Positions 1 through 64,000 of a stretch of DNA of 64,000 bases are shown piece by piece. The position numbers and the translations under genes were made by a program. Positions within the stretch are counted from its first letter, which is position 1, and each line of letters opens with the position of its first letter. The notes below the pieces were generated by a model. The model saw only the letters and a list, made by a program, of their open reading frames with translations. It made no database searches and was not told the DNA's origin. The stretch is taken from the NCBI RefSeq assembly GCF_900107455.1, contig NZ_FNQB01000004.1, positions 816,193-880,192 of the forward strand, given 5' to 3'. This DNA comes from Asanoa ishikariensis. GTDB lineage: Bacteria; Actinomycetota; Actinomycetes; Mycobacteriales; Micromonosporaceae.

Positions 1-870
1 GTTGACGAAGTCGGCGTAGCTCGCGGTGTACCGGCCGGTTTCGGGGTCGGCCTGGAACCGTACGTCGCTGATGGTGAGGTCGCGGCTGAGTTGGCCGAGG
101 ATCCCGAAGCCGTGCAGGTAGCGCACCTGGAGGTGGTCGAGGGCGACGCCTCGGCTCTCCCAGATGAACATGCCCGGGTGGTCGCGGACGGTCGGGCGCA
201 TTTGGTAGACGAGGCCGGTGTCGTCGTCGATCGCGTGGTCGTACTCGATGGTCAGGTCTTCCCGGATGGCGCGTACGCCGGTGAACAGCGGGTTGTCGCA
301 CCGCCTCGTGCGGCCGGTCCGCGGGTCGTGGACCTGCGTGTAGTCGAGGCCGTCGCGACCGGTCCAGTACGGGCGGCCGCCCTTGCCTTGCTCGCCCTCC
401 CAGATCAGGTGGGTGCCGTCGATCCGCCACATCACGTCTTTCGGCACCGCGATCTGCCGCCAGTCCGGTCCCGCGGCCACGACGCGCGCCTCCACCAGAC
501 TTGGTGCGTGGTAGTCGACCGAGAAACCGGCCCACCGCACGTTCTCCGAGTCGATGACGGCCAGGGCGGTCTGCTGGCCGTGCAGCACCAGGGCGGCGCC
601 GGTGCCGGTCACGGTGAGGTCGCGGGCACCCTCGACCAGCATCGCGATCGTCTTCGTGCGGTAGCGCTCGTCGGCGCCCACGGTGTTCGAGACGTAGAGG
701 TCGCGGCGCTCGGCCCGCTCCGGGTAGAGGGCGTAGGTGCCCGGCGGGATCAGCACCTCGGACGGCCCGTCGCAGCCGCAGGCTTCCCGGAACGTGGCGG
801 CGAACGCGTCCGCCGAGTCACGGCGTCCGGTCGGGTCGGCGCCGAAGTCGACGACGTCGAAGACGCGCAT
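1..870 (-). CDS. GH110-like alpha-1,3-galactosidase (3' end outside window)
   Basis: The reading frame is open from ATG 870 to the window edge (290 codons seen). The start is supported by an AGGGAG ribosome site just upstream. The N-terminus (VVDFGADPTG) and repeated short beta-strand motifs such as DLTVTGTG and GILGQLSRDLTISDV are typical of right-handed parallel beta-helix glycosidases. The order of motifs (HGQQTALAVIDSENV, then FSVDYHAP) resembles GH110 exo-alpha-1,3-galactosidases, which remove terminal alpha-1,3-galactose from branched glycans. No signal peptide is visible, so it may act inside the cell. It is divergent from the GH95 gene across only 54 bp, suggesting shared regulation. 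A pectate-lyase-like protein of another family is the alternative. Confidence 0.7.
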   Translation of the reverse strand, partial: MRVFDVVDFGADPTGRRDSADAFAATFREACGCDGPSEVLIPPGTYALYPERAERRDLYVSNTVGADERYRTKTIAMLVEGARDLTVTGTGAALVLHGQQTALAVIDSENVRWAGFSVDYHAPSLVEARVVAAGPDWRQIAVPKDVMWRIDGTHLIWEGEQGKGGRPYWTGRDGLDYTQVHDPRTGRTRRCDNPLFTGVRAIREDLTIEYDHAIDDDTGLVYQMRPTVRDHPGMFIWESRGVALDHLQVRYLHGFGILGQLSRDLTISDVRFQADPETGRYTASYADFVN

Positions 871-924
871 GCTTCTCCCTTGACTAGTATGTCCTTACAA
901 ACCCACCCTATCGAGAGCGTGTGA
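871..924. promoter_or_regulatory. Divergent promoter region between the two glycosidase genes
   Basis: Only 54 bp separate the two divergent starts. The segment is more AT-rich than its surroundings and contains GACTAGTATGTCC around 882-894, with TTGTAAGG on the opposite strand. Such asymmetric AT-rich elements are often GntR- or LacI-type operators, but no perfect palindrome is present, so the identity of the regulator is inference. Confidence 0.3.
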
Positions 925-3252
925 ATGAGCACCGACAGCCCTGCCTCGCATGTCCACACGCGCGATACGCCGGCCGGCGACTGGCTCGACGCCTTCCCGC
1001 TGGGCAACGGCCGCCTCGGTGCGATGGTGTTCGGCGATCCCGTGCGAGAGCGGGTGTCGCTCAACGACGGCACCGCGTGGTCGGGCGGGGTCGACAGCGA
1101 GGCCCGGCAGCGGGCCATCTCCGCTGACGATGCCCGCTCGGCGCTCGCCGGCGCCCGAGCGGCGCTGCTCGCCGGTTCGTTCGACGAGGCCACCGCGTGC
1201 GTGCAGCGGTTGCAGAGCGACTACTCGCAGAGCTACCTGCCGTTCGGGGACCTGCTGCTGGACGTCACGCACTCCGGGCCGACCTCGGACTACCGGCGTT
1301 CCCTCTGGCTGCGGGATGCCTCGGTGGTGGTCTCGTACGCCGTCGGTTCGTCGCGGGTGACCCGGCGTTCCTTTGTCTCCGCGCCGGATCAGGCCTTCGT
1401 GCTCTCCCTGTCGGTGGACGGCGACGAGACGGTGGACGTCTCGGTGCGGCTGGACAGCCCGCTCGCCGTGCTCGGGCGGGGCTTTGGCTGGGCGACCGTG
1501 CGGCTGCCGAGCGACGCGGCGCCGCCGCACGAGCCGGATCTGCCGTCGCCGGTCTACGACGCGCGGCCGTCGGTGCGCGGCGCCCTGGTGGCACGCTGGG
1601 AACACGACGGGACGGACCGGTCGGCCGACGGCGTCATGCGGGCGACCGGGGTGCGCCGGCTGCTGCTGGTCGTGACCACCGCGACCACGTTCACCGCGAT
1701 CGGCCAGCCGCCGTCGGGTTCCGAGGAGACGGCGCTGGCGGCGGCGACCGTGACCGCGGACGCGGCGCTCGCGGTCGGTGCGGGTGAGCTGTTCGACCGC
1801 CACCGCGCGGAGCACCGGCGGCTCTACGACCGGGCCGCGCTGAGCTTCGCCGGTGGAGACGACCGGACCTCGCTGATCGCCTACCTGTTCCACTTCGGAC
1901 GGTACCTGCTGATCAGCTCGTCCCGGCCCGGCGGGTTGCCCGCGACGTTGCAGGGGCTGTGGAACGAGTCGATGCGTCCACCGTGGAGCGCCAACTACAC
2001 GGTCAACATCAACACACAGATGAACTACTGGGCGGCGGAGACGGCGAACCTGGCCGAGTGCGCGGGGCCGCTGTTCGACCTTGTCTCGGCCATGCGCACG
2101 AGCGGGGAGCGGACCGCACGCCACCTCTACGACGCTCGCGGCTGGTGCGCGCACCACAACACCGACGCGTGGGCGTACACGTCGCCGGCCGGGCGCCGGC
2201 GCGGTGACCCCTCGTGGGCGTTCTGGCCGCTGGCGGGGGTGTGGCTGTGCCGGCATCTCGTCGAGCACGTGCGCTTCGGCGCCGACCGGGCCTTCGCCGC
2301 CGACGTCGCCTGGCCGGTCGTGACCTCGGCCGCGGAGTTCCTGCTCGACTGGCTGGTCGAGGGGCCGGACGGAAGCCTGTCGCTGTCTCCGTCGACCTCT
2401 CCGGAGAACCACTTCGCGGTCGGCGGCGAATCGTATGCGGTGGACGGGACGTCCACTGTCGACCTGACGCTGACTCGCGAGCTGTTCTCGTCGGTCGGGG
2501 AGTTGGCTGGGTTGCTCGGTGCGTCTTCCGAGCCGATCGTGGCGTCCGCGGCGGCGGCGCTCGACCGGTTACCAGCGCTTCCCGTTGGTGCGGACGGCCG
2601 CGTACAAGAGTGGCTTGTCGATCGGTCTCTTCCTGAGCCGCACCACCGGCACGTCTCCCACCTGTACGCGGTGTTCCCCGGCGACGACACCTCGCCGCGC
2701 TTCGCGGCGGCGGCCGCACGCTCGCTCGACGCCCGCGGCGACGACTCCACCGGCTGGTCGCTCGCGTGGAAGCTCGCCCTGCGCGCCCGGCTCCGCCAGC
2801 CCGAACGGCTGCCGGCCCTGATCGACCTCGCGCTGCGGCCTGCCGGCGTTCGCAGTGCTGGTGAGCAGGGTGGGCTCTACCCGAACCGGTTCTCGGCCCA
2901 TCCGCCTTTCCAGATCGACGGGAACCTCGGCTTCACCGCGGCCGTGGCCGAGTTCGTGGTGCAGAGCCACGCGGCTGTGATCGACCTGCTGCCGGCCGTC
3001 CCGACGGACTGGCCCGCCGGCCGCCTGCACGGGCTCGTCGCCCGGCCCGGAGTGGTCGTCGACGTCGAATGGGACTCGCGGCAGCGCCTGGTCGCGGCCC
3101 GGCTGTCGGCGGCTCGCGCGGTCGCCGTCGAGGCGCGCTGGCAGGACTCGTCCGTGCGGGTCGACCTGGACGCCGGTGGCGAGGTGCACCTGGCGCCCGG
3201 CGCTGACGCGCGTTCTTTGGTCGTTCGTGCGAATGGTGCAACCGCGCGGTAG
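925..3252 (+). CDS. GH95 family alpha-L-fucosidase (or alpha-L-galactosidase)
   Basis: This 775-residue protein has the usual length and motifs of GH95 enzymes, inverting glycosidases that cleave alpha-1,2-linked L-fucose or L-galactose. Visible landmarks are the N-terminal beta-sandwich start (PLGNGRLGAMVFG), the NINTQMNYWAAE motif (N361 and N363, matching the paired catalytic Asn of characterised GH95 enzymes), SPENHF with Glu494 as candidate general acid, HVSHLY and PFQIDGNLG with Asp665. No signal peptide is seen, so it probably acts on imported oligosaccharides. It is divergent from the GH110-like gene; together they could trim branched Gal/Fuc epitopes. The exact substrate (xyloglucan, glycoprotein or mucin-type glycan) cannot be told. 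Confidence 0.9.
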   Translation: MSTDSPASHVHTRDTPAGDWLDAFPLGNGRLGAMVFGDPVRERVSLNDGTAWSGGVDSEARQRAISADDARSALAGARAALLAGSFDEATACVQRLQSDYSQSYLPFGDLLLDVTHSGPTSDYRRSLWLRDASVVVSYAVGSSRVTRRSFVSAPDQAFVLSLSVDGDETVDVSVRLDSPLAVLGRGFGWATVRLPSDAAPPHEPDLPSPVYDARPSVRGALVARWEHDGTDRSADGVMRATGVRRLLLVVTTATTFTAIGQPPSGSEETALAAATVTADAALAVGAGELFDRHRAEHRRLYDRAALSFAGGDDRTSLIAYLFHFGRYLLISSSRPGGLPATLQGLWNESMRPPWSANYTVNINTQMNYWAAETANLAECAGPLFDLVSAMRTSGERTARHLYDARGWCAHHNTDAWAYTSPAGRRRGDPSWAFWPLAGVWLCRHLVEHVRFGADRAFAADVAWPVVTSAAEFLLDWLVEGPDGSLSLSPSTSPENHFAVGGESYAVDGTSTVDLTLTRELFSSVGELAGLLGASSEPIVASAAAALDRLPALPVGADGRVQEWLVDRSLPEPHHRHVSHLYAVFPGDDTSPRFAAAAARSLDARGDDSTGWSLAWKLALRARLRQPERLPALIDLALRPAGVRSAGEQGGLYPNRFSAHPPFQIDGNLGFTAAVAEFVVQSHAAVIDLLPAVPTDWPAGRLHGLVARPGVVVDVEWDSRQRLVAARLSAARAVAVEARWQDSSVRVDLDAGGEVHLAPGADARSLVVRANGATAR

Positions 3253-3270
3253 CGCCGCAACCCGCGGCGC
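3252..3270. terminator. Hairpin after GH95 gene
   Basis: GCGCCGC, a 5-nt loop and GCGGCGC form a perfect 7-bp stem that begins in the stop codon region. There is no T-tract, so it would be a U-less actinobacterial-type terminator at best. Confidence 0.4.
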
Positions 3271-3339
3271 GGTCCGCCCGTGAGGACGGTATTGAGCCCG
3301 GGCGATGTGCCTGGGCAGTCCTGACCACGGGGGTTCATC

Positions 3340-4116
3340 GTGCGCAACCAACGACGTCTTCAGCTCGCCACGGTCGGCCTGGCTGCCGTCCTCACGGCGA
3401 CCGGCTGCACGGCGGCCGGCCCCGCCGACGCGGGCGGCACGGGCGGGGGCGGCGGTGGCGGTGGCATGTCGGCGCCGGTTCCGTCCACCTCGACCGCTCC
3501 GGCGACCCTGCCGCCGCTGTCGGCCAGGCCGGTGCCGGACCGGGCGCCGACCGTGATCCCGGTGCGCGCTTTCATGGCGTTGCCCGAGGAGATGCGGTTC
3601 GGCCAGATCCGCGTGGGAACCCAGTTCGACAGGGCCGTACCGCCGCTCTGCGGCGGCGAGTTCGCCGCCGGCCGGATGGCTGCGGCTACTGCCGCTGTGG
3701 TGTCCGCGTACCAGCTCCGCGACGAACCGTCGGAAGGCAGCCTCTGGCCCGGCGTCGTCTACCAGACGATCCGCACCTACAACGGGAGCGGTTCGGCCGC
3801 GTTCATGCGGGGCCTGCGTGCCGATCTGGCGTCGTGCACGTCCTTCACCCGCGCCGGCGTCCCGTTCCGGGTCCGCACCGCGGCACTTTCCGGCGTCGGC
3901 GACGAGGCGCTCACCATCGACCTCATCCAGCCGCAGACCGACCTGCCCGGCAACCCGATCGGCGGCGACCAGATCAACCGGATCGTCGTCATCCGCGTCG
4001 GTGACACGGTGACGATCCTGTGGGACGCCCCGTACGAGAACTCGAGCAGCAAGCCCGCGGTCGTCGCCGACTTCGCCCGCCGCGCCGTCGACACCATCCA
4101 TGTCTGGCGGAGCTAG
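3340..4116 (+). CDS. Lipoprotein of unknown function (tandem paralogue 1)
   Basis: This 258-residue protein starts at GTG after a conserved GGGGG ribosome site. The signal peptide ends in a lipobox (TATGC, Cys23), so it should be anchored on the outer face of the membrane. A Gly/Pro/Thr-rich linker to about residue 65 precedes a globular domain of about 190 residues with conserved Cys in PPLCGGEF and ADLASCTSF, which may form a disulfide. The fold vaguely resembles extracellular sensor domains of the PknH_C type, but I cannot assign a function. The next gene is a paralogue of similar length and shares its upstream segment, indicating tandem duplication. Confidence 0.8.
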   Translation: MRNQRRLQLATVGLAAVLTATGCTAAGPADAGGTGGGGGGGGMSAPVPSTSTAPATLPPLSARPVPDRAPTVIPVRAFMALPEEMRFGQIRVGTQFDRAVPPLCGGEFAAGRMAAATAAVVSAYQLRDEPSEGSLWPGVVYQTIRTYNGSGSAAFMRGLRADLASCTSFTRAGVPFRVRTAALSGVGDEALTIDLIQPQTDLPGNPIGGDQINRIVVIRVGDTVTILWDAPYENSSSKPAVVADFARRAVDTIHVWRS

Positions 4117-4242
4117 CCCGTTTGGTCCTTCGCACGAATCGCGCACCCGCGGGTTGACGACGCAACTCTCCGTTTGATCCGCACGTCAGGTCGGGTAAGC
4201 ACCGGGCACCGTGCCCGGCGCACACGATCACGGGGGTTCATC

Positions 4243-4998
4243 GTGCGAAACCATCGAGGTCTCGGGCTGGTGACGGTCGGCCTGGTCGCTGTCCTCGCGG
4301 CAGCCGGCTGCGAGCGGGCCGGCCCTGGCGCCGCAAGCCCGCCCACCACGGCACCGATCCCGTCCACCTCCGCACCGGTCCCGGCCACCTCTTCGCCGGC
4401 CGCAACCCCGCCGGCCACCCAGGCTCCGGCGCCGACCGTCATCCCGCTCAGCGCGTTCCTGAAACTGCCCAAGGACATGACCTACGGCGAGAGCCGTCTG
4501 CGGGCCGATGTCGACGAGGCACTGCCACGGCTGTGCGGCGACGAGTTCGCCAGCCGCGGCGCGACCGCGGCCAGCGCCGCCGTGAAGACGGTGCACGGGC
4601 TGCCCAGGGACCCGCCGGGGACCGTCCCGTCCGGCGTCCTCTACCAGACGATCCGCACGTACCCCGGGGACGGCGCTTCGGTCTTCATGCGGCGCCTGCG
4701 CGCCGACCTGGCGGCGTGCAGTTCCTTCACCGACGAAGGCAACTCCTTCCGGGTACGCACGGCGCCACTGCGCGGCGTCGGCGACGAGGCGCTGACCATC
4801 GACCTCGTCCAGCCGGCGAGGAACCTGCCCGGCGACCTGGTCGGCGGCTTCCAGACCAACCGCGCCGCAGTCATCCGCGTCGGAGACACGGTGACGATCC
4901 TGTGGGACGCCGAGTACGAACGCTCGAACAGCAAGCCCGCGGTCGTCGCGGACTTCGCCCGCCGCGCCGTCGCCACGATCCACGCCTGGCGGCGCTAG
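4243..4998 (+). CDS. Lipoprotein of unknown function (tandem paralogue 2)
   Basis: The 251-residue product is a clear paralogue of the preceding lipoprotein: same lipobox position (AAAGC), same Pro/Thr-rich linker, same motifs (VLYQTIRTY, SFRVRTAPL, GVGDEALTIDL, VGDTVTILWDA). GTG 4243 is chosen over the upstream in-frame start at 4174 because the sequence CACGGGGGTTCATC just before it is identical to that before the first copy, and it places the signal peptide at the N-terminus. Divergence is concentrated in the linker. The pair probably has one extracellular role; function unknown. Confidence 0.82.
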   Translation: MRNHRGLGLVTVGLVAVLAAAGCERAGPGAASPPTTAPIPSTSAPVPATSSPAATPPATQAPAPTVIPLSAFLKLPKDMTYGESRLRADVDEALPRLCGDEFASRGATAASAAVKTVHGLPRDPPGTVPSGVLYQTIRTYPGDGASVFMRRLRADLAACSSFTDEGNSFRVRTAPLRGVGDEALTIDLVQPARNLPGDLVGGFQTNRAAVIRVGDTVTILWDAEYERSNSKPAVVADFARRAVATIHAWRR

Positions 4999-5007
4999 CG
5001 TGGGCAA

Positions 5008-5274
5008 ATGGGACAACCGCACCTGAGCAGCCATCACCGCCGGACACTGCAGAAGATCCTCGACCACCCGGTGAGCCACAACATCGAGTGGCACGACGTG
5101 CTCTCGCTGCTCGCGGAGGTCGGCACGGTCGACGAACGACACGATGGCAAGATCCGTCTTGCCATCGGGTCGGCGAGCGAGGTCATCGAGATCCCGGTGA
5201 CCAAGGACCTCGACACCGAGACGGTCGTCCAACTCCGCCGCATCCTGACCCAGGCCGGCTACGGAAAGTCCTGA
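5008..5274 (+). CDS. Small HicA-like conserved protein
   Basis: The 88-residue protein begins HHRRTLQKILDHPVSHNIEW and ends with a helix (VVQLRRILTQAGY). This resembles a widespread actinobacterial family related in size and layout to HicA-type double-stranded-RNA-binding-fold proteins. No HicB antitoxin gene is adjacent, so it is unlikely to be a working toxin-antitoxin module. It starts 9 nt after the lipoprotein stop and may be cotranscribed. The catalytic His of HicA cannot be placed with confidence. Confidence 0.65.
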   Translation: MGQPHLSSHHRRTLQKILDHPVSHNIEWHDVLSLLAEVGTVDERHDGKIRLAIGSASEVIEIPVTKDLDTETVVQLRRILTQAGYGKS

Positions 5275-5305
5275 CCGTTTGCGGTCGCGGCCTAAGATCC
5301 GCGCC

Positions 5306-5776
5306 ATGCCGAGGTGGGAACGGGTCGAAGGAGATTCGGGGAACGTCCGCTACGTCGTGGCCGCGGCCTTCTCGGTCGGCGGCCTGGTCCCGCTGTGCGG
5401 CCTGGCAGCCACGGAGGCCCGGCAGTCGGCGCCGCTCGTCCTGCCTTTCCTCCTGGTCTGGTACACGTTGGTCTGGCGGATAGCGCTGGCCGGCGTCTGT
5501 GTCGGCGCCGACGGCATCAAGATCCGCTCGGTGTTGCGGACCCGGATCGTCCCCTGGGGACGAGTGGCCCGCGTCTGGGCATGCCCGGCCACCGGCCACG
5601 ACGCCTGGCAGCTCTGGGTGACCACGCGAGATCCGGACCGCGACCTCCCGACGCCGATCTGGCGCCTGTCGCCAGCGATCAAACGCCGCGGCGCGGGCCG
5701 GACGCCAGAACGGGTCATCCTGTCGCCCGACCGCTTCAGCGTGGTGCTCACGACCCTGCGAAGTCGCACGAGCTAG
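5306..5776 (+). CDS. Membrane protein with PH-like domain
   Basis: The roughly 156-residue product has two hydrophobic segments (about residues 17-35 and 40-62 from ATG 5306) followed by a soluble beta-rich part (GVCVGADGIKIRSVLRTR, then IVPWGRVARVWA) that looks like a bacterial PH domain packed after two membrane helices. ATG 5306 is preferred to TTG 5279 because the longer form adds only basic residues, though neither has a strong ribosome site. Function unknown; such proteins are common single-gene membrane components in actinobacteria. Confidence 0.6.
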   Translation: MPRWERVEGDSGNVRYVVAAAFSVGGLVPLCGLAATEARQSAPLVLPFLLVWYTLVWRIALAGVCVGADGIKIRSVLRTRIVPWGRVARVWACPATGHDAWQLWVTTRDPDRDLPTPIWRLSPAIKRRGAGRTPERVILSPDRFSVVLTTLRSRTS

Positions 5777-6010
5777 GCGCCATCGCTAGCCCGACGGAGG
5801 AGTTCCTTGGCGGGGATGGGGTCCGCGGGCACGCGCGGCATCTTCTCAGTAGGGCCGTTGCGACACTTCCCCGGACGCGTTGACTGCACGACGGTGCTCG
5901 ACGGACTCCGGCACCGCCTGAGCACGTCCGGATGCCGCGGATGCGTTCGCTCTTGCCTGGCCCGCTCCATCAGCCCGGCCCGCGCGACTTGAAGGGACAA
6001 CCCCGCAACT
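5777..6010. other. Gene-free stretch
   Basis: These 234 bp hold no supported gene. A minus-strand frame of 90 codons crosses it but lacks a ribosome site and any recognisable domain. I see no convincing terminator or promoter. Confidence 0.4.
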
Positions 6011-6808
6011 ATGACCGACGCCAACCGAGGAACCCTGCGCACCACATTCGGCCAGGACGCCGAACTCTACGACCAATGCCGTCCGACCTACCCGCCCCAG
6101 CTGTTCACCGAGCTCGCCACCCTGGCAGATCTTGGTCCCCGCTCCCGGGTGCTGGAGATCGGGTGCGGAACCGGCCAAGCGACCCTGCCCCTGGCACAAC
6201 TGGGATGCACCGTTGTCGCGATGGACCTCAGCCCCGACATGGCCGCCATCGCCCGACGGAATCTCGCGCAGTTCCCGAATGTCACCGTCGTCGCGGCGGC
6301 CTTCGAGGACTGGCCGCCCTCGGACGAAACCTTCGACGCGATCCTCTCCGCGACCGCGTTCCACTGGCTTGACCCCGACGTGCGCATGATCAAAGCCGCT
6401 GACCTGTTGCGGCCTGGCGGATCTCTCGGCATCGTCTCGACTCACCACATCGCCGGCGGGACGAACGCCTTCTTCGCCGACGCACAACGATGCTACGAAC
6501 GTTTCGACCCCACAACACCGCCCGGCATGCGTCTGACGAGCGACGACGAAACCCCCGAGGAGGCGGCAGAGTTCGATCGATCGGCACGATTCGGGCCAGT
6601 CGAATTCCGGCGCTACGAGTGGCAACAGTCCTATACGTCGCCCGAGTATCTGAACCTGCTCATGACCTACTCCGGCAATCGAGCCATGGCACCGCAGGCA
6701 CGCAGCGGCCTGTTCGCGTGCATCTCCCACCTGATCGACGACGTCTACAACGGAGCAGTCACCAAGCAGTACCGGACCCGGCTCGCCATCGCCCAAAAAA
6801 CACCGTGA
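6011..6808 (+). CDS. Class I SAM-dependent methyltransferase
   Basis: The 265-residue protein contains motif I (VLEIGCGTGQAT, about residues 44-55), the acidic motif II (VVAMDLSPDM), a post-I segment (FDAILSATAFHWLDP) and motif III (LLRPGGSLGI). This is the methyltransferase_11 family. The HWLDP element is common in actinobacterial small-molecule methyltransferases; the substrate is unknown. It lies alone between a gap and a convergent sigma/anti-sigma operon. Its GC content looks somewhat lower than that of its neighbours, which could reflect transfer. Confidence 0.85.
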   Translation: MTDANRGTLRTTFGQDAELYDQCRPTYPPQLFTELATLADLGPRSRVLEIGCGTGQATLPLAQLGCTVVAMDLSPDMAAIARRNLAQFPNVTVVAAAFEDWPPSDETFDAILSATAFHWLDPDVRMIKAADLLRPGGSLGIVSTHHIAGGTNAFFADAQRCYERFDPTTPPGMRLTSDDETPEEAAEFDRSARFGPVEFRRYEWQQSYTSPEYLNLLMTYSGNRAMAPQARSGLFACISHLIDDVYNGAVTKQYRTRLAIAQKTP

Positions 6809-6953
6809 CTCGTCCCGACACCTACCGCCACCTCGGGAACAAAGCGAACAGGCGGAGCCCCTCCAGATTGGACGTACGGCCCACGTTGCCACGCCAGTTC
6901 GCGAACCAGCACGGCGTCGGCGGGAGCGGTCGCGAGTTGCGGGCGGATCACCG

Positions 6954-7928
6954 TCAGGGTAGTTGGCCCGGACGGTCGACGATGGCGACCCGCAGCAGCG
7001 CGGCGGCCGTGTGCGGCGACTCCGTGCCGTTGTGTATCACCGAATTGCGGGTGCCGAGGTAGACGTGGGTGTCCCGGTCGAAGATGTAGTCGTCGTTGCC
7101 GCCGACGACGCCGGGCATTCGAATCGCCACCCCGTGTCGCCCGGCGGCGTCGACGACGTCGCTCGATATGACTACCGCACCGGGCTCTCGCGCCAGCAGT
7201 TCGAACAGCGCGGCCAGCGCCCGGGGAGGCACGTACCCGTTGAGCATCGACCGCGCCGTGGTGTATGCCATGCTCTCGTCCCCGTACACGGCCTTCTCGT
7301 CGGCTCCGTCGGGGAGATGCAGGTCGACGGGGTGTTCCCGAAGGTATCGAAGCAGCTCGTCCGGGTCGGTGGGCAGGTCGCCGTGGTACGCGGGCGACGG
7401 GAGCTCGTCGAGTTCCTTGGTGGGATCCGCGGCATCGAGGGGCCGGAGCACCCGCAGTTCGCTCCACTCCTTCGATCCGCTCTGCGGCTGATACCTGGCC
7501 TGGTTGTGCGCGACGCCTCCGGCCGACTGCCAGAGCTGGGTCCGCACGGTGGTGTACGGGCCGCTGGTCGGTGTCTCCCGCAACGTCGCCAGGAACTCCG
7601 TGAAGACGTACTGGTCCGGTCGGGCGGTGAGCTCGGGCTGCTGCTGGGCGGCAGCGGCCGCGAGTCGAAGGATCTGCGCCGCGCTGGCCGTGGACGGCGG
7701 CTGATCGCCCACCCGCATGGTCTGGATCGCCAGGCCGCCGACGGTCAGCGCGACCGCCAGCCCGAACGCCCCGGCGAGGCGCCAACCACGAGAAGAGCGG
7801 GATGGACGGGCCACCGGAAGCGGCTGCGCCCGCTGCACGACGTGCGCCTTCAAATCGCTGAGGAGCTGTTCCTCGAAACCGTTCGGCGACTGCTCGACCT
7901 TGTTCACAGCGTCATCTCCGTTCATCAT
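6954..7928 (-). CDS. CU044_5270 family membrane protein (likely anti-sigma partner)
   Basis: The 324-residue protein has a short cytoplasmic N-terminus (about 55 residues), one membrane segment (GAFGLAVALTVGGLAI) and a long extracytoplasmic domain, the layout of the CU044_5270 family. Its ATG overlaps the stop of the upstream ECF sigma gene by 4 nt (ATGA), so the two are translationally coupled. Position and topology suggest an anti-sigma or signal-sensing role, though it lacks a recognisable zinc anti-sigma motif. A paralogue lies in the same arrangement at 10833-11804. Confidence 0.82.
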   Translation of the reverse strand: MMNGDDAVNKVEQSPNGFEEQLLSDLKAHVVQRAQPLPVARPSRSSRGWRLAGAFGLAVALTVGGLAIQTMRVGDQPPSTASAAQILRLAAAAAQQQPELTARPDQYVFTEFLATLRETPTSGPYTTVRTQLWQSAGGVAHNQARYQPQSGSKEWSELRVLRPLDAADPTKELDELPSPAYHGDLPTDPDELLRYLREHPVDLHLPDGADEKAVYGDESMAYTTARSMLNGYVPPRALAALFELLAREPGAVVISSDVVDAAGRHGVAIRMPGVVGGNDDYIFDRDTHVYLGTRNSVIHNGTESPHTAAALLRVAIVDRPGQLP

Positions 7929-8518
7929 GCGAGGCCGACGGCCGGACGGGCGAGCACGGCGCGGACGAGGCGGCGCGCGCGATGCAGACGGACTCGCGCG
8001 GCGACGGGGGAGAGCCCGACCGCGATCGCCGCCTCCGCGACGGTGAGGCCGTCCACCGCGACGAGTTCGACCAGCGCCCGGGTGTCCGCGGGCAGCTCGC
8101 TCAGCGACCGATGGACACGGCGGGCGGCCGACTCGGCGTCGATCCGCTCCTCGATGCGGGCGATGTCGTCGGCGTCAAGGTCCCGCCGTCCGGCCAGGCG
8201 GCCGGTCACCCGCAGTCGTCTGGCCGCCCGTCGCCCTTCGTCGGCGATGACGTTGCGGGCCACGCCGAACAGCCAGCCGATCTGGCTGCCCCGGTCCGGC
8301 CGGTAGCCCGCCGCCGACTCGATCACCGCCAGGAACACGTCGGCGGTCAGGTCGGCGGCGAGGTGTGGGTCGTCGACCCGCCGCGCCACGAACCGGCCGA
8401 CCGCCTCCACGTGCCGCCGGTAGAAGACCTCGAAGGCCACCGGATCGTCTCCGATGCCGGAGATGTCACCGTCCGCTGAGCCAGGGTCATGCACAGGCCG
8501 TCCCCTCGTCGCCGTCAC
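7925..8518 (-). CDS. ECF RNA polymerase sigma factor
   Basis: The 197-residue protein has a sigma-70 region 2 (VEAVGRFVARRVDDPHLAADLTADVF, given here as a family-typical core, about residues 38-62) and region 4 (LVAVDGLTVAEAAIAV then ARVRLHRARR). GTG 8518 follows an AAGAGG ribosome site. It would redirect RNA polymerase to a small stress or envelope regulon. It overlaps the downstream CU044_5270 gene by 4 nt, as expected for a sigma/anti-sigma pair. Confidence 0.9.
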   Translation of the reverse strand: MTATRGRPVHDPGSADGDISGIGDDPVAFEVFYRRHVEAVGRFVARRVDDPHLAADLTADVFLAVIESAAGYRPDRGSQIGWLFGVARNVIADEGRRAARRLRVTGRLAGRRDLDADDIARIEERIDAESAARRVHRSLSELPADTRALVELVAVDGLTVAEAAIAVGLSPVAARVRLHRARRLVRAVLARPAVGLA

Positions 8519-8565
8519 ACCTCTTCTTCGGAGGGCGAAGCGCGAGTGTTACAAACAATCCGGCC

Positions 8566-10689
8566 CTACTGGGCGACCACGTCGAACCGGTCGACGAGCA
8601 TGTACGTGCCCGATCGTTTGACGCCGCGCAGGGTGTGTGAGCCCTGGGGCAGTCCGCGGACCGTGTAGATGACCTGCTGGGTCAGGCGGGTGCTGCTGCT
8701 CGTGTCCACCGTCGCCCGCAGCACGCCGTCGAGGTAGATGTCCACCTGACCCTGGTCGGAGTAGCGCTCCGAGAGGTAGTCGATGCCCGTACCGTTGAAG
8801 GTGTACGTGAACGACCCGCCGTTGGTGGTGGTGTAGTGCACGTCGTCGTTGTAGTCGCCGAGGCCGCGGGCACTGCTGACGGACCAACCGCTGCTGTACG
8901 TGGCCACGTTGTCGTTCAACCGCTGGATCGTGCCGGTCGCGGCCGGGTAGAGCTGTGACTGCGGCACGATCTGGGCGGGTGTGTTGGGGCTGCTCCAGAT
9001 GAGCTTCAGGTACGCCGAGCCGCCCTGCTCGGTGTGTTCCAGGCGGATGTCGTGCCGGCCGGCGGTGAGTGTGACGCTGCCCTGGTCGACGGTCGGCCCG
9101 TGGGGCGCGGTGTTGCCGATGACGAGTTGGCCGTCGATCCACAGCCGGACCGTGTCGTCCGATACGGCGGTGAAGGTGTACGTCTCGGAGTGCCGCGGCT
9201 CGATCGAGCCGGTCCAGCGGCTGGCGAAGTTGTCCGTGCCGATCGCGGGGGCGGGGGAGCCGCTGAAACGCCAGGCGTAGTTGACGGTCGGGTCCGTGCG
9301 GGTGACCGCCGGCGTACCGGTGAAGGTGGTGTTGTTCCAGAACTCCGCCTTGAGGCCCGACCCGGTGCCGACCGCGGTGGGCGCGGGGGTCGTGATGTCG
9401 ACCTCGATGACGGTGGCGATCGCGTTGGTGGCGCCGCCGCTGGGCAGGAAGTCGTAGCCGTCGCCGGCGGTGCGCACACTGACCGGTGAAGCGCTGCCGA
9501 GCACTCGTGCGCCCGTGACCATGAAGGGTGAGCGTTGGCTGAGGTGCAGGGTCGTGGCCCAGTTGTTGACGATGAGGTAGAGCTTGTTGCCCTTGCGGGT
9601 GACCTTGCCCCAGGCGGGTTGGTTCACTACGCCCGGGTAGCCCGCACCGGTGACGGCCGCGCCGTTGACGGACATCCAGGTGCCGATGCCGTTCAGGGCA
9701 CCGGACTGCCCCGCCGTGATCGCCCCGGTGGGGGTCGGGCCGACGTTGAGCAGGAGGTTGGCGCCGTTGCTCGTCAGGTGGGCCAGGTCGCGTACGAGTT
9801 GGGTCGGCGATTTGAAGTTCGTGTCCCAGGCCGCGTACCCCCAGGTGTTGTTGATCGTCAGGCAGGTCTCCTGCAACTGCGCCGAGGGCGGGGAGCCGGC
9901 GAGGGCCTGTTCAGGGGTGCCGTAGTCGCCGTCGACGGGGCGGCGCTTGCCGATCCGGTTGTTGGTGATGACCTGGGGTGAGATGCCGCGTACGAACCGC
10001 TCGAGGTCCTCGCCGTTCTGCTCGGACCACGGGTTGGTGGGGTTGGTCTCGGTCCACTCGCCGTCGAACCACAGCAACGCGGGGTCGTAGTTGGTCACGA
10101 GCTCCTGTAGCTGCGCCTTCATCTTGGTGACGTACGCCGGGAAGTTGGCGACGAAATCCGGGTCGTGCCAGTCCCAGATCGAGTAGTAGAAGCCGAGTTT
10201 GATGCCGTTGGCGGTCGCGGCGTCCTTGAGCTCGCGCAGGAGGTCACGGGAGAAGCCGGAGTGGTCGCGCAGGTTCCACCGGTTGACGCGGGTGGGCCAC
10301 ATGGCGAACCCGTCGTGATGCTTGGAGGTGATGACGATGTACTTCTGACCTGCTTGCTTGGCCATCTGCACGATCGTGTTCGCGTTGAACGACGCGGGGT
10401 TGAAGGTGGCCGCCTTCGCCTCATAGTCGCTCCACGGGATGTTGCACTGCCGCTTGATCCACTCGGCCTCGCGACAGGTGCCGTATTGGCCCTGATAGAC
10501 GGCGTACGGACCGAAGTGGATGAACATGCCGAAGCGGGCCTCGTCGAACCAGCGGGTGCGTGCCCCGCTCAGCGCGTCGTCGACTACGTAGTTGTCGCCC
10601 GGTGCGGCGGCGACCGGTGCCGCTGGGATGACGATCGCCGCCGCCACCGCGATGAGCAGCGACAGTCCGATGCGGAGCGGTGCGCGCAT
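8566..10689 (-). CDS. Secreted GH29 alpha-L-fucosidase with PA14 and C-terminal beta-sandwich domain
   Basis: The start is ATG 10689, with a GGAGGG site 6 nt upstream; it gives 707 residues and places a clear signal peptide (ending PVAAAPG) at the N-terminus. The GH29 retaining fucosidase domain spans about residues 40-430: RFGMFIHFGPYAVYQG, KHHDGFAMWPTRVNRWN, FYYSIWDWHDPDF and LLWFDGEW, whose Asp (about 209) is the expected nucleophile. A PA14 domain follows (LKAEFWNNTTFTG to about 600), then a jelly-roll region (GDYNDDVHYTTTNGG) common as a carbohydrate-binding tail. It probably releases fucose outside the cell and pairs functionally with the GH95 and GH110-like enzymes. Confidence 0.93.
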   Translation of the reverse strand: MRAPLRIGLSLLIAVAAAIVIPAAPVAAAPGDNYVVDDALSGARTRWFDEARFGMFIHFGPYAVYQGQYGTCREAEWIKRQCNIPWSDYEAKAATFNPASFNANTIVQMAKQAGQKYIVITSKHHDGFAMWPTRVNRWNLRDHSGFSRDLLRELKDAATANGIKLGFYYSIWDWHDPDFVANFPAYVTKMKAQLQELVTNYDPALLWFDGEWTETNPTNPWSEQNGEDLERFVRGISPQVITNNRIGKRRPVDGDYGTPEQALAGSPPSAQLQETCLTINNTWGYAAWDTNFKSPTQLVRDLAHLTSNGANLLLNVGPTPTGAITAGQSGALNGIGTWMSVNGAAVTGAGYPGVVNQPAWGKVTRKGNKLYLIVNNWATTLHLSQRSPFMVTGARVLGSASPVSVRTAGDGYDFLPSGGATNAIATVIEVDITTPAPTAVGTGSGLKAEFWNNTTFTGTPAVTRTDPTVNYAWRFSGSPAPAIGTDNFASRWTGSIEPRHSETYTFTAVSDDTVRLWIDGQLVIGNTAPHGPTVDQGSVTLTAGRHDIRLEHTEQGGSAYLKLIWSSPNTPAQIVPQSQLYPAATGTIQRLNDNVATYSSGWSVSSARGLGDYNDDVHYTTTNGGSFTYTFNGTGIDYLSERYSDQGQVDIYLDGVLRATVDTSSSTRLTQQVIYTVRGLPQGSHTLRGVKRSGTYMLVDRFDVVAQ

Positions 10690-10750
10690 GGTGCCCTCCG
10701 GTGGACGTTCGGAGATTGACGAGACTCGATAATACTCCCGAAACATCGGA

Positions 10751-10769
10751 CGTCCGTCAATGACGGACG
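10751..10769. promoter_or_regulatory. Inverted-repeat operator upstream of GH29 gene
   Basis: CGTCCGTC-AAT-GACGGACG is a perfect 8-bp inverted repeat. On the minus strand it overlaps a TTGACG element that could be the -35 of the fucosidase promoter, with AGTATT/TATTAT-like -10 candidates further downstream. This is a likely repressor site controlling the secreted fucosidase; the regulator is not identified. Confidence 0.5.
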
Positions 10770-10832
10770 ACGATCGCCGAGATGAAAGAAGTCAAACTTC
10801 AGACATCCCGGCGAATTCATCGGACGAGTTGT

Positions 10833-11804
10833 TCAGTCGACCTGGCCTGGCGCGTTGACGATCTTTCCGGCGACCCGCACCAGTTCGACCTCGACGTCAC
10901 CCTTCTTCAGGGCGACCCCCTCGGGCGTGGTGTAGTCCTTCACCACCGCCGTGCGGCTTCCGAGGAACTCGTGCGTGGTCGGGTCGAGCAGGATGTCCTC
11001 CTGCCGCCAGCCGTCCTGGACCATGCCGACCGCGATCGCCGGGCGGCCGGCGAAGTCGACCGGGTCGGTGGACCGGGTGACACCCGGGATCAGGGCCAAG
11101 GCCCGCAGCAGCGTCGCCTTCACCGAGGGCGGCAGGACGTTGTCGCGCAGCATCGCGCTGATCAGCGAGTACGGGACGGCGTCGTGGTCGGTCTTACCCG
11201 GCGCCGCCTTGGCCCGCACCCAGTCGAGCAGTGCCTGCGGCTGGGTGGGCAGCCCGGCCAGGGTCGGGTAGTCCCGTGGCGGCATGACGATCGGGATTTC
11301 CGTGGTCTCCGGCGAGACCTGGAGCTTGCCGTCGAGCAGGTCGGCGGTCTGCAGGCCGTCAGCCCGCTGCCACGACCTGGTCGTCTCGCTGGTGGCCTGT
11401 CCCTTGTCGACGGCGATCTTGCCCCGGACCATCTTCAGCTCGACGTAGGTCCATTGATCGGGCCGCGGCGGTGTGAACGGCTCGGTCTCCGCGGTCGCGG
11501 CGGCGAGCTCGAAGGTCTCGGCGACCGAACCGCCGGCCGCGTAATCGGTCTGCTCCCCGGGCGTCTGGCCGGAGCCCCCGACCGCTACCACGCCCGCCGC
11601 CACCGCGGCCGCCGTGAGAGTGGCCAGGCCGGTCCGCCATGCCCAGGACGGCAGGCGTCGGTGCCGCGGCTTGGTCCGCTCGGCCGGGCGCGCCTGGTCG
11701 GCGATCCGGTTCAGCAGCGCCGCCCGCGCCTTGGCCTGTGCGTCCGCCGACGGCGGCTCGACCTCGGTCCAGTTCTCCCGCAGTGCGGTGAGCTCGTTCG
11801 TCAT
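10833..11804 (-). CDS. CU044_5270 family membrane protein (likely anti-sigma partner)
   Basis: The 323-residue protein has a cytoplasmic N-terminus of about 55 residues with basic residues before one membrane helix (GLATLTAAAVAAGVVAVGG), then an extracytoplasmic domain with motifs (PDQWTYVELK, LPPSVKATLLRALALIPG, DEFLG-like HEFLGSRTAV) shared with the paralogue at 6954-7928. ATG 11804 overlaps the sigma stop codon by one base (TGATG), so translation is coupled. A much longer frame extends upstream through the sigma gene but is out of frame with it and is not used. Confidence 0.85.
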   Translation of the reverse strand: MTNELTALRENWTEVEPPSADAQAKARAALLNRIADQARPAERTKPRHRRLPSWAWRTGLATLTAAAVAAGVVAVGGSGQTPGEQTDYAAGGSVAETFELAAATAETEPFTPPRPDQWTYVELKMVRGKIAVDKGQATSETTRSWQRADGLQTADLLDGKLQVSPETTEIPIVMPPRDYPTLAGLPTQPQALLDWVRAKAAPGKTDHDAVPYSLISAMLRDNVLPPSVKATLLRALALIPGVTRSTDPVDFAGRPAIAVGMVQDGWRQEDILLDPTTHEFLGSRTAVVKDYTTPEGVALKKGDVEVELVRVAGKIVNAPGQVD

Positions 11805-12412
11805 CACAAGTCCTCCTTCGTCGCGGTGGGGTCGGCGCCGCCCAGCGCCGCTTTCAACTTCGTGCGTGCCCGATGCAGCCGGGACCGGACGGTGCCGGCG
11901 GGGACCTCCAGTGCGTGGGCGACCTCTTCGCTGGTCAGGTCGCCCCAGGCGACCAGGAGCAGCACCTCCCGGTCCGGCGGGGCGATCTGCTCCAGGGCCG
12001 CGGCGAGCCGGCCACGCACGGCCTGGGCGTCCAGTCGCACCGCGATCCGGTCGGCGGGGCCGTCCACACTGCGCGCGGTGGTCTGGTCGGCCCGGGCCAG
12101 CGCGCGGTACCGCCGCGCCTCGGCCCGTTGGTGGCCGGCGACCAGGTTCGACGCGATGCCGAAGAGCCAGGGCCGGGCGCTGTCGTACGCGGTGTCGAAG
12201 CGTTGCCAGCGGTCGAACGCGGCCAGGAACGTCTCCGCGGCCACGTCGTCCGCCAGGTCCTGGCCCAGCCGGCGGCTCACGTACCCGTGGATGGCGGGGT
12301 AGTAGCGGTCGAAGATCGTGCCGAACGACTCCGGATCCGTGTGCATCCGGCCGATGATCTCGGAGTCGGTCTGTCCGGTGTCGGTGTGCACTTCCGGTGA
12401 CACCACACCCAT
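11804..12412 (-). CDS. ECF RNA polymerase sigma factor
   Basis: The 202-residue protein has region 2 (FGTIFDRYYPAIHGYVSRRL, DDVAAETFLAAFDRW, SARPWLFGIASNLVAGHQR) and region 4 (LTSEEVAHALEVPAGTVRSR). ATG 12412 is preceded by GAGGGAGGCC. Together with the coupled CU044_5270 gene it forms the second such pair within 5 kb. It resembles ECF groups that occur with CU044_5270 proteins in actinobacteria. Confidence 0.92.
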   Translation of the reverse strand: MGVVSPEVHTDTGQTDSEIIGRMHTDPESFGTIFDRYYPAIHGYVSRRLGQDLADDVAAETFLAAFDRWQRFDTAYDSARPWLFGIASNLVAGHQRAEARRYRALARADQTTARSVDGPADRIAVRLDAQAVRGRLAAALEQIAPPDREVLLLVAWGDLTSEEVAHALEVPAGTVRSRLHRARTKLKAALGGADPTATKEDL

Positions 12413-12499
12413 GCGGCCTCCCTCTGTCCGGGCCCCGCGTTGCGAGGGGCTCGCACCTACTTCGCCGATGCGGCCGGAAGTGTTCGCGAAGGAGATCGG

Positions 12500-13252
12500 T
12501 CAGGCGTTGGGCAGGGTCAGCTTCCACCGGTCGGCCACGCCGTGCAGCAGGGTGGCCAGGCCGGTGCGGAACCGGTCCCGTTCGGACAGCGGGCCGACCA
12601 GCCGACCCCAGGCCTCGTGCGGGTCGTCGCCGTCGCCGAACAGCGCCGCGGTGTGCGGGAACTTCCCGGTGGCGAGCTGGGTCTGGCCGAACCGGATGGC
12701 GGCGTCGATCGGCGACTCATTCGAGGTGGACTCGCCGGCTTCGCGCACTTCGGCCGTGCGAAGCGCATTGCCGTGTACGTAGTCGTCGACGATGTTGATC
12801 AGCAGGAACTTGTCCGGCGCGTCGAGGCCGGTCCCGGCGAGGGCGGCGAGCGTCTGCTCGAAGTGCCGCATGTTGTTCGGCCCGACCGGTGCGTTCTGCA
12901 GCGAGTGCAGCGCCCAGAGGTGGCGGGTCAGGACGTCCCAGGTGCGCAGAGCGATCGCGGACAGCGCGTCGTACCAGTGCGACGGGAGCTCGCCTTCGGG
13001 GATCAGCACCTCCGCCATCAGCGCGTCGTCCATGAGGGCGACGAGCTCGTCCTTCGTCCGCACGTAGTGGTAGAGCGTCATGGTGCCGGCGTTCAGCTCG
13101 CTCGCGACGCGGCGCATCGACACGGCGGCGAACCCCTCCGCGTCGGCGATGGCCAGCGCGGTCAAGGCGATCTGGTCGCGGGTGAACTTCGGCCGGCGGG
13201 TGCCCGGCTCGTCTCGGGTCCAGATCAGTGCGTCGTCGTCCGCGCTTGCCAT
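12500..13252 (-). CDS. TetR/AcrR family repressor (TetR_C type)
   Basis: The 250-residue protein has an N-terminal helix-turn-helix (FTRDQIALTALAIADAEGF, MRRVASELNAGTMTLYHYV) and a C-terminal ligand domain of the tetracycline-repressor class. It is divergent from the FAD monooxygenase gene, with a strong inverted repeat between them (13280-13310), so it very likely represses the monooxygenase and itself until a small-molecule ligand binds. Confidence 0.9.
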   Translation of the reverse strand: MASADDDALIWTRDEPGTRRPKFTRDQIALTALAIADAEGFAAVSMRRVASELNAGTMTLYHYVRTKDELVALMDDALMAEVLIPEGELPSHWYDALSAIALRTWDVLTRHLWALHSLQNAPVGPNNMRHFEQTLAALAGTGLDAPDKFLLINIVDDYVHGNALRTAEVREAGESTSNESPIDAAIRFGQTQLATGKFPHTAALFGDGDDPHEAWGRLVGPLSERDRFRTGLATLLHGVADRWKLTLPNA

Positions 13253-13279
13253 TCGTACACCGTACCGCTAGCGTTATTG

Positions 13280-13310
13280 GTACGTCGTACGACAATATCG
13301 TACGCGGTAC
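13280..13310. promoter_or_regulatory. TetR-type operator between divergent regulator and monooxygenase
   Basis: CGTACGA (13286-13292), a 5-bp spacer CAATA and TCGTACG (13298-13304) form a perfect 7-bp inverted repeat. Outer GTAC blocks at 13280-13283 and 13307-13310 extend the symmetry. GTAC-rich palindromes of this size are typical TetR-family operators, and the site lies 20-50 bp from both starts. Confidence 0.75.
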
Positions 13311-13330
13311 GAACAGTCGGGGAGGACGTC

Positions 13331-14854
13331 ATGACCGAGGTGTTGATCGCTGGAGCCGGGCCGACCGGGCTCACGCTGGCCTGCGAGCTCGCGGTGCGGG
13401 GGGTCGAGGTGCGGATCGTCGACCAGTCGCCGGAGCACTTCGGCGGGTCGCGCGCCGACGGCATCCAACCTCGGACCATGGAGGTGTTCGAGGACCTGGG
13501 CGTGCTCGACCGCATCCTGGCCGGCGGAGACCTGGGCATCCTGATGCGCGCCTACCAGGGCGACACGGTCATCTGGGAGGGCAGGATGAGCGAGGCGGAG
13601 GAGCCGACGCCCTCCGTGCCGTACCCGAACGCCTGGTTCGTGCCGCAGTTCCGCACCGAGGAGATCCTGCGCGAACGGCTGGCGGAGCTCGGCGTGCGCG
13701 TCGAGCTGTCGACCGCGCTGGTCGACTTCACCCAGGACGACGACGGCGTGACCGTTTCTCTGGCGACCGCGGACGGGCGCACATCGCGGGTTCGCGCGCG
13801 CTACCTGGTCGGTGCCGACGGCGGCCGCAGCACGGTCCGCAAGGCGCTCGGCATCGACTTTCCGGGCGAGACCGACGAGTCCACCACGATGCTGTTCGCC
13901 GACGCCCGCGTCGAGGGCATCGGGCGCGACCACGGCCGGATCTGGCGGGTGGGCGAGGGTGGGGTCGGGCTGACGCCGTTGGCCGGCACGGACCTGTTCG
14001 TGGCGGTGGCGCGCCCGCCTTCAGACGCGGAAGAGCCCGTTCGCGACTATCTACAGCGGACGGTCGAGGAGGCGTCCGGCCGGTCCGACATCGTGGTGCG
14101 CGAGGTGACCTGGCACACGACGTGGCGGGAGAACACCCGGCTGGCGTCGCGGTTCCGGGACGGCCGGGTGTTCCTGGTCGGCGACGCCGGGCACGTGCAC
14201 CCGCCGACCGGTGGGCAGGGCATGAACACGGGAATCCAGGACGGCTACAACCTCGGGTGGAAGCTCGCCGCCGCCCTGGCCGGAGGCCGGGACGTGCTGC
14301 TCGACAGCTTCGAGCCAGAGCGGATGGCGGCGGCCCGGATGGCGCTGGACCTGGCGACCGGTCTGCTGGAGAAGCATCGCCGGGGTGACGAGGACGCTCA
14401 CGTTCGTGGGCCCGAGTTGCGCGGCTTCACCCTGAACTACCGCGACGGGCTGCTGAGCGCCGACGATCGGCAGGCACCAGGGGCAGTCCAGGCCGGCGAC
14501 CGGGCACCGGACGCTCCCGTCGGCGGCCCGGCCACGCGGCTGTTCTCGTTGTTCCAGGGACCACATTGGACGCTGCTCGCGTTCGGGGCCGACTCCTCGG
14601 ACACGGTGGCGGCGGTCAACGAGCGGTTCGGCGGGGCGATCCGGGCGTGTGCCGTTCTCCCCGCCGGTGGGTCGGCCGACGAGCATGCGGTGGTGGACAC
14701 CGACGGGCACGCACGGGCCGGGTACGACGTGGCGGACGGCACGCTGGTGCTGATCCGGCCGGACGGCTATGTCGGCCTGGTCACGGTGGCCGCTTCGCGG
14801 GTGACCGATTACTGGACCGCGCTGCACGGGCTGTTGCCCGCGGCCCGGGTGTGA
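13331..14854 (+). CDS. FAD-dependent aromatic monooxygenase (PHBH class)
   Basis: ATG 13331 with GGGGAGGAC upstream is the start; the 507-residue length matches the family. Motifs are the FAD-binding AGAGPTGLTLA near the N-terminus, YLVGADGGRSTVRKALG in the middle, and VFLVGDAGHVHPPTGGQGMN for the ribityl site. The C-terminal 100 residues form the thioredoxin-like domain of phenol hydroxylase and rifampicin monooxygenase relatives. It would hydroxylate an aromatic substrate with NAD(P)H and oxygen. Divergent TetR control suggests a detoxifying or inducible role, possibly against an antibiotic. Confidence 0.9.
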   Translation: MTEVLIAGAGPTGLTLACELAVRGVEVRIVDQSPEHFGGSRADGIQPRTMEVFEDLGVLDRILAGGDLGILMRAYQGDTVIWEGRMSEAEEPTPSVPYPNAWFVPQFRTEEILRERLAELGVRVELSTALVDFTQDDDGVTVSLATADGRTSRVRARYLVGADGGRSTVRKALGIDFPGETDESTTMLFADARVEGIGRDHGRIWRVGEGGVGLTPLAGTDLFVAVARPPSDAEEPVRDYLQRTVEEASGRSDIVVREVTWHTTWRENTRLASRFRDGRVFLVGDAGHVHPPTGGQGMNTGIQDGYNLGWKLAAALAGGRDVLLDSFEPERMAAARMALDLATGLLEKHRRGDEDAHVRGPELRGFTLNYRDGLLSADDRQAPGAVQAGDRAPDAPVGGPATRLFSLFQGPHWTLLAFGADSSDTVAAVNERFGGAIRACAVLPAGGSADEHAVVDTDGHARAGYDVADGTLVLIRPDGYVGLVTVAASRVTDYWTALHGLLPAARV

Positions 14855-14961
14855 CGAGCGTTCGTCTCCCAGCAACCACGGCCTCGCGTGCCGCTCATAT
14901 GGGGTGCGCGCGGCTCGCCTACCGTCGTGGGTCAGCCCGCTCCCGAACCGGAAGAAGCACC

Positions 14962-15441
14962 GTGGACTCGGCACTCGCGATCGTCATCGGCGGCACTGGG
15001 ATCTTCGCAGCGACCGTCGCCTATCTCGTCACGCTCGGCGACCACGGACGTCAGCGGGCCGCATTGGCCGCCGCGGGTGCCGCGGTCGCGGTCGCCGTGG
15101 GATTCCTGCTGATGCTCCTGATGGCCGAGGTCTCCGTGCTCGCCACCACGGGGTTGCTGGCGCTGCTGGCGGGCGCGGTCGCCTATCGGGTGTTCCTGCG
15201 GGACCTCGGCCGACGCCGGGCGATGCTGGCCACGGCGGGGGCGACGGCGGTCGTCACGGCCAGTTTCGTCCTCGTGGTCTACCTCGCGTTCGTCGCGTTC
15301 GTCGCGGCGGTCGGGGTCTACCTACTCGTGCGTGTGCGGCTGCGGATCAGTGCCGCACTGGTCCTGGCGAGCACCACACTCAGCGGGCTGCTCGCCACGG
15401 CAGCGCTGGCTTTCTGGCTCAGCCTGTCCTACGCCATGTGA
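14962..15441 (+). CDS. Small polytopic membrane protein
   Basis: The 159-residue product starts at GTG 14962 (weak GGAAG site) and has about five hydrophobic helices separated by short basic loops (GDHGRQR, RDLGRRR, VRVRLR). The repeated GRQRAALAAAGA / GRRRAMLATAGA elements suggest an internal duplication. No family recognised; function unknown. The longer frame starting at 14566 runs antiparallel-free through the monooxygenase gene and is rejected. Confidence 0.6.
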   Translation: MDSALAIVIGGTGIFAATVAYLVTLGDHGRQRAALAAAGAAVAVAVGFLLMLLMAEVSVLATTGLLALLAGAVAYRVFLRDLGRRRAMLATAGATAVVTASFVLVVYLAFVAFVAAVGVYLLVRVRLRISAALVLASTTLSGLLATAALAFWLSLSYAM

Positions 15442-15555
15442 CCGGTCCTCGCGCTCATGAGGAATGTCGGAGGCCGAGGTCGCGTAGTTGATCGTCCGCG
15501 AGGAGAGCTGACCGCTCGAACTTTGCTGCGTGACCGCTGACGGCAGAATGGGCTG

Positions 15556-16071
15556 ATGGAGCACCGGCCCCTGGTCTTCGTGGATGTCGACGGACCGCTG
15601 ATCCCCTTCAAAGCACGTCTGTCCGTCCGCCGCCGCTCGGACGACGCCGCCAGCGGCAATCCGATCCTGGAGCGGCTGGACCCCGCCGACGGCCGCCGGC
15701 TGCTCGCCCTGGGCTGCCCGCTCGTCTGGGCGACCACGTGGATGGGCGACGCGAACGAGGTCGTCGCACCGCGGCTCGGACTCCCGACGCTGCCCGTCGT
15801 CGAATGGCCGGACGAGGACGAGGAGCCACCGCACGGTCTACATTGGAAGACCGCGTTCTTGAGCAAGTGGGCGGGTGCGCGTCCGTTCGTCTGGATCGAC
15901 GACGAGGTCGCCGACGTCGACCGCCGGTGGGTCGCGGCCCATCACCCGGTGCCGGCGCTGCTGCACCGGGTCGACCCCTACGTAGGCCTGACCGACGCGG
16001 ATTTCTCCGCTGTCCGTGACTGGCTCGCACCTCGTTCGATACCTCCGGGGTATCGGTCCTTGCCGAACTGA
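15556..16071 (+). CDS. HAD-like domain protein
   Basis: The 171-residue protein begins LVFVDVDGPLIPF, an HAD motif I with both Asp, and carries VWATTWMGDANEV (motif II-like) and FVWIDDEVADVDRRW (motif IV-like acidic pair). It is shorter than classical phosphatases and resembles the actinobacterial 'HAD domain-containing' family, whose role is unknown; swiss-army and nucleotidase activities are possible. Start ATG 15556 lacks a strong ribosome site. Confidence 0.75.
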   Translation: MEHRPLVFVDVDGPLIPFKARLSVRRRSDDAASGNPILERLDPADGRRLLALGCPLVWATTWMGDANEVVAPRLGLPTLPVVEWPDEDEEPPHGLHWKTAFLSKWAGARPFVWIDDEVADVDRRWVAAHHPVPALLHRVDPYVGLTDADFSAVRDWLAPRSIPPGYRSLPN

Positions 16072-16154
16072 TCATTGTTGGTGCCGCTCCCGCGAGATGC
16101 ACTGGCTAGGCAGGCGGTCAACGGGCCGCCGTCCGAGTCAGGGGAGTGCAGAGA

Positions 16155-16907
16155 ATGGGTCAGCTCGACGGCAAGGTCGCCGTAGTGACCGGTGCCAGCG
16201 ACGGCATCGGGTTCGCCAGTGCGTTGCGGTTCGCCGAGGAAGGCGCGTACGTCTACCTCACCGGGCGCCGCAAGCCGGAGCTCGACGAGGCCGTCGTGCG
16301 GATCGGGGCGCACCGCGCCAGCGGCGTGCAGGGCGACGTGAAGGACCTGGCCGACCTCGATCGGCTCTTCGCCACCGTCGGCGCCGACGGGCGGCGGATC
16401 GACGTGCTGTTCGCCAACGCGGGTGGTGCGCCGATGGGTCCGTTGGCCGCGGTGACCGTGGCGGACTATGAGCACGCCACCGAGGTCAACCTGCGCAGCG
16501 CGCTGTTCACCGTGCAGAAGGCCCTGCCGCTGCTCAACGACAACGCGTCGGTCATCCTCTGCTCGTCGACCACCGCCGGTCGTGGGGCCGCCGGCGTCGG
16601 GCTCTACTCCGCGGCCAAGGCCGGCGTGCGGTCGTTGACCCGTAGCTGGGCCAACGAGCTGAAGGACCGGGGCATCCGGGTCAACGCGCTCGCCCCGGGC
16701 GTCACCGACACGTCTCTGGTGCGGGGCAACGCGCCCGCCGGGGTCAGCCCGGACGAGTTCCTCGCGATGCTGGCCACGATGGTGCCGCTGGGGCGCAACG
16801 CCGAGGTGGCCGAGCAGGCCGCCGTCGCCCTCTTCCTCGCCTCGGACCAGAGCAGCTTCATGACCGGCTCCGAACTGTCGGTGGACGGCGGCGTCAACCA
16901 GATCTAG
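16155..16907 (+). CDS. SDR family NAD(P)-dependent oxidoreductase
   Basis: The 250-residue protein has the classical SDR layout: TGASDGIG cofactor motif near the N-terminus, an NAG-type motif (LFANAGG), catalytic Ser in ILCSSTTAG, YSAAKAG with Tyr and Lys, and the C-terminal SFMTGSELSVDGG. ATG 16155 follows GGGGAG. Its 3' end overlaps the convergent LysR gene by 14 nt. Substrate unknown; it is probably a target of the neighbouring LysR regulator, though the two are not divergent. Confidence 0.9.
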   Translation: MGQLDGKVAVVTGASDGIGFASALRFAEEGAYVYLTGRRKPELDEAVVRIGAHRASGVQGDVKDLADLDRLFATVGADGRRIDVLFANAGGAPMGPLAAVTVADYEHATEVNLRSALFTVQKALPLLNDNASVILCSSTTAGRGAAGVGLYSAAKAGVRSLTRSWANELKDRGIRVNALAPGVTDTSLVRGNAPAGVSPDEFLAMLATMVPLGRNAEVAEQAAVALFLASDQSSFMTGSELSVDGGVNQI

Positions 16908-17700
16908 CCACCGCGACCGCGGTGCTGACGAGCCGGTCGCGCTCGGTCGAGCCGGTGGTCTGGGGCCAGGCCATGACGATCTGCCTGGCCGGCACGTCGA
17001 CAACCGGCACGGCGACGACGGACGAGCCGAGTCGGTCGGTCACGCTGGCCCCGGACAGGACCACGAGCTCGCCGAGCGCGATCCGGTCGACCAGCTCGTC
17101 CAGGGCCACCGCGGGCGGCTGCGCCTGGAAGAGGTCGTCGCTCTCCAGGTCGGCCACGGTCAGCTTGTCGTACGCGGCGAGCGGGTGATCGGCAGGGACC
17201 AACGCGACCTGGGTCTCCTCGGCGAGGTCGACCGCGTCCAGTCCGTCGAAGTCGTCGCTGCTGCACATGAACGCCGCGTCGGCGGTGCCGGCGCGCACCG
17301 CGGCGCCCGTGTCGGTGGTGAAGTGCACCTCCACCGGTACGGGGTCCGGGCCGTCCCGGTAGGCGTCGAGCATCCTGCCGAGCAGGCGTGCGCCGGTGCC
17401 GGCCGGGGCGGCGAGCACCAGCCGTTCCGGCCGGGCCGCGCGCTGGGTACGCCGTACCGCGTCGTCGAAGGTCGCGAGGATCTTGCGGCTCTCCTTCAGG
17501 AACACCTCGCCGGCCGGCGTGAGGTCGACCCGCCGGCTGGTGCGCTCGAAGAGCGGCACGCGCAACCGGCGCTCGAGCCGGCTGATGGCCCGGGACAGCG
17601 GCGGCTGCGCCATGCCGAGCTGCTCGGCGGCGCGGCCGAAATGCCGCTGCTCGGCCACCGCGACGAAGTAGACGAGGTCCCGGACCTCCGGACGATCCAT
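16894..17700 (-). CDS. LysR family transcriptional regulator
   Basis: ATG 17700 gives 268 residues starting with the canonical LysR helix-turn-helix (LVYFVAVAEQRHFGRAAEQ, LGMAQPPLSRAISRLE) followed by a periplasmic-binding-like effector domain (VRAGTADAAFMCSSDDFDGL). It is slightly shorter than most LysR proteins (about 300). It is convergent and overlapping with the SDR gene and divergent from the small barrel protein at 17808, either of which it could control. Confidence 0.9.
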   Translation of the reverse strand: MDRPEVRDLVYFVAVAEQRHFGRAAEQLGMAQPPLSRAISRLERRLRVPLFERTSRRVDLTPAGEVFLKESRKILATFDDAVRRTQRAARPERLVLAAPAGTGARLLGRMLDAYRDGPDPVPVEVHFTTDTGAAVRAGTADAAFMCSSDDFDGLDAVDLAEETQVALVPADHPLAAYDKLTVADLESDDLFQAQPPAVALDELVDRIALGELVVLSGASVTDRLGSSVVAVPVVDVPARQIVMAWPQTTGSTERDRLVSTAVAVARSG

Positions 17701-17807
17701 ACCCCAACGGTACCGATCACCGCCGAGGCCGGACACGGGCCTAAGAATGCTCAAATGTGGCGTTTTGCGGAGATAAGCTGGCCCCGCCCGACCTGAAGGA
17801 GTTGGCA

Positions 17808-18068
17808 GTGGCCACGTACCTGATCACGCACGAGGTCGACGACGTCGACGCATGGATGGCTTCGCCCAAGCGGAAAGAGGCCTTCGGGCCGCTGGGCATC
17901 AAGGTTCGCGAGTTCTCGGACCCGTCGGGCTCCAACCGGGTGGGTCTGATCGCGGAGATCCCCGACATGGCGGCGTTCCAGGAGTTCATGTCCTCGGACG
18001 CGGCGGCGGCGGCGATGAAGCACGACGGCGTACACCCGGAGACGTTGCTGATCCTCCGCGAGGGCTAG
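17808..18068 (+). CDS. Small dimeric alpha/beta-barrel protein
   Basis: GTG 17808 with GAAGGAG upstream gives 86 residues (ATYLITHEVDDVDAWMAS, then VGLIAEIPDMAAFQEFM). The beta-alpha-beta pattern looks like a ferredoxin-like stress or antibiotic-biosynthesis-monooxygenase type dimer, but no active-site residues are diagnostic. It is followed by a good intrinsic terminator. It lies opposite LysR and might be its target. Confidence 0.6.
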   Translation: MATYLITHEVDDVDAWMASPKRKEAFGPLGIKVREFSDPSGSNRVGLIAEIPDMAAFQEFMSSDAAAAAMKHDGVHPETLLILREG

Positions 18069-18079
18069 ACGCGATTGCC

Positions 18080-18133
18080 GGCACGGCGGATCGGGGGTGT
18101 CAGACCTCCGCCGCCGTGCCGCGCTCTTTTCTT
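18080..18133 (+). terminator. Intrinsic terminator
   Basis: GGCACGGCGG (18080-18089) pairs with CCGCCGTGCC (18111-18120), with further pairing in the loop (GGGGT/ACCTC), followed by GCGCTCTTTTCTT. The long GC stem with a T-rich tail is a convincing rho-independent terminator, unusual for this GC-rich window. Confidence 0.75.
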
Positions 18134-18234
18134 GAAAGATTTCCCGTGGCGGTGTCTGATCGCGGCAGCCGCGTTCGTGGCAGTTGTGAACGCCGTGCAC
18201 AAGCGGAACGTCCACCAACGGGAGATGAGCCGAG

Positions 18235-18558
18235 ATGCAGTACCTGTTCTCCGTGATCCACGACGCGGACACCCTCGCCACCGACGAGGAGATGGCCGCC
18301 ATCGACGTGTTCAACGACAAGCTCGTGGCCGAGGGCCACTGGGTCTTCGCCGGTGGCCTCGGTGCGCCCACGACGGCGACCGTCATCGACAACCGGGGAG
18401 CGGACGCGCTGTTCACGGACGGGCCCTTCGTGGAGTCGAAGGAATACCTCGCCGGCTTCTGGATCATCGAGGCCGACGACCTCGACGTCGCGCTCAAGAT
18501 CGCCGCCGAAGGCTCGAAGGCGTGCAACCGCAAGGTCGAGGTGCGGCCGTTCCTGTGA
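18235..18558 (+). CDS. YciI (DGPF) family protein
   Basis: The 107-residue protein has the YciI/DGPF layout, including the family signature as TDGPFVESKEYLAGF and the central beta-alpha fold. DGPF proteins are consistently encoded next to ECF42-type sigma factors, and here the downstream sigma gene overlaps it by 4 nt (GTGA). Its biochemical role is unsettled; it is proposed to act as target or modulator of the sigma factor. Confidence 0.9.
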   Translation: MQYLFSVIHDADTLATDEEMAAIDVFNDKLVAEGHWVFAGGLGAPTTATVIDNRGADALFTDGPFVESKEYLAGFWIIEADDLDVALKIAAEGSKACNRKVEVRPFL

Positions 18559-19787
18559 GCGACGTCGACGCGGCGGTCACCCGGGCCCACCGCGGGGAGT
18601 GGGCGCGAGTGGTCGCCGCCCTGACCCGTCGTTTCGGTGACCTCGACATCGCGGAGGAGGCGGCCGCCGAGGCGTTCGCGACCGCTGTCGAGCGGTGGCC
18701 GGCCGACGGCGTGCCCCCTAACCCCGGCGCCTGGCTGACCACCACCGCCAATCGCAAGGCGATCGACCGGATCCGGCGGGAGAGCAAACGCGACGACAAG
18801 CAGAAGGAGGCTCGGCTGTTGTACGACGAGGACCCGCCCGAGCCTCTCGGCGCGATCGACGACGAGCGCCTCCGGCTGATCTTCACCTGCTGCCACCCGG
18901 CACTGGCGATGGAGACCCGCGTGGCGCTGACCCTGCGCATGGTGGGAGGCCTGACCGTCGCGGAGATCGCCCGCGCCTTCCTGGTGCAGGAACCCGCCAT
19001 GGGACGGCGGATCACACGCGCGAAGGACAAGATCAAGGCGGCGCGCATCCCGTACCGGGTGCCGTCCGCGGAGGATCTTCCGTCCCGTGTCTCCGGCGTG
19101 CTCGCCGTGCTCTTCCTCGTCTTCAACGAGGGCTACCTGGCCAGCGGCCCGGACACCGATCCCGTGCGCCAGGACCTGACCGCCGAGGCGATCCGGCTCA
19201 CCCGGGTGATCCGTGCGCTCCTGCCGGACGACGGTGAGGTGGCCGGGTTGCTGGCACTGATGCTGCTCACCGAGGCCCGCCGGACCGCCCGCGTCTCGGC
19301 CGGCGGCGAACTCGTCACCCTCGACGAGCAGGACCGCGGCGCGTGGGACGCCTCCCTGATCGCCGAGGGCCATCGGCTCGTGCGCGAGCGCCTGGCGGCG
19401 GGGGTGGCGCCTGGTCGCTACCAGCTCCTCGCGGCGATCAACGCCGTGCACACCTACGCGCGCGACATCCGTGACACCGACTGGTCGCAGATCGTCGCCC
19501 TCTACGACCAGCTCGCCCGCATCGACCCCTCGCCGATCGTCGCCCTGAACCGGGCCATCGCGGTCGCGGAGCTCGACGGCCCGGACGTGGCGCTGGCAGC
19601 CGTCGAGCGGCTGGAGGACAGGTTGGCGGGCTATCACGCGTACCACGCGACGCGCGCCGACCTGCTGCGCCGGCTCGGCCGCAGCCAACAGGCGCGCGCC
19701 GCCTACGACCAGGCCATCGCGCTGGCGGGCAACACCGCCGAGACCGCCTACTTGAGCCGCCGGCGCGATCAACTAGGCCGATCTTAA
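18555..19787 (+). CDS. ECF42-type sigma factor with C-terminal TPR-like extension
   Basis: GTG 18555 overlaps the YciI stop and gives 410 residues, about twice a normal ECF sigma. Region 2 (VVAALTRRFGDLDIAEEAAAE, WPADGVPPNPGAWL) and region 4 (RMVGGLTVAEIARAFLV, MGRRITRAK) are in the N-terminal half. The rest (NEGYLAS, LLLTEARR, ALNRAIAVAEL, FRATRADLLRRLGR-like YHATRADLLRRL) is the helical TPR-like extension diagnostic of ECF42. The extension replaces a separate anti-sigma factor in this group. Confidence 0.92.
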   Translation: MSDVDAAVTRAHRGEWARVVAALTRRFGDLDIAEEAAAEAFATAVERWPADGVPPNPGAWLTTTANRKAIDRIRRESKRDDKQKEARLLYDEDPPEPLGAIDDERLRLIFTCCHPALAMETRVALTLRMVGGLTVAEIARAFLVQEPAMGRRITRAKDKIKAARIPYRVPSAEDLPSRVSGVLAVLFLVFNEGYLASGPDTDPVRQDLTAEAIRLTRVIRALLPDDGEVAGLLALMLLTEARRTARVSAGGELVTLDEQDRGAWDASLIAEGHRLVRERLAAGVAPGRYQLLAAINAVHTYARDIRDTDWSQIVALYDQLARIDPSPIVALNRAIAVAELDGPDVALAAVERLEDRLAGYHAYHATRADLLRRLGRSQQARAAYDQAIALAGNTAETAYLSRRRDQLGRS

Positions 19788-19808
19788 GAAAATTAAGATC
19801 GACATCTT
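19779..19808. promoter_or_regulatory. AT-rich nested palindromes before DUF2089 operon
   Basis: CGATCTTAA (19779-19787), GAAAA and TTAAGATCG (19793-19801) form a perfect 9-bp inverted repeat that overlaps the sigma stop codon. AAGAT (19796-19800) also pairs with ATCTT (19804-19808). The block is very AT-rich for this genome and sits 35-65 bp before ATG 19843, as an operator or promoter-proximal site would. Confidence 0.6.
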
Positions 19809-19842
19809 GAAAGTCGAACTTCTGGCGCGTACAACTTTAGTT

Positions 19843-20220
19843 ATGACAGAACAGGCGATGGACTGGCAGGAGCTCACGAACCTGACCCGGGGCCAGCCGT
19901 TCGTCGTCGAGCGGGTCCGCCTGGCGGGCAACGGTGTCGCGATCGAGGGCGAGTTCGAGTTGCCGCAACTGGCTCAGCTCAACGTCGAGGACCAGGTCTT
20001 CGTCACGGCGTTCGTGCGCTGCCACGGCTCCATCAAGGAGATGGAGCGGATCTTCGGGGTGAGCTACCCGACGATCAAATCGCGACTCAACCGGATCACC
20101 CAGATGCTCGACTTCGTCGAGACCGATCCGGCACCGTCGCGCACCGACGTCATCGACCGGCTGCGCCGCGGCGAGCTCACCGCGCAGCAGGCACTGTCCG
20201 AGTTGGAGGGTCGCGCGTGA
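19843..20220 (+). CDS. DUF2089-type helix-turn-helix protein
   Basis: ATG 19843 gives 125 residues. The protein has a short beta segment (VERVRLAGNGVAIEGEFELPQL) and a clear helix-turn-helix (GSIKEMERIFGVSYPTIK, RLNRI), then a C-terminal SHOCT-like piece (IDRLRRGELTAQQALSEL). This matches the DUF2089 family, inferred to be DNA-binding regulators of small envelope-stress operons. It overlaps the next gene by 4 nt (GTGA) and is preceded by a palindrome cluster it may bind. Confidence 0.85.
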   Translation: MTEQAMDWQELTNLTRGQPFVVERVRLAGNGVAIEGEFELPQLAQLNVEDQVFVTAFVRCHGSIKEMERIFGVSYPTIKSRLNRITQMLDFVETDPAPSRTDVIDRLRRGELTAQQALSELEGRA

Positions 20221-20477
20221 TGCCGCAGTTGGTCACCGTCCGGGTCAAGCGCCCGACCGGTCGCCTCATCCGGATCTGGGTCCCGTTGCTCCCCGTCGCC
20301 CCCGTGCTGCTGCCGGTGCTGGTCCTGGCCGCGTTGGTGGCGGCGGTGGCGGGAGCCGTCTATCGCGTCAGAGTGCTGACGGCGCTGGGCACCGGCTGGC
20401 GCGTCTTCTCCGCGCTACGCGGCACCCAGATCGACGTCGAGCAGGGCCGCACGGCCGTGCTCGTCTCCATCCGGTAG
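20217..20477 (+). CDS. Small membrane protein in DUF2089 operon
   Basis: The 86-residue protein (GTG 20217 or ATG 20220) has one long hydrophobic segment (VPLLPVAPVLLPVLVLAAL, continuing for about 30 residues) flanked by basic residues. It overlaps the DUF2089 gene and precedes the SHOCT-like gene, so it is the middle of a three-gene operon. Function unknown; similar small membrane proteins occur with DUF2089 genes. Confidence 0.75.
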   Translation: MMPQLVTVRVKRPTGRLIRIWVPLLPVAPVLLPVLVLAALVAAVAGAVYRVRVLTALGTGWRVFSALRGTQIDVEQGRTAVLVSIR

Positions 20478-20523
20478 GCGCGAGGCCTGCCGGCCGAGGT
20501 TTCCATCGAACAGGGAGGTCCCG

Positions 20524-20943
20524 ATGAACGAACAGCGCAAGGACATCCTCGACATGCTGGCCGAGGGCAAGCTCACCGCGGTCGAGGCCGAGCAGCTCAT
20601 CGCGGCGCTCGAACGGGGCCAGCCGCCGGCCGCGAGCGTCGAGACCCGGCCGAAGGCCAAGGCGAAGTACCTGCGGGTCCAGGTGGACGCCGTCGAGAAC
20701 GGCGAGCCGGGCCGGGTCAACGTGCGGGTGCCGCTGCAACTGCTGCGCGCCGGCGTGAAGCTGGCGGCCCTGATCCCTCCGCAGGCCCTCGGCAAGGCCA
20801 CCATCGAGCTCAACAAGTCAGGCGTGCCGTTCGACCTGACGCAACTCAAGCCCGAACAGCTCGAGGCGCTGATCGAGCACCTCGACGAGGTGACGGTGGA
20901 GGTCGACCAGGCCGATGCCAAGGTGCGCGTCTTCTGCGAGTAG
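20524..20943 (+). CDS. SHOCT-like domain protein (YvlB/LiaX N-terminal type)
   Basis: The 139-residue protein starts with a SHOCT-like helix pair (RKDILDMLAEGKLTAVEAEQ, LIAAL), then a predicted beta domain (KYLRVQVDAVENGEPGRVNV, RVPLQLLRAGVKLAALIP). The layout matches proteins of Gram-positive envelope-stress operons related to YvlB and LiaX. A GGGAGG site at 20512-20518 supports ATG 20524. It closes the DUF2089 operon. Confidence 0.8.
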   Translation: MNEQRKDILDMLAEGKLTAVEAEQLIAALERGQPPAASVETRPKAKAKYLRVQVDAVENGEPGRVNVRVPLQLLRAGVKLAALIPPQALGKATIELNKSGVPFDLTQLKPEQLEALIEHLDEVTVEVDQADAKVRVFCE

Positions 20944-20973
20944 GGCGGGAGGACCCCCGCGGACTCGCCCGCC
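20944..20973. terminator. Hairpin between convergent genes
   Basis: GGCGGG (20944-20949) pairs with CCCGCC (20968-20973) across an 18-nt loop, in the 29-bp gap between the SHOCT-like gene and the convergent MFS gene. A plausible bidirectional terminator without T-tract. Confidence 0.35.
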
Positions 20974-22235
20974 TACGAAGACGGCTGATACGACGGCAGC
21001 GTGCTCGACGGGTGAACCGGCTGGGGCCAGCGCCGTTCGATGAGGGCGCACAGGTAGCCCGCCACCGTCACGATGACGGCGAGCGCGACCCAGCCGAGCC
21101 TGCCGCCGTCGATGCACAACGTGATGACGACGACCGGTGCCACCGCCTCGATGAAGCCGTGTCCCAGCCCGACCACCCCCTGGTACTGGCCGTGCGCCTC
21201 CGATCGGGCCAGCGCGAACGAGAGCTCGAACGTTCCGGCCGCCTGCCAGACCTCGGCCAGCGAGTGCACGAGCACCGCGACCAGCAGCAGCGCGACCGTG
21301 ACCCACGCCGACGGGCCGGAGGACAACGCCATCAGGATCCAGGCGACCAGGAACAGCGGGCCGGAGCGGGCCAGCAGTCGGGCCGCCGTCCGAGGGCCGT
21401 CGATCGAGCGGGTGGCCGGGATCTGGGTGACGGCCACCGTGACCGCCGCGACGAACAGGACCAGCGCGGCCATCGAGCGGGGCGCCGCCGTGCGCAGGAC
21501 TATCCACACTGGAAGCGCCTGGACGAGCACCCAGTACTGGAGGCTCGCGACCGACGACGCGGCGGTGAAGGCCAGGTAGCGCCGATCGCGGAGGGCCAGC
21601 CAACGACCGGCGGCCTGGGCCGACCCGGCGGTTCGGGTCGGGGGGAGGTGCGGCAGCCGGGCCAGCACGGCGGCCGCGACCAGGAACGTCACGGTGTCGG
21701 TCAGGACCATCACCACGTACGCGGGTCGGCTGTCGACGGCCAGCACCACAGCGGCGCCGAGCATGCCCACCGCCAGGCCGACGTTGGTGACCGCGCGCAG
21801 GTACGTGCGCAGCGCGGCGCCCTTGCCCTCCTCGGCGAGTACGCCGATCATCGCCCCGCGCGCACTGCCCGAACCCGCCCGGCCGATCGCCGCGACCGTC
21901 GCCACCAGGATCAGCGTCCACACGTCGCGCACCAGCAGCAGGCCGACGCTGGCGACGGCTTCCAGCAGCATGGCCGCGATGACGACCTCGCGCGCGCCCC
22001 GGCGGTCGGCCTGGTCGCCGATGAAGATGCCGGCGCCGAAGCCGATCAGCGAGCCGACGGTCAAGCCGACGCCCGCGGCCGTCGGGCTCAGGCCCGCGGA
22101 GCGGATGAGGAAGATCGTGCCCGCGGACAGGAACAGCCCCATGCCGACGGTGTTGACGAGGGTCGACAGCGCCAGCAACCGTTGTCGGGGGTCCTGCGGG
22201 CCGCGCAGGTCGTCGCGCAGTCTGGTCAGCAACAT
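20973..22235 (-). CDS. MFS transporter
   Basis: The 420-residue protein has about 12 hydrophobic helices and the MFS loop motif after helix 2 (GDQADRRGAREVVIA, a GxxxDRxGxR variant). The N-terminal segment (STLVNTVGMGLFLSAGTIFL) resembles actinobacterial drug-efflux-like MFS carriers. It is divergent from a MerR gene, with a MerR-type long-spacer promoter between them, so it is probably an inducible exporter. Confidence 0.9.
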   Translation of the reverse strand: MLLTRLRDDLRGPQDPRQRLLALSTLVNTVGMGLFLSAGTIFLIRSAGLSPTAAGVGLTVGSLIGFGAGIFIGDQADRRGAREVVIAAMLLEAVASVGLLLVRDVWTLILVATVAAIGRAGSGSARGAMIGVLAEEGKGAALRTYLRAVTNVGLAVGMLGAAVVLAVDSRPAYVVMVLTDTVTFLVAAAVLARLPHLPPTRTAGSAQAAGRWLALRDRRYLAFTAASSVASLQYWVLVQALPVWIVLRTAAPRSMAALVLFVAAVTVAVTQIPATRSIDGPRTAARLLARSGPLFLVAWILMALSSGPSAWVTVALLLVAVLVHSLAEVWQAAGTFELSFALARSEAHGQYQGVVGLGHGFIEAVAPVVVITLCIDGGRLGWVALAVIVTVAGYLCALIERRWPQPVHPSSTLPSYQPSS

Positions 22236-22247
22236 GGTGGGACCGTA

Positions 22248-22275
22248 AGGTTTGACATGGGTGTCAAGGTCAAGA
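22248..22275 (-). promoter_or_regulatory. MerR-type promoter of the MFS gene
   Basis: TTGACA-TGGG-TGTCAA (22252-22267) is a perfect 6-bp inverted repeat. Read on the minus strand it lies between a TTGACC -35 and a TTACGG/TACGGT -10 separated by 19-20 bp. Over-long spacers bridged by a palindrome are the hallmark of MerR-activated promoters. Confidence 0.65.
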
Positions 22276-22282
22276 GTGGACG

Positions 22283-22633
22283 ATGCTGATCAATCAGTTG
22301 GCTCATCGCACGGGCGTGAGCACGCGGGCGCTGCGGCACTACGACGGCCTCGGGCTGTTGTCGTCGCGGCGCCTCGGCAACGGCTACCGCGACTTCGCGG
22401 AGTCCGCCGTCGAAGAGGTGCGCCGGATCCGGCTGCTGCTCGACATCGGCCTCGGCCTGCAAGCGGTCGCGCAGGTGCTGCCGTGCTTCGACCAGGACGG
22501 AGCCCTGACGGCCTGCCCGACCGCCCGCGAACGACTGCGCGGCCAGATCCGCGACCTCGACAGCTCCATCGCTGAACTGCAGCGCACCCGCGGGTTGCTG
22601 GCCGGCGCGCTGGACGACCTGGTTGACATCTGA
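22283..22633 (+). CDS. MerR family transcriptional regulator
   Basis: The 116-residue protein has the MerR winged helix (INQLAHRTGVSTRALRHYD, LLSSRRLGNGYRDF) and a dimerisation coiled coil at the C-terminus. A single Cys in LPCFDQDGALTAC and a second nearby are not in a metal-binding arrangement I recognise, so an organic effector is more likely. It is divergent from the MFS exporter and probably activates it. Confidence 0.9.
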   Translation: MLINQLAHRTGVSTRALRHYDGLGLLSSRRLGNGYRDFAESAVEEVRRIRLLLDIGLGLQAVAQVLPCFDQDGALTACPTARERLRGQIRDLDSSIAELQRTRGLLAGALDDLVDI

Positions 22634-22647
22634 ACAGGGTCCGAGCG

Positions 22648-23610
22648 TTAGCAGTAGCCCTCGTGCAGGTACGGGCGCTGGCCCGGTTCGCCGATGTCCA
22701 GCGGGATGTCGACCGCGGCCGGTAGCTGGTCGAGGCTCGCGTTGGGCAGGACGAACTCGTGCCCTGTGTAGCGCTGCCGGACCGACTGGGCGGCGGCCGG
22801 CGCGCAGATCAGCGGGTCGGCGTAGGTGTTGTAACCGATCCCGGCACCGGTGTTGAGGAATCCGGCGTCCTGGCACTGATACAGCACCGCCCGCAGTGCC
22901 GCGGCGTTGCGCCGGCCCGCATATTGCTCGTCGAAGTTGGCGAAGCATTGGGTGGACTCGGCGCCTTCGTAGGGCGACGGTCCGGCGGCGGTCAGCGCGT
23001 CCAGGAAGTCCGCGTCGCAGCCGATGTCGGCCGACGGGAATGCGCCGGCCAGGAGGTCGTCGCGCCGGCAGCCGGTCACGTGCTCGAAGGCGTCGACCAC
23101 GTCCTGGTCGCGGCCGATCCGCGCGTACGACCGCTCGAGCTCACGTAGCGCCGCGCGCGGGATGCCGAGGTCGACCAGGCGGTACCACGCGGCGAACGTC
23201 GGCACCTTCGCGTGGACGCCGCGGGGGAGGGTGTAGACGGCGAGGTCCATCGGGTAGGGCCAGCTCTCCAGGCCCGGGAAGCCCACGTACGACAGGATTC
23301 CGACGCCGACCTTCGCGGGCTCGTCGCCGTACCGGTGGCGCAGCTTGAGGTATGCCTCGAGGTTGTCACTCGACCCGGCCCAGGCGTACGCGAAGCCCGC
23401 GGGGTAAAGGAAACTGTCGCCCCGGCTGTGCACGGTGGCGAACAGGGTGGGTGCGACGCAGCGGACCTGCTTGGCCTGCCAGGCGGCGCGATATTCGCTG
23501 GGTGTGCTGATGCAGCGTTGGCCCGCAGCGGCCGGGGCACTGGCGGCGAGACCACCGGCGACCGCGAGAACGATGGCGCAGAGGGAGGCGAGCATCCGGC
23601 TGTGGCGCAT
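22648..23610 (-). CDS. Secreted protein of unknown function
   Basis: The 320-residue protein has a Sec signal peptide (basic start, hydrophobic core, ending ASAPAAAGQ). The mature part contains eight or more Cys (QRCIST, QVRCVAP, VTGCRRD, DIGCDAD, TQCFANF, YQCQDAG, PLICAPA, HEGYC at the very end), suggesting several disulfides. The Cys-Tyr-Gly-rich C-terminus ends exactly in Cys. I do not recognise a family. It is flanked by an unrelated MerR and a hemerythrin gene. Confidence 0.75.
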   Translation of the reverse strand: MRHSRMLASLCAIVLAVAGGLAASAPAAAGQRCISTPSEYRAAWQAKQVRCVAPTLFATVHSRGDSFLYPAGFAYAWAGSSDNLEAYLKLRHRYGDEPAKVGVGILSYVGFPGLESWPYPMDLAVYTLPRGVHAKVPTFAAWYRLVDLGIPRAALRELERSYARIGRDQDVVDAFEHVTGCRRDDLLAGAFPSADIGCDADFLDALTAAGPSPYEGAESTQCFANFDEQYAGRRNAAALRAVLYQCQDAGFLNTGAGIGYNTYADPLICAPAAAQSVRQRYTGHEFVLPNASLDQLPAAVDIPLDIGEPGQRPYLHEGYC

Positions 23611-23688
23611 CGACGGCTCCTAGCGGTCCGGGGTCACGCCAGTCTCCCCGTTGTGAACCACCGCTGTCGATGCCGGAACGGACGCTCC

Positions 23689-24198
23689 TCAGCGCCGACC
23701 CGGCCAGCTCTTCCAGTTCGCGAGGACGGGCCCGAGCTGGGTCTCCTCGTACGCCAGGTGCTCGAGCAGATGGTCCGACAGGGCCCGCAGCGCCGTGACC
23801 AGCTTGCGCCGGGGCGCGGCGTCGTTGCCGCCGAGTTGGCGGGCGGCGCCCTCGACCTCGTAGAGCATGTCCTCGACGAGCCGGTGGTCGGCCTTCAGCT
23901 TGGCCACGGTCCCCTTCAACTGCGGCGCCGCGCGTACGACGGCCGGGAACAGCGCCTCGTCCTCGTTGTGGTGGTGCCGGTGCACGACCTGGCAGTAGCT
24001 GAGGCAGTTGACCCGTAGCTGGAACAGCGGCCCGTTGGTCTTGAGCCGGTTCAGGCCGGACCTGACCTCGCGGGCGGGTGCCCCACCGGCCGCGGCGTCG
24101 GCGAGCTTCCGGACGGCCGCGAGATCCCGCTTGAGCATGTTGTGCACGGACTTCAGCTCTTCGAGCAGGGGGTTGCGCCGAGGAGCGGTCCCTTTCAT
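23689..24198 (-). CDS. Hemerythrin-like (HHE) domain protein
   Basis: ATG 24198 gives 169 residues. The di-iron ligand pattern is visible: VHNML, HRHHHNEDEALFP, LKADHRLVEDML and LLEHLAYEE. This is the cytoplasmic HHE cation-binding family implicated in oxygen, NO or iron handling. Upstream in-frame starts would enter the divergent esterase promoter and are less likely, but no clear ribosome site decides between them. Confidence 0.85.
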   Translation of the reverse strand: MKGTAPRRNPLLEELKSVHNMLKRDLAAVRKLADAAAGGAPAREVRSGLNRLKTNGPLFQLRVNCLSYCQVVHRHHHNEDEALFPAVVRAAPQLKGTVAKLKADHRLVEDMLYEVEGAARQLGGNDAAPRRKLVTALRALSDHLLEHLAYEETQLGPVLANWKSWPGRR

Positions 24199-24280
24199 CG
24201 GACAAGCATGACCGACCCAAAGGCGGAAAAGCGCGGTTGGTGACGTATATCCCGTCGCCGGGGTTGATCTATCCTGCGGT

Positions 24281-25699
24281 GTGCTCATCGACGACATCGT
24301 CGCGATGCGGGCCCGATCACGCGCCCGCGCCGCCGCCCGCCAACCGGGGCCGGCGATGCCCACCGAAGATCGTCTCATCGGCGGTGTGCCGGTCCGCGTC
24401 TACCAGCCGGACGCCCGGCCCGTGGTGGTCTACCTGCACGGCGGAGGGTTCGTCTTCTGCGATCTTGAAACCCATGACTCCCTGGTACGCCGGCTCGCGG
24501 CGGCGACCGGAGCCTGCGTGGTGGCGGTCGACTACCGCCTGGCGCCGGAGCACCCGTGGCCGGCCGCGGTCGACGACACGGTCGCGGTCATCACCGCCCT
24601 CTCCGCAGGCGACAGGCCGGTCGCGGTGGCCGGCGACTCCGCCGGGGGCATGCTCGCGGTGCTGGCCGCACTGCGGCTGCCCGAGGTCCCGCTGCTGGCC
24701 CTGCTGCTCATGTGCCCCAACGCCGACCCGACGCTGAGCTCGCCGAGCGTGGCCGAGTTCGGCGGCGCGACGCTGCGGGAGTGGATCGACCTGTGGCTGC
24801 CGGACCCGGCCGTCCACACCTCGGCCGAGGTCAACCTGCTCGCCGCAGACCTGCGGGGACTGCCGCCCACGCTGCTGGTCACCGCCGAGCTCGACGCCCT
24901 GCGCGACGAGGGCGAGGCGTTGGCGGCCCGGCTCACCGACGCGGGCGTACCGGTGCGGCACTGGCGCGAAGCCGGCGCCGAGCACAACTTCCCGACCCTG
25001 CACGACAGTTCCCCAGAGGCTGCCGCCGCCGAAGATCGCTACCTGCTCGCGGCGGCCGAGATCCTCAATGGCGCGGGCTGGCTGGCGGACACCCGTAGCT
25101 CGTACGACACGGTCGCGGGCAGCTATGCGGACCAGGTCCGCGACCTGCTGGCGGACACACCGTACGAGCAAAGCGCCCTGGCCCTGTTCGCCGATTTCGT
25201 CCGCGGCGGGCCGGTCGCCGACGTGGGCTGCGGATCCGGTCGCATCACCGCGCACCTGCACGAGCTTGGCGTCGACGCGTTCGGGATCGACCTGTCGCCG
25301 AAGATGGTGGAGGTGGCTCGCGCTGAACATCCCGGGCTGAGGTTCGACGTGGGATCCATGACGGACCTCGCTCTGGCCGACGAATCGGTCGCCGGCCTGG
25401 TCGCCTGGTATTCGCTGATCCACGTACCCGACGACGCGCTCGGCGCGGTCTTGAAGCACTTCCGGCGGGTGCTGCGTCCCGGCGGCCCACTGCTGGTCAG
25501 CTTCCACGTGGGCGACGATTCCCGGCTCAAGACCGAGGGCTACGGCGGCCACCCGATGAAGGTGTACGTCCATCGCCGTCAGCCCGACCAGATGGCGGCC
25601 CGATTGCGGGAAGCGGGCTTCGCCGTCGAGGCGCAAATGACTCTCACGTCAGCCGAAAGCCGGCTCGGCGCCATCGTCTTCGCGCGCCGCCAGTCTTAG
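24281..25699 (+). CDS. Esterase (HSL family)-methyltransferase fusion protein
   Basis: One uninterrupted 472-residue frame joins two enzymes. Residues 1-265 are an alpha/beta-hydrolase of the hormone-sensitive-lipase family: oxyanion HGGGF (53-57), nucleophile Ser120 in GDSAG, candidate Asp205 (TAELDALRDEG) and His235 (GAEHNFP). Residues about 270-472 are a class I SAM methyltransferase: VADVGCGSGRIT, AFGIDLSPKM, LVAWYSLIHV, LRPGGPLLVSFH. The junction (GWLADTRSSYDTVAGSYADQ) is the usual methyltransferase start, so the domains look fused end to end. The combination suggests sequential demethoxycarbonylation/methylation or coupled ester chemistry, which is speculation. The stop-free junction argues against a sequencing artefact only if the frame is confirmed. 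Confidence 0.88.
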   Translation: MLIDDIVAMRARSRARAAARQPGPAMPTEDRLIGGVPVRVYQPDARPVVVYLHGGGFVFCDLETHDSLVRRLAAATGACVVAVDYRLAPEHPWPAAVDDTVAVITALSAGDRPVAVAGDSAGGMLAVLAALRLPEVPLLALLLMCPNADPTLSSPSVAEFGGATLREWIDLWLPDPAVHTSAEVNLLAADLRGLPPTLLVTAELDALRDEGEALAARLTDAGVPVRHWREAGAEHNFPTLHDSSPEAAAAEDRYLLAAAEILNGAGWLADTRSSYDTVAGSYADQVRDLLADTPYEQSALALFADFVRGGPVADVGCGSGRITAHLHELGVDAFGIDLSPKMVEVARAEHPGLRFDVGSMTDLALADESVAGLVAWYSLIHVPDDALGAVLKHFRRVLRPGGPLLVSFHVGDDSRLKTEGYGGHPMKVYVHRRQPDQMAARLREAGFAVEAQMTLTSAESRLGAIVFARRQS

Positions 25700-25774
25700 T
25701 CGAATTACGTAACTGCCGACCGGTTGGACGATCCGAACGCGACCGACTGCCGGGCCATGATTTAGCGGTAACCC

Positions 25775-25802
25775 GATCCGCGAAATTGTTCAATCGCGGA
25801 TC
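25775..25802. promoter_or_regulatory. Leader hairpin upstream of GT39-like gene
   Basis: GATCCGCGA (25775-25783), a 10-nt AT-rich loop and TCGCGGATC (25794-25802) form a perfect 9-bp stem ending 27 nt before ATG 25830. It could be an operator or an mRNA leader structure. Confidence 0.5.
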
Positions 25803-25829
25803 TGTGTGTCATTGATTGCGGAGTCGCAG

Positions 25830-27425
25830 ATGTTCGCTCGGACGACTGTCCTGAGCCGTGATTGGGTTTACCGGATTCTTCTCGCATCGGCCCTGGGGTT
25901 GGGGATTGTCGGTGTGTCCCGCGTGTGGTGGGCCGGCCTGGGGCTGTGGAAGGACGAAGCCGGGATCGCGAACAACCTGAACCGTTCGTATCTCGCGCTC
26001 ACCGGACATCTCACCTATGAACAGGTCGCCCCCGTCGGCTGGCTCTGGCTGGAGAAGACGATCCTCGAGGTCTTCGGCGCGGGCGACCGGGTGGTCCGCC
26101 TGCCGTCCTACCTGGGCGCGCTGGCGGTGCTCGGCCTGGCCACGCTGATCGCGCACAGGGCCATCGGCCGCGCCGGCGCGGTGGTGGTGGCCGGCCTGCT
26201 AGCGGTGTCGCCGACGCTGCTGGTCTACTCGGGCGAGCTCAAGCAGTACACCTGGGAAGCCGGGGTGGCGGTTGCCCTGCTCGTGCTCGGCGCCTGGGCA
26301 CACGGCGCGATCCGCTGGGCCGGTCGCGGTCTGTGGTCCTCGGTGGCCTGGGTGGCCGCGACGGGCGTGGCGGTGTTCGTCTCGTACAGCGCGATCCTGG
26401 TCGTGGCCGCGGTGACCGCGGCGGTGGTGGCGATGCACGCCCTGCGACGCGCCTGGGCCGACGCGGCCTGGCAGGCCGCGCTGTCCGTGCCGGCCGGCCT
26501 CGCCGCGGTGTTCCTGGTGGCCCGGCGTCACCAGTTCTCCTTCTATCCGGGCCAGACCGACTACTTCGAGAACGGCACGGCGCCCAAAGGGGCGGGCGTC
26601 CGCGAGCTCCTCGCGTGGCCCCCGGACCTGTGGAGGCAGTTCGTCGGCACGCCGATGCACTGGCAGCTCGGTTGGCTGACGCTCCTGCTGATGGTCGTCG
26701 GTGTTGTCGCACTGTGGCGGCGACAGCCGGTGTGGGCGGCGTTGCTGGCCTCGGTCTTCGTCGTCGCGTTTGGTGGGGCCGCCGCACGCGGATACCCGAT
26801 GACCAGCCGCCCCGCGACCTACCTGATCGCACCGGCGGTCCTACTGGTCGTCGCGGGCCTGGATGGGCTGGTGCGGGCCGTTCGTGGCAGAGGTCGGCCG
26901 GTGTTAGCGACCGTTGCTCTGGTCGCGGTGCTGGTCGGTGTGGCGGTGATGGTCCGCCCGGTGTACGGCACGGTCCGCAAGGAAGTAGCGGTACCCCAGG
27001 GCAAGGAAGCGTTGCGTGACGCGTTGCGCGACATCTCCGGCCAGGTGCGCGAGGGCGACCTGGTGCTCGTGTATTACTTCGGCAAGGCCGTCACGGAGTG
27101 GTACAGACCCCAGCTCGACCTCGGTGAGCAGGTCCTCTACGTGCGGCTGTGCCAGCCGGACAGCGCGGTCGAGGCGAGGACATCGCTGTGGGAGTCCATT
27201 AGCCAGGCCAAGCGGGTGTTCTACGTCCAGGGCAGGCTGAACGCCACGACCCGGCGGGACAACTTCGACGTGTCCGTCCAGGCGCTGGCCACGATCGGCA
27301 CGGTCAAGGAACGCCATGACGCTCCGCGCGACCGCATCGGCCCGCACTCCTGGGCCCTGGTAGAGATAAACCGAACGCAGCCGGCGCCGACCTCAGTCGC
27401 CGAACCCTGCCTGGAGCTTCGCTAA
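25830..27425 (+). CDS. Polytopic membrane protein, GT39/PMT-like glycosyltransferase
   Basis: ATG 25830 with GGAG 6 nt upstream gives 531 residues. About ten hydrophobic helices are followed by a soluble C-terminal domain of about 130 residues. The first extracytoplasmic loop has LWKDEAGIANNL, an acidic (Asp-Glu) motif as in lipid-linked GT-C enzymes such as protein O-mannosyltransferases, where it is catalytic. Such proteins transfer a sugar from a polyprenyl-phosphate donor at the membrane outer face. Acceptor unknown. Its stop overlaps the convergent gene by 4 nt. Confidence 0.78.
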   Translation: MFARTTVLSRDWVYRILLASALGLGIVGVSRVWWAGLGLWKDEAGIANNLNRSYLALTGHLTYEQVAPVGWLWLEKTILEVFGAGDRVVRLPSYLGALAVLGLATLIAHRAIGRAGAVVVAGLLAVSPTLLVYSGELKQYTWEAGVAVALLVLGAWAHGAIRWAGRGLWSSVAWVAATGVAVFVSYSAILVVAAVTAAVVAMHALRRAWADAAWQAALSVPAGLAAVFLVARRHQFSFYPGQTDYFENGTAPKGAGVRELLAWPPDLWRQFVGTPMHWQLGWLTLLLMVVGVVALWRRQPVWAALLASVFVVAFGGAAARGYPMTSRPATYLIAPAVLLVVAGLDGLVRAVRGRGRPVLATVALVAVLVGVAVMVRPVYGTVRKEVAVPQGKEALRDALRDISGQVREGDLVLVYYFGKAVTEWYRPQLDLGEQVLYVRLCQPDSAVEARTSLWESISQAKRVFYVQGRLNATTRRDNFDVSVQALATIGTVKERHDAPRDRIGPHSWALVEINRTQPAPTSVAEPCLELR

Positions 27426-27925
27426 CGACCGCCGTACAGGTGAACACGTTCGTCGACGTCGCGGTCGGGCTCGCCGTGGACGAACCGGTCGCCGCGCACG
27501 TGGCCGTAGCCGACGTGGACCAGCCAGTCCTCGTAGTACCAACTGGGGTCGCACATGCAGCCGGTGAACCGGAAGTTGGCCCGGTAGCGGCCGACCTGAC
27601 CGTGCGCGAGGGTGAAGAGGCGGGTCGAGGCGCGCGGCCTGGGGTATGCGGCCCGCCCGGGCAACCGGTTGATGGTCGCCGCCGGGCCGTCGAGGGACAA
27701 CCACAGGGCGAGGTCGCGGGCCAGCTTCAGGCCGCCGGCCGACACGTTGTCGCGGCGTGCGTATCCGGCCGCCTCATCCGACAGGACGTCGTGGAACACC
27801 ACCTCGCCTGACGGCAGCGGGTCCGGAAGCGTCACCGGGCGAACCAGGCCGCGGCGGGCGTTGGCCTGCGGCGCGCCGCGCCCGGCGGCGCTCCACCGCA
27901 CGCGCACCCGCTGAATGACGATCAC
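27422..27925 (-). CDS. Uncharacterised protein
   Basis: A GTG start at 27925 (GGTGGGG upstream) gives 167 residues. The conserved-looking core contains EVVFHDVLSDEAAGYARRDN, LALWLSLDGPAATINRLPG and the Cys pair TGCMCDPSWYYEDW, then a charged C-terminus. I do not recognise the family. Longer in-frame starts would overlap the divergent lipoprotein gene. Coding preference and the compact fit between neighbours support it as a gene. Confidence 0.55.
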   Translation of the reverse strand: MIVIQRVRVRWSAAGRGAPQANARRGLVRPVTLPDPLPSGEVVFHDVLSDEAAGYARRDNVSAGGLKLARDLALWLSLDGPAATINRLPGRAAYPRPRASTRLFTLAHGQVGRYRANFRFTGCMCDPSWYYEDWLVHVGYGHVRGDRFVHGEPDRDVDERVHLYGGR

Positions 27926-28064
27926 ACCCCACCATGGCTCGGCCGCCGTCGGCGACGCCAGCGATTTATCTGTTCCTCGTCGGGGACGCGAGCTGGCACG
28001 GCACGAGCACGGTCCGCGAGGCCCGCACCAGTTCTCATTGAGATCCATCGTTACCGTGTACGGC

Positions 28065-29297
28065 ATGCGCCTTCGTCGTTGCCTCGTCGGCCTGACGGCT
28101 GTCGCCCTCACGGTCGGTGGCGCTGTGGGCTGCTCGGCGCGGCAGTCGACGGATGCCACGATCGATGTGGACGCGGCCGTCGCCTTGGCCGATCAGCCCG
28201 TCCAGGTGCGGGTGTCGGGCCTGCACGCCGGGGAGACCGCAACGGTCGCGTCGCACGCGGTCGACGCCGGTGGAACGCGTTGGAGCGGTGAGGCGACCTT
28301 CGAGGCCGACGGCGCCGGTGTCGTCGACCTCGCCCGCTCCGCGCCCGTGTCCGGCACGTACACCGGCGTCGACGGTATGGGTCTGTTCTGGTCGATGCAG
28401 CCGGCGACCGGCGATCGGGAGGGCGCCTGGTTCAGCCCCGACTACCCCGATGCGGCGGGAGCGTACGAGGTCCGCCTGAGTGTTACAGCGGCCGGCCAGG
28501 AGATCGCGGCCCGGACCGTGACTCGGCAATGGCTCGCGCCCGGCGTGACCCATCGCGCCCTCACGCTTGGCGCCGACGGACTAGCCGGAGTCTTGTTCCT
28601 GCCGGCGGCCGGTGCCGTGCGCCGCGCCGGAGTGCTGGTTCTTGGCGGGTCCGAAGGCGGCATAGGAGGCAGGTACGACGCCGCCCTGTTCGCCTCGCAC
28701 GGCCATCCGGCGCTGGCGTTGGGCTACTTCGGCGCGCCGGGGCTGCCCGAGGCTCTCAGCGACATACCGCTGGAGTACTTCGCCGCGGCGGCGCGGCTCC
28801 TGCGAGGGCAGCCCGGGGCCGATCCGGGCGGGGTGATAGTCAACGGCTATTCCCGCGGCAGCGAGGCGGCGCTGTTGCTGGCTCAGTCCTTTCCGGACCT
28901 CGTTCGTGGCACCATCCTGTACGCGCCCAGCGACTCGGTCTGGTCGGGCTACCCCAAGCACGACAACGCCTGGACCATCGGCGGCGCCCCGGTGCCGCAG
29001 GGCGAAATCCCCGTCACGCGCGTGCGAGGTCCGGTCCTCACCATCGCCGGCGGCGACGACGAGGTCTGGCCGGCCGCCGAGCAGGCGCGGCGGATCATGC
29101 AACGCCTCGACGACGCCGACGTGTCCGCCGCACACCAGAACCTGATCTATCCGGACGCAGGCCACGGGGTCGGCAGCTTCCCGTACGTCGCCGCCGGCAC
29201 CGTCTTCCGCGCCTCTGCGATGGGCGGCACCCGCCAGGCCAACGCCGCAGCCCGCAGCGACGGCTGGCCGAAGGTCCTCGCCTTCGTGGCCGCCTAG
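28065..29297 (+). CDS. Lipoprotein of the acyl-CoA thioesterase/BAAT family
   Basis: ATG 28065 gives 410 residues with a lipobox (GGAVGC, Cys23). The N-terminal domain (PVQVRVSGLHAGETATVAS, TFEADGAGVVDLARSAP) is the beta-sandwich of acyl-CoA thioesterase/bile-acid-CoA:amino-acid N-acyltransferase proteins, and the C-terminal half is the alpha/beta-hydrolase (LVLGGSEGGIGGRYDAALFA, GYSRGSEAAL with the nucleophile Ser, GGDDEVWPA with Asp, AGHGVGSFP with His). Exported BAAT-type lipoproteins are unusual; an extracellular acyl-ester substrate is likely. Confidence 0.85.
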   Translation: MRLRRCLVGLTAVALTVGGAVGCSARQSTDATIDVDAAVALADQPVQVRVSGLHAGETATVASHAVDAGGTRWSGEATFEADGAGVVDLARSAPVSGTYTGVDGMGLFWSMQPATGDREGAWFSPDYPDAAGAYEVRLSVTAAGQEIAARTVTRQWLAPGVTHRALTLGADGLAGVLFLPAAGAVRRAGVLVLGGSEGGIGGRYDAALFASHGHPALALGYFGAPGLPEALSDIPLEYFAAAARLLRGQPGADPGGVIVNGYSRGSEAALLLAQSFPDLVRGTILYAPSDSVWSGYPKHDNAWTIGGAPVPQGEIPVTRVRGPVLTIAGGDDEVWPAAEQARRIMQRLDDADVSAAHQNLIYPDAGHGVGSFPYVAAGTVFRASAMGGTRQANAAARSDGWPKVLAFVAA

Positions 29298-29327
29298 CCA
29301 CCACCGCCGTCGGGCAGACTGTTCGGC

Positions 29328-30167
29328 GTGCCAGTTATCACCGCCGTGCTCGGCGACATCACCACGCAATCGGTTGACGCCGTGGTGAACCCGGCGAACA
29401 GTGCCATGCGCGGCGGTGGGGGTGTGGACGGCGCTATCCATCGTGGCGGGGGGCCGGCGATCCTGCGCGACTGCGTCGCCCGGTTTCCGGATGGTCTCGC
29501 GACCGGTGACGCCGGGTGGACGACGGCCGGTGAGCTGCCCGCCCGATGGGTGATCCACACGGTCGGGCCGAACTACAACGCCGGGCAGCGCGACCGTTCC
29601 CTGCTGGTGTCCTGCTATCGACGCTCGCTCGAAATCGCCGACGAACTCGGTGCGCGCAGCGTCGCGTTCCCGATGATCAGCGCCGGCGTCTTCGGCTGGC
29701 CCCTTGCCGACGCCATCGCCGCGGCGGTCGAGACGATCGCGGCGGCGGAAGGCCGGGTCGACGACGTGCGGCTGGTCGCGTTCGACGAAGCCGTCTACAA
29801 GCAGATCCGCGCGGCCGTCTGGGTCCGTTTCCCACCGCCCGTCGGCGAGGGCACGGTCGGCTCGTTGTTCGAGCGGCGGCCGACCCAGTTCGGGCTGCGC
29901 GGCGACTCGTACCTGTGGCGCGAGCTGCGCGCCCGGTTCGCCGACACGCCGCTGCCGGAGGACTGGTTCGCGCTGCGGAAGCTGCTCACCGACGCCATCG
30001 AGCAGGTCGTCGGCGAAACGCTCAGTGACGGCGCGGCACACGTCTACCTCGCCGAGTACGACCCGGGCCACGGGATGTCCGCGGGTGCCGTGCAGCTTGG
30101 GTGGTGGGCACAGACCGGAGTGCCCATCCTGCTCGACCGCTACGAAGCGGTGCGCCGGCCCGACTGA
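29328..30167 (+). CDS. Macro domain protein with uncharacterised C-terminal domain
   Basis: Residues 1-165 are a macro domain: NPANSAMRGGGGVDGAIH, VIHTVGPNY and SAGVFGWPLADA form the ADP-ribose-binding loops of MacroD/O-acetyl-ADP-ribose deacetylases. A further roughly 110 residues (FERRPTQFGLRGDSYLWREL, then AHVYLAEYDPGHGMSAGAV) form a separate domain that I do not recognise and that most macro proteins lack. It may hydrolyse ADP-ribose from proteins or nucleic acids. It stands alone, so no partner ADP-ribosyltransferase is visible. Confidence 0.88.
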   Translation: MPVITAVLGDITTQSVDAVVNPANSAMRGGGGVDGAIHRGGGPAILRDCVARFPDGLATGDAGWTTAGELPARWVIHTVGPNYNAGQRDRSLLVSCYRRSLEIADELGARSVAFPMISAGVFGWPLADAIAAAVETIAAAEGRVDDVRLVAFDEAVYKQIRAAVWVRFPPPVGEGTVGSLFERRPTQFGLRGDSYLWRELRARFADTPLPEDWFALRKLLTDAIEQVVGETLSDGAAHVYLAEYDPGHGMSAGAVQLGWWAQTGVPILLDRYEAVRRPD

Positions 30168-30193
30168 GACGCGCCCAGCCGGGCCGGTCGCGA

Positions 30194-31675
30194 CTACCAG
30201 GCGTTGACGAGCTGCTCCCCGAACAGCGTGTTTCCCTTGGCGGGGTCGTGCATCGGCGCGGTCGCCAGCACCGCGCCGGTCGCGTCCAGCGCCCGCAGGG
30301 TCACGTCGCCCCGGTGGGGGATGTCGACGATTCCCGCGCCGTTGGTGAGGAGGCCCGTCGTCCACGCCTGGCGGCCGTTGGCGAGGGCTTCGACCCGGAC
30401 CGTTCCCGGTGGGGCCAGGACGAGCAGGTTGTCGGTCCGGACGGCACCGAGATCCTTTCGGGCGGGTACGCGTACCGCCATCAGCTCCGACGACGCCGTC
30501 GGCGCCGTTGCCGCCCAGGACAGGTTGGCGATGAAGTCGCCGCCCGGCTCGTTCGGCTGGTAGTACCGACGGGGCTCGGGGGTGGGGCCGGCCGCGACCA
30601 TGAAGCTGGCTCCGTCGCCGACCTGGAGCACCGCCGGGCCCGCTCCCGACGCCTGGCTGACGAGCACGGCGGGGGTCGCTTCGCCGTCGACGCCGGGCAC
30701 AGAGCCGCCCCAGCGCACGACGGGGGTGCCGGCACGCACCCCGGCGTGGTCGACCAGCGCACGGTAGGCGCCCAGAGCGGTAGCCGCCGTGGCCAGATTT
30801 ACGGTTCCCCGCGCCGCCAGTACATCCTCCGGCTTCGTCTGGTCTTTGCCGTCGACGCCGTCGTCGTGCTGCCCCTGCCACGTCGCGGGGGATTGGGAGC
30901 GCACCACGCCGTCGCAGGTGACTCGCCAGAGCTCGTTGACGGTGGCGTTCTCGGTCAGGAGGTAGTCGCCGGTCGGCGAGGGCTGCCACGTTCGGCGTAC
31001 CGTGCCGTCCGGCTGAACGACTCCGTCGCTGGAGCTGTCCATCGTGCATCCGGCCGGGGCCAGACCGAGCGAGAACTGGTTCCATCCGGCCATGGCGCCG
31101 CCCCAGGACTCACTGTGTTTCGTGAGTGGCTCCACCCAGCCGCGACTGACGCCGCTGCCGCCGACAAGCTCGGCTGCCGACGCCCCGCGGGGCGCCGTCC
31201 GGGTGACGAGCATGGCCGCGGACGTCGAGTAGTACGCGACGGCGACGAACCGTGAGCCCGAGAAGTCGTGTGCGAACAGCACCTTGATGCTCGGCGCCGT
31301 ACCCACGAGGTCCAGTCCGTTGCTCCTGCTCCCGGTTTTGGCGAGCTCCCGCGTGAGGTCCTGGATCAGCGGTTGGTCGTTGCCGAGGTTGCCGCGGGTG
31401 GGCGAGTCGATCAACCGCCACGTCCACGACGAGGTGACCGGGAACCCTTCGAACGGCCCGGGATCGACGGGCGGCACATGCGGGCGACCGGCGTTCAGCG
31501 CGGCCGGGCCGGCCAGCGCCATCGTCACCACCACCGCCACGGCGGCACCCAGAGCCTTGAAGCGGCGCCACCGCCGGCGGCGTGCCCGGCGCAGCACCGC
31601 TTCGTACGGGTCGACGTCCGACGTCACGGCAGCGGTGAGCCGGTCAAAACCCGTACGCAACTCTTCGACGCTCAT
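30194..31675 (-). CDS. Membrane protein cotranscribed with SigE-type sigma factor (probable anti-sigma)
   Basis: ATG 31675 overlaps the sigma stop by 4 nt. The 493-residue protein has a short basic cytoplasmic N-terminus (about 45 residues, RRARRRRWRRFKALG), one membrane helix (AAVAVVVTMALAGPAALNAG) and a large extracytoplasmic domain of unknown fold. The topology and coupling fit an anti-sigma factor or sensor, but the cytoplasmic part is too short for a classical zinc anti-sigma domain. A longer frame extending to 32221 runs through the sigma gene and is not used. Confidence 0.8.
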   Translation of the reverse strand: MSVEELRTGFDRLTAAVTSDVDPYEAVLRRARRRRWRRFKALGAAVAVVVTMALAGPAALNAGRPHVPPVDPGPFEGFPVTSSWTWRLIDSPTRGNLGNDQPLIQDLTRELAKTGSRSNGLDLVGTAPSIKVLFAHDFSGSRFVAVAYYSTSAAMLVTRTAPRGASAAELVGGSGVSRGWVEPLTKHSESWGGAMAGWNQFSLGLAPAGCTMDSSSDGVVQPDGTVRRTWQPSPTGDYLLTENATVNELWRVTCDGVVRSQSPATWQGQHDDGVDGKDQTKPEDVLAARGTVNLATAATALGAYRALVDHAGVRAGTPVVRWGGSVPGVDGEATPAVLVSQASGAGPAVLQVGDGASFMVAAGPTPEPRRYYQPNEPGGDFIANLSWAATAPTASSELMAVRVPARKDLGAVRTDNLLVLAPPGTVRVEALANGRQAWTTGLLTNGAGIVDIPHRGDVTLRALDATGAVLATAPMHDPAKGNTLFGEQLVNAW

Positions 31676-32187
31676 GCGTGGCCTCCTCGAACCGCTTGCA
31701 CCGGACGGGCAGTGACGGGCGGCGCGAGAACGACCCGCAGCCTGGCCAGTCCGCGGGCCGCCTGACTCTTCACCGTGCCGACCGAACAGCCGAGCACGGC
31801 CGCCGTGTCCGCCTCCGAAAGGTCCTCCCAGTAGCGGAGGACCAGTACCGCGCGCATCCGCGTCGGCAACTGAGCCAGTGCGGTGAGCAACTCGTCCCGC
31901 TCGACCACGGCGTCGGTGGAGTCGGGCCGCCACCGCTCTGGGACCAGGGCCGTGAGCAACTCCCGCGAACCGACCCGGCGCCACCTCGCGGTCCGCTCGT
32001 TCACCATGGTCCGGCGGAGGTAGGCCATCGGGTCGTCCACCCGCGACCACCGGCGCATCACCTTGACCAGGGCGTTCTGGACCAGGTCCTGGGCGGCGTC
32101 GCGGGACCCGCTCAACAGGTACGCGGTGCGCAACAGGTCCACATAACGGACTCGAACAAACTCTCGAAACCCATCGTCGTCGTCCAC
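31672..32187 (-). CDS. SigE family ECF sigma factor
   Basis: The 171-residue protein is typical of the actinobacterial SigE family: FREFVRVRYVDLLRTAYLLS, GSRDAAQDLVQNALVKV, MAYLRRTMVNERTARWRR in region 2, and LPTRMRAVLVLRYWEDLSE, LGCSVGTVKSQAARGL in region 4. GTG 32187 follows GAGGAGG. Its target promoters are not apparent. Confidence 0.93.
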   Translation of the reverse strand: MDDDDGFREFVRVRYVDLLRTAYLLSGSRDAAQDLVQNALVKVMRRWSRVDDPMAYLRRTMVNERTARWRRVGSRELLTALVPERWRPDSTDAVVERDELLTALAQLPTRMRAVLVLRYWEDLSEADTAAVLGCSVGTVKSQAARGLARLRVVLAPPVTARPVQAVRGGHA

Positions 32188-32286
32188 CCAGCCTCCTCGT
32201 CGAACACACTGTCACCCGCATGGATGCGAAACCGCGGTGAAAGGTTGTGTCCCGGACGTGATTGGCTGACGCTCTACGGTGGGGTG

Positions 32287-32850
32287 GTGTCGCGACTCGT
32301 CCACCTGAACGGCCCGCCCGGCATCGGGAAGTCCACGCTGTCCGCGCGCTACGCGGACCGGACGCCCGGGGTGCTGAACCTCGATGTCGACGCCGTGCAC
32401 CGCCTGGTCGGCGGGTGGCAGGACGACGAGAACCGGACCTGGGACATCGTCTGGCCTCTGGTACGGGCGATGGCCGCGACCCACCTGGCCGGCGGCCGCG
32501 ATGTCGTCCTGCCCCAGTACCTGGCCCGGCTCTCCGAGATCACCGCGTTCGAGGATCTCGCCCGCGAGCACGGGGCTTCCTTCCTCGAGGTCGTGCTGCT
32601 CGACGACCGGGCGGCGTCGATCGAGCGCTTCGAGCGCCGGGCCGACGAGGACGACGACCCGTGGGTCCGCCACCACCACCGCCTGGTCAGGTCGCGCGGC
32701 GGGCCGGTCCTTCTCGGGACCATGTACGACGACCTGCTCGAGCTCGTCCACCTGCGCCCGGACGCCGTGGTGGTGCCCAGCGCGGCGGGGGCGGTGGAGG
32801 AGACCTACGAGCTCCTGGCCGAGGTCCTGGGCGGACAGGCGCGACGTTGA
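32287..32850 (+). CDS. P-loop kinase-like ATPase
   Basis: GTG 32287 gives 187 residues. Walker A is LNGPPGIGKST (residues 6-16) and a following LDVDAVHRLVGGW with DVVLPQYLARL resembles small-molecule kinases that phosphorylate an antibiotic or sugar (AAA_33/CPT-like family). The lid segment has DRAASIERFERRADEDDDPW. Substrate unknown. An 11-bp inverted repeat follows the stop. Confidence 0.8.
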   Translation: MSRLVHLNGPPGIGKSTLSARYADRTPGVLNLDVDAVHRLVGGWQDDENRTWDIVWPLVRAMAATHLAGGRDVVLPQYLARLSEITAFEDLAREHGASFLEVVLLDDRAASIERFERRADEDDDPWVRHHHRLVRSRGGPVLLGTMYDDLLELVHLRPDAVVVPSAAGAVEETYELLAEVLGGQARR

Positions 32851-32888
32851 GTCCCACCGCGCTGGGTTGACGCCCCGCGCGGTGGGAC
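32851..32888. terminator. Bidirectional terminator-like inverted repeat
   Basis: GTCCCACCGCG (32851-32861) and CGCGGTGGGAC (32878-32888) are a perfect 11-bp inverted repeat with a 16-nt loop, filling the gap between the kinase-like gene and the convergent VCBS gene. No T-tract follows in either direction. Confidence 0.6.
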
Positions 32889-32897
32889 TCTGACGGG

Positions 32898-33837
32898 TCA
32901 GGACAAGCTCTGCGGTGCCTTGCTGCGGACCTTTGCCGGCCCCGTCGGCGACGGCATGGTGACCAGGTGCGCGGTCACCATGCCGTCGGGGGTGACCGAC
33001 CACAGGTCCGGCACGCCGTCGGCGTTGATGTCGGTGGCCTGCAGGGTCGAGAGGTTCGTCCCGGCGTTCCAGCCGTTGGCGATCAGGTGCGGGGTGAACG
33101 CGAGCGAGCCCGTCCCGTCCTGGTGGTCGGTGAACGACAGGCCCTGCCAGAGGTAGAGGGCACCGGTCTGCTGGTTCCAGAGGTACATCGCGGTGCCGGA
33201 GGGCAGGAGCGTGGTCGCGATCGTCCAGTTCGCCCAGTCGGCGCCGCCGGTCGGCGTCGGCGTGTCCAACTGGACCGTGGCGACGAAGGCGCCGATGCCG
33301 TCCAGGCTGGGGTAGTAGGTGAGGAAGTCGCTGCTGATACCGATGAGGTCCGGGTAGCCGAAGCCGCTGTGGGACGCGTCGTACGGGTTGGCGAGTTGGC
33401 TCGGGTCGTTGCCGTTCGGGTCCGTCAGCATGCCGGCGAACATGGTGCGCTGGTTGCCACTGCGCACGTCGAGGGCAGAGCCGTCGACGCTGCCGTTGAT
33501 GATGACGGCGTCGCCGTTGTTTCGCCGGTAGACCAGCACGTCCTGAGAGTTGCTGCCGGTGAACCGTCCGGTCAGGACCTGGGTGTCGTTGTAGTCGTCG
33601 GGTCCGGAGTCGGTGCCGGTGCCGATGCCGTTGACGCCGATGTTCGCGGCCGGTACGCGTACGCGGCCGTTCCTGGTCGCGGCTCCGCCGGCCAGCCATA
33701 GGCCGCTGGCCAGACCGGCGGTGTTGCCGGCGGTCGGCACCGCCGGGCGCGATCGCCTGCACGGAGAGATCAGTGGTGCGGCCGGTCGGGGTCACCGTGA
33801 TCGTGGCGTCCGCGACGATCGACAGATCGAAGATCAC
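32898..33837 (-). pseudogene. Frameshifted VCBS/FG-GAP repeat protein
   Basis: A long frame (32898-33740) encodes about 280 residues of a VCBS/FG-GAP type beta-propeller (TGRFTGSNSQDVLVYRR, SGFGYPDLIGISSDFLTYYP, LQATDINADGVPDLWSV). The same strand has a coding-like N-terminal piece (VADATITVTPTGRTTDLSVQ) in another frame from GTG 33837. The two frames join around 33740-33750 with one extra base in the CGGCGGTG run. No signal peptide is found and a stop codon lies 13 codons upstream of GTG 33837, so the gene looks broken or 5'-truncated. A sequencing indel could explain only the internal shift. Confidence 0.6.
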
Positions 33838-34005
33838 CGGCGGACCTGGAAGCGACCGTAGTGGATCGGCGCAAATATCCTAACTAGAGCGATGAGAGCC
33901 GAGGAGAGCGCGGGCGCTAGGACAGCCACATCCCCCGCTTGCGCGAAGGTTCCCGAGTTGAACGGGAACAGGAGGAAGCGCCTGCATGGCCTCGGCTTTC
34001 ACCGC

Positions 34006-36135
34006 TCAGGCCGGGATGAGCTCGCTGAGCCGGTGCAAGGTGAACGTCTCCGATCCGTCGGGCAGACCCTCCGGTGCCTCGATGCCGATGAAGGTGACCG
34101 GCTCGTCCGGCGGTTCGCCGTTCCACGTGCGGACCTCGGCCCGCGCGCGCCACCTGTCGACCAGATAGGACACGGTGAGGTACTGCCGCTCCAGCATCGC
34201 GCGTACCAGGGAAGCCGTTGAAACGGTGTTGTGCTCCACCCGGTTGAACGACGGCCAGCCCTGGAGGTAAAGGTGCAGCCACACGGCCTGCCAGTCGTGC
34301 TCGCGCCGCGTGAACACCATCGGCAGCGCGATCCGGCCCCGGCCGCGCAGGTGCGAGCGCGCCCGCACGGTCCGGGCCTCGAACGGGGCGCCGCGCTGGT
34401 CCTCGGTGCGGGTCTGGTAGCCGAACATCGACTCCGCGACCTCGTCGAACCCCTCTCCTGAATAGACGTTGACCTGGGGAACCACGTACCGCGCCGGGAT
34501 GGTGAGGGGCACGTCGATGAACTCGGTCGCGCCCTTCTTCGCGTCGGTGATGTCGCCGGAGTGCACCACGTCGCCGTGGTGGTAGTTCGTCCAGGACACC
34601 TGGCCGGCGCTGTCGAACTGGTCGTCGAGCAGCAGCACCGACAGGTCGTGGTCGGTGCGACGGCCGGTCTGGCGCCAGTAGGTGAAGAAGCGCAGCAGCT
34701 CACCGGACACCGGGGCTCGCGAGCCCCGCGGCAGCACCGCGAACCCGCCTTCGGCCGCCTTGCCGGACAGCGGCAGCGCGACGTCGAGCACCGCCGGGTC
34801 CACGACCAACGGTCGCGTCGGGTCCGGCAGCCGAGCGGCGATCTCGGCGTCGAGCCGCGACGCGAGCTCCGCCACCAGGTCGGCCGGGAGCGGTCGGCGC
34901 CCGTCCGGCCCCACCCACGCCCGCCGCGCGCGGCTCGCGTACACCCGGGCCGGCGCGGGCGTCAGCCGGTTGGCGACGTGTTCCCGCAGTGAGCAGAGCA
35001 CCCGGCCGGACGCCGACCCGAGCGCGCTCGTGACCGCTTCGACCACATCGGACTGTTCGGCCGGCGATGCCAGTCGCAGCAGCCGGTCCGCGGACCGCAG
35101 GAGCAGCCCCGGGGAGCCCGACAGCACCGTCGCGGCCGGGCCGATGGATCCGGCGCGGACGGCCGCCTCGGCGCGGCCCGCGAGGCTGCGCACCTTGCGC
35201 TCGCCGCGCGCGACCGTGAACACCTGCTGTGCGTGCGGCCACTGGTCGTACTCGTGCGGGTGCAGCCGTTCGCCCAGCCGCTTCCACCGCTCCGCGTACC
35301 GCGCGATGTCCCCAAGCTTGTTGGGGGTCGCCACCTCGTTCAGCGCGGCCAGCAGGACGCGCCGCTCGGGACGGCGAAAGGCACGAAAGCGCGTGGGCGC
35401 GGCGAGTGAGACGTCTCCGCCGGAGGCCTGGCAGGCGAGGCGCAGGACGTCGGTCGTCGAGTCCACGGCCACCAGCGGACGGCCGAGGACGAGCCGGATG
35501 CCGTTGAGCACGGCGCGGTTCTCCCGCACCGGGATCTCGGCCGGCTGGTCGCCGTCCGCGCAGGAGAGGGCGAGCTCGCTGAGGATAGCGAGGTCCGCCT
35601 CACCGTGTGGCGTCGCGCTGCCGGCCAGGGCCAGGTAGAGCCGCGTGGCTTCGACGTCGGCGCTGTCGCCGAGGTGCAGCACGGTGACCCGGTCGCCGGC
35701 CGTGCTGACCAGCGCGTCGTGCGCGGCCAGCAGCTCGGCGTGCGTGTGCCGGTAGACGCCGTACCCCGGCAGGTCGAGCAGGTTGACCGCCGCCAGGGCG
35801 GTCGCCTCGCCGGCGCCGGTGAGCACGGCCGCCCGCAGCCGATCGGCCCAGAACTCGACGGTGTCCGGCACGTCGTGCGGGAAGCCGATGAAATAGGCGT
35901 TGTGCTGGACGTGGTCGCCGACCAGCTCGCGCACCGCGGACACGACCGTGGCGGCGAGGTCCATCGCCGGCCCGGTGGCCAGGGCGCCGATGTGCTCAAG
36001 CAGAGCCCGCGAGGCCGAGAACCCGACGTCGAGCAGTGCCGCGTCGAGCTGGCGGGCCACGGGCGTGCCGTCGCCGGCCTCGCCACCGCTCGCCGGCACG
36101 CGCAAGGTCTTCGCGATGATGAGCTTCTCGAGCAC
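34006..36135 (-). CDS. Large protein with C-terminal TerD-like stress domain
   Basis: GTG 36135 (GGAGG, 5-nt spacing) gives 709 residues. The first 500 residues are helical and uncharacterised (VGDHVQHNAYFIGFPHDVPD, DTVEFWADRL, RRVLLAALNEVATPNKLGD). Residues about 530-680 match a TerD-like domain: LLRFFTYWRQTGRRTDHDL, SVLLLDDQF, DVVHSGDITDAKKGATEFID. TerD-family proteins bind calcium and act in stress and tellurite-resistance complexes. Its start lies 25 nt after a tRNA-like element in the same orientation, so the two could be transcribed together. Confidence 0.75.
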   Translation of the reverse strand: MLEKLIIAKTLRVPASGGEAGDGTPVARQLDAALLDVGFSASRALLEHIGALATGPAMDLAATVVSAVRELVGDHVQHNAYFIGFPHDVPDTVEFWADRLRAAVLTGAGEATALAAVNLLDLPGYGVYRHTHAELLAAHDALVSTAGDRVTVLHLGDSADVEATRLYLALAGSATPHGEADLAILSELALSCADGDQPAEIPVRENRAVLNGIRLVLGRPLVAVDSTTDVLRLACQASGGDVSLAAPTRFRAFRRPERRVLLAALNEVATPNKLGDIARYAERWKRLGERLHPHEYDQWPHAQQVFTVARGERKVRSLAGRAEAAVRAGSIGPAATVLSGSPGLLLRSADRLLRLASPAEQSDVVEAVTSALGSASGRVLCSLREHVANRLTPAPARVYASRARRAWVGPDGRRPLPADLVAELASRLDAEIAARLPDPTRPLVVDPAVLDVALPLSGKAAEGGFAVLPRGSRAPVSGELLRFFTYWRQTGRRTDHDLSVLLLDDQFDSAGQVSWTNYHHGDVVHSGDITDAKKGATEFIDVPLTIPARYVVPQVNVYSGEGFDEVAESMFGYQTRTEDQRGAPFEARTVRARSHLRGRGRIALPMVFTRREHDWQAVWLHLYLQGWPSFNRVEHNTVSTASLVRAMLERQYLTVSYLVDRWRARAEVRTWNGEPPDEPVTFIGIEAPEGLPDGSETFTLHRLSELIPA

Positions 36136-36160
36136 GCCGACCTCCGATTCGATGAATAAG

Positions 36161-36291
36161 GGGGCCGCCGGGGATTCGAACCCCGAACCCTTCGATCCCA
36201 GAGATGAAGGAAGCGCCTCCATGTGCCCGCACAGGGCGGGGAGCGGACGCGCTAATCAGCCGAATGCTCTGCCAGTTGAGCTAGCGACCCC
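36161..36291 (-). tRNA. tRNA-like element with a 57-nt insertion in the anticodon loop
   Basis: Read on the minus strand from 36291, the element has an acceptor strand GGGGTCGC, TA at positions 8-9, a D-arm GCTC-AACTGGCA-GAGC, anticodon-stem 5' side TTCGG and loop CTGATTA. After 57 extra nucleotides (36252-36196) it continues with stem 3' side TCGAA, variable region GGGTT, T-arm CGGGG-TTCGAAT-CCCCG and acceptor GCGGCCCC. TTCGG/TCGAA pair with one G-T wobble. The D-arm to variable-loop part closely resembles actinobacterial tRNA-Asn as I remember it. Without the insert the molecule is about 74 nt. The apparent anticodon is GAT, or uncertain because the insert interrupts the loop. The 3' end gives a C73-type discriminator that pairs with an extra 5' G, and no CCA is encoded. 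It may be an intron-containing tRNA, a pseudo-tRNA or a leader element of the next gene. Confidence 0.6.
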
Positions 36292-36371
36292 GACGACGAT
36301 CTTCACACGCTCCGACGCGGCAGGGCCATCGAGTTTCGGCGCCGCGGCGGGTGCGCTGATCGGAGGTACGC

Positions 36372-36662
36372 GTGCGGATCGCCGCGCTCGTGGAGCAACT
36401 CGCCAGTGGCGTGCAAGAAGACCGGGAAGCCGCCCGAGACCGGCTGATCGCGCACGGGAAAGCGGCTGTCGAGCCGGTGCTGCGTGCGCTCTGCGACGAG
36501 GCGATCGCGTCGAACCCGCAGCTTCTGAAGGAGGCGGCGGAGCCCTACCTGCCGGCGCTACTCAGGCTTCTCGGTTGCGGCGTTGGGTGGGGCCAACCGT
36601 CGCTCAAGAAGCGCGCGGGCGGCGTCGCGGGCGTTCTGCGCCGGCACATGCTTTCGCTGTGA
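36372..36662 (+). CDS. Small helical (HEAT-like) protein
   Basis: GTG 36372 with GGAGG upstream gives 96 residues made of amphipathic helices (IAALVEQLASGVQEDREAAR, IAHGKAAVEPVLRALCDEAI), like one or two HEAT repeats. The C-terminal 25 residues (QPSLKKRAGGVAGVLRRHM) look less conserved and may be read-through of a truncated end. Function unknown. Confidence 0.5.
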   Translation: MRIAALVEQLASGVQEDREAARDRLIAHGKAAVEPVLRALCDEAIASNPQLLKEAAEPYLPALLRLLGCGVGWGQPSLKKRAGGVAGVLRRHMLSL

Positions 36663-36736
36663 CGGGTGTCCGAATTCGTCCATCGTTCGCGGGAACAGGT
36701 CGGCGGCCGAGACCGCGTCCGTTCGGTTCAGGCGGG

Positions 36737-37564
36737 TCAGTAGCGGTCGAGGTTCTGGCTCGGCGCCATCACGATGCGGGGGTTGGCGTCCGGGTCGAGC
36801 CACTCCAGCACGCGCAGGAGGTTGGTCTGCGTCAGCGAGACGCAGCCGGCGGTGGCGCCGCTGCCCATGACGTGCAGGAAGATGCCGCTGCCGCGGGCCG
36901 GGGTGGCCACCTTCACGGGGATGTTGTAGTTGATGACCGCGAAGTAGTTGTACTGCGGGACTTCCTCCCACAACGCCTCGCTGAAACCGCCCGGGTCGTT
37001 GCCGTGTTCGAAGCTGTTGTACGCGGCCGAGTCGGGGTTCTCGTTCCACCAGTCGTCGGTCACCAGCTTGTGGTACTTGTACTTGACGCCGGGGTCCGCC
37101 CGCACACCGTACATTGTGGATCCGAAGCTGTAGACCCCCGTCGGCGTGGTGGCGACGCCTTCCTCGTGGTTCTCGCTGAATCCCTTGGAGCCGATCCGCG
37201 CGCTCATCTTGCCGAACTTCGCGCGCCACACGCCGTTCGTCTTCTCGAACGTCTCCATGGACGCGTAGCTCGTGCCGTACCCGCTGTTGTAGACGACGAC
37301 CACCTGTCGGGTGCTGGCCGGAAGGGTGCGCAGCCGGGACGCGAGGTTGCTCATGGTCTGGGGCGGCTTCTTGGTCGCCCGCACCGACGGCAACGGCGAA
37401 GGCACGCGGGACCGACCCAAACCCACCGAAGCCGGCGCGGTGGCGGCGACCGGAGCGTCCGGCACGGCGGTGCGGCCCGGGTCCGCGCAGGACGTCAGCC
37501 CGAGGGCAGCTATCAGCGCTACCGCGATTGCACCGAACGCAGACCGCCGGATTGTCGTCCGCAA
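36737..37564 (-). CDS. L,D-transpeptidase (YkuD family) lipoprotein
   Basis: The 275-residue protein has a lipobox (GLTSC, about residue 26) and a Pro-rich linker. The catalytic signature is HVMGSGATAGCVSL: His, then Cys in the SxGC-like context of L,D-transpeptidases. Other family motifs are TPTGVYSFG and FAVINYNIP. It would form 3-3 cross-links in peptidoglycan or attach proteins to it on the outer face of the membrane. It lies alone, convergent with the small helical gene. Confidence 0.85.
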   Translation of the reverse strand: MRTTIRRSAFGAIAVALIAALGLTSCADPGRTAVPDAPVAATAPASVGLGRSRVPSPLPSVRATKKPPQTMSNLASRLRTLPASTRQVVVVYNSGYGTSYASMETFEKTNGVWRAKFGKMSARIGSKGFSENHEEGVATTPTGVYSFGSTMYGVRADPGVKYKYHKLVTDDWWNENPDSAAYNSFEHGNDPGGFSEALWEEVPQYNYFAVINYNIPVKVATPARGSGIFLHVMGSGATAGCVSLTQTNLLRVLEWLDPDANPRIVMAPSQNLDRY

Positions 37565-37688
37565 GCTACTCCTCGAAGGGTCGTACGGGGCCCATCGCCG
37601 ATGGGGAGGAAGAACGTGAAGATTTTATGGCGGCGGTGTGCTCTGGTCGCTGTCGGGGGCCGCACCCGCCGCGGATCGAAGCCCTAGC

Positions 37689-38819
37689 ATGAGGTTCGTG
37701 GCCCCAGGTTTCGACAGTCTTCAGTCCCTCGTCGGCGTCCGAGGAGGCGGGGACAGGGTGGAGGTCGACTTCGGTGCCGGTCCGCGTCGACTGCCCCGTT
37801 CCATCGAGGTCCTGAACCTCACGGCTGCCGGTGGGCTGGTGCCGGCGGCGGGTCGGATCGACTGGACACAGCTGTCGGCGTTGCCCGCGTTGCGCACGGT
37901 CGAGTGGTCGGGCCCTGACCGCGGACTCGTCGACGCGCTCGCCACCCGCTCCGATATCGGGTTCCTGGAGTGGCACGACGCAGTCGGCGAGGTGGACCTC
38001 AGGAGCACAGGGCTCGACACGGTGCGGCTTTACGGCAGTGCGTTTGACAGCCTACGTCTGCCCGCGTCAATCCGGACACTGCTGCTTCGCAGGCCATCGG
38101 CATCGCTCCGCGTCGAGGCGGCGGACCTGGGGGAGTGGCTGGACCTGCGATTGTTCCCCTATGGCGGCGCCCTCTCGGTGCCAACGGGATTGACTCGGGT
38201 GCCGACGCTGTGGCTGTGGGTGGGCGCGGAGGTGTCGGCGCGGGCGCTGTCCGGTCTGACGAACCTGCGGGACCTGCGGCTCACCTTCGAATCGCCGCCC
38301 GGCGTGGTGTCGGACCTCGCCGATCTCGGCCGGCACCAGCGGCTGCACCACCTGCGCATGGATGACGCCTACGGTCTGGACCCGGCTGCGTTGCCGGAGC
38401 TGTCGTCGCTGCGTGGCCTGTCGACCCACGGGACCAGACACACGATTGCCCAAGCGCTCGAGGCGCGCTTCGAGGGCGAGCCGGTCGAGCTGAGCATCAC
38501 AGGCGCGAAGTCGGAGGCCTGGCTCGCCGACTACCTCGACAACCCGTTCCGGGACTGGGTGGAGGAGTCGGAGCCATTCGCCCGGGCCGCCTGTGAGGCG
38601 TACCTGGAGGCGGTGCGATCGATCGAGTCGGTCGCACCCGACGCCGAGCGGGTGCTCCGCGATTTCGTTGCCCGGCTCAACGCGATCGACGAGGAGCACG
38701 AGCTGATCGACACGTTCTATCGCGAGCAGGCAGGGGACGCGTTCGACGCGCTCGCCCAGCGCCTCGGGGTGCCCGGGCCGGTGGCCGGCGACTGGTTCGA
38801 CGAGACCCGCGAGTTCTGA
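37689..38819 (+). CDS. Leucine-rich-repeat-like protein
   Basis: ATG 37689 gives 376 residues. Residues about 20-290 contain irregular leucine-rich repeats (LPRSIEVLNLTAAGG, LPALRTVEWSG, LRLPASIRTLLLRRPS, LTNLRDLRLTFESPP), and the last 100 residues are a helical tail (EEHELIDTFYREQAGDAFDA). It has no signal peptide. LRR proteins of this sort in actinobacteria are often orphan immunity-like or binding proteins; no function can be assigned. Confidence 0.7.
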   Translation: MRFVAPGFDSLQSLVGVRGGGDRVEVDFGAGPRRLPRSIEVLNLTAAGGLVPAAGRIDWTQLSALPALRTVEWSGPDRGLVDALATRSDIGFLEWHDAVGEVDLRSTGLDTVRLYGSAFDSLRLPASIRTLLLRRPSASLRVEAADLGEWLDLRLFPYGGALSVPTGLTRVPTLWLWVGAEVSARALSGLTNLRDLRLTFESPPGVVSDLADLGRHQRLHHLRMDDAYGLDPAALPELSSLRGLSTHGTRHTIAQALEARFEGEPVELSITGAKSEAWLADYLDNPFRDWVEESEPFARAACEAYLEAVRSIESVAPDAERVLRDFVARLNAIDEEHELIDTFYREQAGDAFDALAQRLGVPGPVAGDWFDETREF

Positions 38820-38883
38820 TCGCCACAACAGTTCCACAACCGGCCACGCCTAGAAAGAGAGCCTCGACCTAGGAGGCGATGGG

Positions 38884-39375
38884 ATGGGCAAGGCTGTGGT
38901 GGCCGCGATCGCGGTGGGCATGGTGGCGTCGTTCGTGCAGGCCCAGCCCGGTCTGCCGGATACGCCGGTGTGTAACCGACACCTGTCGGTCGATGACGTC
39001 AGCGGCTACGAGGGCGACGCCCCGGCCCGGGTCTACACCGAGTTCGTGTTCCATGTGACGAGCAGCGGCTGCGGCGCGCCCATGGAGGTGCCGTTCGAGG
39101 TCAGCCCGATCGACAGCACCGACTTCTTCGACATGGTGCCGCGGTTCGGCTTCATCCGGTTCGGCGCGGGTGACCTCGAGCCGAAGGAGATCACCGTGCA
39201 GGTCAGGCCCGACAACGCGCCCGAGCACGACGAGATCTTCGCCGTCTGGATCAAGCCTCCGGCTGCCCCCGGTGCGGTGATCGACAAGTGCGTCGGCGGC
39301 GGAAAGATCCTCAACGACGACTTCGGTGTCGTGCTCTCGCCCAAGATCGGCTCCCGCCTGCACTGCTCAGAGTGA
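38884..39375 (+). CDS. Secreted Calx-beta-like protein
   Basis: The 163-residue protein has a signal peptide (VVAAIAVGMVASFVQAQPG) and one Calx-beta-like domain: FIRFGAGDLEPKEITVQVRP, DNAPEHDEIFAVWI, GKILNDDFG, the acidic residues that bind calcium in this fold. A GGAGG site lies 9 nt before ATG 38884. Its 3' end overlaps the convergent SARP gene by 9 nt. Function unknown; perhaps a surface adhesion or binding protein. Confidence 0.7.
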   Translation: MGKAVVAAIAVGMVASFVQAQPGLPDTPVCNRHLSVDDVSGYEGDAPARVYTEFVFHVTSSGCGAPMEVPFEVSPIDSTDFFDMVPRFGFIRFGAGDLEPKEITVQVRPDNAPEHDEIFAVWIKPPAAPGAVIDKCVGGGKILNDDFGVVLSPKIGSRLHCSE

Positions 39376-42108
39376 GAGGCGGTGCAACTGGGCGCGGGCG
39401 CGGTCGGCCGTGTGCTCGTCGGACAGGTCGTCGGCGATGGCCGCCGCCTCGTCCAGCGGCTTGCCGGCCTCGGCTTCCCGCCCGGCGTCGATCAGGGTCG
39501 CTCCGAGCTCGACCAGCGTGCGCGCCTCGTAGCGCCGGTTGCCCGCCGCCCGGCGCAGCGCCAGCGCGGCCGTGAACGCCTCCAGGGCCGCCTCCAGCGC
39601 GCCGGTCGCGCGGTGCGTCTCGCCGATGCCGTGCTGGATCGCGGCTTCGAGGCGCCGGTCGTCCGCGTCCCGCGCGAGCAGCAGGCCGCGGTGCAGGTGG
39701 TGCAGGCTCTCGTCCGGCTGCCCGACGCGGGCATAGAGGTGGCCCAGGTTGTTCAGGGCGAGGATCGCGCCGAGGGTGTGCGAGTTGGCGACGTGCACGG
39801 TGTGCGCCTCGTGGCAGGCGCCGATCGCCTCCTCGAACCGGCCTAGCTCGCCGAGGGCCGCCGCCAGGTTGTTGTACGCGTGCCCGATCCCGCGCAGGTC
39901 GCCGGCCGCCGCCATCAGGCGCAGCGCCTCGCGGAGGTGGTCGAGGGCGGCCTCGTACTGGCGGGCGGCGATGTGGGCCACCCCGAGCCCGCTGCGCATC
40001 AGCCCCTCGACGACCGGGTCGCCCGCCCGTTGCGCCGCCGCCAGTCCCAGCCGGTTGATCGCGACCCGGCTGTCGGAGTGGCCGCGTGACTCGAAGTAGC
40101 CGCTGAACAGGTAGCTGAGCTGCCATACCACGCGATCGTGACCGCGTCGCAGGGCGAATGCCGCCACGGGTACGAGGTTGTCGCGCTCACCGTCGAGGAA
40201 CGCCAGCACCTCGTCCGGGTCGGCGCCGAACGGCAGTTCGCGGGGTGGATGCAGCGGCGTGGCGACGACCCGGTCCCGGCCCCGGTCGAGCACGCGGTTG
40301 GCGGCCTCGGCGACGGCCAGGTACCAGTCGAGCAGTCGCCCGACCGCGGCTTCTGACTCGGAGTCGTCGGCCGCGCATTCGACGGCGTACCGCCGCATCA
40401 GGTCGTGGAAGCGGTAGCGACCGACCGCGACCTCGTTGAGCAGGTGCGCGGCGGCCAGCTCGTCGACGCCGCGCCGGCCGCGCCCGTGCGTGTCGTCGAC
40501 GATCGCGGCAGCCAGCCACGACGAGACCGTGCCACCCGGATGCAGCCCGACGAGGCGGAACATCCGCGCGGCCGGGTCGCTCAGCGCCTGGTAGGCACTC
40601 GCGAACACTGTCCGGACGCTGCGCGCGTCACCGTCGACGGACAGCGCGTCGAGCCCACCCTGGTCCAGCTCGGCCACGAGCTCGGCGATCGGTTGGCGCG
40701 GACGGCCGGCCAGGCGTGCGCCGGCGACCCGCAGGGCGATGGGGATCCGTCCGCACAACTCGACCAGCCGGTCCGTCGCGGCGGGCTCGGCGGCCACGCG
40801 TTCGCTCCCGAGGACCCGGCCGAGCAGCGCCCGGGCGTCGCCGGGTCCGAGCGCGTCCAGCTCCACGTGCAGGACGCTGTGGTACGCGGACGCGGCGGCG
40901 AGCCGGTGCCGGCTGGTGACCAGGATCCGGCTGTGCGGGGAGTTGGGCACCAGGGGCAGGACATGGTCGGCGGTGCCGGCGTTGTCGAGGACGATCAGCG
41001 CCTTGCGGTCGTGGATCAGCGCTCGGTAGTGGGCGACCCGCTGTTCGACCGAGACCGGGAGCCGGTCGGGTGGCACGCCGAGTCCGTCGAGCACCCGCGC
41101 GATCACCTCGCCGGGGGTCAGCGCCGTCTCCGGGTCGTGGCCGCGCAGGTCGACGAACACGATGCCGTCGGGGAAGTGCGCGGACACCTCGTGCGCCCAC
41201 TCCACGGCCAGCGCGGTCTTTCCGATGCCGGCGGATCCGCGCACCACCATGATTTGCGTTGTCCCTCCGGCCAGCCAGTGGCGAAGGGCGTCGAGCTCGA
41301 CGGTACGGCCGGCGAAATGCCCGACGCGCGGTGGCAGCCCGGCCGCGGTGGGGGTGTTCCTGCCCAGTTCGCCGCGCAGGATCGCGGCGTGCAGGTCGTT
41401 GACCCGGTGGCTGGGGTCGACGCCGAACTCCGCGGCGAGATGGTTGCTGAGCCGGCGGTAGCGGTCGAGGGCGTCGACATGGCGTCCACAGTGGAACAGT
41501 GCGCGCATGAGCAGCTCGACGAGGCGTTCGCGGGTCGGGTGGATGGTGGCGAGGCGTTCGAGCTCGGGTACGGCCTCGGGGTGCCGCCCCAGCCGCAGGT
41601 TGGCGTCCCAAAGGTCCTCGATCGCCGTGAGCCGGATCTCCGCCAGCCGCTCCGTCTCGGCCCGTCCCCAGCCGTCGGGCTCGCCGTCCGCCAACGCGTC
41701 GCCGCGCCACCAGGCCAGGCTTTCGGTGAGCAGCGCCGCGGCCTGCTCGGGCTCATCGGGAAGACAGGCGCGGGCGGCGCGTACGCCGTCTTCGAACCGA
41801 TGGGCGTCGACCTCGGCGCGGGGGAGTTCGAGCTGGTAGCCGGGCTCTTTGGTGAGCAGGACCCCGGGCAGGCCACAGGACTCGAGCGCCTGGCGTACGC
41901 GGGAGACGTGGCTGTGCAGGGTGCGTACCGCCGTCCGGGGCGGGTCCTCGCCCCAGAGCGCGTCGACCAACCGGGAGCGGGGGACGACCGTGCCGACGCC
42001 GAGTGCGAGGAGGGCGAGCAGGGTGCGTTGCCGGGCACCGACGAGTGCGGCCGGTCCGGCCGGGCCGTCGACGGTGACCGGGCCGAGCACGCGCACCCAG
42101 GGTGACAC
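39367..42108 (-). CDS. AfsR/SARP family transcriptional regulator
   Basis: GTG 42108 gives 913 residues, the normal AfsR length. Order of domains: OmpR-type winged helix (ARQRTLLALLALGVGTVVPR, LHSHVSRVRQAL), BTAD (ERLVELLMRALFHCGRHVDA), NB-ARC ATPase with Walker A GSAGIGKT (291-298) and FVDLRGHDPETA, LIVLDNAG, and a C-terminal TPR array (YEAALDHLREALRLMAAAGD, GHAYNNLAAALGELGR, LGHLYARVGQPDESLHHLHR). It is a STAND ATPase that activates secondary metabolism genes. No biosynthetic cluster is in the window, so it may be a global regulator. Confidence 0.95.
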   Translation of the reverse strand: MSPWVRVLGPVTVDGPAGPAALVGARQRTLLALLALGVGTVVPRSRLVDALWGEDPPRTAVRTLHSHVSRVRQALESCGLPGVLLTKEPGYQLELPRAEVDAHRFEDGVRAARACLPDEPEQAAALLTESLAWWRGDALADGEPDGWGRAETERLAEIRLTAIEDLWDANLRLGRHPEAVPELERLATIHPTRERLVELLMRALFHCGRHVDALDRYRRLSNHLAAEFGVDPSHRVNDLHAAILRGELGRNTPTAAGLPPRVGHFAGRTVELDALRHWLAGGTTQIMVVRGSAGIGKTALAVEWAHEVSAHFPDGIVFVDLRGHDPETALTPGEVIARVLDGLGVPPDRLPVSVEQRVAHYRALIHDRKALIVLDNAGTADHVLPLVPNSPHSRILVTSRHRLAAASAYHSVLHVELDALGPGDARALLGRVLGSERVAAEPAATDRLVELCGRIPIALRVAGARLAGRPRQPIAELVAELDQGGLDALSVDGDARSVRTVFASAYQALSDPAARMFRLVGLHPGGTVSSWLAAAIVDDTHGRGRRGVDELAAAHLLNEVAVGRYRFHDLMRRYAVECAADDSESEAAVGRLLDWYLAVAEAANRVLDRGRDRVVATPLHPPRELPFGADPDEVLAFLDGERDNLVPVAAFALRRGHDRVVWQLSYLFSGYFESRGHSDSRVAINRLGLAAAQRAGDPVVEGLMRSGLGVAHIAARQYEAALDHLREALRLMAAAGDLRGIGHAYNNLAAALGELGRFEEAIGACHEAHTVHVANSHTLGAILALNNLGHLYARVGQPDESLHHLHRGLLLARDADDRRLEAAIQHGIGETHRATGALEAALEAFTAALALRRAAGNRRYEARTLVELGATLIDAGREAEAGKPLDEAAAIADDLSDEHTADRARAQLHRLSL

Positions 42109-42187
42109 GCCAACACCCTCGCACGGGGGCGGTGCTGCCGGGCCGAACTGCATGCAAGTAGACAATCAATGTCGATGTAAAGGACAC

Positions 42188-42233
42188 TTGACACCGCCCG
42201 CGGCGCCCCTTAGCGTGTCAAGTAGACTTGACA
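42188..42233 (+). promoter_or_regulatory. Promoter and XRE-type operator
   Basis: TTGACA (42188-42193), a 17-bp spacer and TAGCGT (42211-42216) form a good sigma-A promoter. TGTCAAGT-AG-ACTTGACA (42216-42233) is a perfect 8-bp palindrome over the expected start site, and its half-site ACTTGACA recurs at 42186-42193 over the -35. This fits autorepression by the downstream XRE protein. Confidence 0.7.
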
Positions 42234-42253
42234 TCGCTTCGAAGGAGGCGCTC

Positions 42254-42652
42254 GTGTCCGCACTCACGGAGCTCAAGGCGACCGCTCGGCTCGCGCTCTG
42301 GACGCTCGCCTGGGTGGCCACCGTGGCCCTGGCCAAGTTCGGCCCCCGACACGTGTGGGATCCGCCGCAGCAGGCGGCGAGTTGGGCCGCGATCGCCGTC
42401 AACGTTGCCGTCGGAGTCGGCTGGATCGTCGCCTTCACGCGCTTTCTCCGCGCGCTCGACGAGCTGCAGCGAAAGATCATGCAGGATGCCCTGGCGGCCG
42501 CGTTGGGCGTGGGATGGGTCCTCTGGTTCGCCTACGTCGTGGCCGACCAGGCAGATCTGGCGACCGCCGACCTCAATGTCGCCGTCCTGCCCGTGGTCGT
42601 GGCGGTCGTCTTCGTGGTGGCGCTCGCCGTGGGCAAGATTCGATACCGATGA
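42254..42652 (+). CDS. Small four-helix membrane protein
   Basis: GTG 42254 with GAAGGAGG gives 132 residues with four hydrophobic helices and short loops (DELQRKIMQDALAAALGVG). It overlaps the XRE gene by 4 nt (ATGA), forming a two-gene operon of a membrane protein and a small repressor, an arrangement seen in many actinobacteria; function unknown. Confidence 0.75.
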   Translation: MSALTELKATARLALWTLAWVATVALAKFGPRHVWDPPQQAASWAAIAVNVAVGVGWIVAFTRFLRALDELQRKIMQDALAAALGVGWVLWFAYVVADQADLATADLNVAVLPVVVAVVFVVALAVGKIRYR

Positions 42653-42843
42653 AGAACCGCATCACCGACCTTCGCGCCGAACGCGGCTGGACGCAGTTGT
42701 CCCTCGCTCAACAGGCCGGTGTGTCCAGGCAGACGATCAACGCCATCGAGACCGGGAAGTTCGACCCCAGCCTTCCCCTCGCTTTCCGTCTCGCCAAACT
42801 CTTCGACACGCGGATCGAAGAGCTCTTCCTCGACGAACAGTGA
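42649..42843 (+). CDS. Short XRE-type helix-turn-helix regulator
   Basis: ATG 42649 overlaps the membrane gene stop. The 64-residue protein is a bare HTH_3 domain (LRAERGWTQLSLAQQAGVS, RQTINAIETGKFDPSLPLAF) with the YozG/Cro-like end (KLFDTRIEELFLDEQ). It is likely an autorepressor binding the palindrome at 42216-42233. Confidence 0.88.
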   Translation: MKNRITDLRAERGWTQLSLAQQAGVSRQTINAIETGKFDPSLPLAFRLAKLFDTRIEELFLDEQ

Positions 42844-42881
42844 CGCGGGCGGGTCCAGGCGTCGCCCGGACCCCCCGCAGC

Positions 42882-43754
42882 TCAGGCCGCGAGGTGCAGG
42901 CCCCGCCAGCCGCGGCGGTCGGGTGCGGCGGTGCGCCAGGCGTCGAGGATCTCGTGGGCGCGGGGCTCGGGTGCGGCGATGAGGACGACCTGCTGGCCCG
43001 CTTCGGTCGCCCGTTCGACCTCGATCGACTCCTGGCTGCAACACGCGCACAGCAGTTGGGCGCTGTTGGTCGGCTCGGCGCCGAAGTCGGCCTCCTCGAA
43101 CGCGACCAGGAGCGCTTCGAGGTCGTCGGCCGTGGTGGCGGTGACCGTGACCGACAGGGTGGCCACGTCGGAGGGCTCGAACAGCATGATCTCGTCGAAC
43201 ACGGCGAAGCGCGTGCCCGCCACGATTCGCTCGCCGTTGGGCGCACCGTCGTGCAGGACGACCTCGCCGCGGCGGCGACTGGTGTCGAAGGGGACGCTGC
43301 GCACTACCGCGCGGGTCGGGCACAACCGCTGGGCCCACACCACTTCCTGACCGGTCGCGGTGTTGATGCGTACACACGTCATGCCCAGGTTGGCGACGAT
43401 CTCGCCGTCGCCGTCCGGGAGGTTGATGCCGTAGGCGATCCAGGAGTCGCGGGCGGTCGCCCAGTCCCGCAGCATGGTCGCGGCGATGCCGAGGTTCCAG
43501 AACGCGGGGTCCTGCGCGCCGCGCGTGGCGCGGGCGGCGGCCTCCTTGCCCAGGTCGTACGCCTCCTGCCAGTTGCCGAGGAACTTGTGGGCGAGGGCAG
43601 CGTCGAACCAGAGCTTGTCGGCACCGCGTGCGTCGGGATCGACCCGGACGGCGGCCTCCATCAGCTCGGCGGCACGCGGCCAGTCCTCGGCGTCCCAGGC
43701 CTGGTAGGCCTCCTTGACGAGGTCCTCGCGCGAACGATCACTGGACGGACTCAT
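42882..43754 (-). CDS. TPR-domain protein
   Basis: The 290-residue protein begins with TPR-like helices (AYQAWDAEDWPRAAELMEAA, ALAHKFLGNWQEAYDLGKEA, AFWNLGIAATMLRDWATARD), followed by a beta-rich domain with a CACC Cys group (LLCACCSQE). It has no signal peptide and no assigned function; the Cys cluster could bind zinc. No strong ribosome site is seen before ATG 43754. Confidence 0.65.
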   Translation of the reverse strand: MSPSSDRSREDLVKEAYQAWDAEDWPRAAELMEAAVRVDPDARGADKLWFDAALAHKFLGNWQEAYDLGKEAAARATRGAQDPAFWNLGIAATMLRDWATARDSWIAYGINLPDGDGEIVANLGMTCVRINTATGQEVVWAQRLCPTRAVVRSVPFDTSRRRGEVVLHDGAPNGERIVAGTRFAVFDEIMLFEPSDVATLSVTVTATTADDLEALLVAFEEADFGAEPTNSAQLLCACCSQESIEVERATEAGQQVVLIAAPEPRAHEILDAWRTAAPDRRGWRGLHLAA

Positions 43755-43803
43755 GGGAGGCAGGCTAGATCATCGGTGGTTGGTGCGGCCCAACCGCATC
43801 CCG

Positions 43804-43823
43804 GCAGAGGCGAAAGTCCCGGT
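43804..43823. promoter_or_regulatory. DosR-box-like site upstream of DoxX gene
   Basis: GCAGAGGCGAAAGTCCCGGT matches the mycobacterial DosR consensus (TTSGGGACTWWAGTCCCSAA) at 12 of 20 positions and contains the full right half. It shares the 11-mer CGAAAGTCCCG with the site at 50911. It lies about 125 bp before DoxX. Confidence 0.5.
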
Positions 43824-43947
43824 GGCCGGGTGACCGTGGTCCTGTGCGGGTGTGGACCACCGGCACTGCTCCGCAGGCGGACAGGAGGGTGGAATCGATG
43901 TGGGTCCAGACAGGACCCGCAGACGGGACGAAAGGACGTGGAGCGCC

Positions 43948-44508
43948 ATGACCGCGATGGCAGAGCGGCACACCGCGCGGACGACCGTTCAGGAGGTCAC
44001 CGGCAGGTCGACCGGGACAACCGCCCAGCAGGCGGCGCGCTACGTGTGGGCGGGCGTTCGCCTGGCTCTCGCGTACACCTTCCTGTGGGCCTTCCTGGAC
44101 AAGGTCTTCGGCTTCGGCTTCGCCACCCCGAGCGAGCGTTCATGGCTCAACGGCGGCAGCCCGACGAAGGGGTTCCTCAGCGGCTCGGAGGGGCCGTTCG
44201 CGGGCCTCTACCACCACCTCGCCGGCACGGGATTCGCCAACTGGGCGTTCATGCTCGGCCTGCTGGGCATCGGCCTGGCGCTCGCCCTCGGCATCGGCAT
44301 GCGGATCGCCGCCGCCTCGGGTGCCCTGCTTTACGTCATGATGTGGTCGGTCGCACTTCCTCCGGAGGCCAACCCGTTCCTGGACGAGCACCTGATCCTG
44401 GCCACAGTCCTGGTAGGACTCGCGCTCGTCGGCGCCGGACGCACGCTGGGTTTCGGCGGACAATGGGAGAAGCTGCCGATCGTGCAGCGGCTGCCCTGGC
44501 TCAAGTGA
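43948..44508 (+). CDS. DoxX-like membrane protein
   Basis: ATG 43948 (AAAGGAC upstream) gives 186 residues with four hydrophobic helices and DoxX-type motifs (RLALAYTFLWAFLDKVFGFG, LGLLGIGLALALGIGMRI, EHLILATVLVGLALVG). DoxX proteins work with quinone oxidoreductases or oxidative-stress complexes. It opens the redox/dormancy island and overlaps the convergent universal stress gene by 8 nt. Confidence 0.85.
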   Translation: MTAMAERHTARTTVQEVTGRSTGTTAQQAARYVWAGVRLALAYTFLWAFLDKVFGFGFATPSERSWLNGGSPTKGFLSGSEGPFAGLYHHLAGTGFANWAFMLGLLGIGLALALGIGMRIAAASGALLYVMMWSVALPPEANPFLDEHLILATVLVGLALVGAGRTLGFGGQWEKLPIVQRLPWLK

Positions 44509-45397
44509 CCGCGGCGCGTTGTCGTTCATGGGTGACCATTACCGGGCAGCGTGCGTGGCGCAACAGGTGCGGGCCGACCGAGCCGTGCAGTGCGCCGGTC
44601 ACCCGACCTCGGCCGTGGCTGCCGACGACGACGGCCAGGGCGTCTCGGGACTGTTCGACCAGGGCGCCGGCCGCGCTGCCGTGCACGACGGCGGTGTCGA
44701 CCCGCACGGTCGGATATCTCTGGCGCCACGGTCGCAGGTCGCCGGCCAGTCGGTCCGCGGTCGCCTGGTCGAGGTCGCCAACGGCATGCACCAGCGACTG
44801 GTATCCGTAGCCGAGTGGGGGCGTTGGCGGATAGTAGGCACGCACGGCGAGCAGGGGAGCGTGGCGCTCGTCGGCGAGCCGGAAACCGACTGCCAACGCC
44901 CCTCGCGCCGGCTCGGAGCCGTCGCTGCCGACGACCACGGGCCCGGCGTGCACACCCTCGCGGACCATGGCGACCGCGCACGGCGCACGGCTGGCGACCT
45001 GTTGGCACACGGAGCCGAGCAGGAGGCTGGCGAACCCGCCGTGGCCGCGGCTCCCCACGACCAACATCCCTGCCCCGCCGGCCGCGTTCAGCAACGCCGG
45101 GACGGCCCAGCCGACCACCTGCTGCGGGCGGACGTCAAGATCGCGGTCAACCCTCCGCGCCGCGTCGGCCCCGGCATCGAGGATGGCGTCGACCTGTTCG
45201 GGATGGAGCCCGGGCTCACCCCCGAAGCGCGGGCCGGTGTCGTGCGCGAGCAGCACACGCAGTGGAACCTCGCGCAGGGCAGCCTCTTCGGCGGCCCACC
45301 TGACCGCCGCGGTCGCGCACGGCGACCCGTCGGTTCCGACGACGATCTCCCGGTTGTCCACGGTGTGCGCAACTGTTGACACGGGCACCTCTGACAC
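44501..45397 (-). CDS. Tandem universal stress protein
   Basis: GTG 45397 with GGGGAGG gives 298 residues with two Usp domains. Each has the ATP-binding signature: VVGSRGHGGFASLLLGS in the first, VVGSHGRGRVTGALHGSVG in the second, and starts IVVGTDGS and VVVGSDGSEPARGAL. Tandem Usp proteins are hallmark members of the mycobacterial DosR regulon. It is divergent from an Acg nitroreductase with a DosR-box-like site between them. Confidence 0.93.
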   Translation of the reverse strand: MSEVPVSTVAHTVDNREIVVGTDGSPCATAAVRWAAEEAALREVPLRVLLAHDTGPRFGGEPGLHPEQVDAILDAGADAARRVDRDLDVRPQQVVGWAVPALLNAAGGAGMLVVGSRGHGGFASLLLGSVCQQVASRAPCAVAMVREGVHAGPVVVGSDGSEPARGALAVGFRLADERHAPLLAVRAYYPPTPPLGYGYQSLVHAVGDLDQATADRLAGDLRPWRQRYPTVRVDTAVVHGSAAGALVEQSRDALAVVVGSHGRGRVTGALHGSVGPHLLRHARCPVMVTHERQRAAVT

Positions 45398-45455
45398 CGC
45401 CTCCCCGGACCGCTGGTCACACCTCAACCAAAACGCGCCCGGTCGGCCCGGGTCA

Positions 45456-45469
45456 GGGCCATCCGGCCC
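45456..45469. promoter_or_regulatory. DosR-box-like core between Usp and nitroreductase genes
   Basis: GGGCCATCCGGCCC fits the core GGGNCNNNNGNCCC of DosR boxes and is a near-perfect palindrome. It lies 59 bp from the Usp start and 72 bp from the nitroreductase start, suitable for divergent control. Confidence 0.5.
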
Positions 45470-45540
45470 GCTGGCCAGGTGCCGGACGGCCCTGCCCGGG
45501 ACGCCGCCACCGCGGTTGCCTGGAGTTAGGAAGGACAAAG

Positions 45541-46527
45541 ATGATGTCGCGCATCGCTGACCCCATCGCGGTCGTGCTCGCGGAGGCCGCCAACGTCGCC
45601 GGCTACGCGCCGTCGATCCACAACACCCAACCGTGGCGTTGGCGGGTGCTGCCCGACCGGCTCCTGCTGTTCGCGGACCGCGGCCGGCAGCTCACCGCCA
45701 CCGACCCGGACGGAGAGCTGCTGCTGCTGAGCTGCGGCACGGCGCTGCAGCACGCCCGTCTGGCGCTCTGTGCCGCGGGCTGGGACACGACGGTGCGCTA
45801 TCTGCCCGACCCCGCGTGCCCGGACCTGCTGGCCGAGATCATCCCGTGCGATCGGGCCGAGGTCACTCCGCGGGCGATGCGCATGGTGCAGGCGATGAGG
45901 ACCCGGCATACCGATCGCCGGCCCGTGTCCGACGAGGCGCTGCCCTCGGACACCACGCACGCGTTGGCCGCTGCCGCCGCGGGGTCGGCGCGGCTGCACG
46001 TGCTGACCGCCGACCAGGTCCTCGAGCTGGCCGCCGCGGCATATCGGGCCGGCGAGATCGAGGCGGACGATCCGCAGATCCGGTCCGAGCTCGCCTACTG
46101 GACCGGCAGATCCGCGCCGGAGGGCACCGGACTGCCGCAGGACGTACTGCTGGCGGGCGCTCCCCGAACGACGGTGCCGGCGCGGGACTTCGGAACGCCG
46201 GGCACGCTGCCGATCGGGCCTGGTCACGACCGGCACGCACGGTACGCGTTGCTCTACGGCGACGACGACCAGCCGGCCTCGTGGCTGCGCGCCGGTGAGG
46301 CGCTGGGCGCGGTGTGGCTCGTCGCGGTCGGGAAGGGCGTCTCTCTGGTGCCGCTCAGCGGTGCCATCGAGGTGACGACCACCCGGGAGACACTGCGCCG
46401 GATGCTCGCGGGCGTCGGCCGGCCGTACCTGGTCATCCGGCTCGGTGTCGCGGACGCCGCGCCGCCGCGCACGCCGCGGATGCCGGCGAGCCAGACCGTC
46501 GACCTGTCCGCGGTCGACCCGGGCTGA
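45541..46527 (+). CDS. Acg-type nitroreductase family protein
   Basis: ATG 45541 (AAGGACAAAG before it) gives 328 residues. Motifs APSIHNTQPWRWRVL and ADRGRQLTATDPDGELLLLSCG identify the Acg/Rv2032 branch of FMN nitroreductases, members of the DosR regulon that may bind flavin without a known substrate. The kinase gene follows after a short gap containing a hairpin. Confidence 0.92.
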   Translation: MMSRIADPIAVVLAEAANVAGYAPSIHNTQPWRWRVLPDRLLLFADRGRQLTATDPDGELLLLSCGTALQHARLALCAAGWDTTVRYLPDPACPDLLAEIIPCDRAEVTPRAMRMVQAMRTRHTDRRPVSDEALPSDTTHALAAAAAGSARLHVLTADQVLELAAAAYRAGEIEADDPQIRSELAYWTGRSAPEGTGLPQDVLLAGAPRTTVPARDFGTPGTLPIGPGHDRHARYALLYGDDDQPASWLRAGEALGAVWLVAVGKGVSLVPLSGAIEVTTTRETLRRMLAGVGRPYLVIRLGVADAAPPRTPRMPASQTVDLSAVDPG

Positions 46528-46550
46528 CCGGATCAATGCGCGGCGCGAGG

Positions 46551-46589
46551 TCGCTAGGCTGAGATGATCGGGGTTAAGGAGCCTAGCGA
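46551..46589 (+). promoter_or_regulatory. 10-bp hairpin covering the ribosome site and start codon of the kinase gene
   Basis: TCGCTAGGCT (46551-46560) and AGCCTAGCGA (46580-46589) are perfectly complementary with a 19-nt loop. The ribosome site AAGGAG (46576-46581) lies in the loop and stem base, and the last paired base is the A of ATG 46589. In mRNA it would mask the start; as DNA it may be an operator. Confidence 0.65.
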
Positions 46590-48370
46590 TGCCTGGACCA
46601 GCCGAGCCTGACGAGAAAGCGGGCATCCAGCGCGAACGCGGCGATAGCTCGCTGACATTTCCCGACGCACCGCGGCTCGAGCTCGACCAGCTCCTCGGGC
46701 AGTTGGTCGACCGGGCGCAGGAGGTGATGTCCACCCAGGGGCGGCTTCGCGGGCTGCTGCACGCGAACCAGCTCATCATCGGCGATCTCGCTCTCCCGGC
46801 CGTGCTTCGGCGCATCGTCGAGGCCGCCCGCGAGCTTGCCGGCGCCCGCTACGCGGCGCTGGGCGTCGTATCGCCCACGGGTGGACTGGCCGAGTTCATC
46901 CACAGTGGAATGCCCGCAGACGCGGTGGAGGTCATCGGTCATCTTCCCCAGGGCAAGGGCCTGCTGGGTGCGCTGATCGACGACCCGCGACCGATCCGCC
47001 TCGAGGACATCGGCGACGACCCGCGCTCGGCGGGGTTCCCGGCCGGGCATCCACCGATGCACAGCTTCCTCGGCGTGCCGATCCGCGTCCGCGACGAGGT
47101 CTTCGGCAACCTGTATCTGGCCGAGAGCGCGGCCGGCGCGTTCACCGCCGAGGACGAGGAACTGGTCAGGGCGCTCGCCGCGACGGCCGCGGTCGCGATC
47201 GACAACGCCCGCCTCTACGCCTCCGCACAACTGCGGGGCGAATGGCTGCAGGCGTCGGCCGCCATCACCCGTCAGGTTCTGGCGACCGAGGGCTCGCCCA
47301 TCCTTCCGCTTCGGCGCATCGCCGAGCGCACCATGGAGGTGGCGAAGGCCGATCTGGTGACGGTCGTGCTCCCGAACCCCGATGACGAAGACGAGTTGCG
47401 GATCGAAGTGGCCGTCGGCCTCGCCGCCGTCCCGCTCACCGGCACGCGCGTGCCGGCGCGGGGCACCTTGTCCGGTGAGGTGTTCGCGTCCGGTCGGCCG
47501 CTGCGGTTGGCCAACCCGGGTGAGGGCGGCGCGAGCGTGTCGCCGACGGCCGAGGTGGTCGACATCGGACCGGTCCTCGCGGTGCCGCTGCACGGCTCCG
47601 CACGCGTCCACGGTGTGCTGTGGACCGCACGAGCGCCGGGCCGGGCGCTGTTCACCGCCGACGACGTCGACATGGCCGCGAGCTTCGCCAACCAGGCGGC
47701 GCTGGCCATCGAGCTTGCCGAGGCACGCGCCGAACAGCAGCGCGTGGCGATGCTCCACGAGCGCGAACGGATCGCGGCCGACCTGCACGACCACGTCATC
47801 CAACGGCTGTTCGCCGCCGGTCTATCCTTGCAGGGCGCCGCGGTGCAGATCGGCGCCGGCCCCGACGCCGACCGCATCGTGCAGGTCATCGACGACCTCG
47901 ACACCACCATCAGCCAGATCCGGACCACGATCTTCCAGCTCCAACGCCAACCCGGTGCCCTGGCGGGCGGCGTCCGTGGCCGTTTGCTCGATGTCGCGAC
48001 CCAGGTCGCACCGGCGCTCGGGTTCGAGGCCGGCGTCCGCTTCAGCGGCGTCATCGAAAGCCAGGTGCCCGACGATCTTGCCGACGACCTCGAGGCGGTC
48101 CTGCGCGAAGCGCTCACCAACGTGGCACGCCACGCGGACGCCCGGTCGGCCGAGGTCGAGTTCACCGTCACGGCCGACGCCGTGACGCTCGAGATCCGCG
48201 ACGACGGACGCGGGATCGGCGAGACCACCCGGGTCAGCGGCCTGGGCAACCTGCGGGTACGTGCGGAACGCCGGGGCGGCACCCTGGCGGTCATGGCCGG
48301 TCGGCCGTCCGGCACCCGGCTGGTCTGGTCGGTCCCGTTGGCGGGTCCCGGGTCGACCGGCGACAACTGA
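46589..48370 (+). CDS. DevS/DosT-like GAF-GAF sensor histidine kinase
   Basis: The 593-residue protein has the DevS architecture: GAF-A (about 65-205), GAF-B (about 230-375), a HisKA_3 dimer domain with phospho-acceptor His400 (ERERIAADLHDHVIQRLF) and an HATPase_c domain (EALTNVARHADARS, DDGRGIGETTRVSGLGNLRV). In GAF-A, GFPAGHPPMHSFLGVP places His154 where the haem-ligand His of mycobacterial DevS lies, so oxygen/NO/CO sensing is probable. Its likely partner is the DevR-like regulator at 49951. The start is controlled by a hairpin (46551-46589). Confidence 0.93.
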   Translation: MPGPAEPDEKAGIQRERGDSSLTFPDAPRLELDQLLGQLVDRAQEVMSTQGRLRGLLHANQLIIGDLALPAVLRRIVEAARELAGARYAALGVVSPTGGLAEFIHSGMPADAVEVIGHLPQGKGLLGALIDDPRPIRLEDIGDDPRSAGFPAGHPPMHSFLGVPIRVRDEVFGNLYLAESAAGAFTAEDEELVRALAATAAVAIDNARLYASAQLRGEWLQASAAITRQVLATEGSPILPLRRIAERTMEVAKADLVTVVLPNPDDEDELRIEVAVGLAAVPLTGTRVPARGTLSGEVFASGRPLRLANPGEGGASVSPTAEVVDIGPVLAVPLHGSARVHGVLWTARAPGRALFTADDVDMAASFANQAALAIELAEARAEQQRVAMLHERERIAADLHDHVIQRLFAAGLSLQGAAVQIGAGPDADRIVQVIDDLDTTISQIRTTIFQLQRQPGALAGGVRGRLLDVATQVAPALGFEAGVRFSGVIESQVPDDLADDLEAVLREALTNVARHADARSAEVEFTVTADAVTLEIRDDGRGIGETTRVSGLGNLRVRAERRGGTLAVMAGRPSGTRLVWSVPLAGPGSTGDN

Positions 48371-48386
48371 GGACCTTTGGCCCTGA
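48367..48386. promoter_or_regulatory. DosR-box-like site before PPOX gene
   Basis: On the minus strand TCAGGGCCAAAGGTCCTCAG matches the DosR consensus at 13 of 20 positions. It overlaps the end of the kinase gene, 34 bp before GTG 48420. Confidence 0.45.
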
Positions 48387-48419
48387 CCGCGCGCGCCCGC
48401 CATCCGCGACCGTGAGGCG

Positions 48420-48851
48420 GTGGACGCCATACCTGCCGGACCCGGAGCCGACCGGAACCTCGCCGAGTTGAGCCGCACCGAGTGCCTGCGGCTCATCGCG
48501 ACCGGGTCGGTGGGTCGCGTCGTCTTCACGGAGGGAGCGCTGCCCGCGGCGCACCCGGTCAACTATCTGTTGGACGGCGAAGAGGTGGTGTTCCGCACCG
48601 GCGGCGGCGGCAAGCTCGCCGCCGCCACCCTGCGCAACATCGTCGCCTTCCAGGTCGACGACATTCGCGCCGGCGCGCGGACCGGCTGGAGCGTGCTCGG
48701 AGTCGGCGAGGCTTACGAGGTCGTCGACGCACTGCGACTAGGGTCGCTCGCACCACGGATGCCAGAGCCCTGGTCCGAGTCCGCAGTGGACGGACACCTC
48801 ATCGCCATTCCCCTGCACCGGCTCACCGGCCGCGTCACCCGGGGTCGATGA
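48420..48851 (+). CDS. Pyridoxamine 5'-phosphate oxidase family flavoprotein
   Basis: The 143-residue protein has the split-barrel flavin fold (LIATGSVGRVVFTEGALPAA, HPVNYLLDGEEVVFRTGGGG, VDDIRAGARTGWSVLGVG), like small PPOX proteins of the mycobacterial DosR regulon. These bind flavin or F420; substrate unknown. Its 3' end overlaps the convergent nitroreductase gene by 17 nt. GTG 48420 has a weak GAGG site. Confidence 0.88.
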   Translation: MDAIPAGPGADRNLAELSRTECLRLIATGSVGRVVFTEGALPAAHPVNYLLDGEEVVFRTGGGGKLAAATLRNIVAFQVDDIRAGARTGWSVLGVGEAYEVVDALRLGSLAPRMPEPWSESAVDGHLIAIPLHRLTGRVTRGR

Positions 48852-49818
48852 CGGAGGCCGCCGGCCGTCTCAGACTGGGATATCCGGGATGCCCGTAACC
48901 GATGCGGAGCACCATCTGCGGTGCGCCGTGGCGGCCCAGCGCCGAGCGCAGCCGTTCCCGAGCCGCCGGCACCTCGATGGGCTGGGACAGCATCGAGACG
49001 GCCAGGCCCGCGTCCGTCGCGGTCAGCAGCACCCGCTCGAGCGCCTGTCCTGCCCTCACCTGGTCGCTGTCGCGATCGCCGAGCGAGCCGAGCACCGCCA
49101 CCAACGGTTCGGGTTCGTAGTCGCGCCCGGGCGGACGGGTGCGACCGCCGAACGCGCGCATCGGCAGCAGGTCCTGCGGCTCCGGTGCGTATCCCGCGGC
49201 GCGGACAGACACCCCGTCGGGTGCGAGCTCCGCTCTCCGCCATCGGTCGAGCTCATCCGCGTACGCCCGATCGCGGTGCAGCACCCGGTTCGCGGCGTTG
49301 ACGACCTCGGCGAGCGCGTTGACCGCGCTGGTCCCGATGATCAGATCAAGCCAGCCGCCTTCGGCTCGTGCGGCCTCCAGGAGCCGAGACCGCAGATCGG
49401 CCGGCACGACCTCGGCGCTGAACGGCATGCGGTTGCTGTGCCGGCGCGCGATGGCGGCGCACAACGCCCGCTCGGCGCCGGAGGCGGGGCGCGGATCGTC
49501 CGGCAGCAGTTGGGCAACCACGTCGCGGTCCCGGCTGAGCGGTTGGACGAGCACCGCGGCGGGTTTCCCGAGGGCGGCCAGCGCCATCCGCAGGTTGAAG
49601 ACGGCCGCGCCGCAACTGACGCGACCCGCCCAGTCGCGCGCGGGGATGTCGGGAAGCCGGCTCAGGTCGAGGCGGACCTCGATCGTGCCGCCGGAGAGGC
49701 GGAAGCGCCACGGTTGGCTGTTGTGCATCGACGGCGCCCGAATGGCCAGCTCGACCGCGGCCGACAGGTCGTCCGTGGTGTAGCCGGTTGTCGTCGGCGC
49801 TATGTTCGTCGGCTTCAC
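48835..49818 (-). CDS. Acg-type nitroreductase family protein (second)
   Basis: GTG 49818 (GAGGGGG upstream) gives 327 residues. RAPSMHNSQPWRFRL, CGAAVFNLRMALAALG and RRHSNRMPFSAEVVP show the same Acg family as the gene at 45541, but identity looks modest, so it is an old paralogue. It is divergent from the DevR-like gene with a DosR-box-like site between them. Confidence 0.92.
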   Translation of the reverse strand: MKPTNIAPTTTGYTTDDLSAAVELAIRAPSMHNSQPWRFRLSGGTIEVRLDLSRLPDIPARDWAGRVSCGAAVFNLRMALAALGKPAAVLVQPLSRDRDVVAQLLPDDPRPASGAERALCAAIARRHSNRMPFSAEVVPADLRSRLLEAARAEGGWLDLIIGTSAVNALAEVVNAANRVLHRDRAYADELDRWRRAELAPDGVSVRAAGYAPEPQDLLPMRAFGGRTRPPGRDYEPEPLVAVLGSLGDRDSDQVRAGQALERVLLTATDAGLAVSMLSQPIEVPAARERLRSALGRHGAPQMVLRIGYGHPGYPSLRRPAASVIDPG

Positions 49819-49874
49819 GGGTGGCCCCCTCTGGTTGTCCCGCCACCGATCGTCTTCTGCCGGGCGTTTCCCGG

Positions 49875-49894
49875 GCAGGGGCAGAGGTCCCGAG
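49875..49894. promoter_or_regulatory. DosR-box-like site between nitroreductase and regulator genes
   Basis: On the minus strand CTCGGGACCTCTGCCCCTGC matches the DosR consensus at 12 of 20 positions and fits the core GGGACNNNNGNCCC. A second half-site GGGACCTCT lies on the plus strand near 49922-49930, close to GTG 49951, suggesting autoregulation. Confidence 0.5.
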
Positions 49895-49950
49895 GTCGCG
49901 GGCCGGCCGGCGTTGATGCACCGGGACCTCTCTGAGGTGCAGAATGAGTT

Positions 49951-50589
49951 GTGATTCGCGTGTACCTGCTCGACGACCACGAGGTCGTCCGTCGCGGCCT
50001 GACGGACCTGTTGCAGAGCCACGGCGACATCGAGGTGATCGGCGAGGCCGGGCTCGCCCGAGAAGCCGCCGCGCGCATCCCGGCGCTCCGGCCGGATGTC
50101 ATGATCCTCGATGCGCGGCTGCCGGACGGCAGCGGCATCGACGTCTGTCGTGACGTCCGAGCCGTCGACCCGTCCATCAAGGCGCTGATCCTCACCTCGT
50201 ACGAAGACGACGAGGCGCTGTTCGCGGCCATCATGGCCGGTGCGTCGGGATACGTGCTCAAGCAGGTCCGCGGCACGGACCTGGTCGACGGGGTCAGGCG
50301 GGTCGCCGCCGGTCAGTCGATGCTCGACCCGGCGGTCACGCAGCGGGTCCTGGACCGCATCCGCAGCGGCGTGGAGCAGCCACAGGAGCTCAAGGCGCTC
50401 ACCGACCAGGAACGGCGGATCCTGGAGCACATCGCCGAAGGGCGCACCAACCGGGAGATCGCCGCCGAGATGTTCCTGGCCGAGAAGACGGTGAAGAACT
50501 ACGTCTCCAGTCTGCTGGCCAAGCTCGGCCTCGAGCGCCGCACCCAGGCCGCGGTGCTGGCCACCCGGCTGCTGCGCAAGAACCCGTGA
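49951..50589 (+). CDS. DevR/DosR-like LuxR-family response regulator
   Basis: The 212-residue protein is collinear with mycobacterial DosR. The receiver has the acidic pocket D8/D9, phospho-acceptor Asp54 (MILDARLPDG), Thr82 (LILTSYED) and Lys104 (GYVLKQ). The LuxR helix-turn-helix is ALTDQERRILEHIAEGRT, NREIAAEMFLAEKTVKNYVS, LLAKLGLERRTQ, very close to DosR. It should be activated by the DevS-like kinase and bind the DosR-box-like sites of this island. Its stop abuts the STAS gene with no gap. Confidence 0.95.
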   Translation: MIRVYLLDDHEVVRRGLTDLLQSHGDIEVIGEAGLAREAAARIPALRPDVMILDARLPDGSGIDVCRDVRAVDPSIKALILTSYEDDEALFAAIMAGASGYVLKQVRGTDLVDGVRRVAAGQSMLDPAVTQRVLDRIRSGVEQPQELKALTDQERRILEHIAEGRTNREIAAEMFLAEKTVKNYVSSLLAKLGLERRTQAAVLATRLLRKNP

Positions 50590-50877
50590 CTACGCGACAC
50601 CGGCGGCCTGGCGTAACGCGGGTGCGCCGGCCCGCACCGTGAGTTGGCGGCCGGCGGCGCCGGCGTCGTTCGTGGCTCTGCGCAGCACCGCGAGCGCGGC
50701 CGGCGACAGCCGGCCGACGTCGGTCACGTCGACCACGATGGGACCGCGGGAACGCATGATCGACGCCATCGCGATCGCGTCGCCCAGCGTCTCGGTGCGA
50801 TCGGTTTCGACGTTGCCATGAACGGTGAGGGTCGTCGTGTGGCGGTGGACCTCGCAGGTAAAGCTGAGCTCGGTCAT
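50590..50877 (-). CDS. STAS domain protein (anti-sigma factor antagonist-like)
   Basis: The 95-residue protein has a STAS fold (TTLTVHGNVETDRTETLGDA, VVDVTDVGRLSPAALAVLRR). The phosphorylatable Ser of classical antagonists may be the Ser in RLSPAAL. No serine kinase partner is nearby. It is convergent with the regulator and divergent from the small Usp gene, with a DosR-box-like site between. Confidence 0.85.
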   Translation of the reverse strand: MTELSFTCEVHRHTTTLTVHGNVETDRTETLGDAIAMASIMRSRGPIVVDVTDVGRLSPAALAVLRRATNDAGAAGRQLTVRAGAPALRQAAGVA

Positions 50878-50910
50878 AACCCAACGCTGCCGCGTCGGCG
50901 TGCCTTTCCC

Positions 50911-50930
50911 GTAGGGCCGAAAGTCCCGAT
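50911..50930. promoter_or_regulatory. DosR-box-like site between STAS and Usp genes
   Basis: GTAGGGCCGAAAGTCCCGAT matches the DosR consensus TTSGGGACTWWAGTCCCSAA at 15 of 20 positions, the best site in the island. It lies 34 bp from the STAS start and 135 bp from the Usp start. Confidence 0.6.
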
Positions 50931-51065
50931 CGGCGGCACATGAGGCGCGTCAGCATCACTGGTCACGGCCGGCGGCCCACTGGTCCCGTGGGGACATGAC
51001 CAATGCCGGTGGCAGCCGCACGGCCCGGTGGGCGACGCTCGACAAGGAAGATTGGAGTGGTCGTC

Positions 51066-51506
51066 ATGACGATCCTTGTCGGGTACGACGGCTCAGCCGG
51101 TGCGCGGGCGGCGGTCACGCTGGCGCTCGAAGAGGCGCGGCGGTGGACCTGTCGCGTGCGGCTCGTCGACGTCTTCGAGTGGCCGGTGCGCGTCGGGCCG
51201 GCTACCACGCGGCCGCAGAGTTGGCCGCGGACCGAGGCCTACCGCGGCGCCGAACGCACTCTGGCGCGGGCGGTGTCCGCGCTCGCCGACGCGAACCCGG
51301 ACGTGCCGGTCGACGGATTGGTGGTCGAGGGACCGCCAGCTGCGATGTTGTCCGATCTGTCCTCCGGCGTGCGGCTTGTGGTCGTCGGATCCGGGGGCAG
51401 CGGCCTGCGAGGCCGGCCGGGATCGACGACCCGTCACCTGCTGCGCCACGCGCTCTGCCCGGTGCTCGTCGTCCCCGAGACGGACGGCAACGCCACGACG
51501 GCCTGA
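51066..51506 (+). CDS. Single-domain universal stress protein
   Basis: ATG 51066 (GGAG 9 nt upstream) gives 146 residues: ILVGYDGSAGARAAV at the start, and the ATP-binding loop LVVVGSGGSGLRGRPGST. It ends the DosR-like island. A perfect 11-bp hairpin begins at its stop codon. Confidence 0.92.
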   Translation: MTILVGYDGSAGARAAVTLALEEARRWTCRVRLVDVFEWPVRVGPATTRPQSWPRTEAYRGAERTLARAVSALADANPDVPVDGLVVEGPPAAMLSDLSSGVRLVVVGSGGSGLRGRPGSTTRHLLRHALCPVLVVPETDGNATTA

Positions 51507-51531
51507 GCGCGGCAACGGTGTGCCGCGCTCA
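51504..51531. terminator. Bidirectional terminator-like hairpin
   Basis: TGAGCGCGGCA and TGCCGCGCTCA form a perfect 11-bp stem with a 6-nt loop, beginning at the Usp stop codon and ending 15 bp before the convergent DUF4097 gene. No T-tract. Confidence 0.65.
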
Positions 51532-51545
51532 GGGGTCGAAGTGCT

Positions 51546-52379
51546 TCATACCGCGCGACGGATGACGATGTCGCCGTGGCGGGTGCGGGCGTGGACCGAG
51601 ACCTTGCCGTCCGACGGCGAGGGGTCGGACTGTCCCGAGACCGAGTCGCGCACCGACGCCCGCTCGCTCCGCACGTCGACGTCGGCCGTGGCGCCCTCGC
51701 TGATGCCGACCTCGATGGTGCCCGAGCCGTTCGTCAGGTTCGCGTGTCCGTTCGTCATCCGGCCGATCCGGATGGCGCCACTGGCGGTCCCGGCGGTGAC
51801 GTTGCCGTCGGCGCGGTCGATGTCGAAGTCGCAGCTCGCACTGCTGAGCTCGAGGTCGCCGGCGGCGTGGCCGATCCAGGCCTGGCCGCCCGAGTTCGAG
51901 AACTTCACGGTCTGCCCGACCGAGCCGATCCGCATCGTGAACGCTCCGCCGTCGATGTCGGCGCCGCCCGTGATGCGGTCGACCGCGACCTCACCGGACG
52001 CGACGTTCGCCCGCAGCGTCTCCACGCGGTCGAGCTGGACCCGACCCGACGCCATGTGCACCTCGCAACCGCCCAACGACCCGGCGGCGTGTACGTCCGA
52101 GTGTGCGAGATAAGCCCGCAAGCTCGACCCCGCGGGCAGGTCGATGGTGATGGCCACCGAACCGGACTTGTCGCCGGAGGCCGTGGTCTTGACGGACAAG
52201 CGGCCGTTGGCGAAGTCGACCGAGGTCTTCTCGGCCACCTTGACGTCCTTGCGGTTCGCCGCGTCGATGGGTGCGACGACCACGGAGGCGTCGGTGCGGT
52301 CGCTGGCGGTGACCCGCACGCGGGCACCGGCGACCTCGACGATGGCGGCGATCGGGTTCGGGGTGGCGAAGGTCGGCAT
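51546..52379 (-). CDS. DUF4097 family beta-strand repeat protein
   Basis: ATG 52379 (GAGGAGCC upstream) gives 277 residues. After a short start it consists of repeating beta-strands (VRVTASDRTDASVVVAPID, LHSGSG-like TNGSGTIEVGISEGA, DGNVTAGTASGAIRIGRM), the right-handed parallel helix-like DUF4097 (putative adhesin) fold. There is no signal peptide. Such proteins accompany envelope-stress regulators; function unknown. Confidence 0.85.
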   Translation of the reverse strand: MPTFATPNPIAAIVEVAGARVRVTASDRTDASVVVAPIDAANRKDVKVAEKTSVDFANGRLSVKTTASGDKSGSVAITIDLPAGSSLRAYLAHSDVHAAGSLGGCEVHMASGRVQLDRVETLRANVASGEVAVDRITGGADIDGGAFTMRIGSVGQTVKFSNSGGQAWIGHAAGDLELSSASCDFDIDRADGNVTAGTASGAIRIGRMTNGHANLTNGSGTIEVGISEGATADVDVRSERASVRDSVSGQSDPSPSDGKVSVHARTRHGDIVIRRAV

Positions 52380-52486
52380 GACTGGCTCCTCTGGTCGGTC
52401 GGCTCGCTCTCGGCGGGCCATGCGACAACCATCGGCGCCAGTCCTGCCACCGACCTGACACGGTGTTGACACGGCCACTGACACGC

Positions 52487-53722
52487 CTACAAACGGAGCA
52501 CCGGCGTCTCCAACCTCGTCCACGACCGGCCGTCGTCCGACACCGACATGCCGAACTGGCTCCACAGGCTCACCGCCAGGTAGCCACCGCCGTACACAGG
52601 GACGATCCGCGCGTACGGCGGCGGGGCGTCGCGTACCTCGCGGACCGTTCGGCCGTCACTGGTATGGAACAACCTCTCCCGCGCGGACAGGTACGCGCCG
52701 CCGTCGGCCGTCCCGTAGATCGTGTTCTGGCCGACCTCCACGGGAACTTCGGTGCCGTCGTCCCACGTCCGGCCGCCGTCATCGCTGCGGAAGACGCGCT
52801 GCGCGTACGCCGAGCTCGACTGGTACAGCGCGTACACCCGCTTGCTGTTCGCCACCGTGACGTCGCTGAACACGTCGTCCTTCGGCAGCTTGCGGACGCT
52901 CCAGGTGCGGCCGCCGTCGCGGCTGACGGCCAGCGACTTACCCACGTACCGCAGCTTGCCGCGTTTGCCCGTCGGTTCCGTCCCGGTGTAGCCGAACAGC
53001 CATCGCTCGGACGGCTCCGCCGGGGTGGCGAGCACCCGCGCCTCCAGGATCGGCAACGCCACGCTGGCGAGGTCGCCGGTGCGCGGGTCGAGGCCGATCA
53101 GCCGGTCCCGCACCACCTCGATCGACACCCAGTCGGCGGGCAGTTCCGCGACCTCGGCGACCGGGGCCGGGCGCCACATGCGACCCGCGTTCGTACTGGT
53201 CGAGTAGTCCGCCGTGCGGTCGCCACGCGCATCCGGGCGCCCGCGGACGACCGCGACCACGGTCTCGCCGGCCGCCGCGACGACGAACCGGGAGGCGTTG
53301 ATCTTTCCGCCCGGCATCACGGCCGACGTCCAGGTGCGGCCCCGGTCCGCGGTGGCGGCGATCAGGTCGACGCACTGCGACCGGCAGTCGCGCACGGGGA
53401 CATAGAGGTGGTCAAGGTCGCCGGCGACCGCGTAGCTGGTCACGGAGATCTGGGGGATCGGGCTGCGGCCGGGCACCGGGTTCTGGGCGAAATGCTCCAG
53501 TGCGTACGGGCTGCCGGTCGGCTCCGGTCGGGGCTGGTCGGCGCCGCCGAAGCTGCCGGTCGCGAGACCGCCACCGGCGGCGACCACCAGGGCGACCGCG
53601 GCCGCGCCGAACGCCGCCAGGAACCGGCGCTTGCGGGCGGCCTTGGCCACCACGTCGTCCCAGTCGGGCCGGAACGCCTGCCGGCCGGACTCGACCAGTC
53701 CGGCGAAGTCTGGTTCACGCAC
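52487..53722 (-). CDS. Membrane-anchored BNR-repeat beta-propeller protein
   Basis: GTG 53722 overlaps the sigma stop by 8 nt. The 411-residue protein has a cytoplasmic tail of about 35 residues, one membrane helix (AAFGAAAVALVVAAGGGLAT) and an extracytoplasmic propeller with repeated Asp-box motifs (TADRGRTWTSA, SRDGGRTWSVRK, SDDGGRTWDDG, SDDGRSWTRL). The arrangement after an ECF sigma gene suggests an anti-sigma or sensor role, but no sialidase catalytic residues are evident. Confidence 0.82.
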   Translation of the reverse strand: MREPDFAGLVESGRQAFRPDWDDVVAKAARKRRFLAAFGAAAVALVVAAGGGLATGSFGGADQPRPEPTGSPYALEHFAQNPVPGRSPIPQISVTSYAVAGDLDHLYVPVRDCRSQCVDLIAATADRGRTWTSAVMPGGKINASRFVVAAAGETVVAVVRGRPDARGDRTADYSTSTNAGRMWRPAPVAEVAELPADWVSIEVVRDRLIGLDPRTGDLASVALPILEARVLATPAEPSERWLFGYTGTEPTGKRGKLRYVGKSLAVSRDGGRTWSVRKLPKDDVFSDVTVANSKRVYALYQSSSAYAQRVFRSDDGGRTWDDGTEVPVEVGQNTIYGTADGGAYLSARERLFHTSDGRTVREVRDAPPPYARIVPVYGGGYLAVSLWSQFGMSVSDDGRSWTRLETPVLRL

Positions 53723-54212
53723 GGGTCGCCTCCCGGTCGGTGAGGGCCACCGCGAGGGCTCGGCGGCCCCGCAACAGCCTGGTTTTGACCGCTTCCACGC
53801 TGCAGCCCAGCGCGCTGGCCACCTCCGCGACCGGCTGGTCCGCGATGTAGTGCAGCACCACCGCCTCACGCACGACCCTCGGCAGGGTCTGCAGTTCCGC
53901 GACCAGCGCGACGTGGTCGGGGGACAGCGGCGGAGCGACCTCGTCCCGGGGCAGTCGCCCCGTGCGGACCAGGCGGTCGAAGAGCGCCCGTCTGCGGTGC
54001 CGCGAGCGCGCGACGTTCATCGCCACCGTCCGCAGCCACGCTTCGGGGTTGTCGACCCCGCGTAGCCGAGCCGGTCGCGCGAGCACGCGCGCGAACGCCT
54101 CGTGCACGGCATCCTGCGCCTCGGCATAGTCCCCGGTCAGGCCGAACATCTGGGCCGTGAGCCGGGGCGCCGCGACGCGGTAGAGCTCGTGCAGGTCGAC
54201 ATCGCCGTCCAC
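53715..54212 (-). CDS. ECF RNA polymerase sigma factor
   Basis: GTG 54212 has GGAGG at the right spacing; GTG 54218 would overlap that site. The 165-residue protein has region 2 (LTGDYAEAQDAVHEAFARVL, NPEAWLRTVAMNVARS) and region 4 (LPRVVREAVVLHYIADQPVA, LGCSVEAVKTRLLRGR). It is the fifth ECF sigma factor in this window and is coupled to the propeller protein gene. Confidence 0.9.
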   Translation of the reverse strand: MDGDVDLHELYRVAAPRLTAQMFGLTGDYAEAQDAVHEAFARVLARPARLRGVDNPEAWLRTVAMNVARSRHRRRALFDRLVRTGRLPRDEVAPPLSPDHVALVAELQTLPRVVREAVVLHYIADQPVAEVASALGCSVEAVKTRLLRGRRALAVALTDREATRA

Positions 54213-54342
54213 CGTCACCTCCGTCAGTCACCCATACGACCTGCGGCACGCTGGGGAGGTGACATCACGATCTTCCCGAACACTGAACGACGGCTGACGC
54301 GGGGTTCCGTCGTCGTCAAGTGCGCCGACCTACCGTGTGGCC

Positions 54343-54558
54343 ATGAGATCGAAGATGAGCGATAACGCCGCGAGAATCGGGCTGTGGGTGCACGTTCTCT
54401 GCTACGTCGTCGGCATTGCGGCCCAGGTCGTGTTGTGGCGGCTGCTCACGCCGGACCACTTCTTCTGGCCCCTGTGGTCGTTCCTCGGCTGGACGATCGG
54501 CCTGGCCTTCCACTTCTGGGCCGTTCGCTCGGCGCAGACCATGCGCTCGCGCTACTAG
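54343..54558 (+). CDS. Small 2TM-domain protein
   Basis: ATG 54343 gives 71 residues with two hydrophobic helices (LWVHVLCYVVGIAAQVVLW, LWSFLGWTIGLAFHFWAVR), the 2TM domain pattern of small actinobacterial membrane proteins. Starts at GTG 54337 and ATG 54355 are also possible. It overlaps the convergent SMI1-like gene by 4 nt. Confidence 0.72.
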   Translation: MRSKMSDNAARIGLWVHVLCYVVGIAAQVVLWRLLTPDHFFWPLWSFLGWTIGLAFHFWAVRSAQTMRSRY

Positions 54559-55016
54559 GCCCGGCCGGCGTCGGCGAGCAGGAGGTTTCGCACGAGGGTC
54601 CACAGATCGCCAGCCACGACGTGGTCGAGGACGTCGTAGTCGCACTGGTCGACGAAGCCCACCTGCCCGGCCAGCTCCCCTGCGGTGAGAAGCACGTAGT
54701 AGTCACCGTTGCCGTCCCCGGCGACCGGTAGCCACCCGCGCTCCCGCCACCCGGGGAAGAGCTCCAGCATCGACGCGATGCTCGTCGCACCACCAGGTTG
54801 CCGCACCCCGTACAGCCCACCCGGGCCGATCACGTCGCCCTTGCACACCTGTAGCCACTCTTCGAGTTCGGGCGGCAGCGGAACGCCGACCGCCTCTCGC
54901 AGGTCGGCGATCTCAGCGTCGTCGGCGCCGCCCGGGAACGAAGCTCCAGGTTCTCGGACGGCTGCGAGCACGAGCCGGACGACCTGTTCGCGGGTCGATG
55001 TCGGTTCCATCGACAC
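54555..55016 (-). CDS. SMI1/KNR4 (SUKH) family protein
   Basis: The 153-residue protein has the SUKH signature: ADLREAVGVPLPPELEEWLQ, GDVIGPGGLYGV, VAGDGNGDYYVLLTAGELAG. SUKH proteins are mostly immunity proteins for polymorphic toxins. No cognate toxin is adjacent, so it may be an orphan immunity gene. The following low-GC region carries other small genes of similar kind. Confidence 0.85.
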   Translation of the reverse strand: MSMEPTSTREQVVRLVLAAVREPGASFPGGADDAEIADLREAVGVPLPPELEEWLQVCKGDVIGPGGLYGVRQPGGATSIASMLELFPGWRERGWLPVAGDGNGDYYVLLTAGELAGQVGFVDQCDYDVLDHVVAGDLWTLVRNLLLADAGRA

Positions 55017-55093
55017 CGAAACTACCGTGGCACCTCCTTGGCGAGACCATCTGCATCACGCTGACGCCTCGACTAGAGCGTTAGCGAGCCGCC

Positions 55094-55283
55094 CGGCAAC
55101 GCATCCACGTCGGAATGATGCACGCCGGCCGCACGGTCACCGTCGAGTCCGCTGACCACACCTTCCGGGTCTAACGACGGCAATGAGCTGATCACCGAGG
55201 TCGCCCGCACCACGACCAAAGCGGTCGCCCGGTTCAAGGTCCGCAAGCGCGAACCTCCACGCCCTCGCGACCCGGCACAATAG
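55094..55283 (+). pseudogene. Decayed transposase C-terminus (integrase-core type)
   Basis: The plus strand reads RQRIHVGMMHAGRTVTVESA then DHTFRV in one frame, and after one extra T at 55172 continues DGNELITEVARTTTKAVARF, KVRKREPPRPRD and a stop in the next. This matches the C-terminal beta-strands of IS481/IS3-like integrase-core transposases as I remember them. No 5' part or terminal repeats remain, so it is a relic. Confidence 0.6.
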
Positions 55284-55305
55284 GCCGTGCCGTGTCCCCC
55301 AACGC

Positions 55306-55668
55306 ATGCGAGCCAGGACATTGACTGACCCGGGTCCCAAGAAGTGCCACGTGCGCCTCCAGAACTCTGGCGCCACGCTACTCGAGCTCGTCATCGAACC
55401 CTGGGGCCGTGACTACTGGCTACGACCCGGTGAAGTCTTCGTCGTCTCCACGGCCGCTTCGCCAGATGACAACCTCTATCCCGGGACTACTCATCCCGAC
55501 GAGCCATTCGAGGTGGACTACCGCCCACAGTCGATGACGGTGCACTGCAACGGTCTCAGCGCTGATGTCACCGACTCCCACGGCAATGAGCTCACCTGCG
55601 GCCACCAGCGGCCCGAGACGGCCGCCGAGGAATCGACCAACTCCTGGCTGACGTCCCCCGAACCATAA
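55306..55668 (+). CDS. Small conserved hypothetical protein
   Basis: A frame of 120 codons with the core VRLQNSGATLLELVIEPWGR, DYWLRPGEVFVVST and QSMTVHCNGLSADV resembles small single-domain beta proteins annotated as hypothetical in actinobacteria. The last 25 residues probably run into transposase relic sequence. Start uncertain (ATG 55306). It lies between two decayed transposase ends. Confidence 0.5.
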   Translation: MRARTLTDPGPKKCHVRLQNSGATLLELVIEPWGRDYWLRPGEVFVVSTAASPDDNLYPGTTHPDEPFEVDYRPQSMTVHCNGLSADVTDSHGNELTCGHQRPETAAEESTNSWLTSPEP

Positions 55669-55757
55669 CCAAGGCCATCGCCCGATTCAGGGTCCGCCAG
55701 CCTGAGCCGCCGCGCCAGCCGTCCAGACATCCCGGCAACGGGATTCACGCGGGATGA
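55626..55757 (+). pseudogene. Second decayed transposase C-terminus
   Basis: In the frame ending at TGA 55755-55757 the sequence reads QLLADVPRTITKAIARFRVR then QPEPPRQPSRHPG, parallel to the relic at 55094-55283 (ITEVARTTTKAVARFKVRK). It overlaps the end of the preceding hypothetical frame, so at least one of the two is not translated. It is a remnant of an integrase-core transposase. Confidence 0.55.
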
Positions 55758-55865
55758 TCAAGCGATGGAATCCGCTAGTCGGCTCACGATCGACGCACCG
55801 TTCGTCATCGTGCGGGAACCCACCTTCGTCGCACGATTCGTCCTCGGCCCGGGCAAATAGAGGCC

Positions 55866-56120
55866 GTGGACAACGTCGACGCGTTCGTCGACCTGCCCGA
55901 TGGATCGAGCTGGGCACTCACGATCTTCACCGTCGACGAGGTACGTCGCCTGCTCCAGCACTGGGAGGCGACCGCTGAGGTTGTCCATGGCAGTTGCTTC
56001 TGGGTCGTCGACCAGCTCATCGTTCCCCGTCCAGGGATAGCGGCCATGGTCACCGCGATTCGAGAACTCGTCCGGAGCAAGGACATCACCCGAGTTGGCA
56101 TCCCCAGCGACGAAAGCTGA
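55866..56120 (+). CDS. Small immunity-like protein
   Basis: GTG 55866 gives 84 residues with a conserved-looking layout (DLPDGSSWALTIFTVDEVRR, LLQHWEATAEVVHGSCFWVV, VPRPGIAAMVTAIRELV). I have seen similar short proteins next to toxin-immunity loci but cannot name the family. Sits in the low-GC patch after the transposase relics. Confidence 0.5.
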   Translation: MDNVDAFVDLPDGSSWALTIFTVDEVRRLLQHWEATAEVVHGSCFWVVDQLIVPRPGIAAMVTAIRELVRSKDITRVGIPSDES

Positions 56121-56160
56121 GCCGCAGCACATAGCCCTCAGCGTCTGTAGGGTCGGCGAT

Positions 56161-56472
56161 GTGCCAACCCTGATCGACGTGATCTCACATCTCGATGACA
56201 TTCCTGCCGGTGACGGCTACTCGCCCGGTCCGACCATCTATGCACGACGGCCGTGGACCCTTGCCTCGGATGCGCTGGTTCTCACTGGCGACGACGTTCC
56301 TGACGGCGTCACGACCAAGTCTGGCCACGACTACCTGCTGGAGGTCCATCTCGCTCTGGAGGCCGTCGAGGTCTGGAGCGACTGGAGGGATGGCGCGACA
56401 CCAACCCCGGAAGAGGCGACGATTGCCGTCATCTACTACGGCGAACACGACGCCTACCAGATACCGGAGTAG
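56161..56472 (+). CDS. DUF7716-like small protein
   Basis: GTG 56161 (AGGG upstream) gives 103 residues; TTG 56095 would extend it and overlap the previous gene. The pattern TLIDVISHLDDIPAGD, RRPWTLASDALVLTGDDVPD and EEATIAVIYYGEHDAYQIP resembles the DUF7716 group of small immunity-like proteins, an assignment from memory. Function unknown. Confidence 0.5.
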   Translation: MPTLIDVISHLDDIPAGDGYSPGPTIYARRPWTLASDALVLTGDDVPDGVTTKSGHDYLLEVHLALEAVEVWSDWRDGATPTPEEATIAVIYYGEHDAYQIPE

Positions 56473-56542
56473 GGCAGTCAGCCATACGGGCCGTTCGAAA
56501 AACCCGTGGTGCATGCGTAGGGCCGCTCCTAGGCTGCGGCCC

Positions 56543-57388
56543 ATGCCTGACACTCCCGCGCCTCGGGTCATGCGCAGCGTCGACGACGTCTATGGCGACA
56601 CGTTCGACGACCAGGAGGTCGAGGCGGCGCTGAACGAGAGCCTGTCGCCGCGGAGCCTCAACGAGTTGCTGTTCGACCTGGTCGCGGAGACCGGCCTGCC
56701 GCCGGGTTCGGCCGTGCTGGATGTCGGTGCTCGCGAGGGGCGTTACTCCTTCGAGCTGTCGCGTCGTTTCGGGTTCACCGTGCGGGGTGTCGAGCCGGTC
56801 CGCCGTCACCTCGACAACGCGGCCCGCGACCTCGCCGCCTTCGCGGTCGAGGAACCCGAGGCCGCCGCCCGGGTCCGTATCGACGAGGGCGTCGCCGAGA
56901 AGCTGACCGACCCCAGCGGCTCGGTCGATCTGATCTGGTGCCGGGACGTGCTCGTACACGTCGAGGATCTGGAGACGGCATTCGGTGAGTTCCGCCGGGT
57001 CCTCAAACCCGGCGGTCGCGCGCTGGTCTTCCAGATGACCGCCACGGACTGGCTCACCCCGGCGGAGGCGGCGTTCCTGTGGCCACCGGCCGGCATCCAC
57101 ACCTCCAGCGTGGATCCGCAACGGATCGAGGCCGCGATCACCGGGGCCGGGCTGAGCATCGAGCAATGCATCGAGTTGCACGGTGAGACCCGCGAGCGCA
57201 GCGAGGAAGACGGCATCGCCTCCAGCTCCCAGCAGTTGCTGTGGGTGTCGCGTTTGCTGCGCAACCGTGCTGCCTACGAGGAGCGGTTCGGCACCATCGC
57301 GTACGAGTACCTGCTCACCGACAGCCTGTGGGGCGTCTACCAGATGATCGGCAAGCTGAACCCGCGGATCTACGTGCTGTCGGTCTGA
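56543..57388 (+). CDS. Class I SAM-dependent methyltransferase
   Basis: ATG 56543 gives 281 residues. Motif I is AVLDVGAREGRYSFELSRRF (Asp-Val-Gly-Ala variant), motif II VRGVEPVRRHLDNAARD, then DLIWCRDVLVHVEDLE and LKPGGRALVFQMT. The Trp/Tyr-rich C-terminus (LLTDSLWGVYQMIGKLNPRI) is unusual and may define substrate. Convergent with the quinone oxidoreductase gene. Confidence 0.88.
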   Translation: MPDTPAPRVMRSVDDVYGDTFDDQEVEAALNESLSPRSLNELLFDLVAETGLPPGSAVLDVGAREGRYSFELSRRFGFTVRGVEPVRRHLDNAARDLAAFAVEEPEAAARVRIDEGVAEKLTDPSGSVDLIWCRDVLVHVEDLETAFGEFRRVLKPGGRALVFQMTATDWLTPAEAAFLWPPAGIHTSSVDPQRIEAAITGAGLSIEQCIELHGETRERSEEDGIASSSQQLLWVSRLLRNRAAYEERFGTIAYEYLLTDSLWGVYQMIGKLNPRIYVLSV

Positions 57389-57396
57389 AAGGCGCG

Positions 57397-58383
57397 CTAG
57401 GCCTCGATGTCCACGACGACCCGGCCCCGCGATGCGCTGTGTTCCGCGAGGTCGTGTGCGTCGGCGATGTCCGCCAGCGGCAGGCGGGCGGCGATCGGGT
57501 AGCGCAGGTCGCCGGCCACCAGCGCGGCCGTCAGGTCCTTCGCGGCGGCCTTGTTCGCCTTCTCCGGGAAGTCGTCGTTGCTCAGGAACCGGACCGTGAG
57601 GTTCTTGAAGCCGAGCTGCCAGAACGGGATGCGCGGCTCGGTCGCGCCCGTCGCGTACGCGGCGACCACGCCGTTGTAGTCCAGGATCTCCAGGTTGGTC
57701 GCCAGGTTCGTGTCGAAGGCGAGCTCGGCCACCCGGTCGACCGGTTCGCCGCCGGTGTGTTCGAGGATCCGGGCCGCCACGTCGCCGGAAGCGGTGTCGA
57801 CGGCCTGGTGTGCGCCCGCCGCCAGGGCCTGGTCGATCTGGTCCGGTGTGTGCACCGTGGCGATCACGGTGGCGCCGCCCCGGCGGGCCACGGCCACCGC
57901 GGCGCGGCCGACCGCCCCCAGCGCTCCCGAGACGACCACCCGCTGGTCCGTCACCGGACCGTCGGCGAAGATCGCCCGGTGGCCGGTGATGCCCGGGATG
58001 CCGAGCCCGGCCGCCTGGTCGTCCGGCACCCCGGAAGGCAGCGGCACGGCGTGGTGGGCCGGGACCACCGTGTACTCGGCGGCGGTCCCGAACGGGCGGT
58101 ACGACTGGGCCAGGTAGACCCACACCCGCTCGCCGATCCGGGACCGGTGGATGCCCGGTCCGACGGCGTCGATCGTCCCGGCGCCGTCGCCGTGCGGGAT
58201 GACCCGGGGGTACGGCATGGTCGACCCCCACCAGCCCTGCCGTTTGCCGATGTCGCCGACGTGGACCCCGGAGACCGACACCTTGACGCGGACCTCGCCC
58301 GGGCCCGGCTTCGGATCCGGGAGCTCGCCGACCTCGAGCACCTTATGTGCCGGGCCCTGCCGGTCGTACCATGCCGCGCGCAT
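57397..58383 (-). CDS. Zinc-free quinone oxidoreductase (MDR superfamily)
   Basis: ATG 58383 gives 328 residues. The NADPH-binding motif is VVVSGALGAVGRAAVAVARR; VSVSGVHVGDIGKRQGWWG and VIPHGDGAGTIDAVGPGI mark the MDR catalytic domain without zinc ligands. It overlaps the upstream ABM gene by one base (TGATG) and is divergent from MarR, so it is probably induced by a reactive electrophile or quinone. Confidence 0.9.
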   Translation of the reverse strand: MRAAWYDRQGPAHKVLEVGELPDPKPGPGEVRVKVSVSGVHVGDIGKRQGWWGSTMPYPRVIPHGDGAGTIDAVGPGIHRSRIGERVWVYLAQSYRPFGTAAEYTVVPAHHAVPLPSGVPDDQAAGLGIPGITGHRAIFADGPVTDQRVVVSGALGAVGRAAVAVARRGGATVIATVHTPDQIDQALAAGAHQAVDTASGDVAARILEHTGGEPVDRVAELAFDTNLATNLEILDYNGVVAAYATGATEPRIPFWQLGFKNLTVRFLSNDDFPEKANKAAAKDLTAALVAGDLRYPIAARLPLADIADAHDLAEHSASRGRVVVDIEA

Positions 58384-58682
58384 CAGGCATCTCCCTCGAA
58401 GCCGTCGGTGCCTTCCTCGGAGCTGATCACCTCGGCGATCGCCTCGAAGAACGCCTGGATGCCGGGCCGGTTGGCTCCGCGGCGCCGCGACTCGGCGAAG
58501 TCCTCGTGGGTGTTCCACAGGACGATGTCCAGCCACTCCTCGGCGTTCAGGCGGATCAGTCGCGCGCCGAGGAAGCCGGCGCGGTCACTCTCGAAGTCGC
58601 GCAGCATGGCCGGTCGTGCGGCCAGCAGCGCGTCGGCGCGTGCCTCGGGCACGCGGAAACGGGTCAACTCGACTGTGCTCAT
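58383..58682 (-). CDS. Antibiotic-biosynthesis-monooxygenase-like protein
   Basis: ATG 58682 (GGAGGG and GAGGAG upstream) gives 99 residues of the small ferredoxin-like ABM fold (RFRVPEARADALLAARPAML, GARLIRLNAEEWLDIVLWNT). It is the first gene of a two-gene operon with the quinone oxidoreductase; the pair is controlled by the divergent MarR gene. Substrate unknown. Confidence 0.75.
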   Translation of the reverse strand: MSTVELTRFRVPEARADALLAARPAMLRDFESDRAGFLGARLIRLNAEEWLDIVLWNTHEDFAESRRRGANRPGIQAFFEAIAEVISSEEGTDGFEGDA

Positions 58683-58713
58683 CGCTCCTCGATCCCTCCG
58701 TGGTACCCGCAAA

Positions 58714-58736
58714 GATAGTCCAGAACCGTGACTATC
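58714..58736. promoter_or_regulatory. MarR-type operator
   Basis: GATAGTC (58714-58720), a 9-bp spacer and GACTATC (58730-58736) form a perfect inverted repeat in the divergent MarR/ABM promoter region. A second small repeat TAGT-TGT-ACTA is at 58756-58766. AT-rich interrupted palindromes of this size are typical MarR operators. Confidence 0.65.
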
Positions 58737-58792
58737 ACAAATGGGGACCATCACGTAGTTGTACTAAGCTGGAGTGGTCGACGGGAGAGCGG

Positions 58793-59230
58793 ATGAAACG
58801 CAGCATGCACAAACGGCAGGACCCTGACCTGGGGGTACTGGCCGCGAACCTGCTGTTCGACCTGCAGCGGGAGCTGTTCGGCCGCAGTGCCGAGGCGGGC
58901 TTCGACGACCTGCGGCCCCGGCACGGCGCCGTCACGGCCTACCTCGACGAGGAGGGGATCCGGCCGGGCGAGCTCGCGCAGCTCTCCGGCCGGCACAAGC
59001 AGACCGTCGGCGCCATCATCGACGAGCTCGAGGATCTCGGATACCTGCGGCGCGAGTCGGATCCCGCCGACCGCCGGGCGAAACTGATCATGCCAACCGA
59101 GCGTGGTCGCGCGCTGATGCGCTACTCCGACATGGTGGTCGCCGAGATTGAAACCCGGCATGCGGGGGTGCTCGGCCCGGAACGGTACGAGGAGTTCAAG
59201 GCCAGCCTGCGGGCGATCACGCGGGCGTGA
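58793..59230 (+). CDS. MarR family transcriptional regulator
   Basis: ATG 58793 (GGGAG upstream) gives 145 residues with the MarR winged helix (GIRPGELAQLSGRHKQTVGA, ELEDLGYLRRESDPADRRAK). It is divergent from the ABM/quinone oxidoreductase operon, and its stop overlaps the FAD-oxidase frame by 4 nt (GTGA). Confidence 0.9.
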   Translation: MKRSMHKRQDPDLGVLAANLLFDLQRELFGRSAEAGFDDLRPRHGAVTAYLDEEGIRPGELAQLSGRHKQTVGAIIDELEDLGYLRRESDPADRRAKLIMPTERGRALMRYSDMVVAEIETRHAGVLGPERYEEFKASLRAITRA

Positions 59231-60381
59231 CGACAGCAACATTGCAGGTCAAAGGCTTGCCCGGCGGATTCGGTACGGAGATACCGTATTTCCATGCCGA
59301 ACACTCCGGAACTGCTGGCCGCGCACGGGTCGAAGCGGGTGTCCACTGGGGACAGGTCGTCGAAGCGGCCGCCAAGCTCGGCCTTGCGCCGCTCGCCGGC
59401 TCCTCACCACAGGTCGGCGTCGTCGGCTACACGTTGGGCGGCGGCGTGAGCGTCTCGATGGGACGGGCCTTCGGGTACGCGGCCGACCACGTCCAGGCGG
59501 TCGAGGTCGTGACCGCGGACGGCGCGCTGCGCCGCGTCACCCCGGATTCCGACCCGGGCCTGTTCTTCGCCCTCCTCGGCGGCAAGGGCAACGTCGGTGT
59601 CGTCACCGCGCTGGAGTTCGACCTGTTCCCGGTCGCGGAGCTCTACGCGGGATCGCTCCAGTTCGCGGGGGAGCACGCGGCCGACGTGCTCCGCGCGTAC
59701 CACCTGCTCACTGCCGCGGCGACCGACGAGCTGACGTCGTCGATCGTCTTCCTGCGGGCGCCGGACCTGCCGTTCGTTCCCGAGTTCATGCGCGGCAAGC
59801 TCACCGTGTTCGTCCGCCTCGCGTACCTCGGCACCGACGGCGACACACTGGTCGCGCCGCTGCGGGCCGCCGCCCCCGTGCTCGTCGACACCCTGACCAC
59901 GATGCCAGTGGGAGACATCGCCGCCATCGCCAACGACCCGAGCGACCCGGGCACCTCGGTCGAGCACTTCGCCATGCTCGACGAGCTGTCACCGTCCGCG
60001 ATGGACGCGATCCTCGAGCTCACCGACTCCGCACAGGGCCCCACGCTGGTCAACCTGACCCAGCTCGGCGGCGCGTTCGGAAGGCCGGCGCGATACCCGA
60101 ACGCTGTGCGCCGTGACGTCGCCTTCGCCCTGTTCGCGCTGACCGTCGTGCCGCCCGGCGCACCGGCCCTCGCGCACGACCCGGGGTTGGCGCTGACCAA
60201 CCGGCTCGCCGGCCCGACGGGCAAGAAGCATCCCAGCTACCTGGCACCGGCCGACGCGTCGGTCGCGGGCGTGCGGCTGGCCTACGACGATGCGACCTAT
60301 GAGCGGCTCCGGACCGTGAAGACCACCTGGGACCCGCAGAACATGTTCCGCTGGAACTACAACATCCCGCCCCGGGTATAA
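59227..60381 (+). CDS. Truncated BBE-type FAD-linked oxidase (likely degraded)
   Basis: The 384-residue frame aligns with the full paralogue at 61072 only from GRARVEAGVHWGQVVEAA (residue 31 here, about 104 there) onward, so about 70 N-terminal residues with the first FAD-binding lobe and the His flavinylation site are missing. The rest is intact: LAPLAGSSPQVGVVGYTLGG, GGKGNVGVVTALEF and the C-terminal FRWNYNIPP berberine-bridge motif. Another frame at ATG 59294 starts MPNTPELLAAHG like a natural N-terminus, then shifts out of frame, suggesting an internal deletion at about 59310-59325. Probably non-functional. Confidence 0.7.
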   Translation: MTTATLQVKGLPGGFGTEIPYFHAEHSGTAGRARVEAGVHWGQVVEAAAKLGLAPLAGSSPQVGVVGYTLGGGVSVSMGRAFGYAADHVQAVEVVTADGALRRVTPDSDPGLFFALLGGKGNVGVVTALEFDLFPVAELYAGSLQFAGEHAADVLRAYHLLTAAATDELTSSIVFLRAPDLPFVPEFMRGKLTVFVRLAYLGTDGDTLVAPLRAAAPVLVDTLTTMPVGDIAAIANDPSDPGTSVEHFAMLDELSPSAMDAILELTDSAQGPTLVNLTQLGGAFGRPARYPNAVRRDVAFALFALTVVPPGAPALAHDPGLALTNRLAGPTGKKHPSYLAPADASVAGVRLAYDDATYERLRTVKTTWDPQNMFRWNYNIPPRV

Positions 60382-60385
60382 CTCC

Positions 60386-60985
60386 GTGGTGACGCGACGA
60401 CGGCGGGCCGGCGGGACCAAGCGGATGGCTGTCCTGGACGCGGTGGCGACCGTGCTCGCCGCGCGCGGATACGAGAACACGCGGTTCACGGACGTGTCGC
60501 TGGCCAGCGGCGTCGCGATCAGCACGCTCCAGAACTACTTCGGGTCGCGGGAGGACATGGTCATCGAGGCCATGGAGGCCTTCACCGACCGCGAGGTGGT
60601 CGCGCTGGAAGCGGTGTCCGAGGCCGAGCCCGACCCGTGGCGGCGGCTGGTCGCCCTGGTGGACCGGAGCCTGCACAACTCGGAGAGCGCCCGGCAGGTC
60701 CTCGTCGAGTTCTGGCGGTTCGCCATGCGCGACGACGACCTCGGCCAGCACAGCGCGCACGTACGCACGCGTTACCGGGAGCCGTTCCTGGCCGCCGTGC
60801 GTGAGGGCATCCAGCGCGGCGACTTCACGCCCGCACACGACGCCGAGGCCGTGACGGACCTGCTGCTGGCGAGCCTGGCTGGGCTGACCCTGTTCGCCGT
60901 GCAGCGCGGACCCGCGCCGTCGCCCGAAGAGCTGCGCGAGGTCCTGCTGTCCCAGCTCAGATCGATGCTGGGCGGCAAGGGCTGA
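60386..60985 (+). CDS. TetR family transcriptional regulator
   Basis: The 199-residue protein has the TetR helix-turn-helix (VLDAVATVLAARGYENTRFT, VSLASGVAISTLQNYFGSRE) and a helical ligand domain. It starts 5 nt after the truncated oxidase gene and precedes the full oxidase, which it probably regulates. No ribosome site is obvious. Confidence 0.9.
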   Translation: MVTRRRRAGGTKRMAVLDAVATVLAARGYENTRFTDVSLASGVAISTLQNYFGSREDMVIEAMEAFTDREVVALEAVSEAEPDPWRRLVALVDRSLHNSESARQVLVEFWRFAMRDDDLGQHSAHVRTRYREPFLAAVREGIQRGDFTPAHDAEAVTDLLLASLAGLTLFAVQRGPAPSPEELREVLLSQLRSMLGGKG

Positions 60986-61031
60986 CGCTGGATACCGTCG
61001 AGGCACGTCCCCCCGGTCGGATCTGCTCCAC

Positions 61032-61048
61032 GCCCGCGTGAAGCGGGC
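61032..61048. terminator. Short hairpin before oxidase gene
   Basis: GCCCGC, loop GTGAA, GCGGGC: 6-bp stem in the 86-bp gap between TetR and the oxidase gene. It could be a weak terminator or a leader element. Confidence 0.3.
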
Positions 61049-61071
61049 AACGAGATCAGAAGGGGCTTCGG

Positions 61072-62466
61072 ATGACGTACGTTATCGATCGGGCCGATCT
61101 GGGGCGGCTGGCTTCGCAGGTCGCCGGCCCCGTCCTCGCCCCCGGCGACGCGGACTACCCGGCGGAGACCGCCACCTGGAACGAGACGCTGGTCGAACGG
61201 CCGGCGGTCGTGGTCGGTGCCACGTCCACCGCCGACGTGCAGGCCGCCGTGCGCTTCGCGGCCGCCAACGACCTGCCCGTCGCCGCGGTCGCCACCGGGC
61301 ACGGCGCGGTCGTGGCCTCCGACGGCGCCGTCATGGTCAACCTGCGCCGGCTCAAGGACATCGTCGTCGACACCCCGACGCGGTCGGCGACCATCGGCGG
61401 CGCGGTCACGGCCCAGCCCCTGATCGACGCGGCGTTCCCGGAAGGCCTCGCACCGCTGGCCGGCTCGTCGCCCAACGTGGGCGTGGTCGGCTACGCCCTC
61501 GGCGGCGGGCTGAGCGCGACGCTGGGCCGCACGTACGGCTGGGCCGCCGACCATGTGCGGTCCGCCGACATCGTCACCCCGGACGGCGAGCTCCGGCACA
61601 TCGACGCCGCACACGAGCCGGACCTGTTCTGGGCGATCCGCGGCGGCAAGGGAAACTTCGGCGTGGTCACCTCGCTCGACCTCGACCTGGTGCCGATGAC
61701 GGAACTGTATGGCGGTGGCATCTACTTCGCCGGCGAGCACGTCGAACCGGTGCTCGACGCGTTCCGCCGGCTGGTCGCCGCTTCGCCGCAGGAGCTGACC
61801 CTCTCGTTCGCGTTCATGCGGTTGCCCGACCAGCCGGACGTGCCGGAGCCGCTGCGCGACCGGTTCACCGTCCACGTGCGGGTCGCCTATCTGGGGCCGC
61901 CCGCCGAAGGCGAACGGCTCATCGCGGACCTGCGCGCCACCGCGCCCGCCCTGATCGACACGGTGACCGAGATGCCGTACACGGGGATCGCCGCCATCCA
62001 CCAGGACCCGCTCGATCCGGTGCCGACGTACGAGGTGTCGGCCCTGCTCAGCGACTTCCCGGCGGACGCCGAGCAGGCGCTGATCGACGTCGCCGGACCG
62101 GACGCCGACACCCCGGCCGGGATGATCGAGATCCGCCAGCTCGGCGGCGCTCTCGGCCGCGACCCGAGCGTGCCGAACGCCGTCGGCAACCGGGACGCCG
62201 GTTTCCAGCTCTTCGGCGGGGCGTTCGGGACCGGACCCGGCCTGGCGGAGCAGTTCCGTGCCCCGTTGGCCGCGATCTCCGGCGCGCTGGCCCCGTGGTC
62301 GACCGGCCACCAGCAGGCGAACTTCCTGACCGGCTACGACCTCGCGCCCGATGCGGTGGCGCGGGCGTACGAGCCGGACACCTACCACCGGCTGCGCGAG
62401 GTCAAGCGGTCCTACGACCCGCGCAACCTGTTCCGGATCAACCACAACATCCCGCCGGAGACCTGA
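61072..62466 (+). CDS. BBE-type FAD-linked oxidase
   Basis: ATG 61072 (AAGGGG upstream) gives 464 residues of the PCMH/berberine-bridge flavoenzyme family: VVVGATSTADVQAAVRFAA, VAATGHG-like AVATGHGAVVASDG with the His where FAD is covalently attached in relatives, LAPLAGSSPNVGVVGYALGG, GGKGNFGVVTSLDL and the BBE end FRINHNIPP. It would oxidise alcohols, sugars or phenolics with oxygen. No Sec signal is visible, so it is cytoplasmic or exported by another route. Confidence 0.92.
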   Translation: MTYVIDRADLGRLASQVAGPVLAPGDADYPAETATWNETLVERPAVVVGATSTADVQAAVRFAAANDLPVAAVATGHGAVVASDGAVMVNLRRLKDIVVDTPTRSATIGGAVTAQPLIDAAFPEGLAPLAGSSPNVGVVGYALGGGLSATLGRTYGWAADHVRSADIVTPDGELRHIDAAHEPDLFWAIRGGKGNFGVVTSLDLDLVPMTELYGGGIYFAGEHVEPVLDAFRRLVAASPQELTLSFAFMRLPDQPDVPEPLRDRFTVHVRVAYLGPPAEGERLIADLRATAPALIDTVTEMPYTGIAAIHQDPLDPVPTYEVSALLSDFPADAEQALIDVAGPDADTPAGMIEIRQLGGALGRDPSVPNAVGNRDAGFQLFGGAFGTGPGLAEQFRAPLAAISGALAPWSTGHQQANFLTGYDLAPDAVARAYEPDTYHRLREVKRSYDPRNLFRINHNIPPET

Positions 62467-62469
62467 GTC

Positions 62470-62931
62470 CTACTTGGACCTGGTCACCGAGGTCGCCGCT
62501 GTCGAGCCGTCGGCGCCGCCCTGGACGCTGACCTTGTCGCCGGCCTTGAGGTCCTTGAGCTTGCCGGGTATCGCGACGGTGGTCGCGCCGTCGGTGCGGA
62601 CGGTGACGACCTCGCCCGCCGCCGTCTCGACGTAGACGGTGGTGCCGTCGACGAGCTTCACGGTGCCGGTCGTCGTCTCGCCGGAGCCGGAACCGCTGTT
62701 TCCGGTGCCGCCACGGGCCGCTCCGCCGCCCGGGAACGCCGTCGGCGGGGTGAACCCGCCCTGGCCACGGAACCCGCCGCCGCCCGTGGGCTGCTCACCG
62801 TACGCCTTCTGGACCTCGATGCCCGTCGCGAAGCCGCCGACCAGCAGCAGCGCCACCGCCAGGACGACGGTCCACCGGTTCCACCAGCGACGGCCGGCCG
62901 CGGCGGCGAGCTGTGCGTCCAATGTGGTCAC
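62470..62931 (-). CDS. Membrane-anchored Gly-rich DUF5666-like protein
   Basis: The 153-residue protein has one membrane helix (WTVVLAVALLLVGGFATGIE), a Gly/Thr/Ser-rich linker and a small beta domain (TTVYVETAAGEVVTVRTDGA, LKAGDKVSVQGGADG) like DUF5666/OB-fold accessory proteins. It is 15 nt downstream of the ABC permease gene and so part of a MacB-type export operon. Confidence 0.75.
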   Translation of the reverse strand: MTTLDAQLAAAAGRRWWNRWTVVLAVALLLVGGFATGIEVQKAYGEQPTGGGGFRGQGGFTPPTAFPGGGAARGGTGNSGSGSGETTTGTVKLVDGTTVYVETAAGEVVTVRTDGATTVAIPGKLKDLKAGDKVSVQGGADGSTAATSVTRSK

Positions 62932-62946
62932 GCGATTCTCCCGGTG

Positions 62947-64000
62947 TCACTCGTAGCGGAGGGCGTCGATGGGACGCAGGCGGGCGGCCCGGTTCGCGGG
63001 GACGCTGCCGAAGAAGAGGCCGATCGCGACGGAGACGCACAGCGCCAGCGCGACGGAGCTGGGGACGATCACCGGGCGCACGCCGACGATCGTGAAGTGG
63101 CTGCCGATGAGCGCGGCCGCCACGCCCAGCCCGCCGCCGAGCAGGCTCAGCATCGTGGCCTCGGCGAGGAACTGCGTCAGGATCACCCGGCGGGGCGCGC
63201 CCAGAGCCTTGCGGATGCCGATCTCGCGGGTCCGCTCGGTCACCGTCACCAGCATGATGTTGGTGATGCCGATGCCACCGACCAGCAGGCTGATCCCGGC
63301 GACCGCGCCGAGCAGCGTGGTGAACGTGTCGGCCGTCTCGCTCTGCGTCTCCAGCAACTGGGAGGCGTTCTGGATCCGGTAGGGCTGGCTCGTCGAGCCC
63401 GCCGGGACGTGGACCCGTTGCGACAGGATCAGCGAGACCTGTGACTGCGCGTCGGCCACCTGCTCCGTCGAGCCGGCCTCGACGACGATCGAGTTGTAGG
63501 CGCCGTACCCGGTCAGGGTCTGTTGGACCGCGGTGAGCGGGGCGATCGCGAGGTCGTTGGCGTCCATGAAGCCGGACGCGCTGCTCTTCTCGTCCAGCAC
63601 GCCGACGACGGTGAACAGCGCGCCGCTGACGGTGAGCTCCTTGCCGACCGGCTCGACGCCGGGGAACAGCTCCTCGGCGACGGTCCGGCCGATGACGACG
63701 ACCCGGCGGCCCTGCGCGACGTCGTCGTCGGTGAACGCCGAACCGGTGCCGACGGGGGAGTTGGACGCGCCGAAATAGCTCGGGTAGCTGCCGACGAACT
63801 GCTGCACCGCGTGGTCAGTGCCCTGGTAGGTCAGCGTCGCCTGCGTGCTCACGACCGGTGACACCGAGGTGACGTCGGGCGCGAGCACCGGGTCGTGCAG
63901 CGCCTGCGCCACCGCCGGGGTGAGGACCTGGTCTCCGCCGACGCCCTGCACGGTCAGCGTCTTGGTGCCCAGTGCCTCGATCCGTTGCGCGACCTCGCGG
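62947..64000 (-). CDS. MacB-like ABC transporter permease (5' end outside window)
   Basis: The reading frame is open to the right edge (351 codons seen). A periplasmic MacB core domain (VVVIGRTVAEELFPGVEPVG, TGYGAYNSIVVEAGS) is followed by FtsX-type membrane helices (LLGAVAGISLLVGGIGITNI, VTERTREIGIRKALGAPRR, LRPIDALRYE end). It belongs to the MacB family that exports peptides or drugs with an ATPase subunit, presumably encoded beyond the edge. Confidence 0.92.
   Translation of the reverse strand, partial: REVAQRIEALGTKTLTVQGVGGDQVLTPAVAQALHDPVLAPDVTSVSPVVSTQATLTYQGTDHAVQQFVGSYPSYFGASNSPVGTGSAFTDDDVAQGRRVVVIGRTVAEELFPGVEPVGKELTVSGALFTVVGVLDEKSSASGFMDANDLAIAPLTAVQQTLTGYGAYNSIVVEAGSTEQVADAQSQVSLILSQRVHVPAGSTSQPYRIQNASQLLETQSETADTFTTLLGAVAGISLLVGGIGITNIMLVTVTERTREIGIRKALGAPRRVILTQFLAEATMLSLLGGGLGVAAALIGSHFTIVGVRPVIVPSSVALALCVSVAIGLFFGSVPANRAARLRPIDALRYE

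Follow-up and report, generated by a model that had tools for sequence, protein, structure and literature searches.

A tRNA-Lys-like RNA with a putative protein-docking stem in its anticodon loop as a probable partner of a predicted Ro-like/TerD-like protein

Introduction

The locus described here raises the question of why a tRNA-like element whose anticodon loop is interrupted by 57 nt should lie just ahead of a protein-coding gene. It belongs to a stretch of 64,000 nt of the Asanoa ishikariensis genome (hereafter the window), and a reading of the sequence alone had proposed three answers: an intron-bearing tRNA, a dead tRNA or a tRNA-like leader controlling the downstream gene. The analysis presented here points elsewhere. 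The element is probably a non-coding partner RNA in which a full tRNA-Lys-like body carries a two-box protein-docking stem, its neighbour encoding a predicted Ro60/TROVE-like ring with a TerD-like domain. The structure of the element is conserved, the element is co-inherited with the gene, and its stem is reused in other bacteria and in phages. The function of bacterial Ro proteins and Y RNAs is largely open, and the accessory system found here, which consists of one or two RNAs and one protein, is easily deleted and comes with dozens of natural variants and with phage versions located by tRNA arrays.

Detection and tRNA-like body of the element

36161..36290, minus strand: tRNA-Lys-like RNA with a Ro-type stem in the anticodon loop (ARAGORN, Rfam, 61-copy alignment)
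36290-36284 with 36168-36162, minus strand: acceptor stem
36264-36260 with 36195-36191, minus strand: anticodon stem
36161, minus strand: discriminator C

Besides the acceptor and anticodon stems, the element has a D arm and a T arm. Default ARAGORN finds zero tRNAs in the 64-kb window; when introns are allowed, it recovers the element with a 57-nt insert and reads it as Ile(GAT) or Pro(GGG), varying with the assumed insertion site. A whole-window Rfam scan at the gathering threshold missed the element, and a local search with the Rfam tRNA model matched it at 44.9 bits (cut-off 29, E 1.8e-8). The tRNA-like element with a 57-nt anticodon-loop insert that had been described from the letters alone is borne out by these two programs and, decisively, by the covariation of 61 copies (see below). 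Folded as a single sequence, it is only 2 sd better than shuffles, and the minimum-energy fold of the lone element breaks the anticodon stem and pairs CCUUC with GAAGG.

The body had been likened to tRNA-Asn and proved closest to tRNA-Lys instead. Since 21 letters (GCTAGCTCAACTGGCAGAGCA) are common to the element and the host's own tRNA-Lys(CTT), with a nearly identical T arm, the body most likely derives from a tRNA-Lys. In contrast to that tRNA, the element has kept no anticodon, carries the 57-nt insert and encodes no 3' CCA. The extra 5' G facing C73, also pointed out previously, is present in the window copy but rare elsewhere, recurring among the 61 copies only in L071 and L181, and discriminator 73 is an A in most of them.

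Structural conservation and covariation

Full-length relatives of the element occur in three other genera of the family (DNA search, 61 genomes), and a plasmid search using the element as query gave zero matches. A pattern search of 394 genomes of the class yielded one match, in the same family, with a pattern too strict to recognise even the window copy. In the alignment of 61 copies (51 distinct, the window copy counted), 98.8% of the cells of 34 pairs can pair, and compensatory changes are seen: in 11 of the 34 pairs both partners change, amounting to 35 cells versus 7.6 in shuffles, a value of 35 being reached by 0 of 500 shuffles. These both-sided changes fall in the anticodon stem (4), the insert stem (3), the inner hairpin of the insert (1) and the acceptor stem (3). 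Hardly any variation is seen in the T arm, in the D stem or in the stretch CTTCCTTC of the insert. The letters at the anticodon positions, on the other hand, drift among relatives (GAT, GAG, GTG, GCG, AAG), and the length of the loop varies as well.

The element is almost certainly a real structured RNA, and the fold proposed earlier for its insert holds, the insert hairpin covarying along with the anticodon stem. Because the pairs covary while the anticodon letters drift and the loop varies in length, the case is strong both against decay and against decoding. A dead tRNA is not what covarying arms and a covarying insert describe. Likewise, a decoding tRNA with a spliced-out insert, or a new small tRNA intron, is very improbable: the insert does lie near position 37/38, and ARAGORN does offer either isotype according to the site assumed, but these letters and loop lengths differ even between close relatives, and the inserted stem also occurs without a tRNA body around it, both as a plain hairpin and with its boxes in swapped order. 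The conserved part of the insert is organised as follows.

36206..36254, minus strand: box 1 TAGCGCGTCCGC, closing hairpin CCGC/GCGG, box 2 CATGGAGGCGCTTCCTTC

A small open reading frame starting at a conserved ATG in the insert was considered and dropped, since the length of the insert changes by single bases (by inspection).

Linkage to the downstream gene

34006..36135, minus strand: partner gene, 709 aa, GTG start
36291..36336, minus strand: promoter-like, moderately conserved upstream region (GAAAC..GATGG....GTGCGATGATCGACATC in relatives)

In agreement with what the sequence alone had suggested, a TerD-like gene begins 25 nt beyond the 3' end of the element on the same strand. A protein search with this gene gave 57 named loci, to which the RNA model R1 was then applied. 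R1 matches above 115 bits at 23 of the 57, in each case upstream of the gene, and these represent 23 of the 25 close homologues; ordinary tRNAs reach at most 77.6 bits with R1 (300 Micromonosporaceae genomes). An R1 match of at least 85 bits is present in 62 of 300 Micromonosporaceae genomes, and a full-length copy of the gene with at least 70% identity in 51 genomes of a same-sized draw (the genome labels agree where shown). The RNA is found in 51/51 gene-bearing genomes versus 11/249 of the others, several of the 11 having a visibly broken RNA or gene, in a comparison for which the 85-bit line and the choice of the 51 rows were set after the tables had been seen and whose genomes are relatives rather than independent samples, so that its p value serves as no more than a guide. 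It is very likely that the RNA is the partner of the downstream protein family. The gene copy of one of the 51 genomes (G289) has an internal stop codon. In another genome (G013), which lacks a gene copy at the full-length, 70% identity cut-off, the RNA is represented by approximately its first 42 nt, fused to an unrelated strong hairpin (L157:3197-3295, minus strand).

Linkage of this kind could also reflect a cis-acting, tRNA-like leader in the 5' region of the mRNA, which would control the gene through RNase P cleavage or through an alternative CCTTC/GAAGG fold. Among the three readings first proposed this one comes nearest, in that the element is tied to the gene, being placed just upstream both in the window and in 23 of the 25 close homologues, and in that the lone minimum-energy fold contains the CCUUC-GAAGG pairing. 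Several observations make it improbable. The RNA has an upstream region of its own, in which the 46 bases ahead of it are moderately conserved with blocks GAAAC and GATGATC, as if the transcript would start near the tRNA-like 5' end. Furthermore, four genomes have an intact RNA at a distance from the gene: in two, 18 and 24 kb separate them and the 2.5 kb ahead of the gene contain no RNA match; Micromonospora rosaria has 3 kb between the two; and M. echinofusca has them on different contigs. GAAGG itself changes from relative to relative (ATCGAATGG, TTGGACGG, CCGGCAGG), whereas the anticodon stem shows covariation. Finally, other bacteria and phages carry this stem on the downstream side of the gene (see below).

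The spread of the element is patchy (62/300 genomes), and in the two genomes with 18-24 kb between RNA and gene (G313 and G204; L174 and L175 with L123 and L126) the usual upstream sequence of the gene resumes exactly at the would-be 3' end of the RNA (by eye), as if something had been inserted at the tRNA-like 3' end. Both observations would suit the remnant of an attachment site, i.e., a tRNA-derived integration site of a gene-carrying mobile element, but covariation throughout the molecule, insert included, is not expected of such a remnant, and we give this reading hardly any weight.

Additional features surround some copies. In G204 a strong terminator-like hairpin follows the RNA (by eye). 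In Actinophytocola xinjiangensis (L071:2383-2940), tRNA-Ser(CGA), tRNA-Asn(GTT) and more tRNA-like pieces lie between the RNA and the gene, and the acceptor stem of this RNA differs, with both strands changed. A GAAAAC-type block approximately 30 bases ahead of a -10-like block occurs both before the homologous genes of Streptomyces (L081-L104) and before the RNA of the window and other Micromonosporaceae (by eye), as if one promoter type served the genes in the former and the RNA in the latter.

The partner protein

The partner protein matches NCBIfam NF041916 (MXAN_6230/SCO0854) at 330 bits, below the curated cut-off of 600 bits, and the link is distant, covering just part of the 842-position profile; a RING part is implied by the name of that family, whereas the likeness here is the match over the best stretch, residues 309-644. 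The predicted architecture comprises a helical Ro/TROVE-like part followed on the C-terminal side by a TerD-like domain, which adopts the TerD beta-sandwich fold. When the helical part of the predicted structure is taken alone, Ro60/TROVE entries top the list of fold matches. The partner differs from Ro60/Rsr (TROVE proteins), the best fold matches of its helical part, in carrying the TerD-like domain. At the level of sequence, no homology to them is detectable: the TROVE profile matches none of 42 family members, a profile comparison of the family with TROVE gives a probability of 0.14%, and Pfam lists no TerD family for the 42 members. Judging from the predicted fold, the partner protein is likely to be Ro-like.

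Were the Ro likeness due to chance, the element could be the tRNA-derived partner RNA of a non-Ro protein, bound at its stem by the TerD-like domain or by an unrelated helical part. This is rather unlikely, given that the helical part, compared by itself, has Ro60/TROVE entries as its top fold matches and that YrlA-like RNAs come after homologous phage genes.

Stems in swapped order in bacteria and phages

The inserted stem is a module, reused beside homologous genes in bacteria and phages. A search of viral contigs with the 3' box of the insert revealed contigs with both boxes in swapped order, box 2 first, and between them either a small hairpin or a tRNA-like domain in permuted form. Two such contigs have, just ahead of this stem, a gene whose product shares 46% and 49% identity with the window protein across its entire length. 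Conversely, when viral contigs were searched for the protein, 12 loci emerged, all of them with one to four such boxes soon after the gene; up to three substitutions were allowed, two of the loci were already known and seven are near copies, leaving approximately four new independent lineages. A second viral pattern matched 41 stretches, of which five contigs were called real by eye (L212, L213, L214, L238, L243); all five encode the protein family, three of them being further contigs, in one of which the gene lies 131 kb from the RNA. Another viral pattern, CCGCTYTCCGC..GCGGNCATGG, matched 15 stretches in a chance-like manner and was rejected.

In a scripted two-box search of bacterial loci, 26 of 32 more distant homologues (Streptomyces, Nonomuraea, Nocardia, Actinomadura and other genera) have the stem downstream of the gene, at a distance of approximately 20 to 210 nt. 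The stem also follows the gene in 13 of 25 close homologues and at one of four further loci, and 184,372 bases of control DNA yielded zero matches. The script missed L212 and L243, whose box 1 is one base shorter, and some true copies of the element, having no match in L107 and L109 and not recognising the upstream copies of L072 and L075; its matches in L249 and L261 are weak and probably due to chance. Across 34 of these swapped-order stems, both partners change in 10 of 16 pairs, with 62 cells versus 17.5 in shuffles and at most 19 when slid. Among 18 phage stems compared, that of L243 was paired with the wrong box.

The same two-box search revealed a second RNA in the window.

33899..33995, minus strand: second RNA, approximately 10 nt after the stop codon of the partner gene

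Its outer stem is CCGAGG/CCTCGG, followed by box 2 (CATGCAGGCGCTTCCTCC) and box 1 (TAGCGCCCGCGC), between which lies a T-arm-like hairpin (TTCCCG-TTCAACT-CGGGAA). Rfam has no match for this RNA, RF02553 giving none at E up to 1.

A further phage arrangement is that of Rhodococcus phage Weasels2 (NC_041887.1 80110-89207, L303), in which the hypothetical protein gp266 is a relative of the family. Five tRNAs precede gp266, four tandem stems follow it directly, and RtcB (gp256) is encoded approximately 3 kb downstream. The boxes differ in this phage, where the two-box search has no match, and the four stems were read by eye and folded. In two viral contigs that are near copies (L290:757-1138 and L294:757-1138), a match to bacterial class A RNase P RNA, an unusual phage cargo, lies within a tRNA array upstream of the family gene.

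Relation to Y RNAs and tmRNA

YrlA RNAs are 90-150 nt long and consist of a large stem, formed by the 5' and 3' ends, and a tRNA-like domain; the stem binds and tethers Rsr, and the tRNA-like domain binds PNPase (PMC8394870). Similar to YrlA (RF02553), the window element combines D, T and acceptor arms in a tRNA-like body with a single long stem at the place of the anticodon stem. In the YrlA alignment the order is T arm, acceptor hairpin and D arm, all inside the stem made by the ends, whereas the ends of the window element form the acceptor stem and the Ro-type stem lies in the anticodon loop. The acceptor arm is accordingly loop-closed in YrlA and open in the window element, in which the Ro-type stem is hairpin-closed, and the stem sequences are unlike each other. 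Read from its sequence, the element is YrlA's circle of parts, cut elsewhere.

Membership is a different matter. RF02553 has no match to the window element at E up to 1, and its cut-off is reached in 0 of 197 genomes of the class; several of the matches in these genomes (e.g., L275, L281-L285) correspond to ordinary tRNAs in tandem rather than to Y RNAs. RF02553 does give phage matches below its cut-off of 69 bits: the RNA enclosed by the boxes scores 40.7 and 37.1 bits in two viral contigs, and of the RNAs following Weasels2 gp266 the third scores 26.4 bits. YrlA-like RNAs of other genomes of the class have another stem sequence and end in CTACTTC, compared with TTCCTTC here and TTACTTC in Weasels2 (by eye). 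The element is not classed as YrlA, because the stem is not made by its ends and Rfam gives no match; it is Y-RNA-like by layout and company, the Ro60 likeness of the adjoining gene being one of predicted fold only.

Another RNA in which an insert takes the place of the anticodon of a tRNA-like part is tmRNA. The Rfam search of the element gives tRNA and no tmRNA, and a possible reading frame in the insert is not kept, its length being variable (by inspection). A 2016 abstract by Burroughs and Aravind reportedly mentions Y RNAs and a "novel tRNA-like molecule" with Band-7 proteins; that work aside, among the papers listed in literature searches, judged by titles and the beginnings of abstracts, none describes such an RNA.

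Possible function

The element would be transcribed as a discrete non-coding RNA, and the partner protein would hold its two-box stem, a docking site in place of the decoding loop. The tRNA-like end could then recruit or mimic tRNA-handling enzymes, in analogy to YrlA and PNPase, and its open acceptor end may be accessible to RNase P, to CCA addition and perhaps to charging. We somewhat favour the view that the element is a Y RNA with moved ends, i.e., that a tRNA-Lys took a Ro-binding stem into its anticodon loop and left the acceptor end open, giving a so far undescribed class of ribonucleoproteins of the Ro-like/TerD type, which may act in tRNA damage and repair in bacteria-phage conflict. 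If so, evolution shifted the ends of the RNA and retained both the protein dock and the tRNA-like end, and "hypothetical protein" genes of phages would become testable RNA-protein machines.

The probable setting would be one in which cells that are stressed or attacked by phages deal with damaged tRNAs. That the system acts in tRNA damage is a guess, and a tentative one; such a role fits the phage versions, which adjoin tRNAs, and the RtcB gene of one phage, several carriers of the hairpin or YrlA-like versions being rich in tRNA genes. In Salmonella, rsr, Y RNA and rtcBA share one operon, which is regulated by damaged tRNAs (PMC7790460). The A. ishikariensis host has two RtcB loci, none of them in the 64-kb window around the element; a tRNA-Arg(CCT) gene lies approximately 1.2 kb upstream of an RtcB gene (C2:957500-963500, L160). 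Elsewhere in the same genome (C2:1891000-1902000, L161), approximately 25 tRNA genes are followed by a YrlA-like RNA below the Rfam cut-off (C2:1896697-1896766) and then by a TROVE/Rsr gene that is seemingly interrupted by an intein (by eye).
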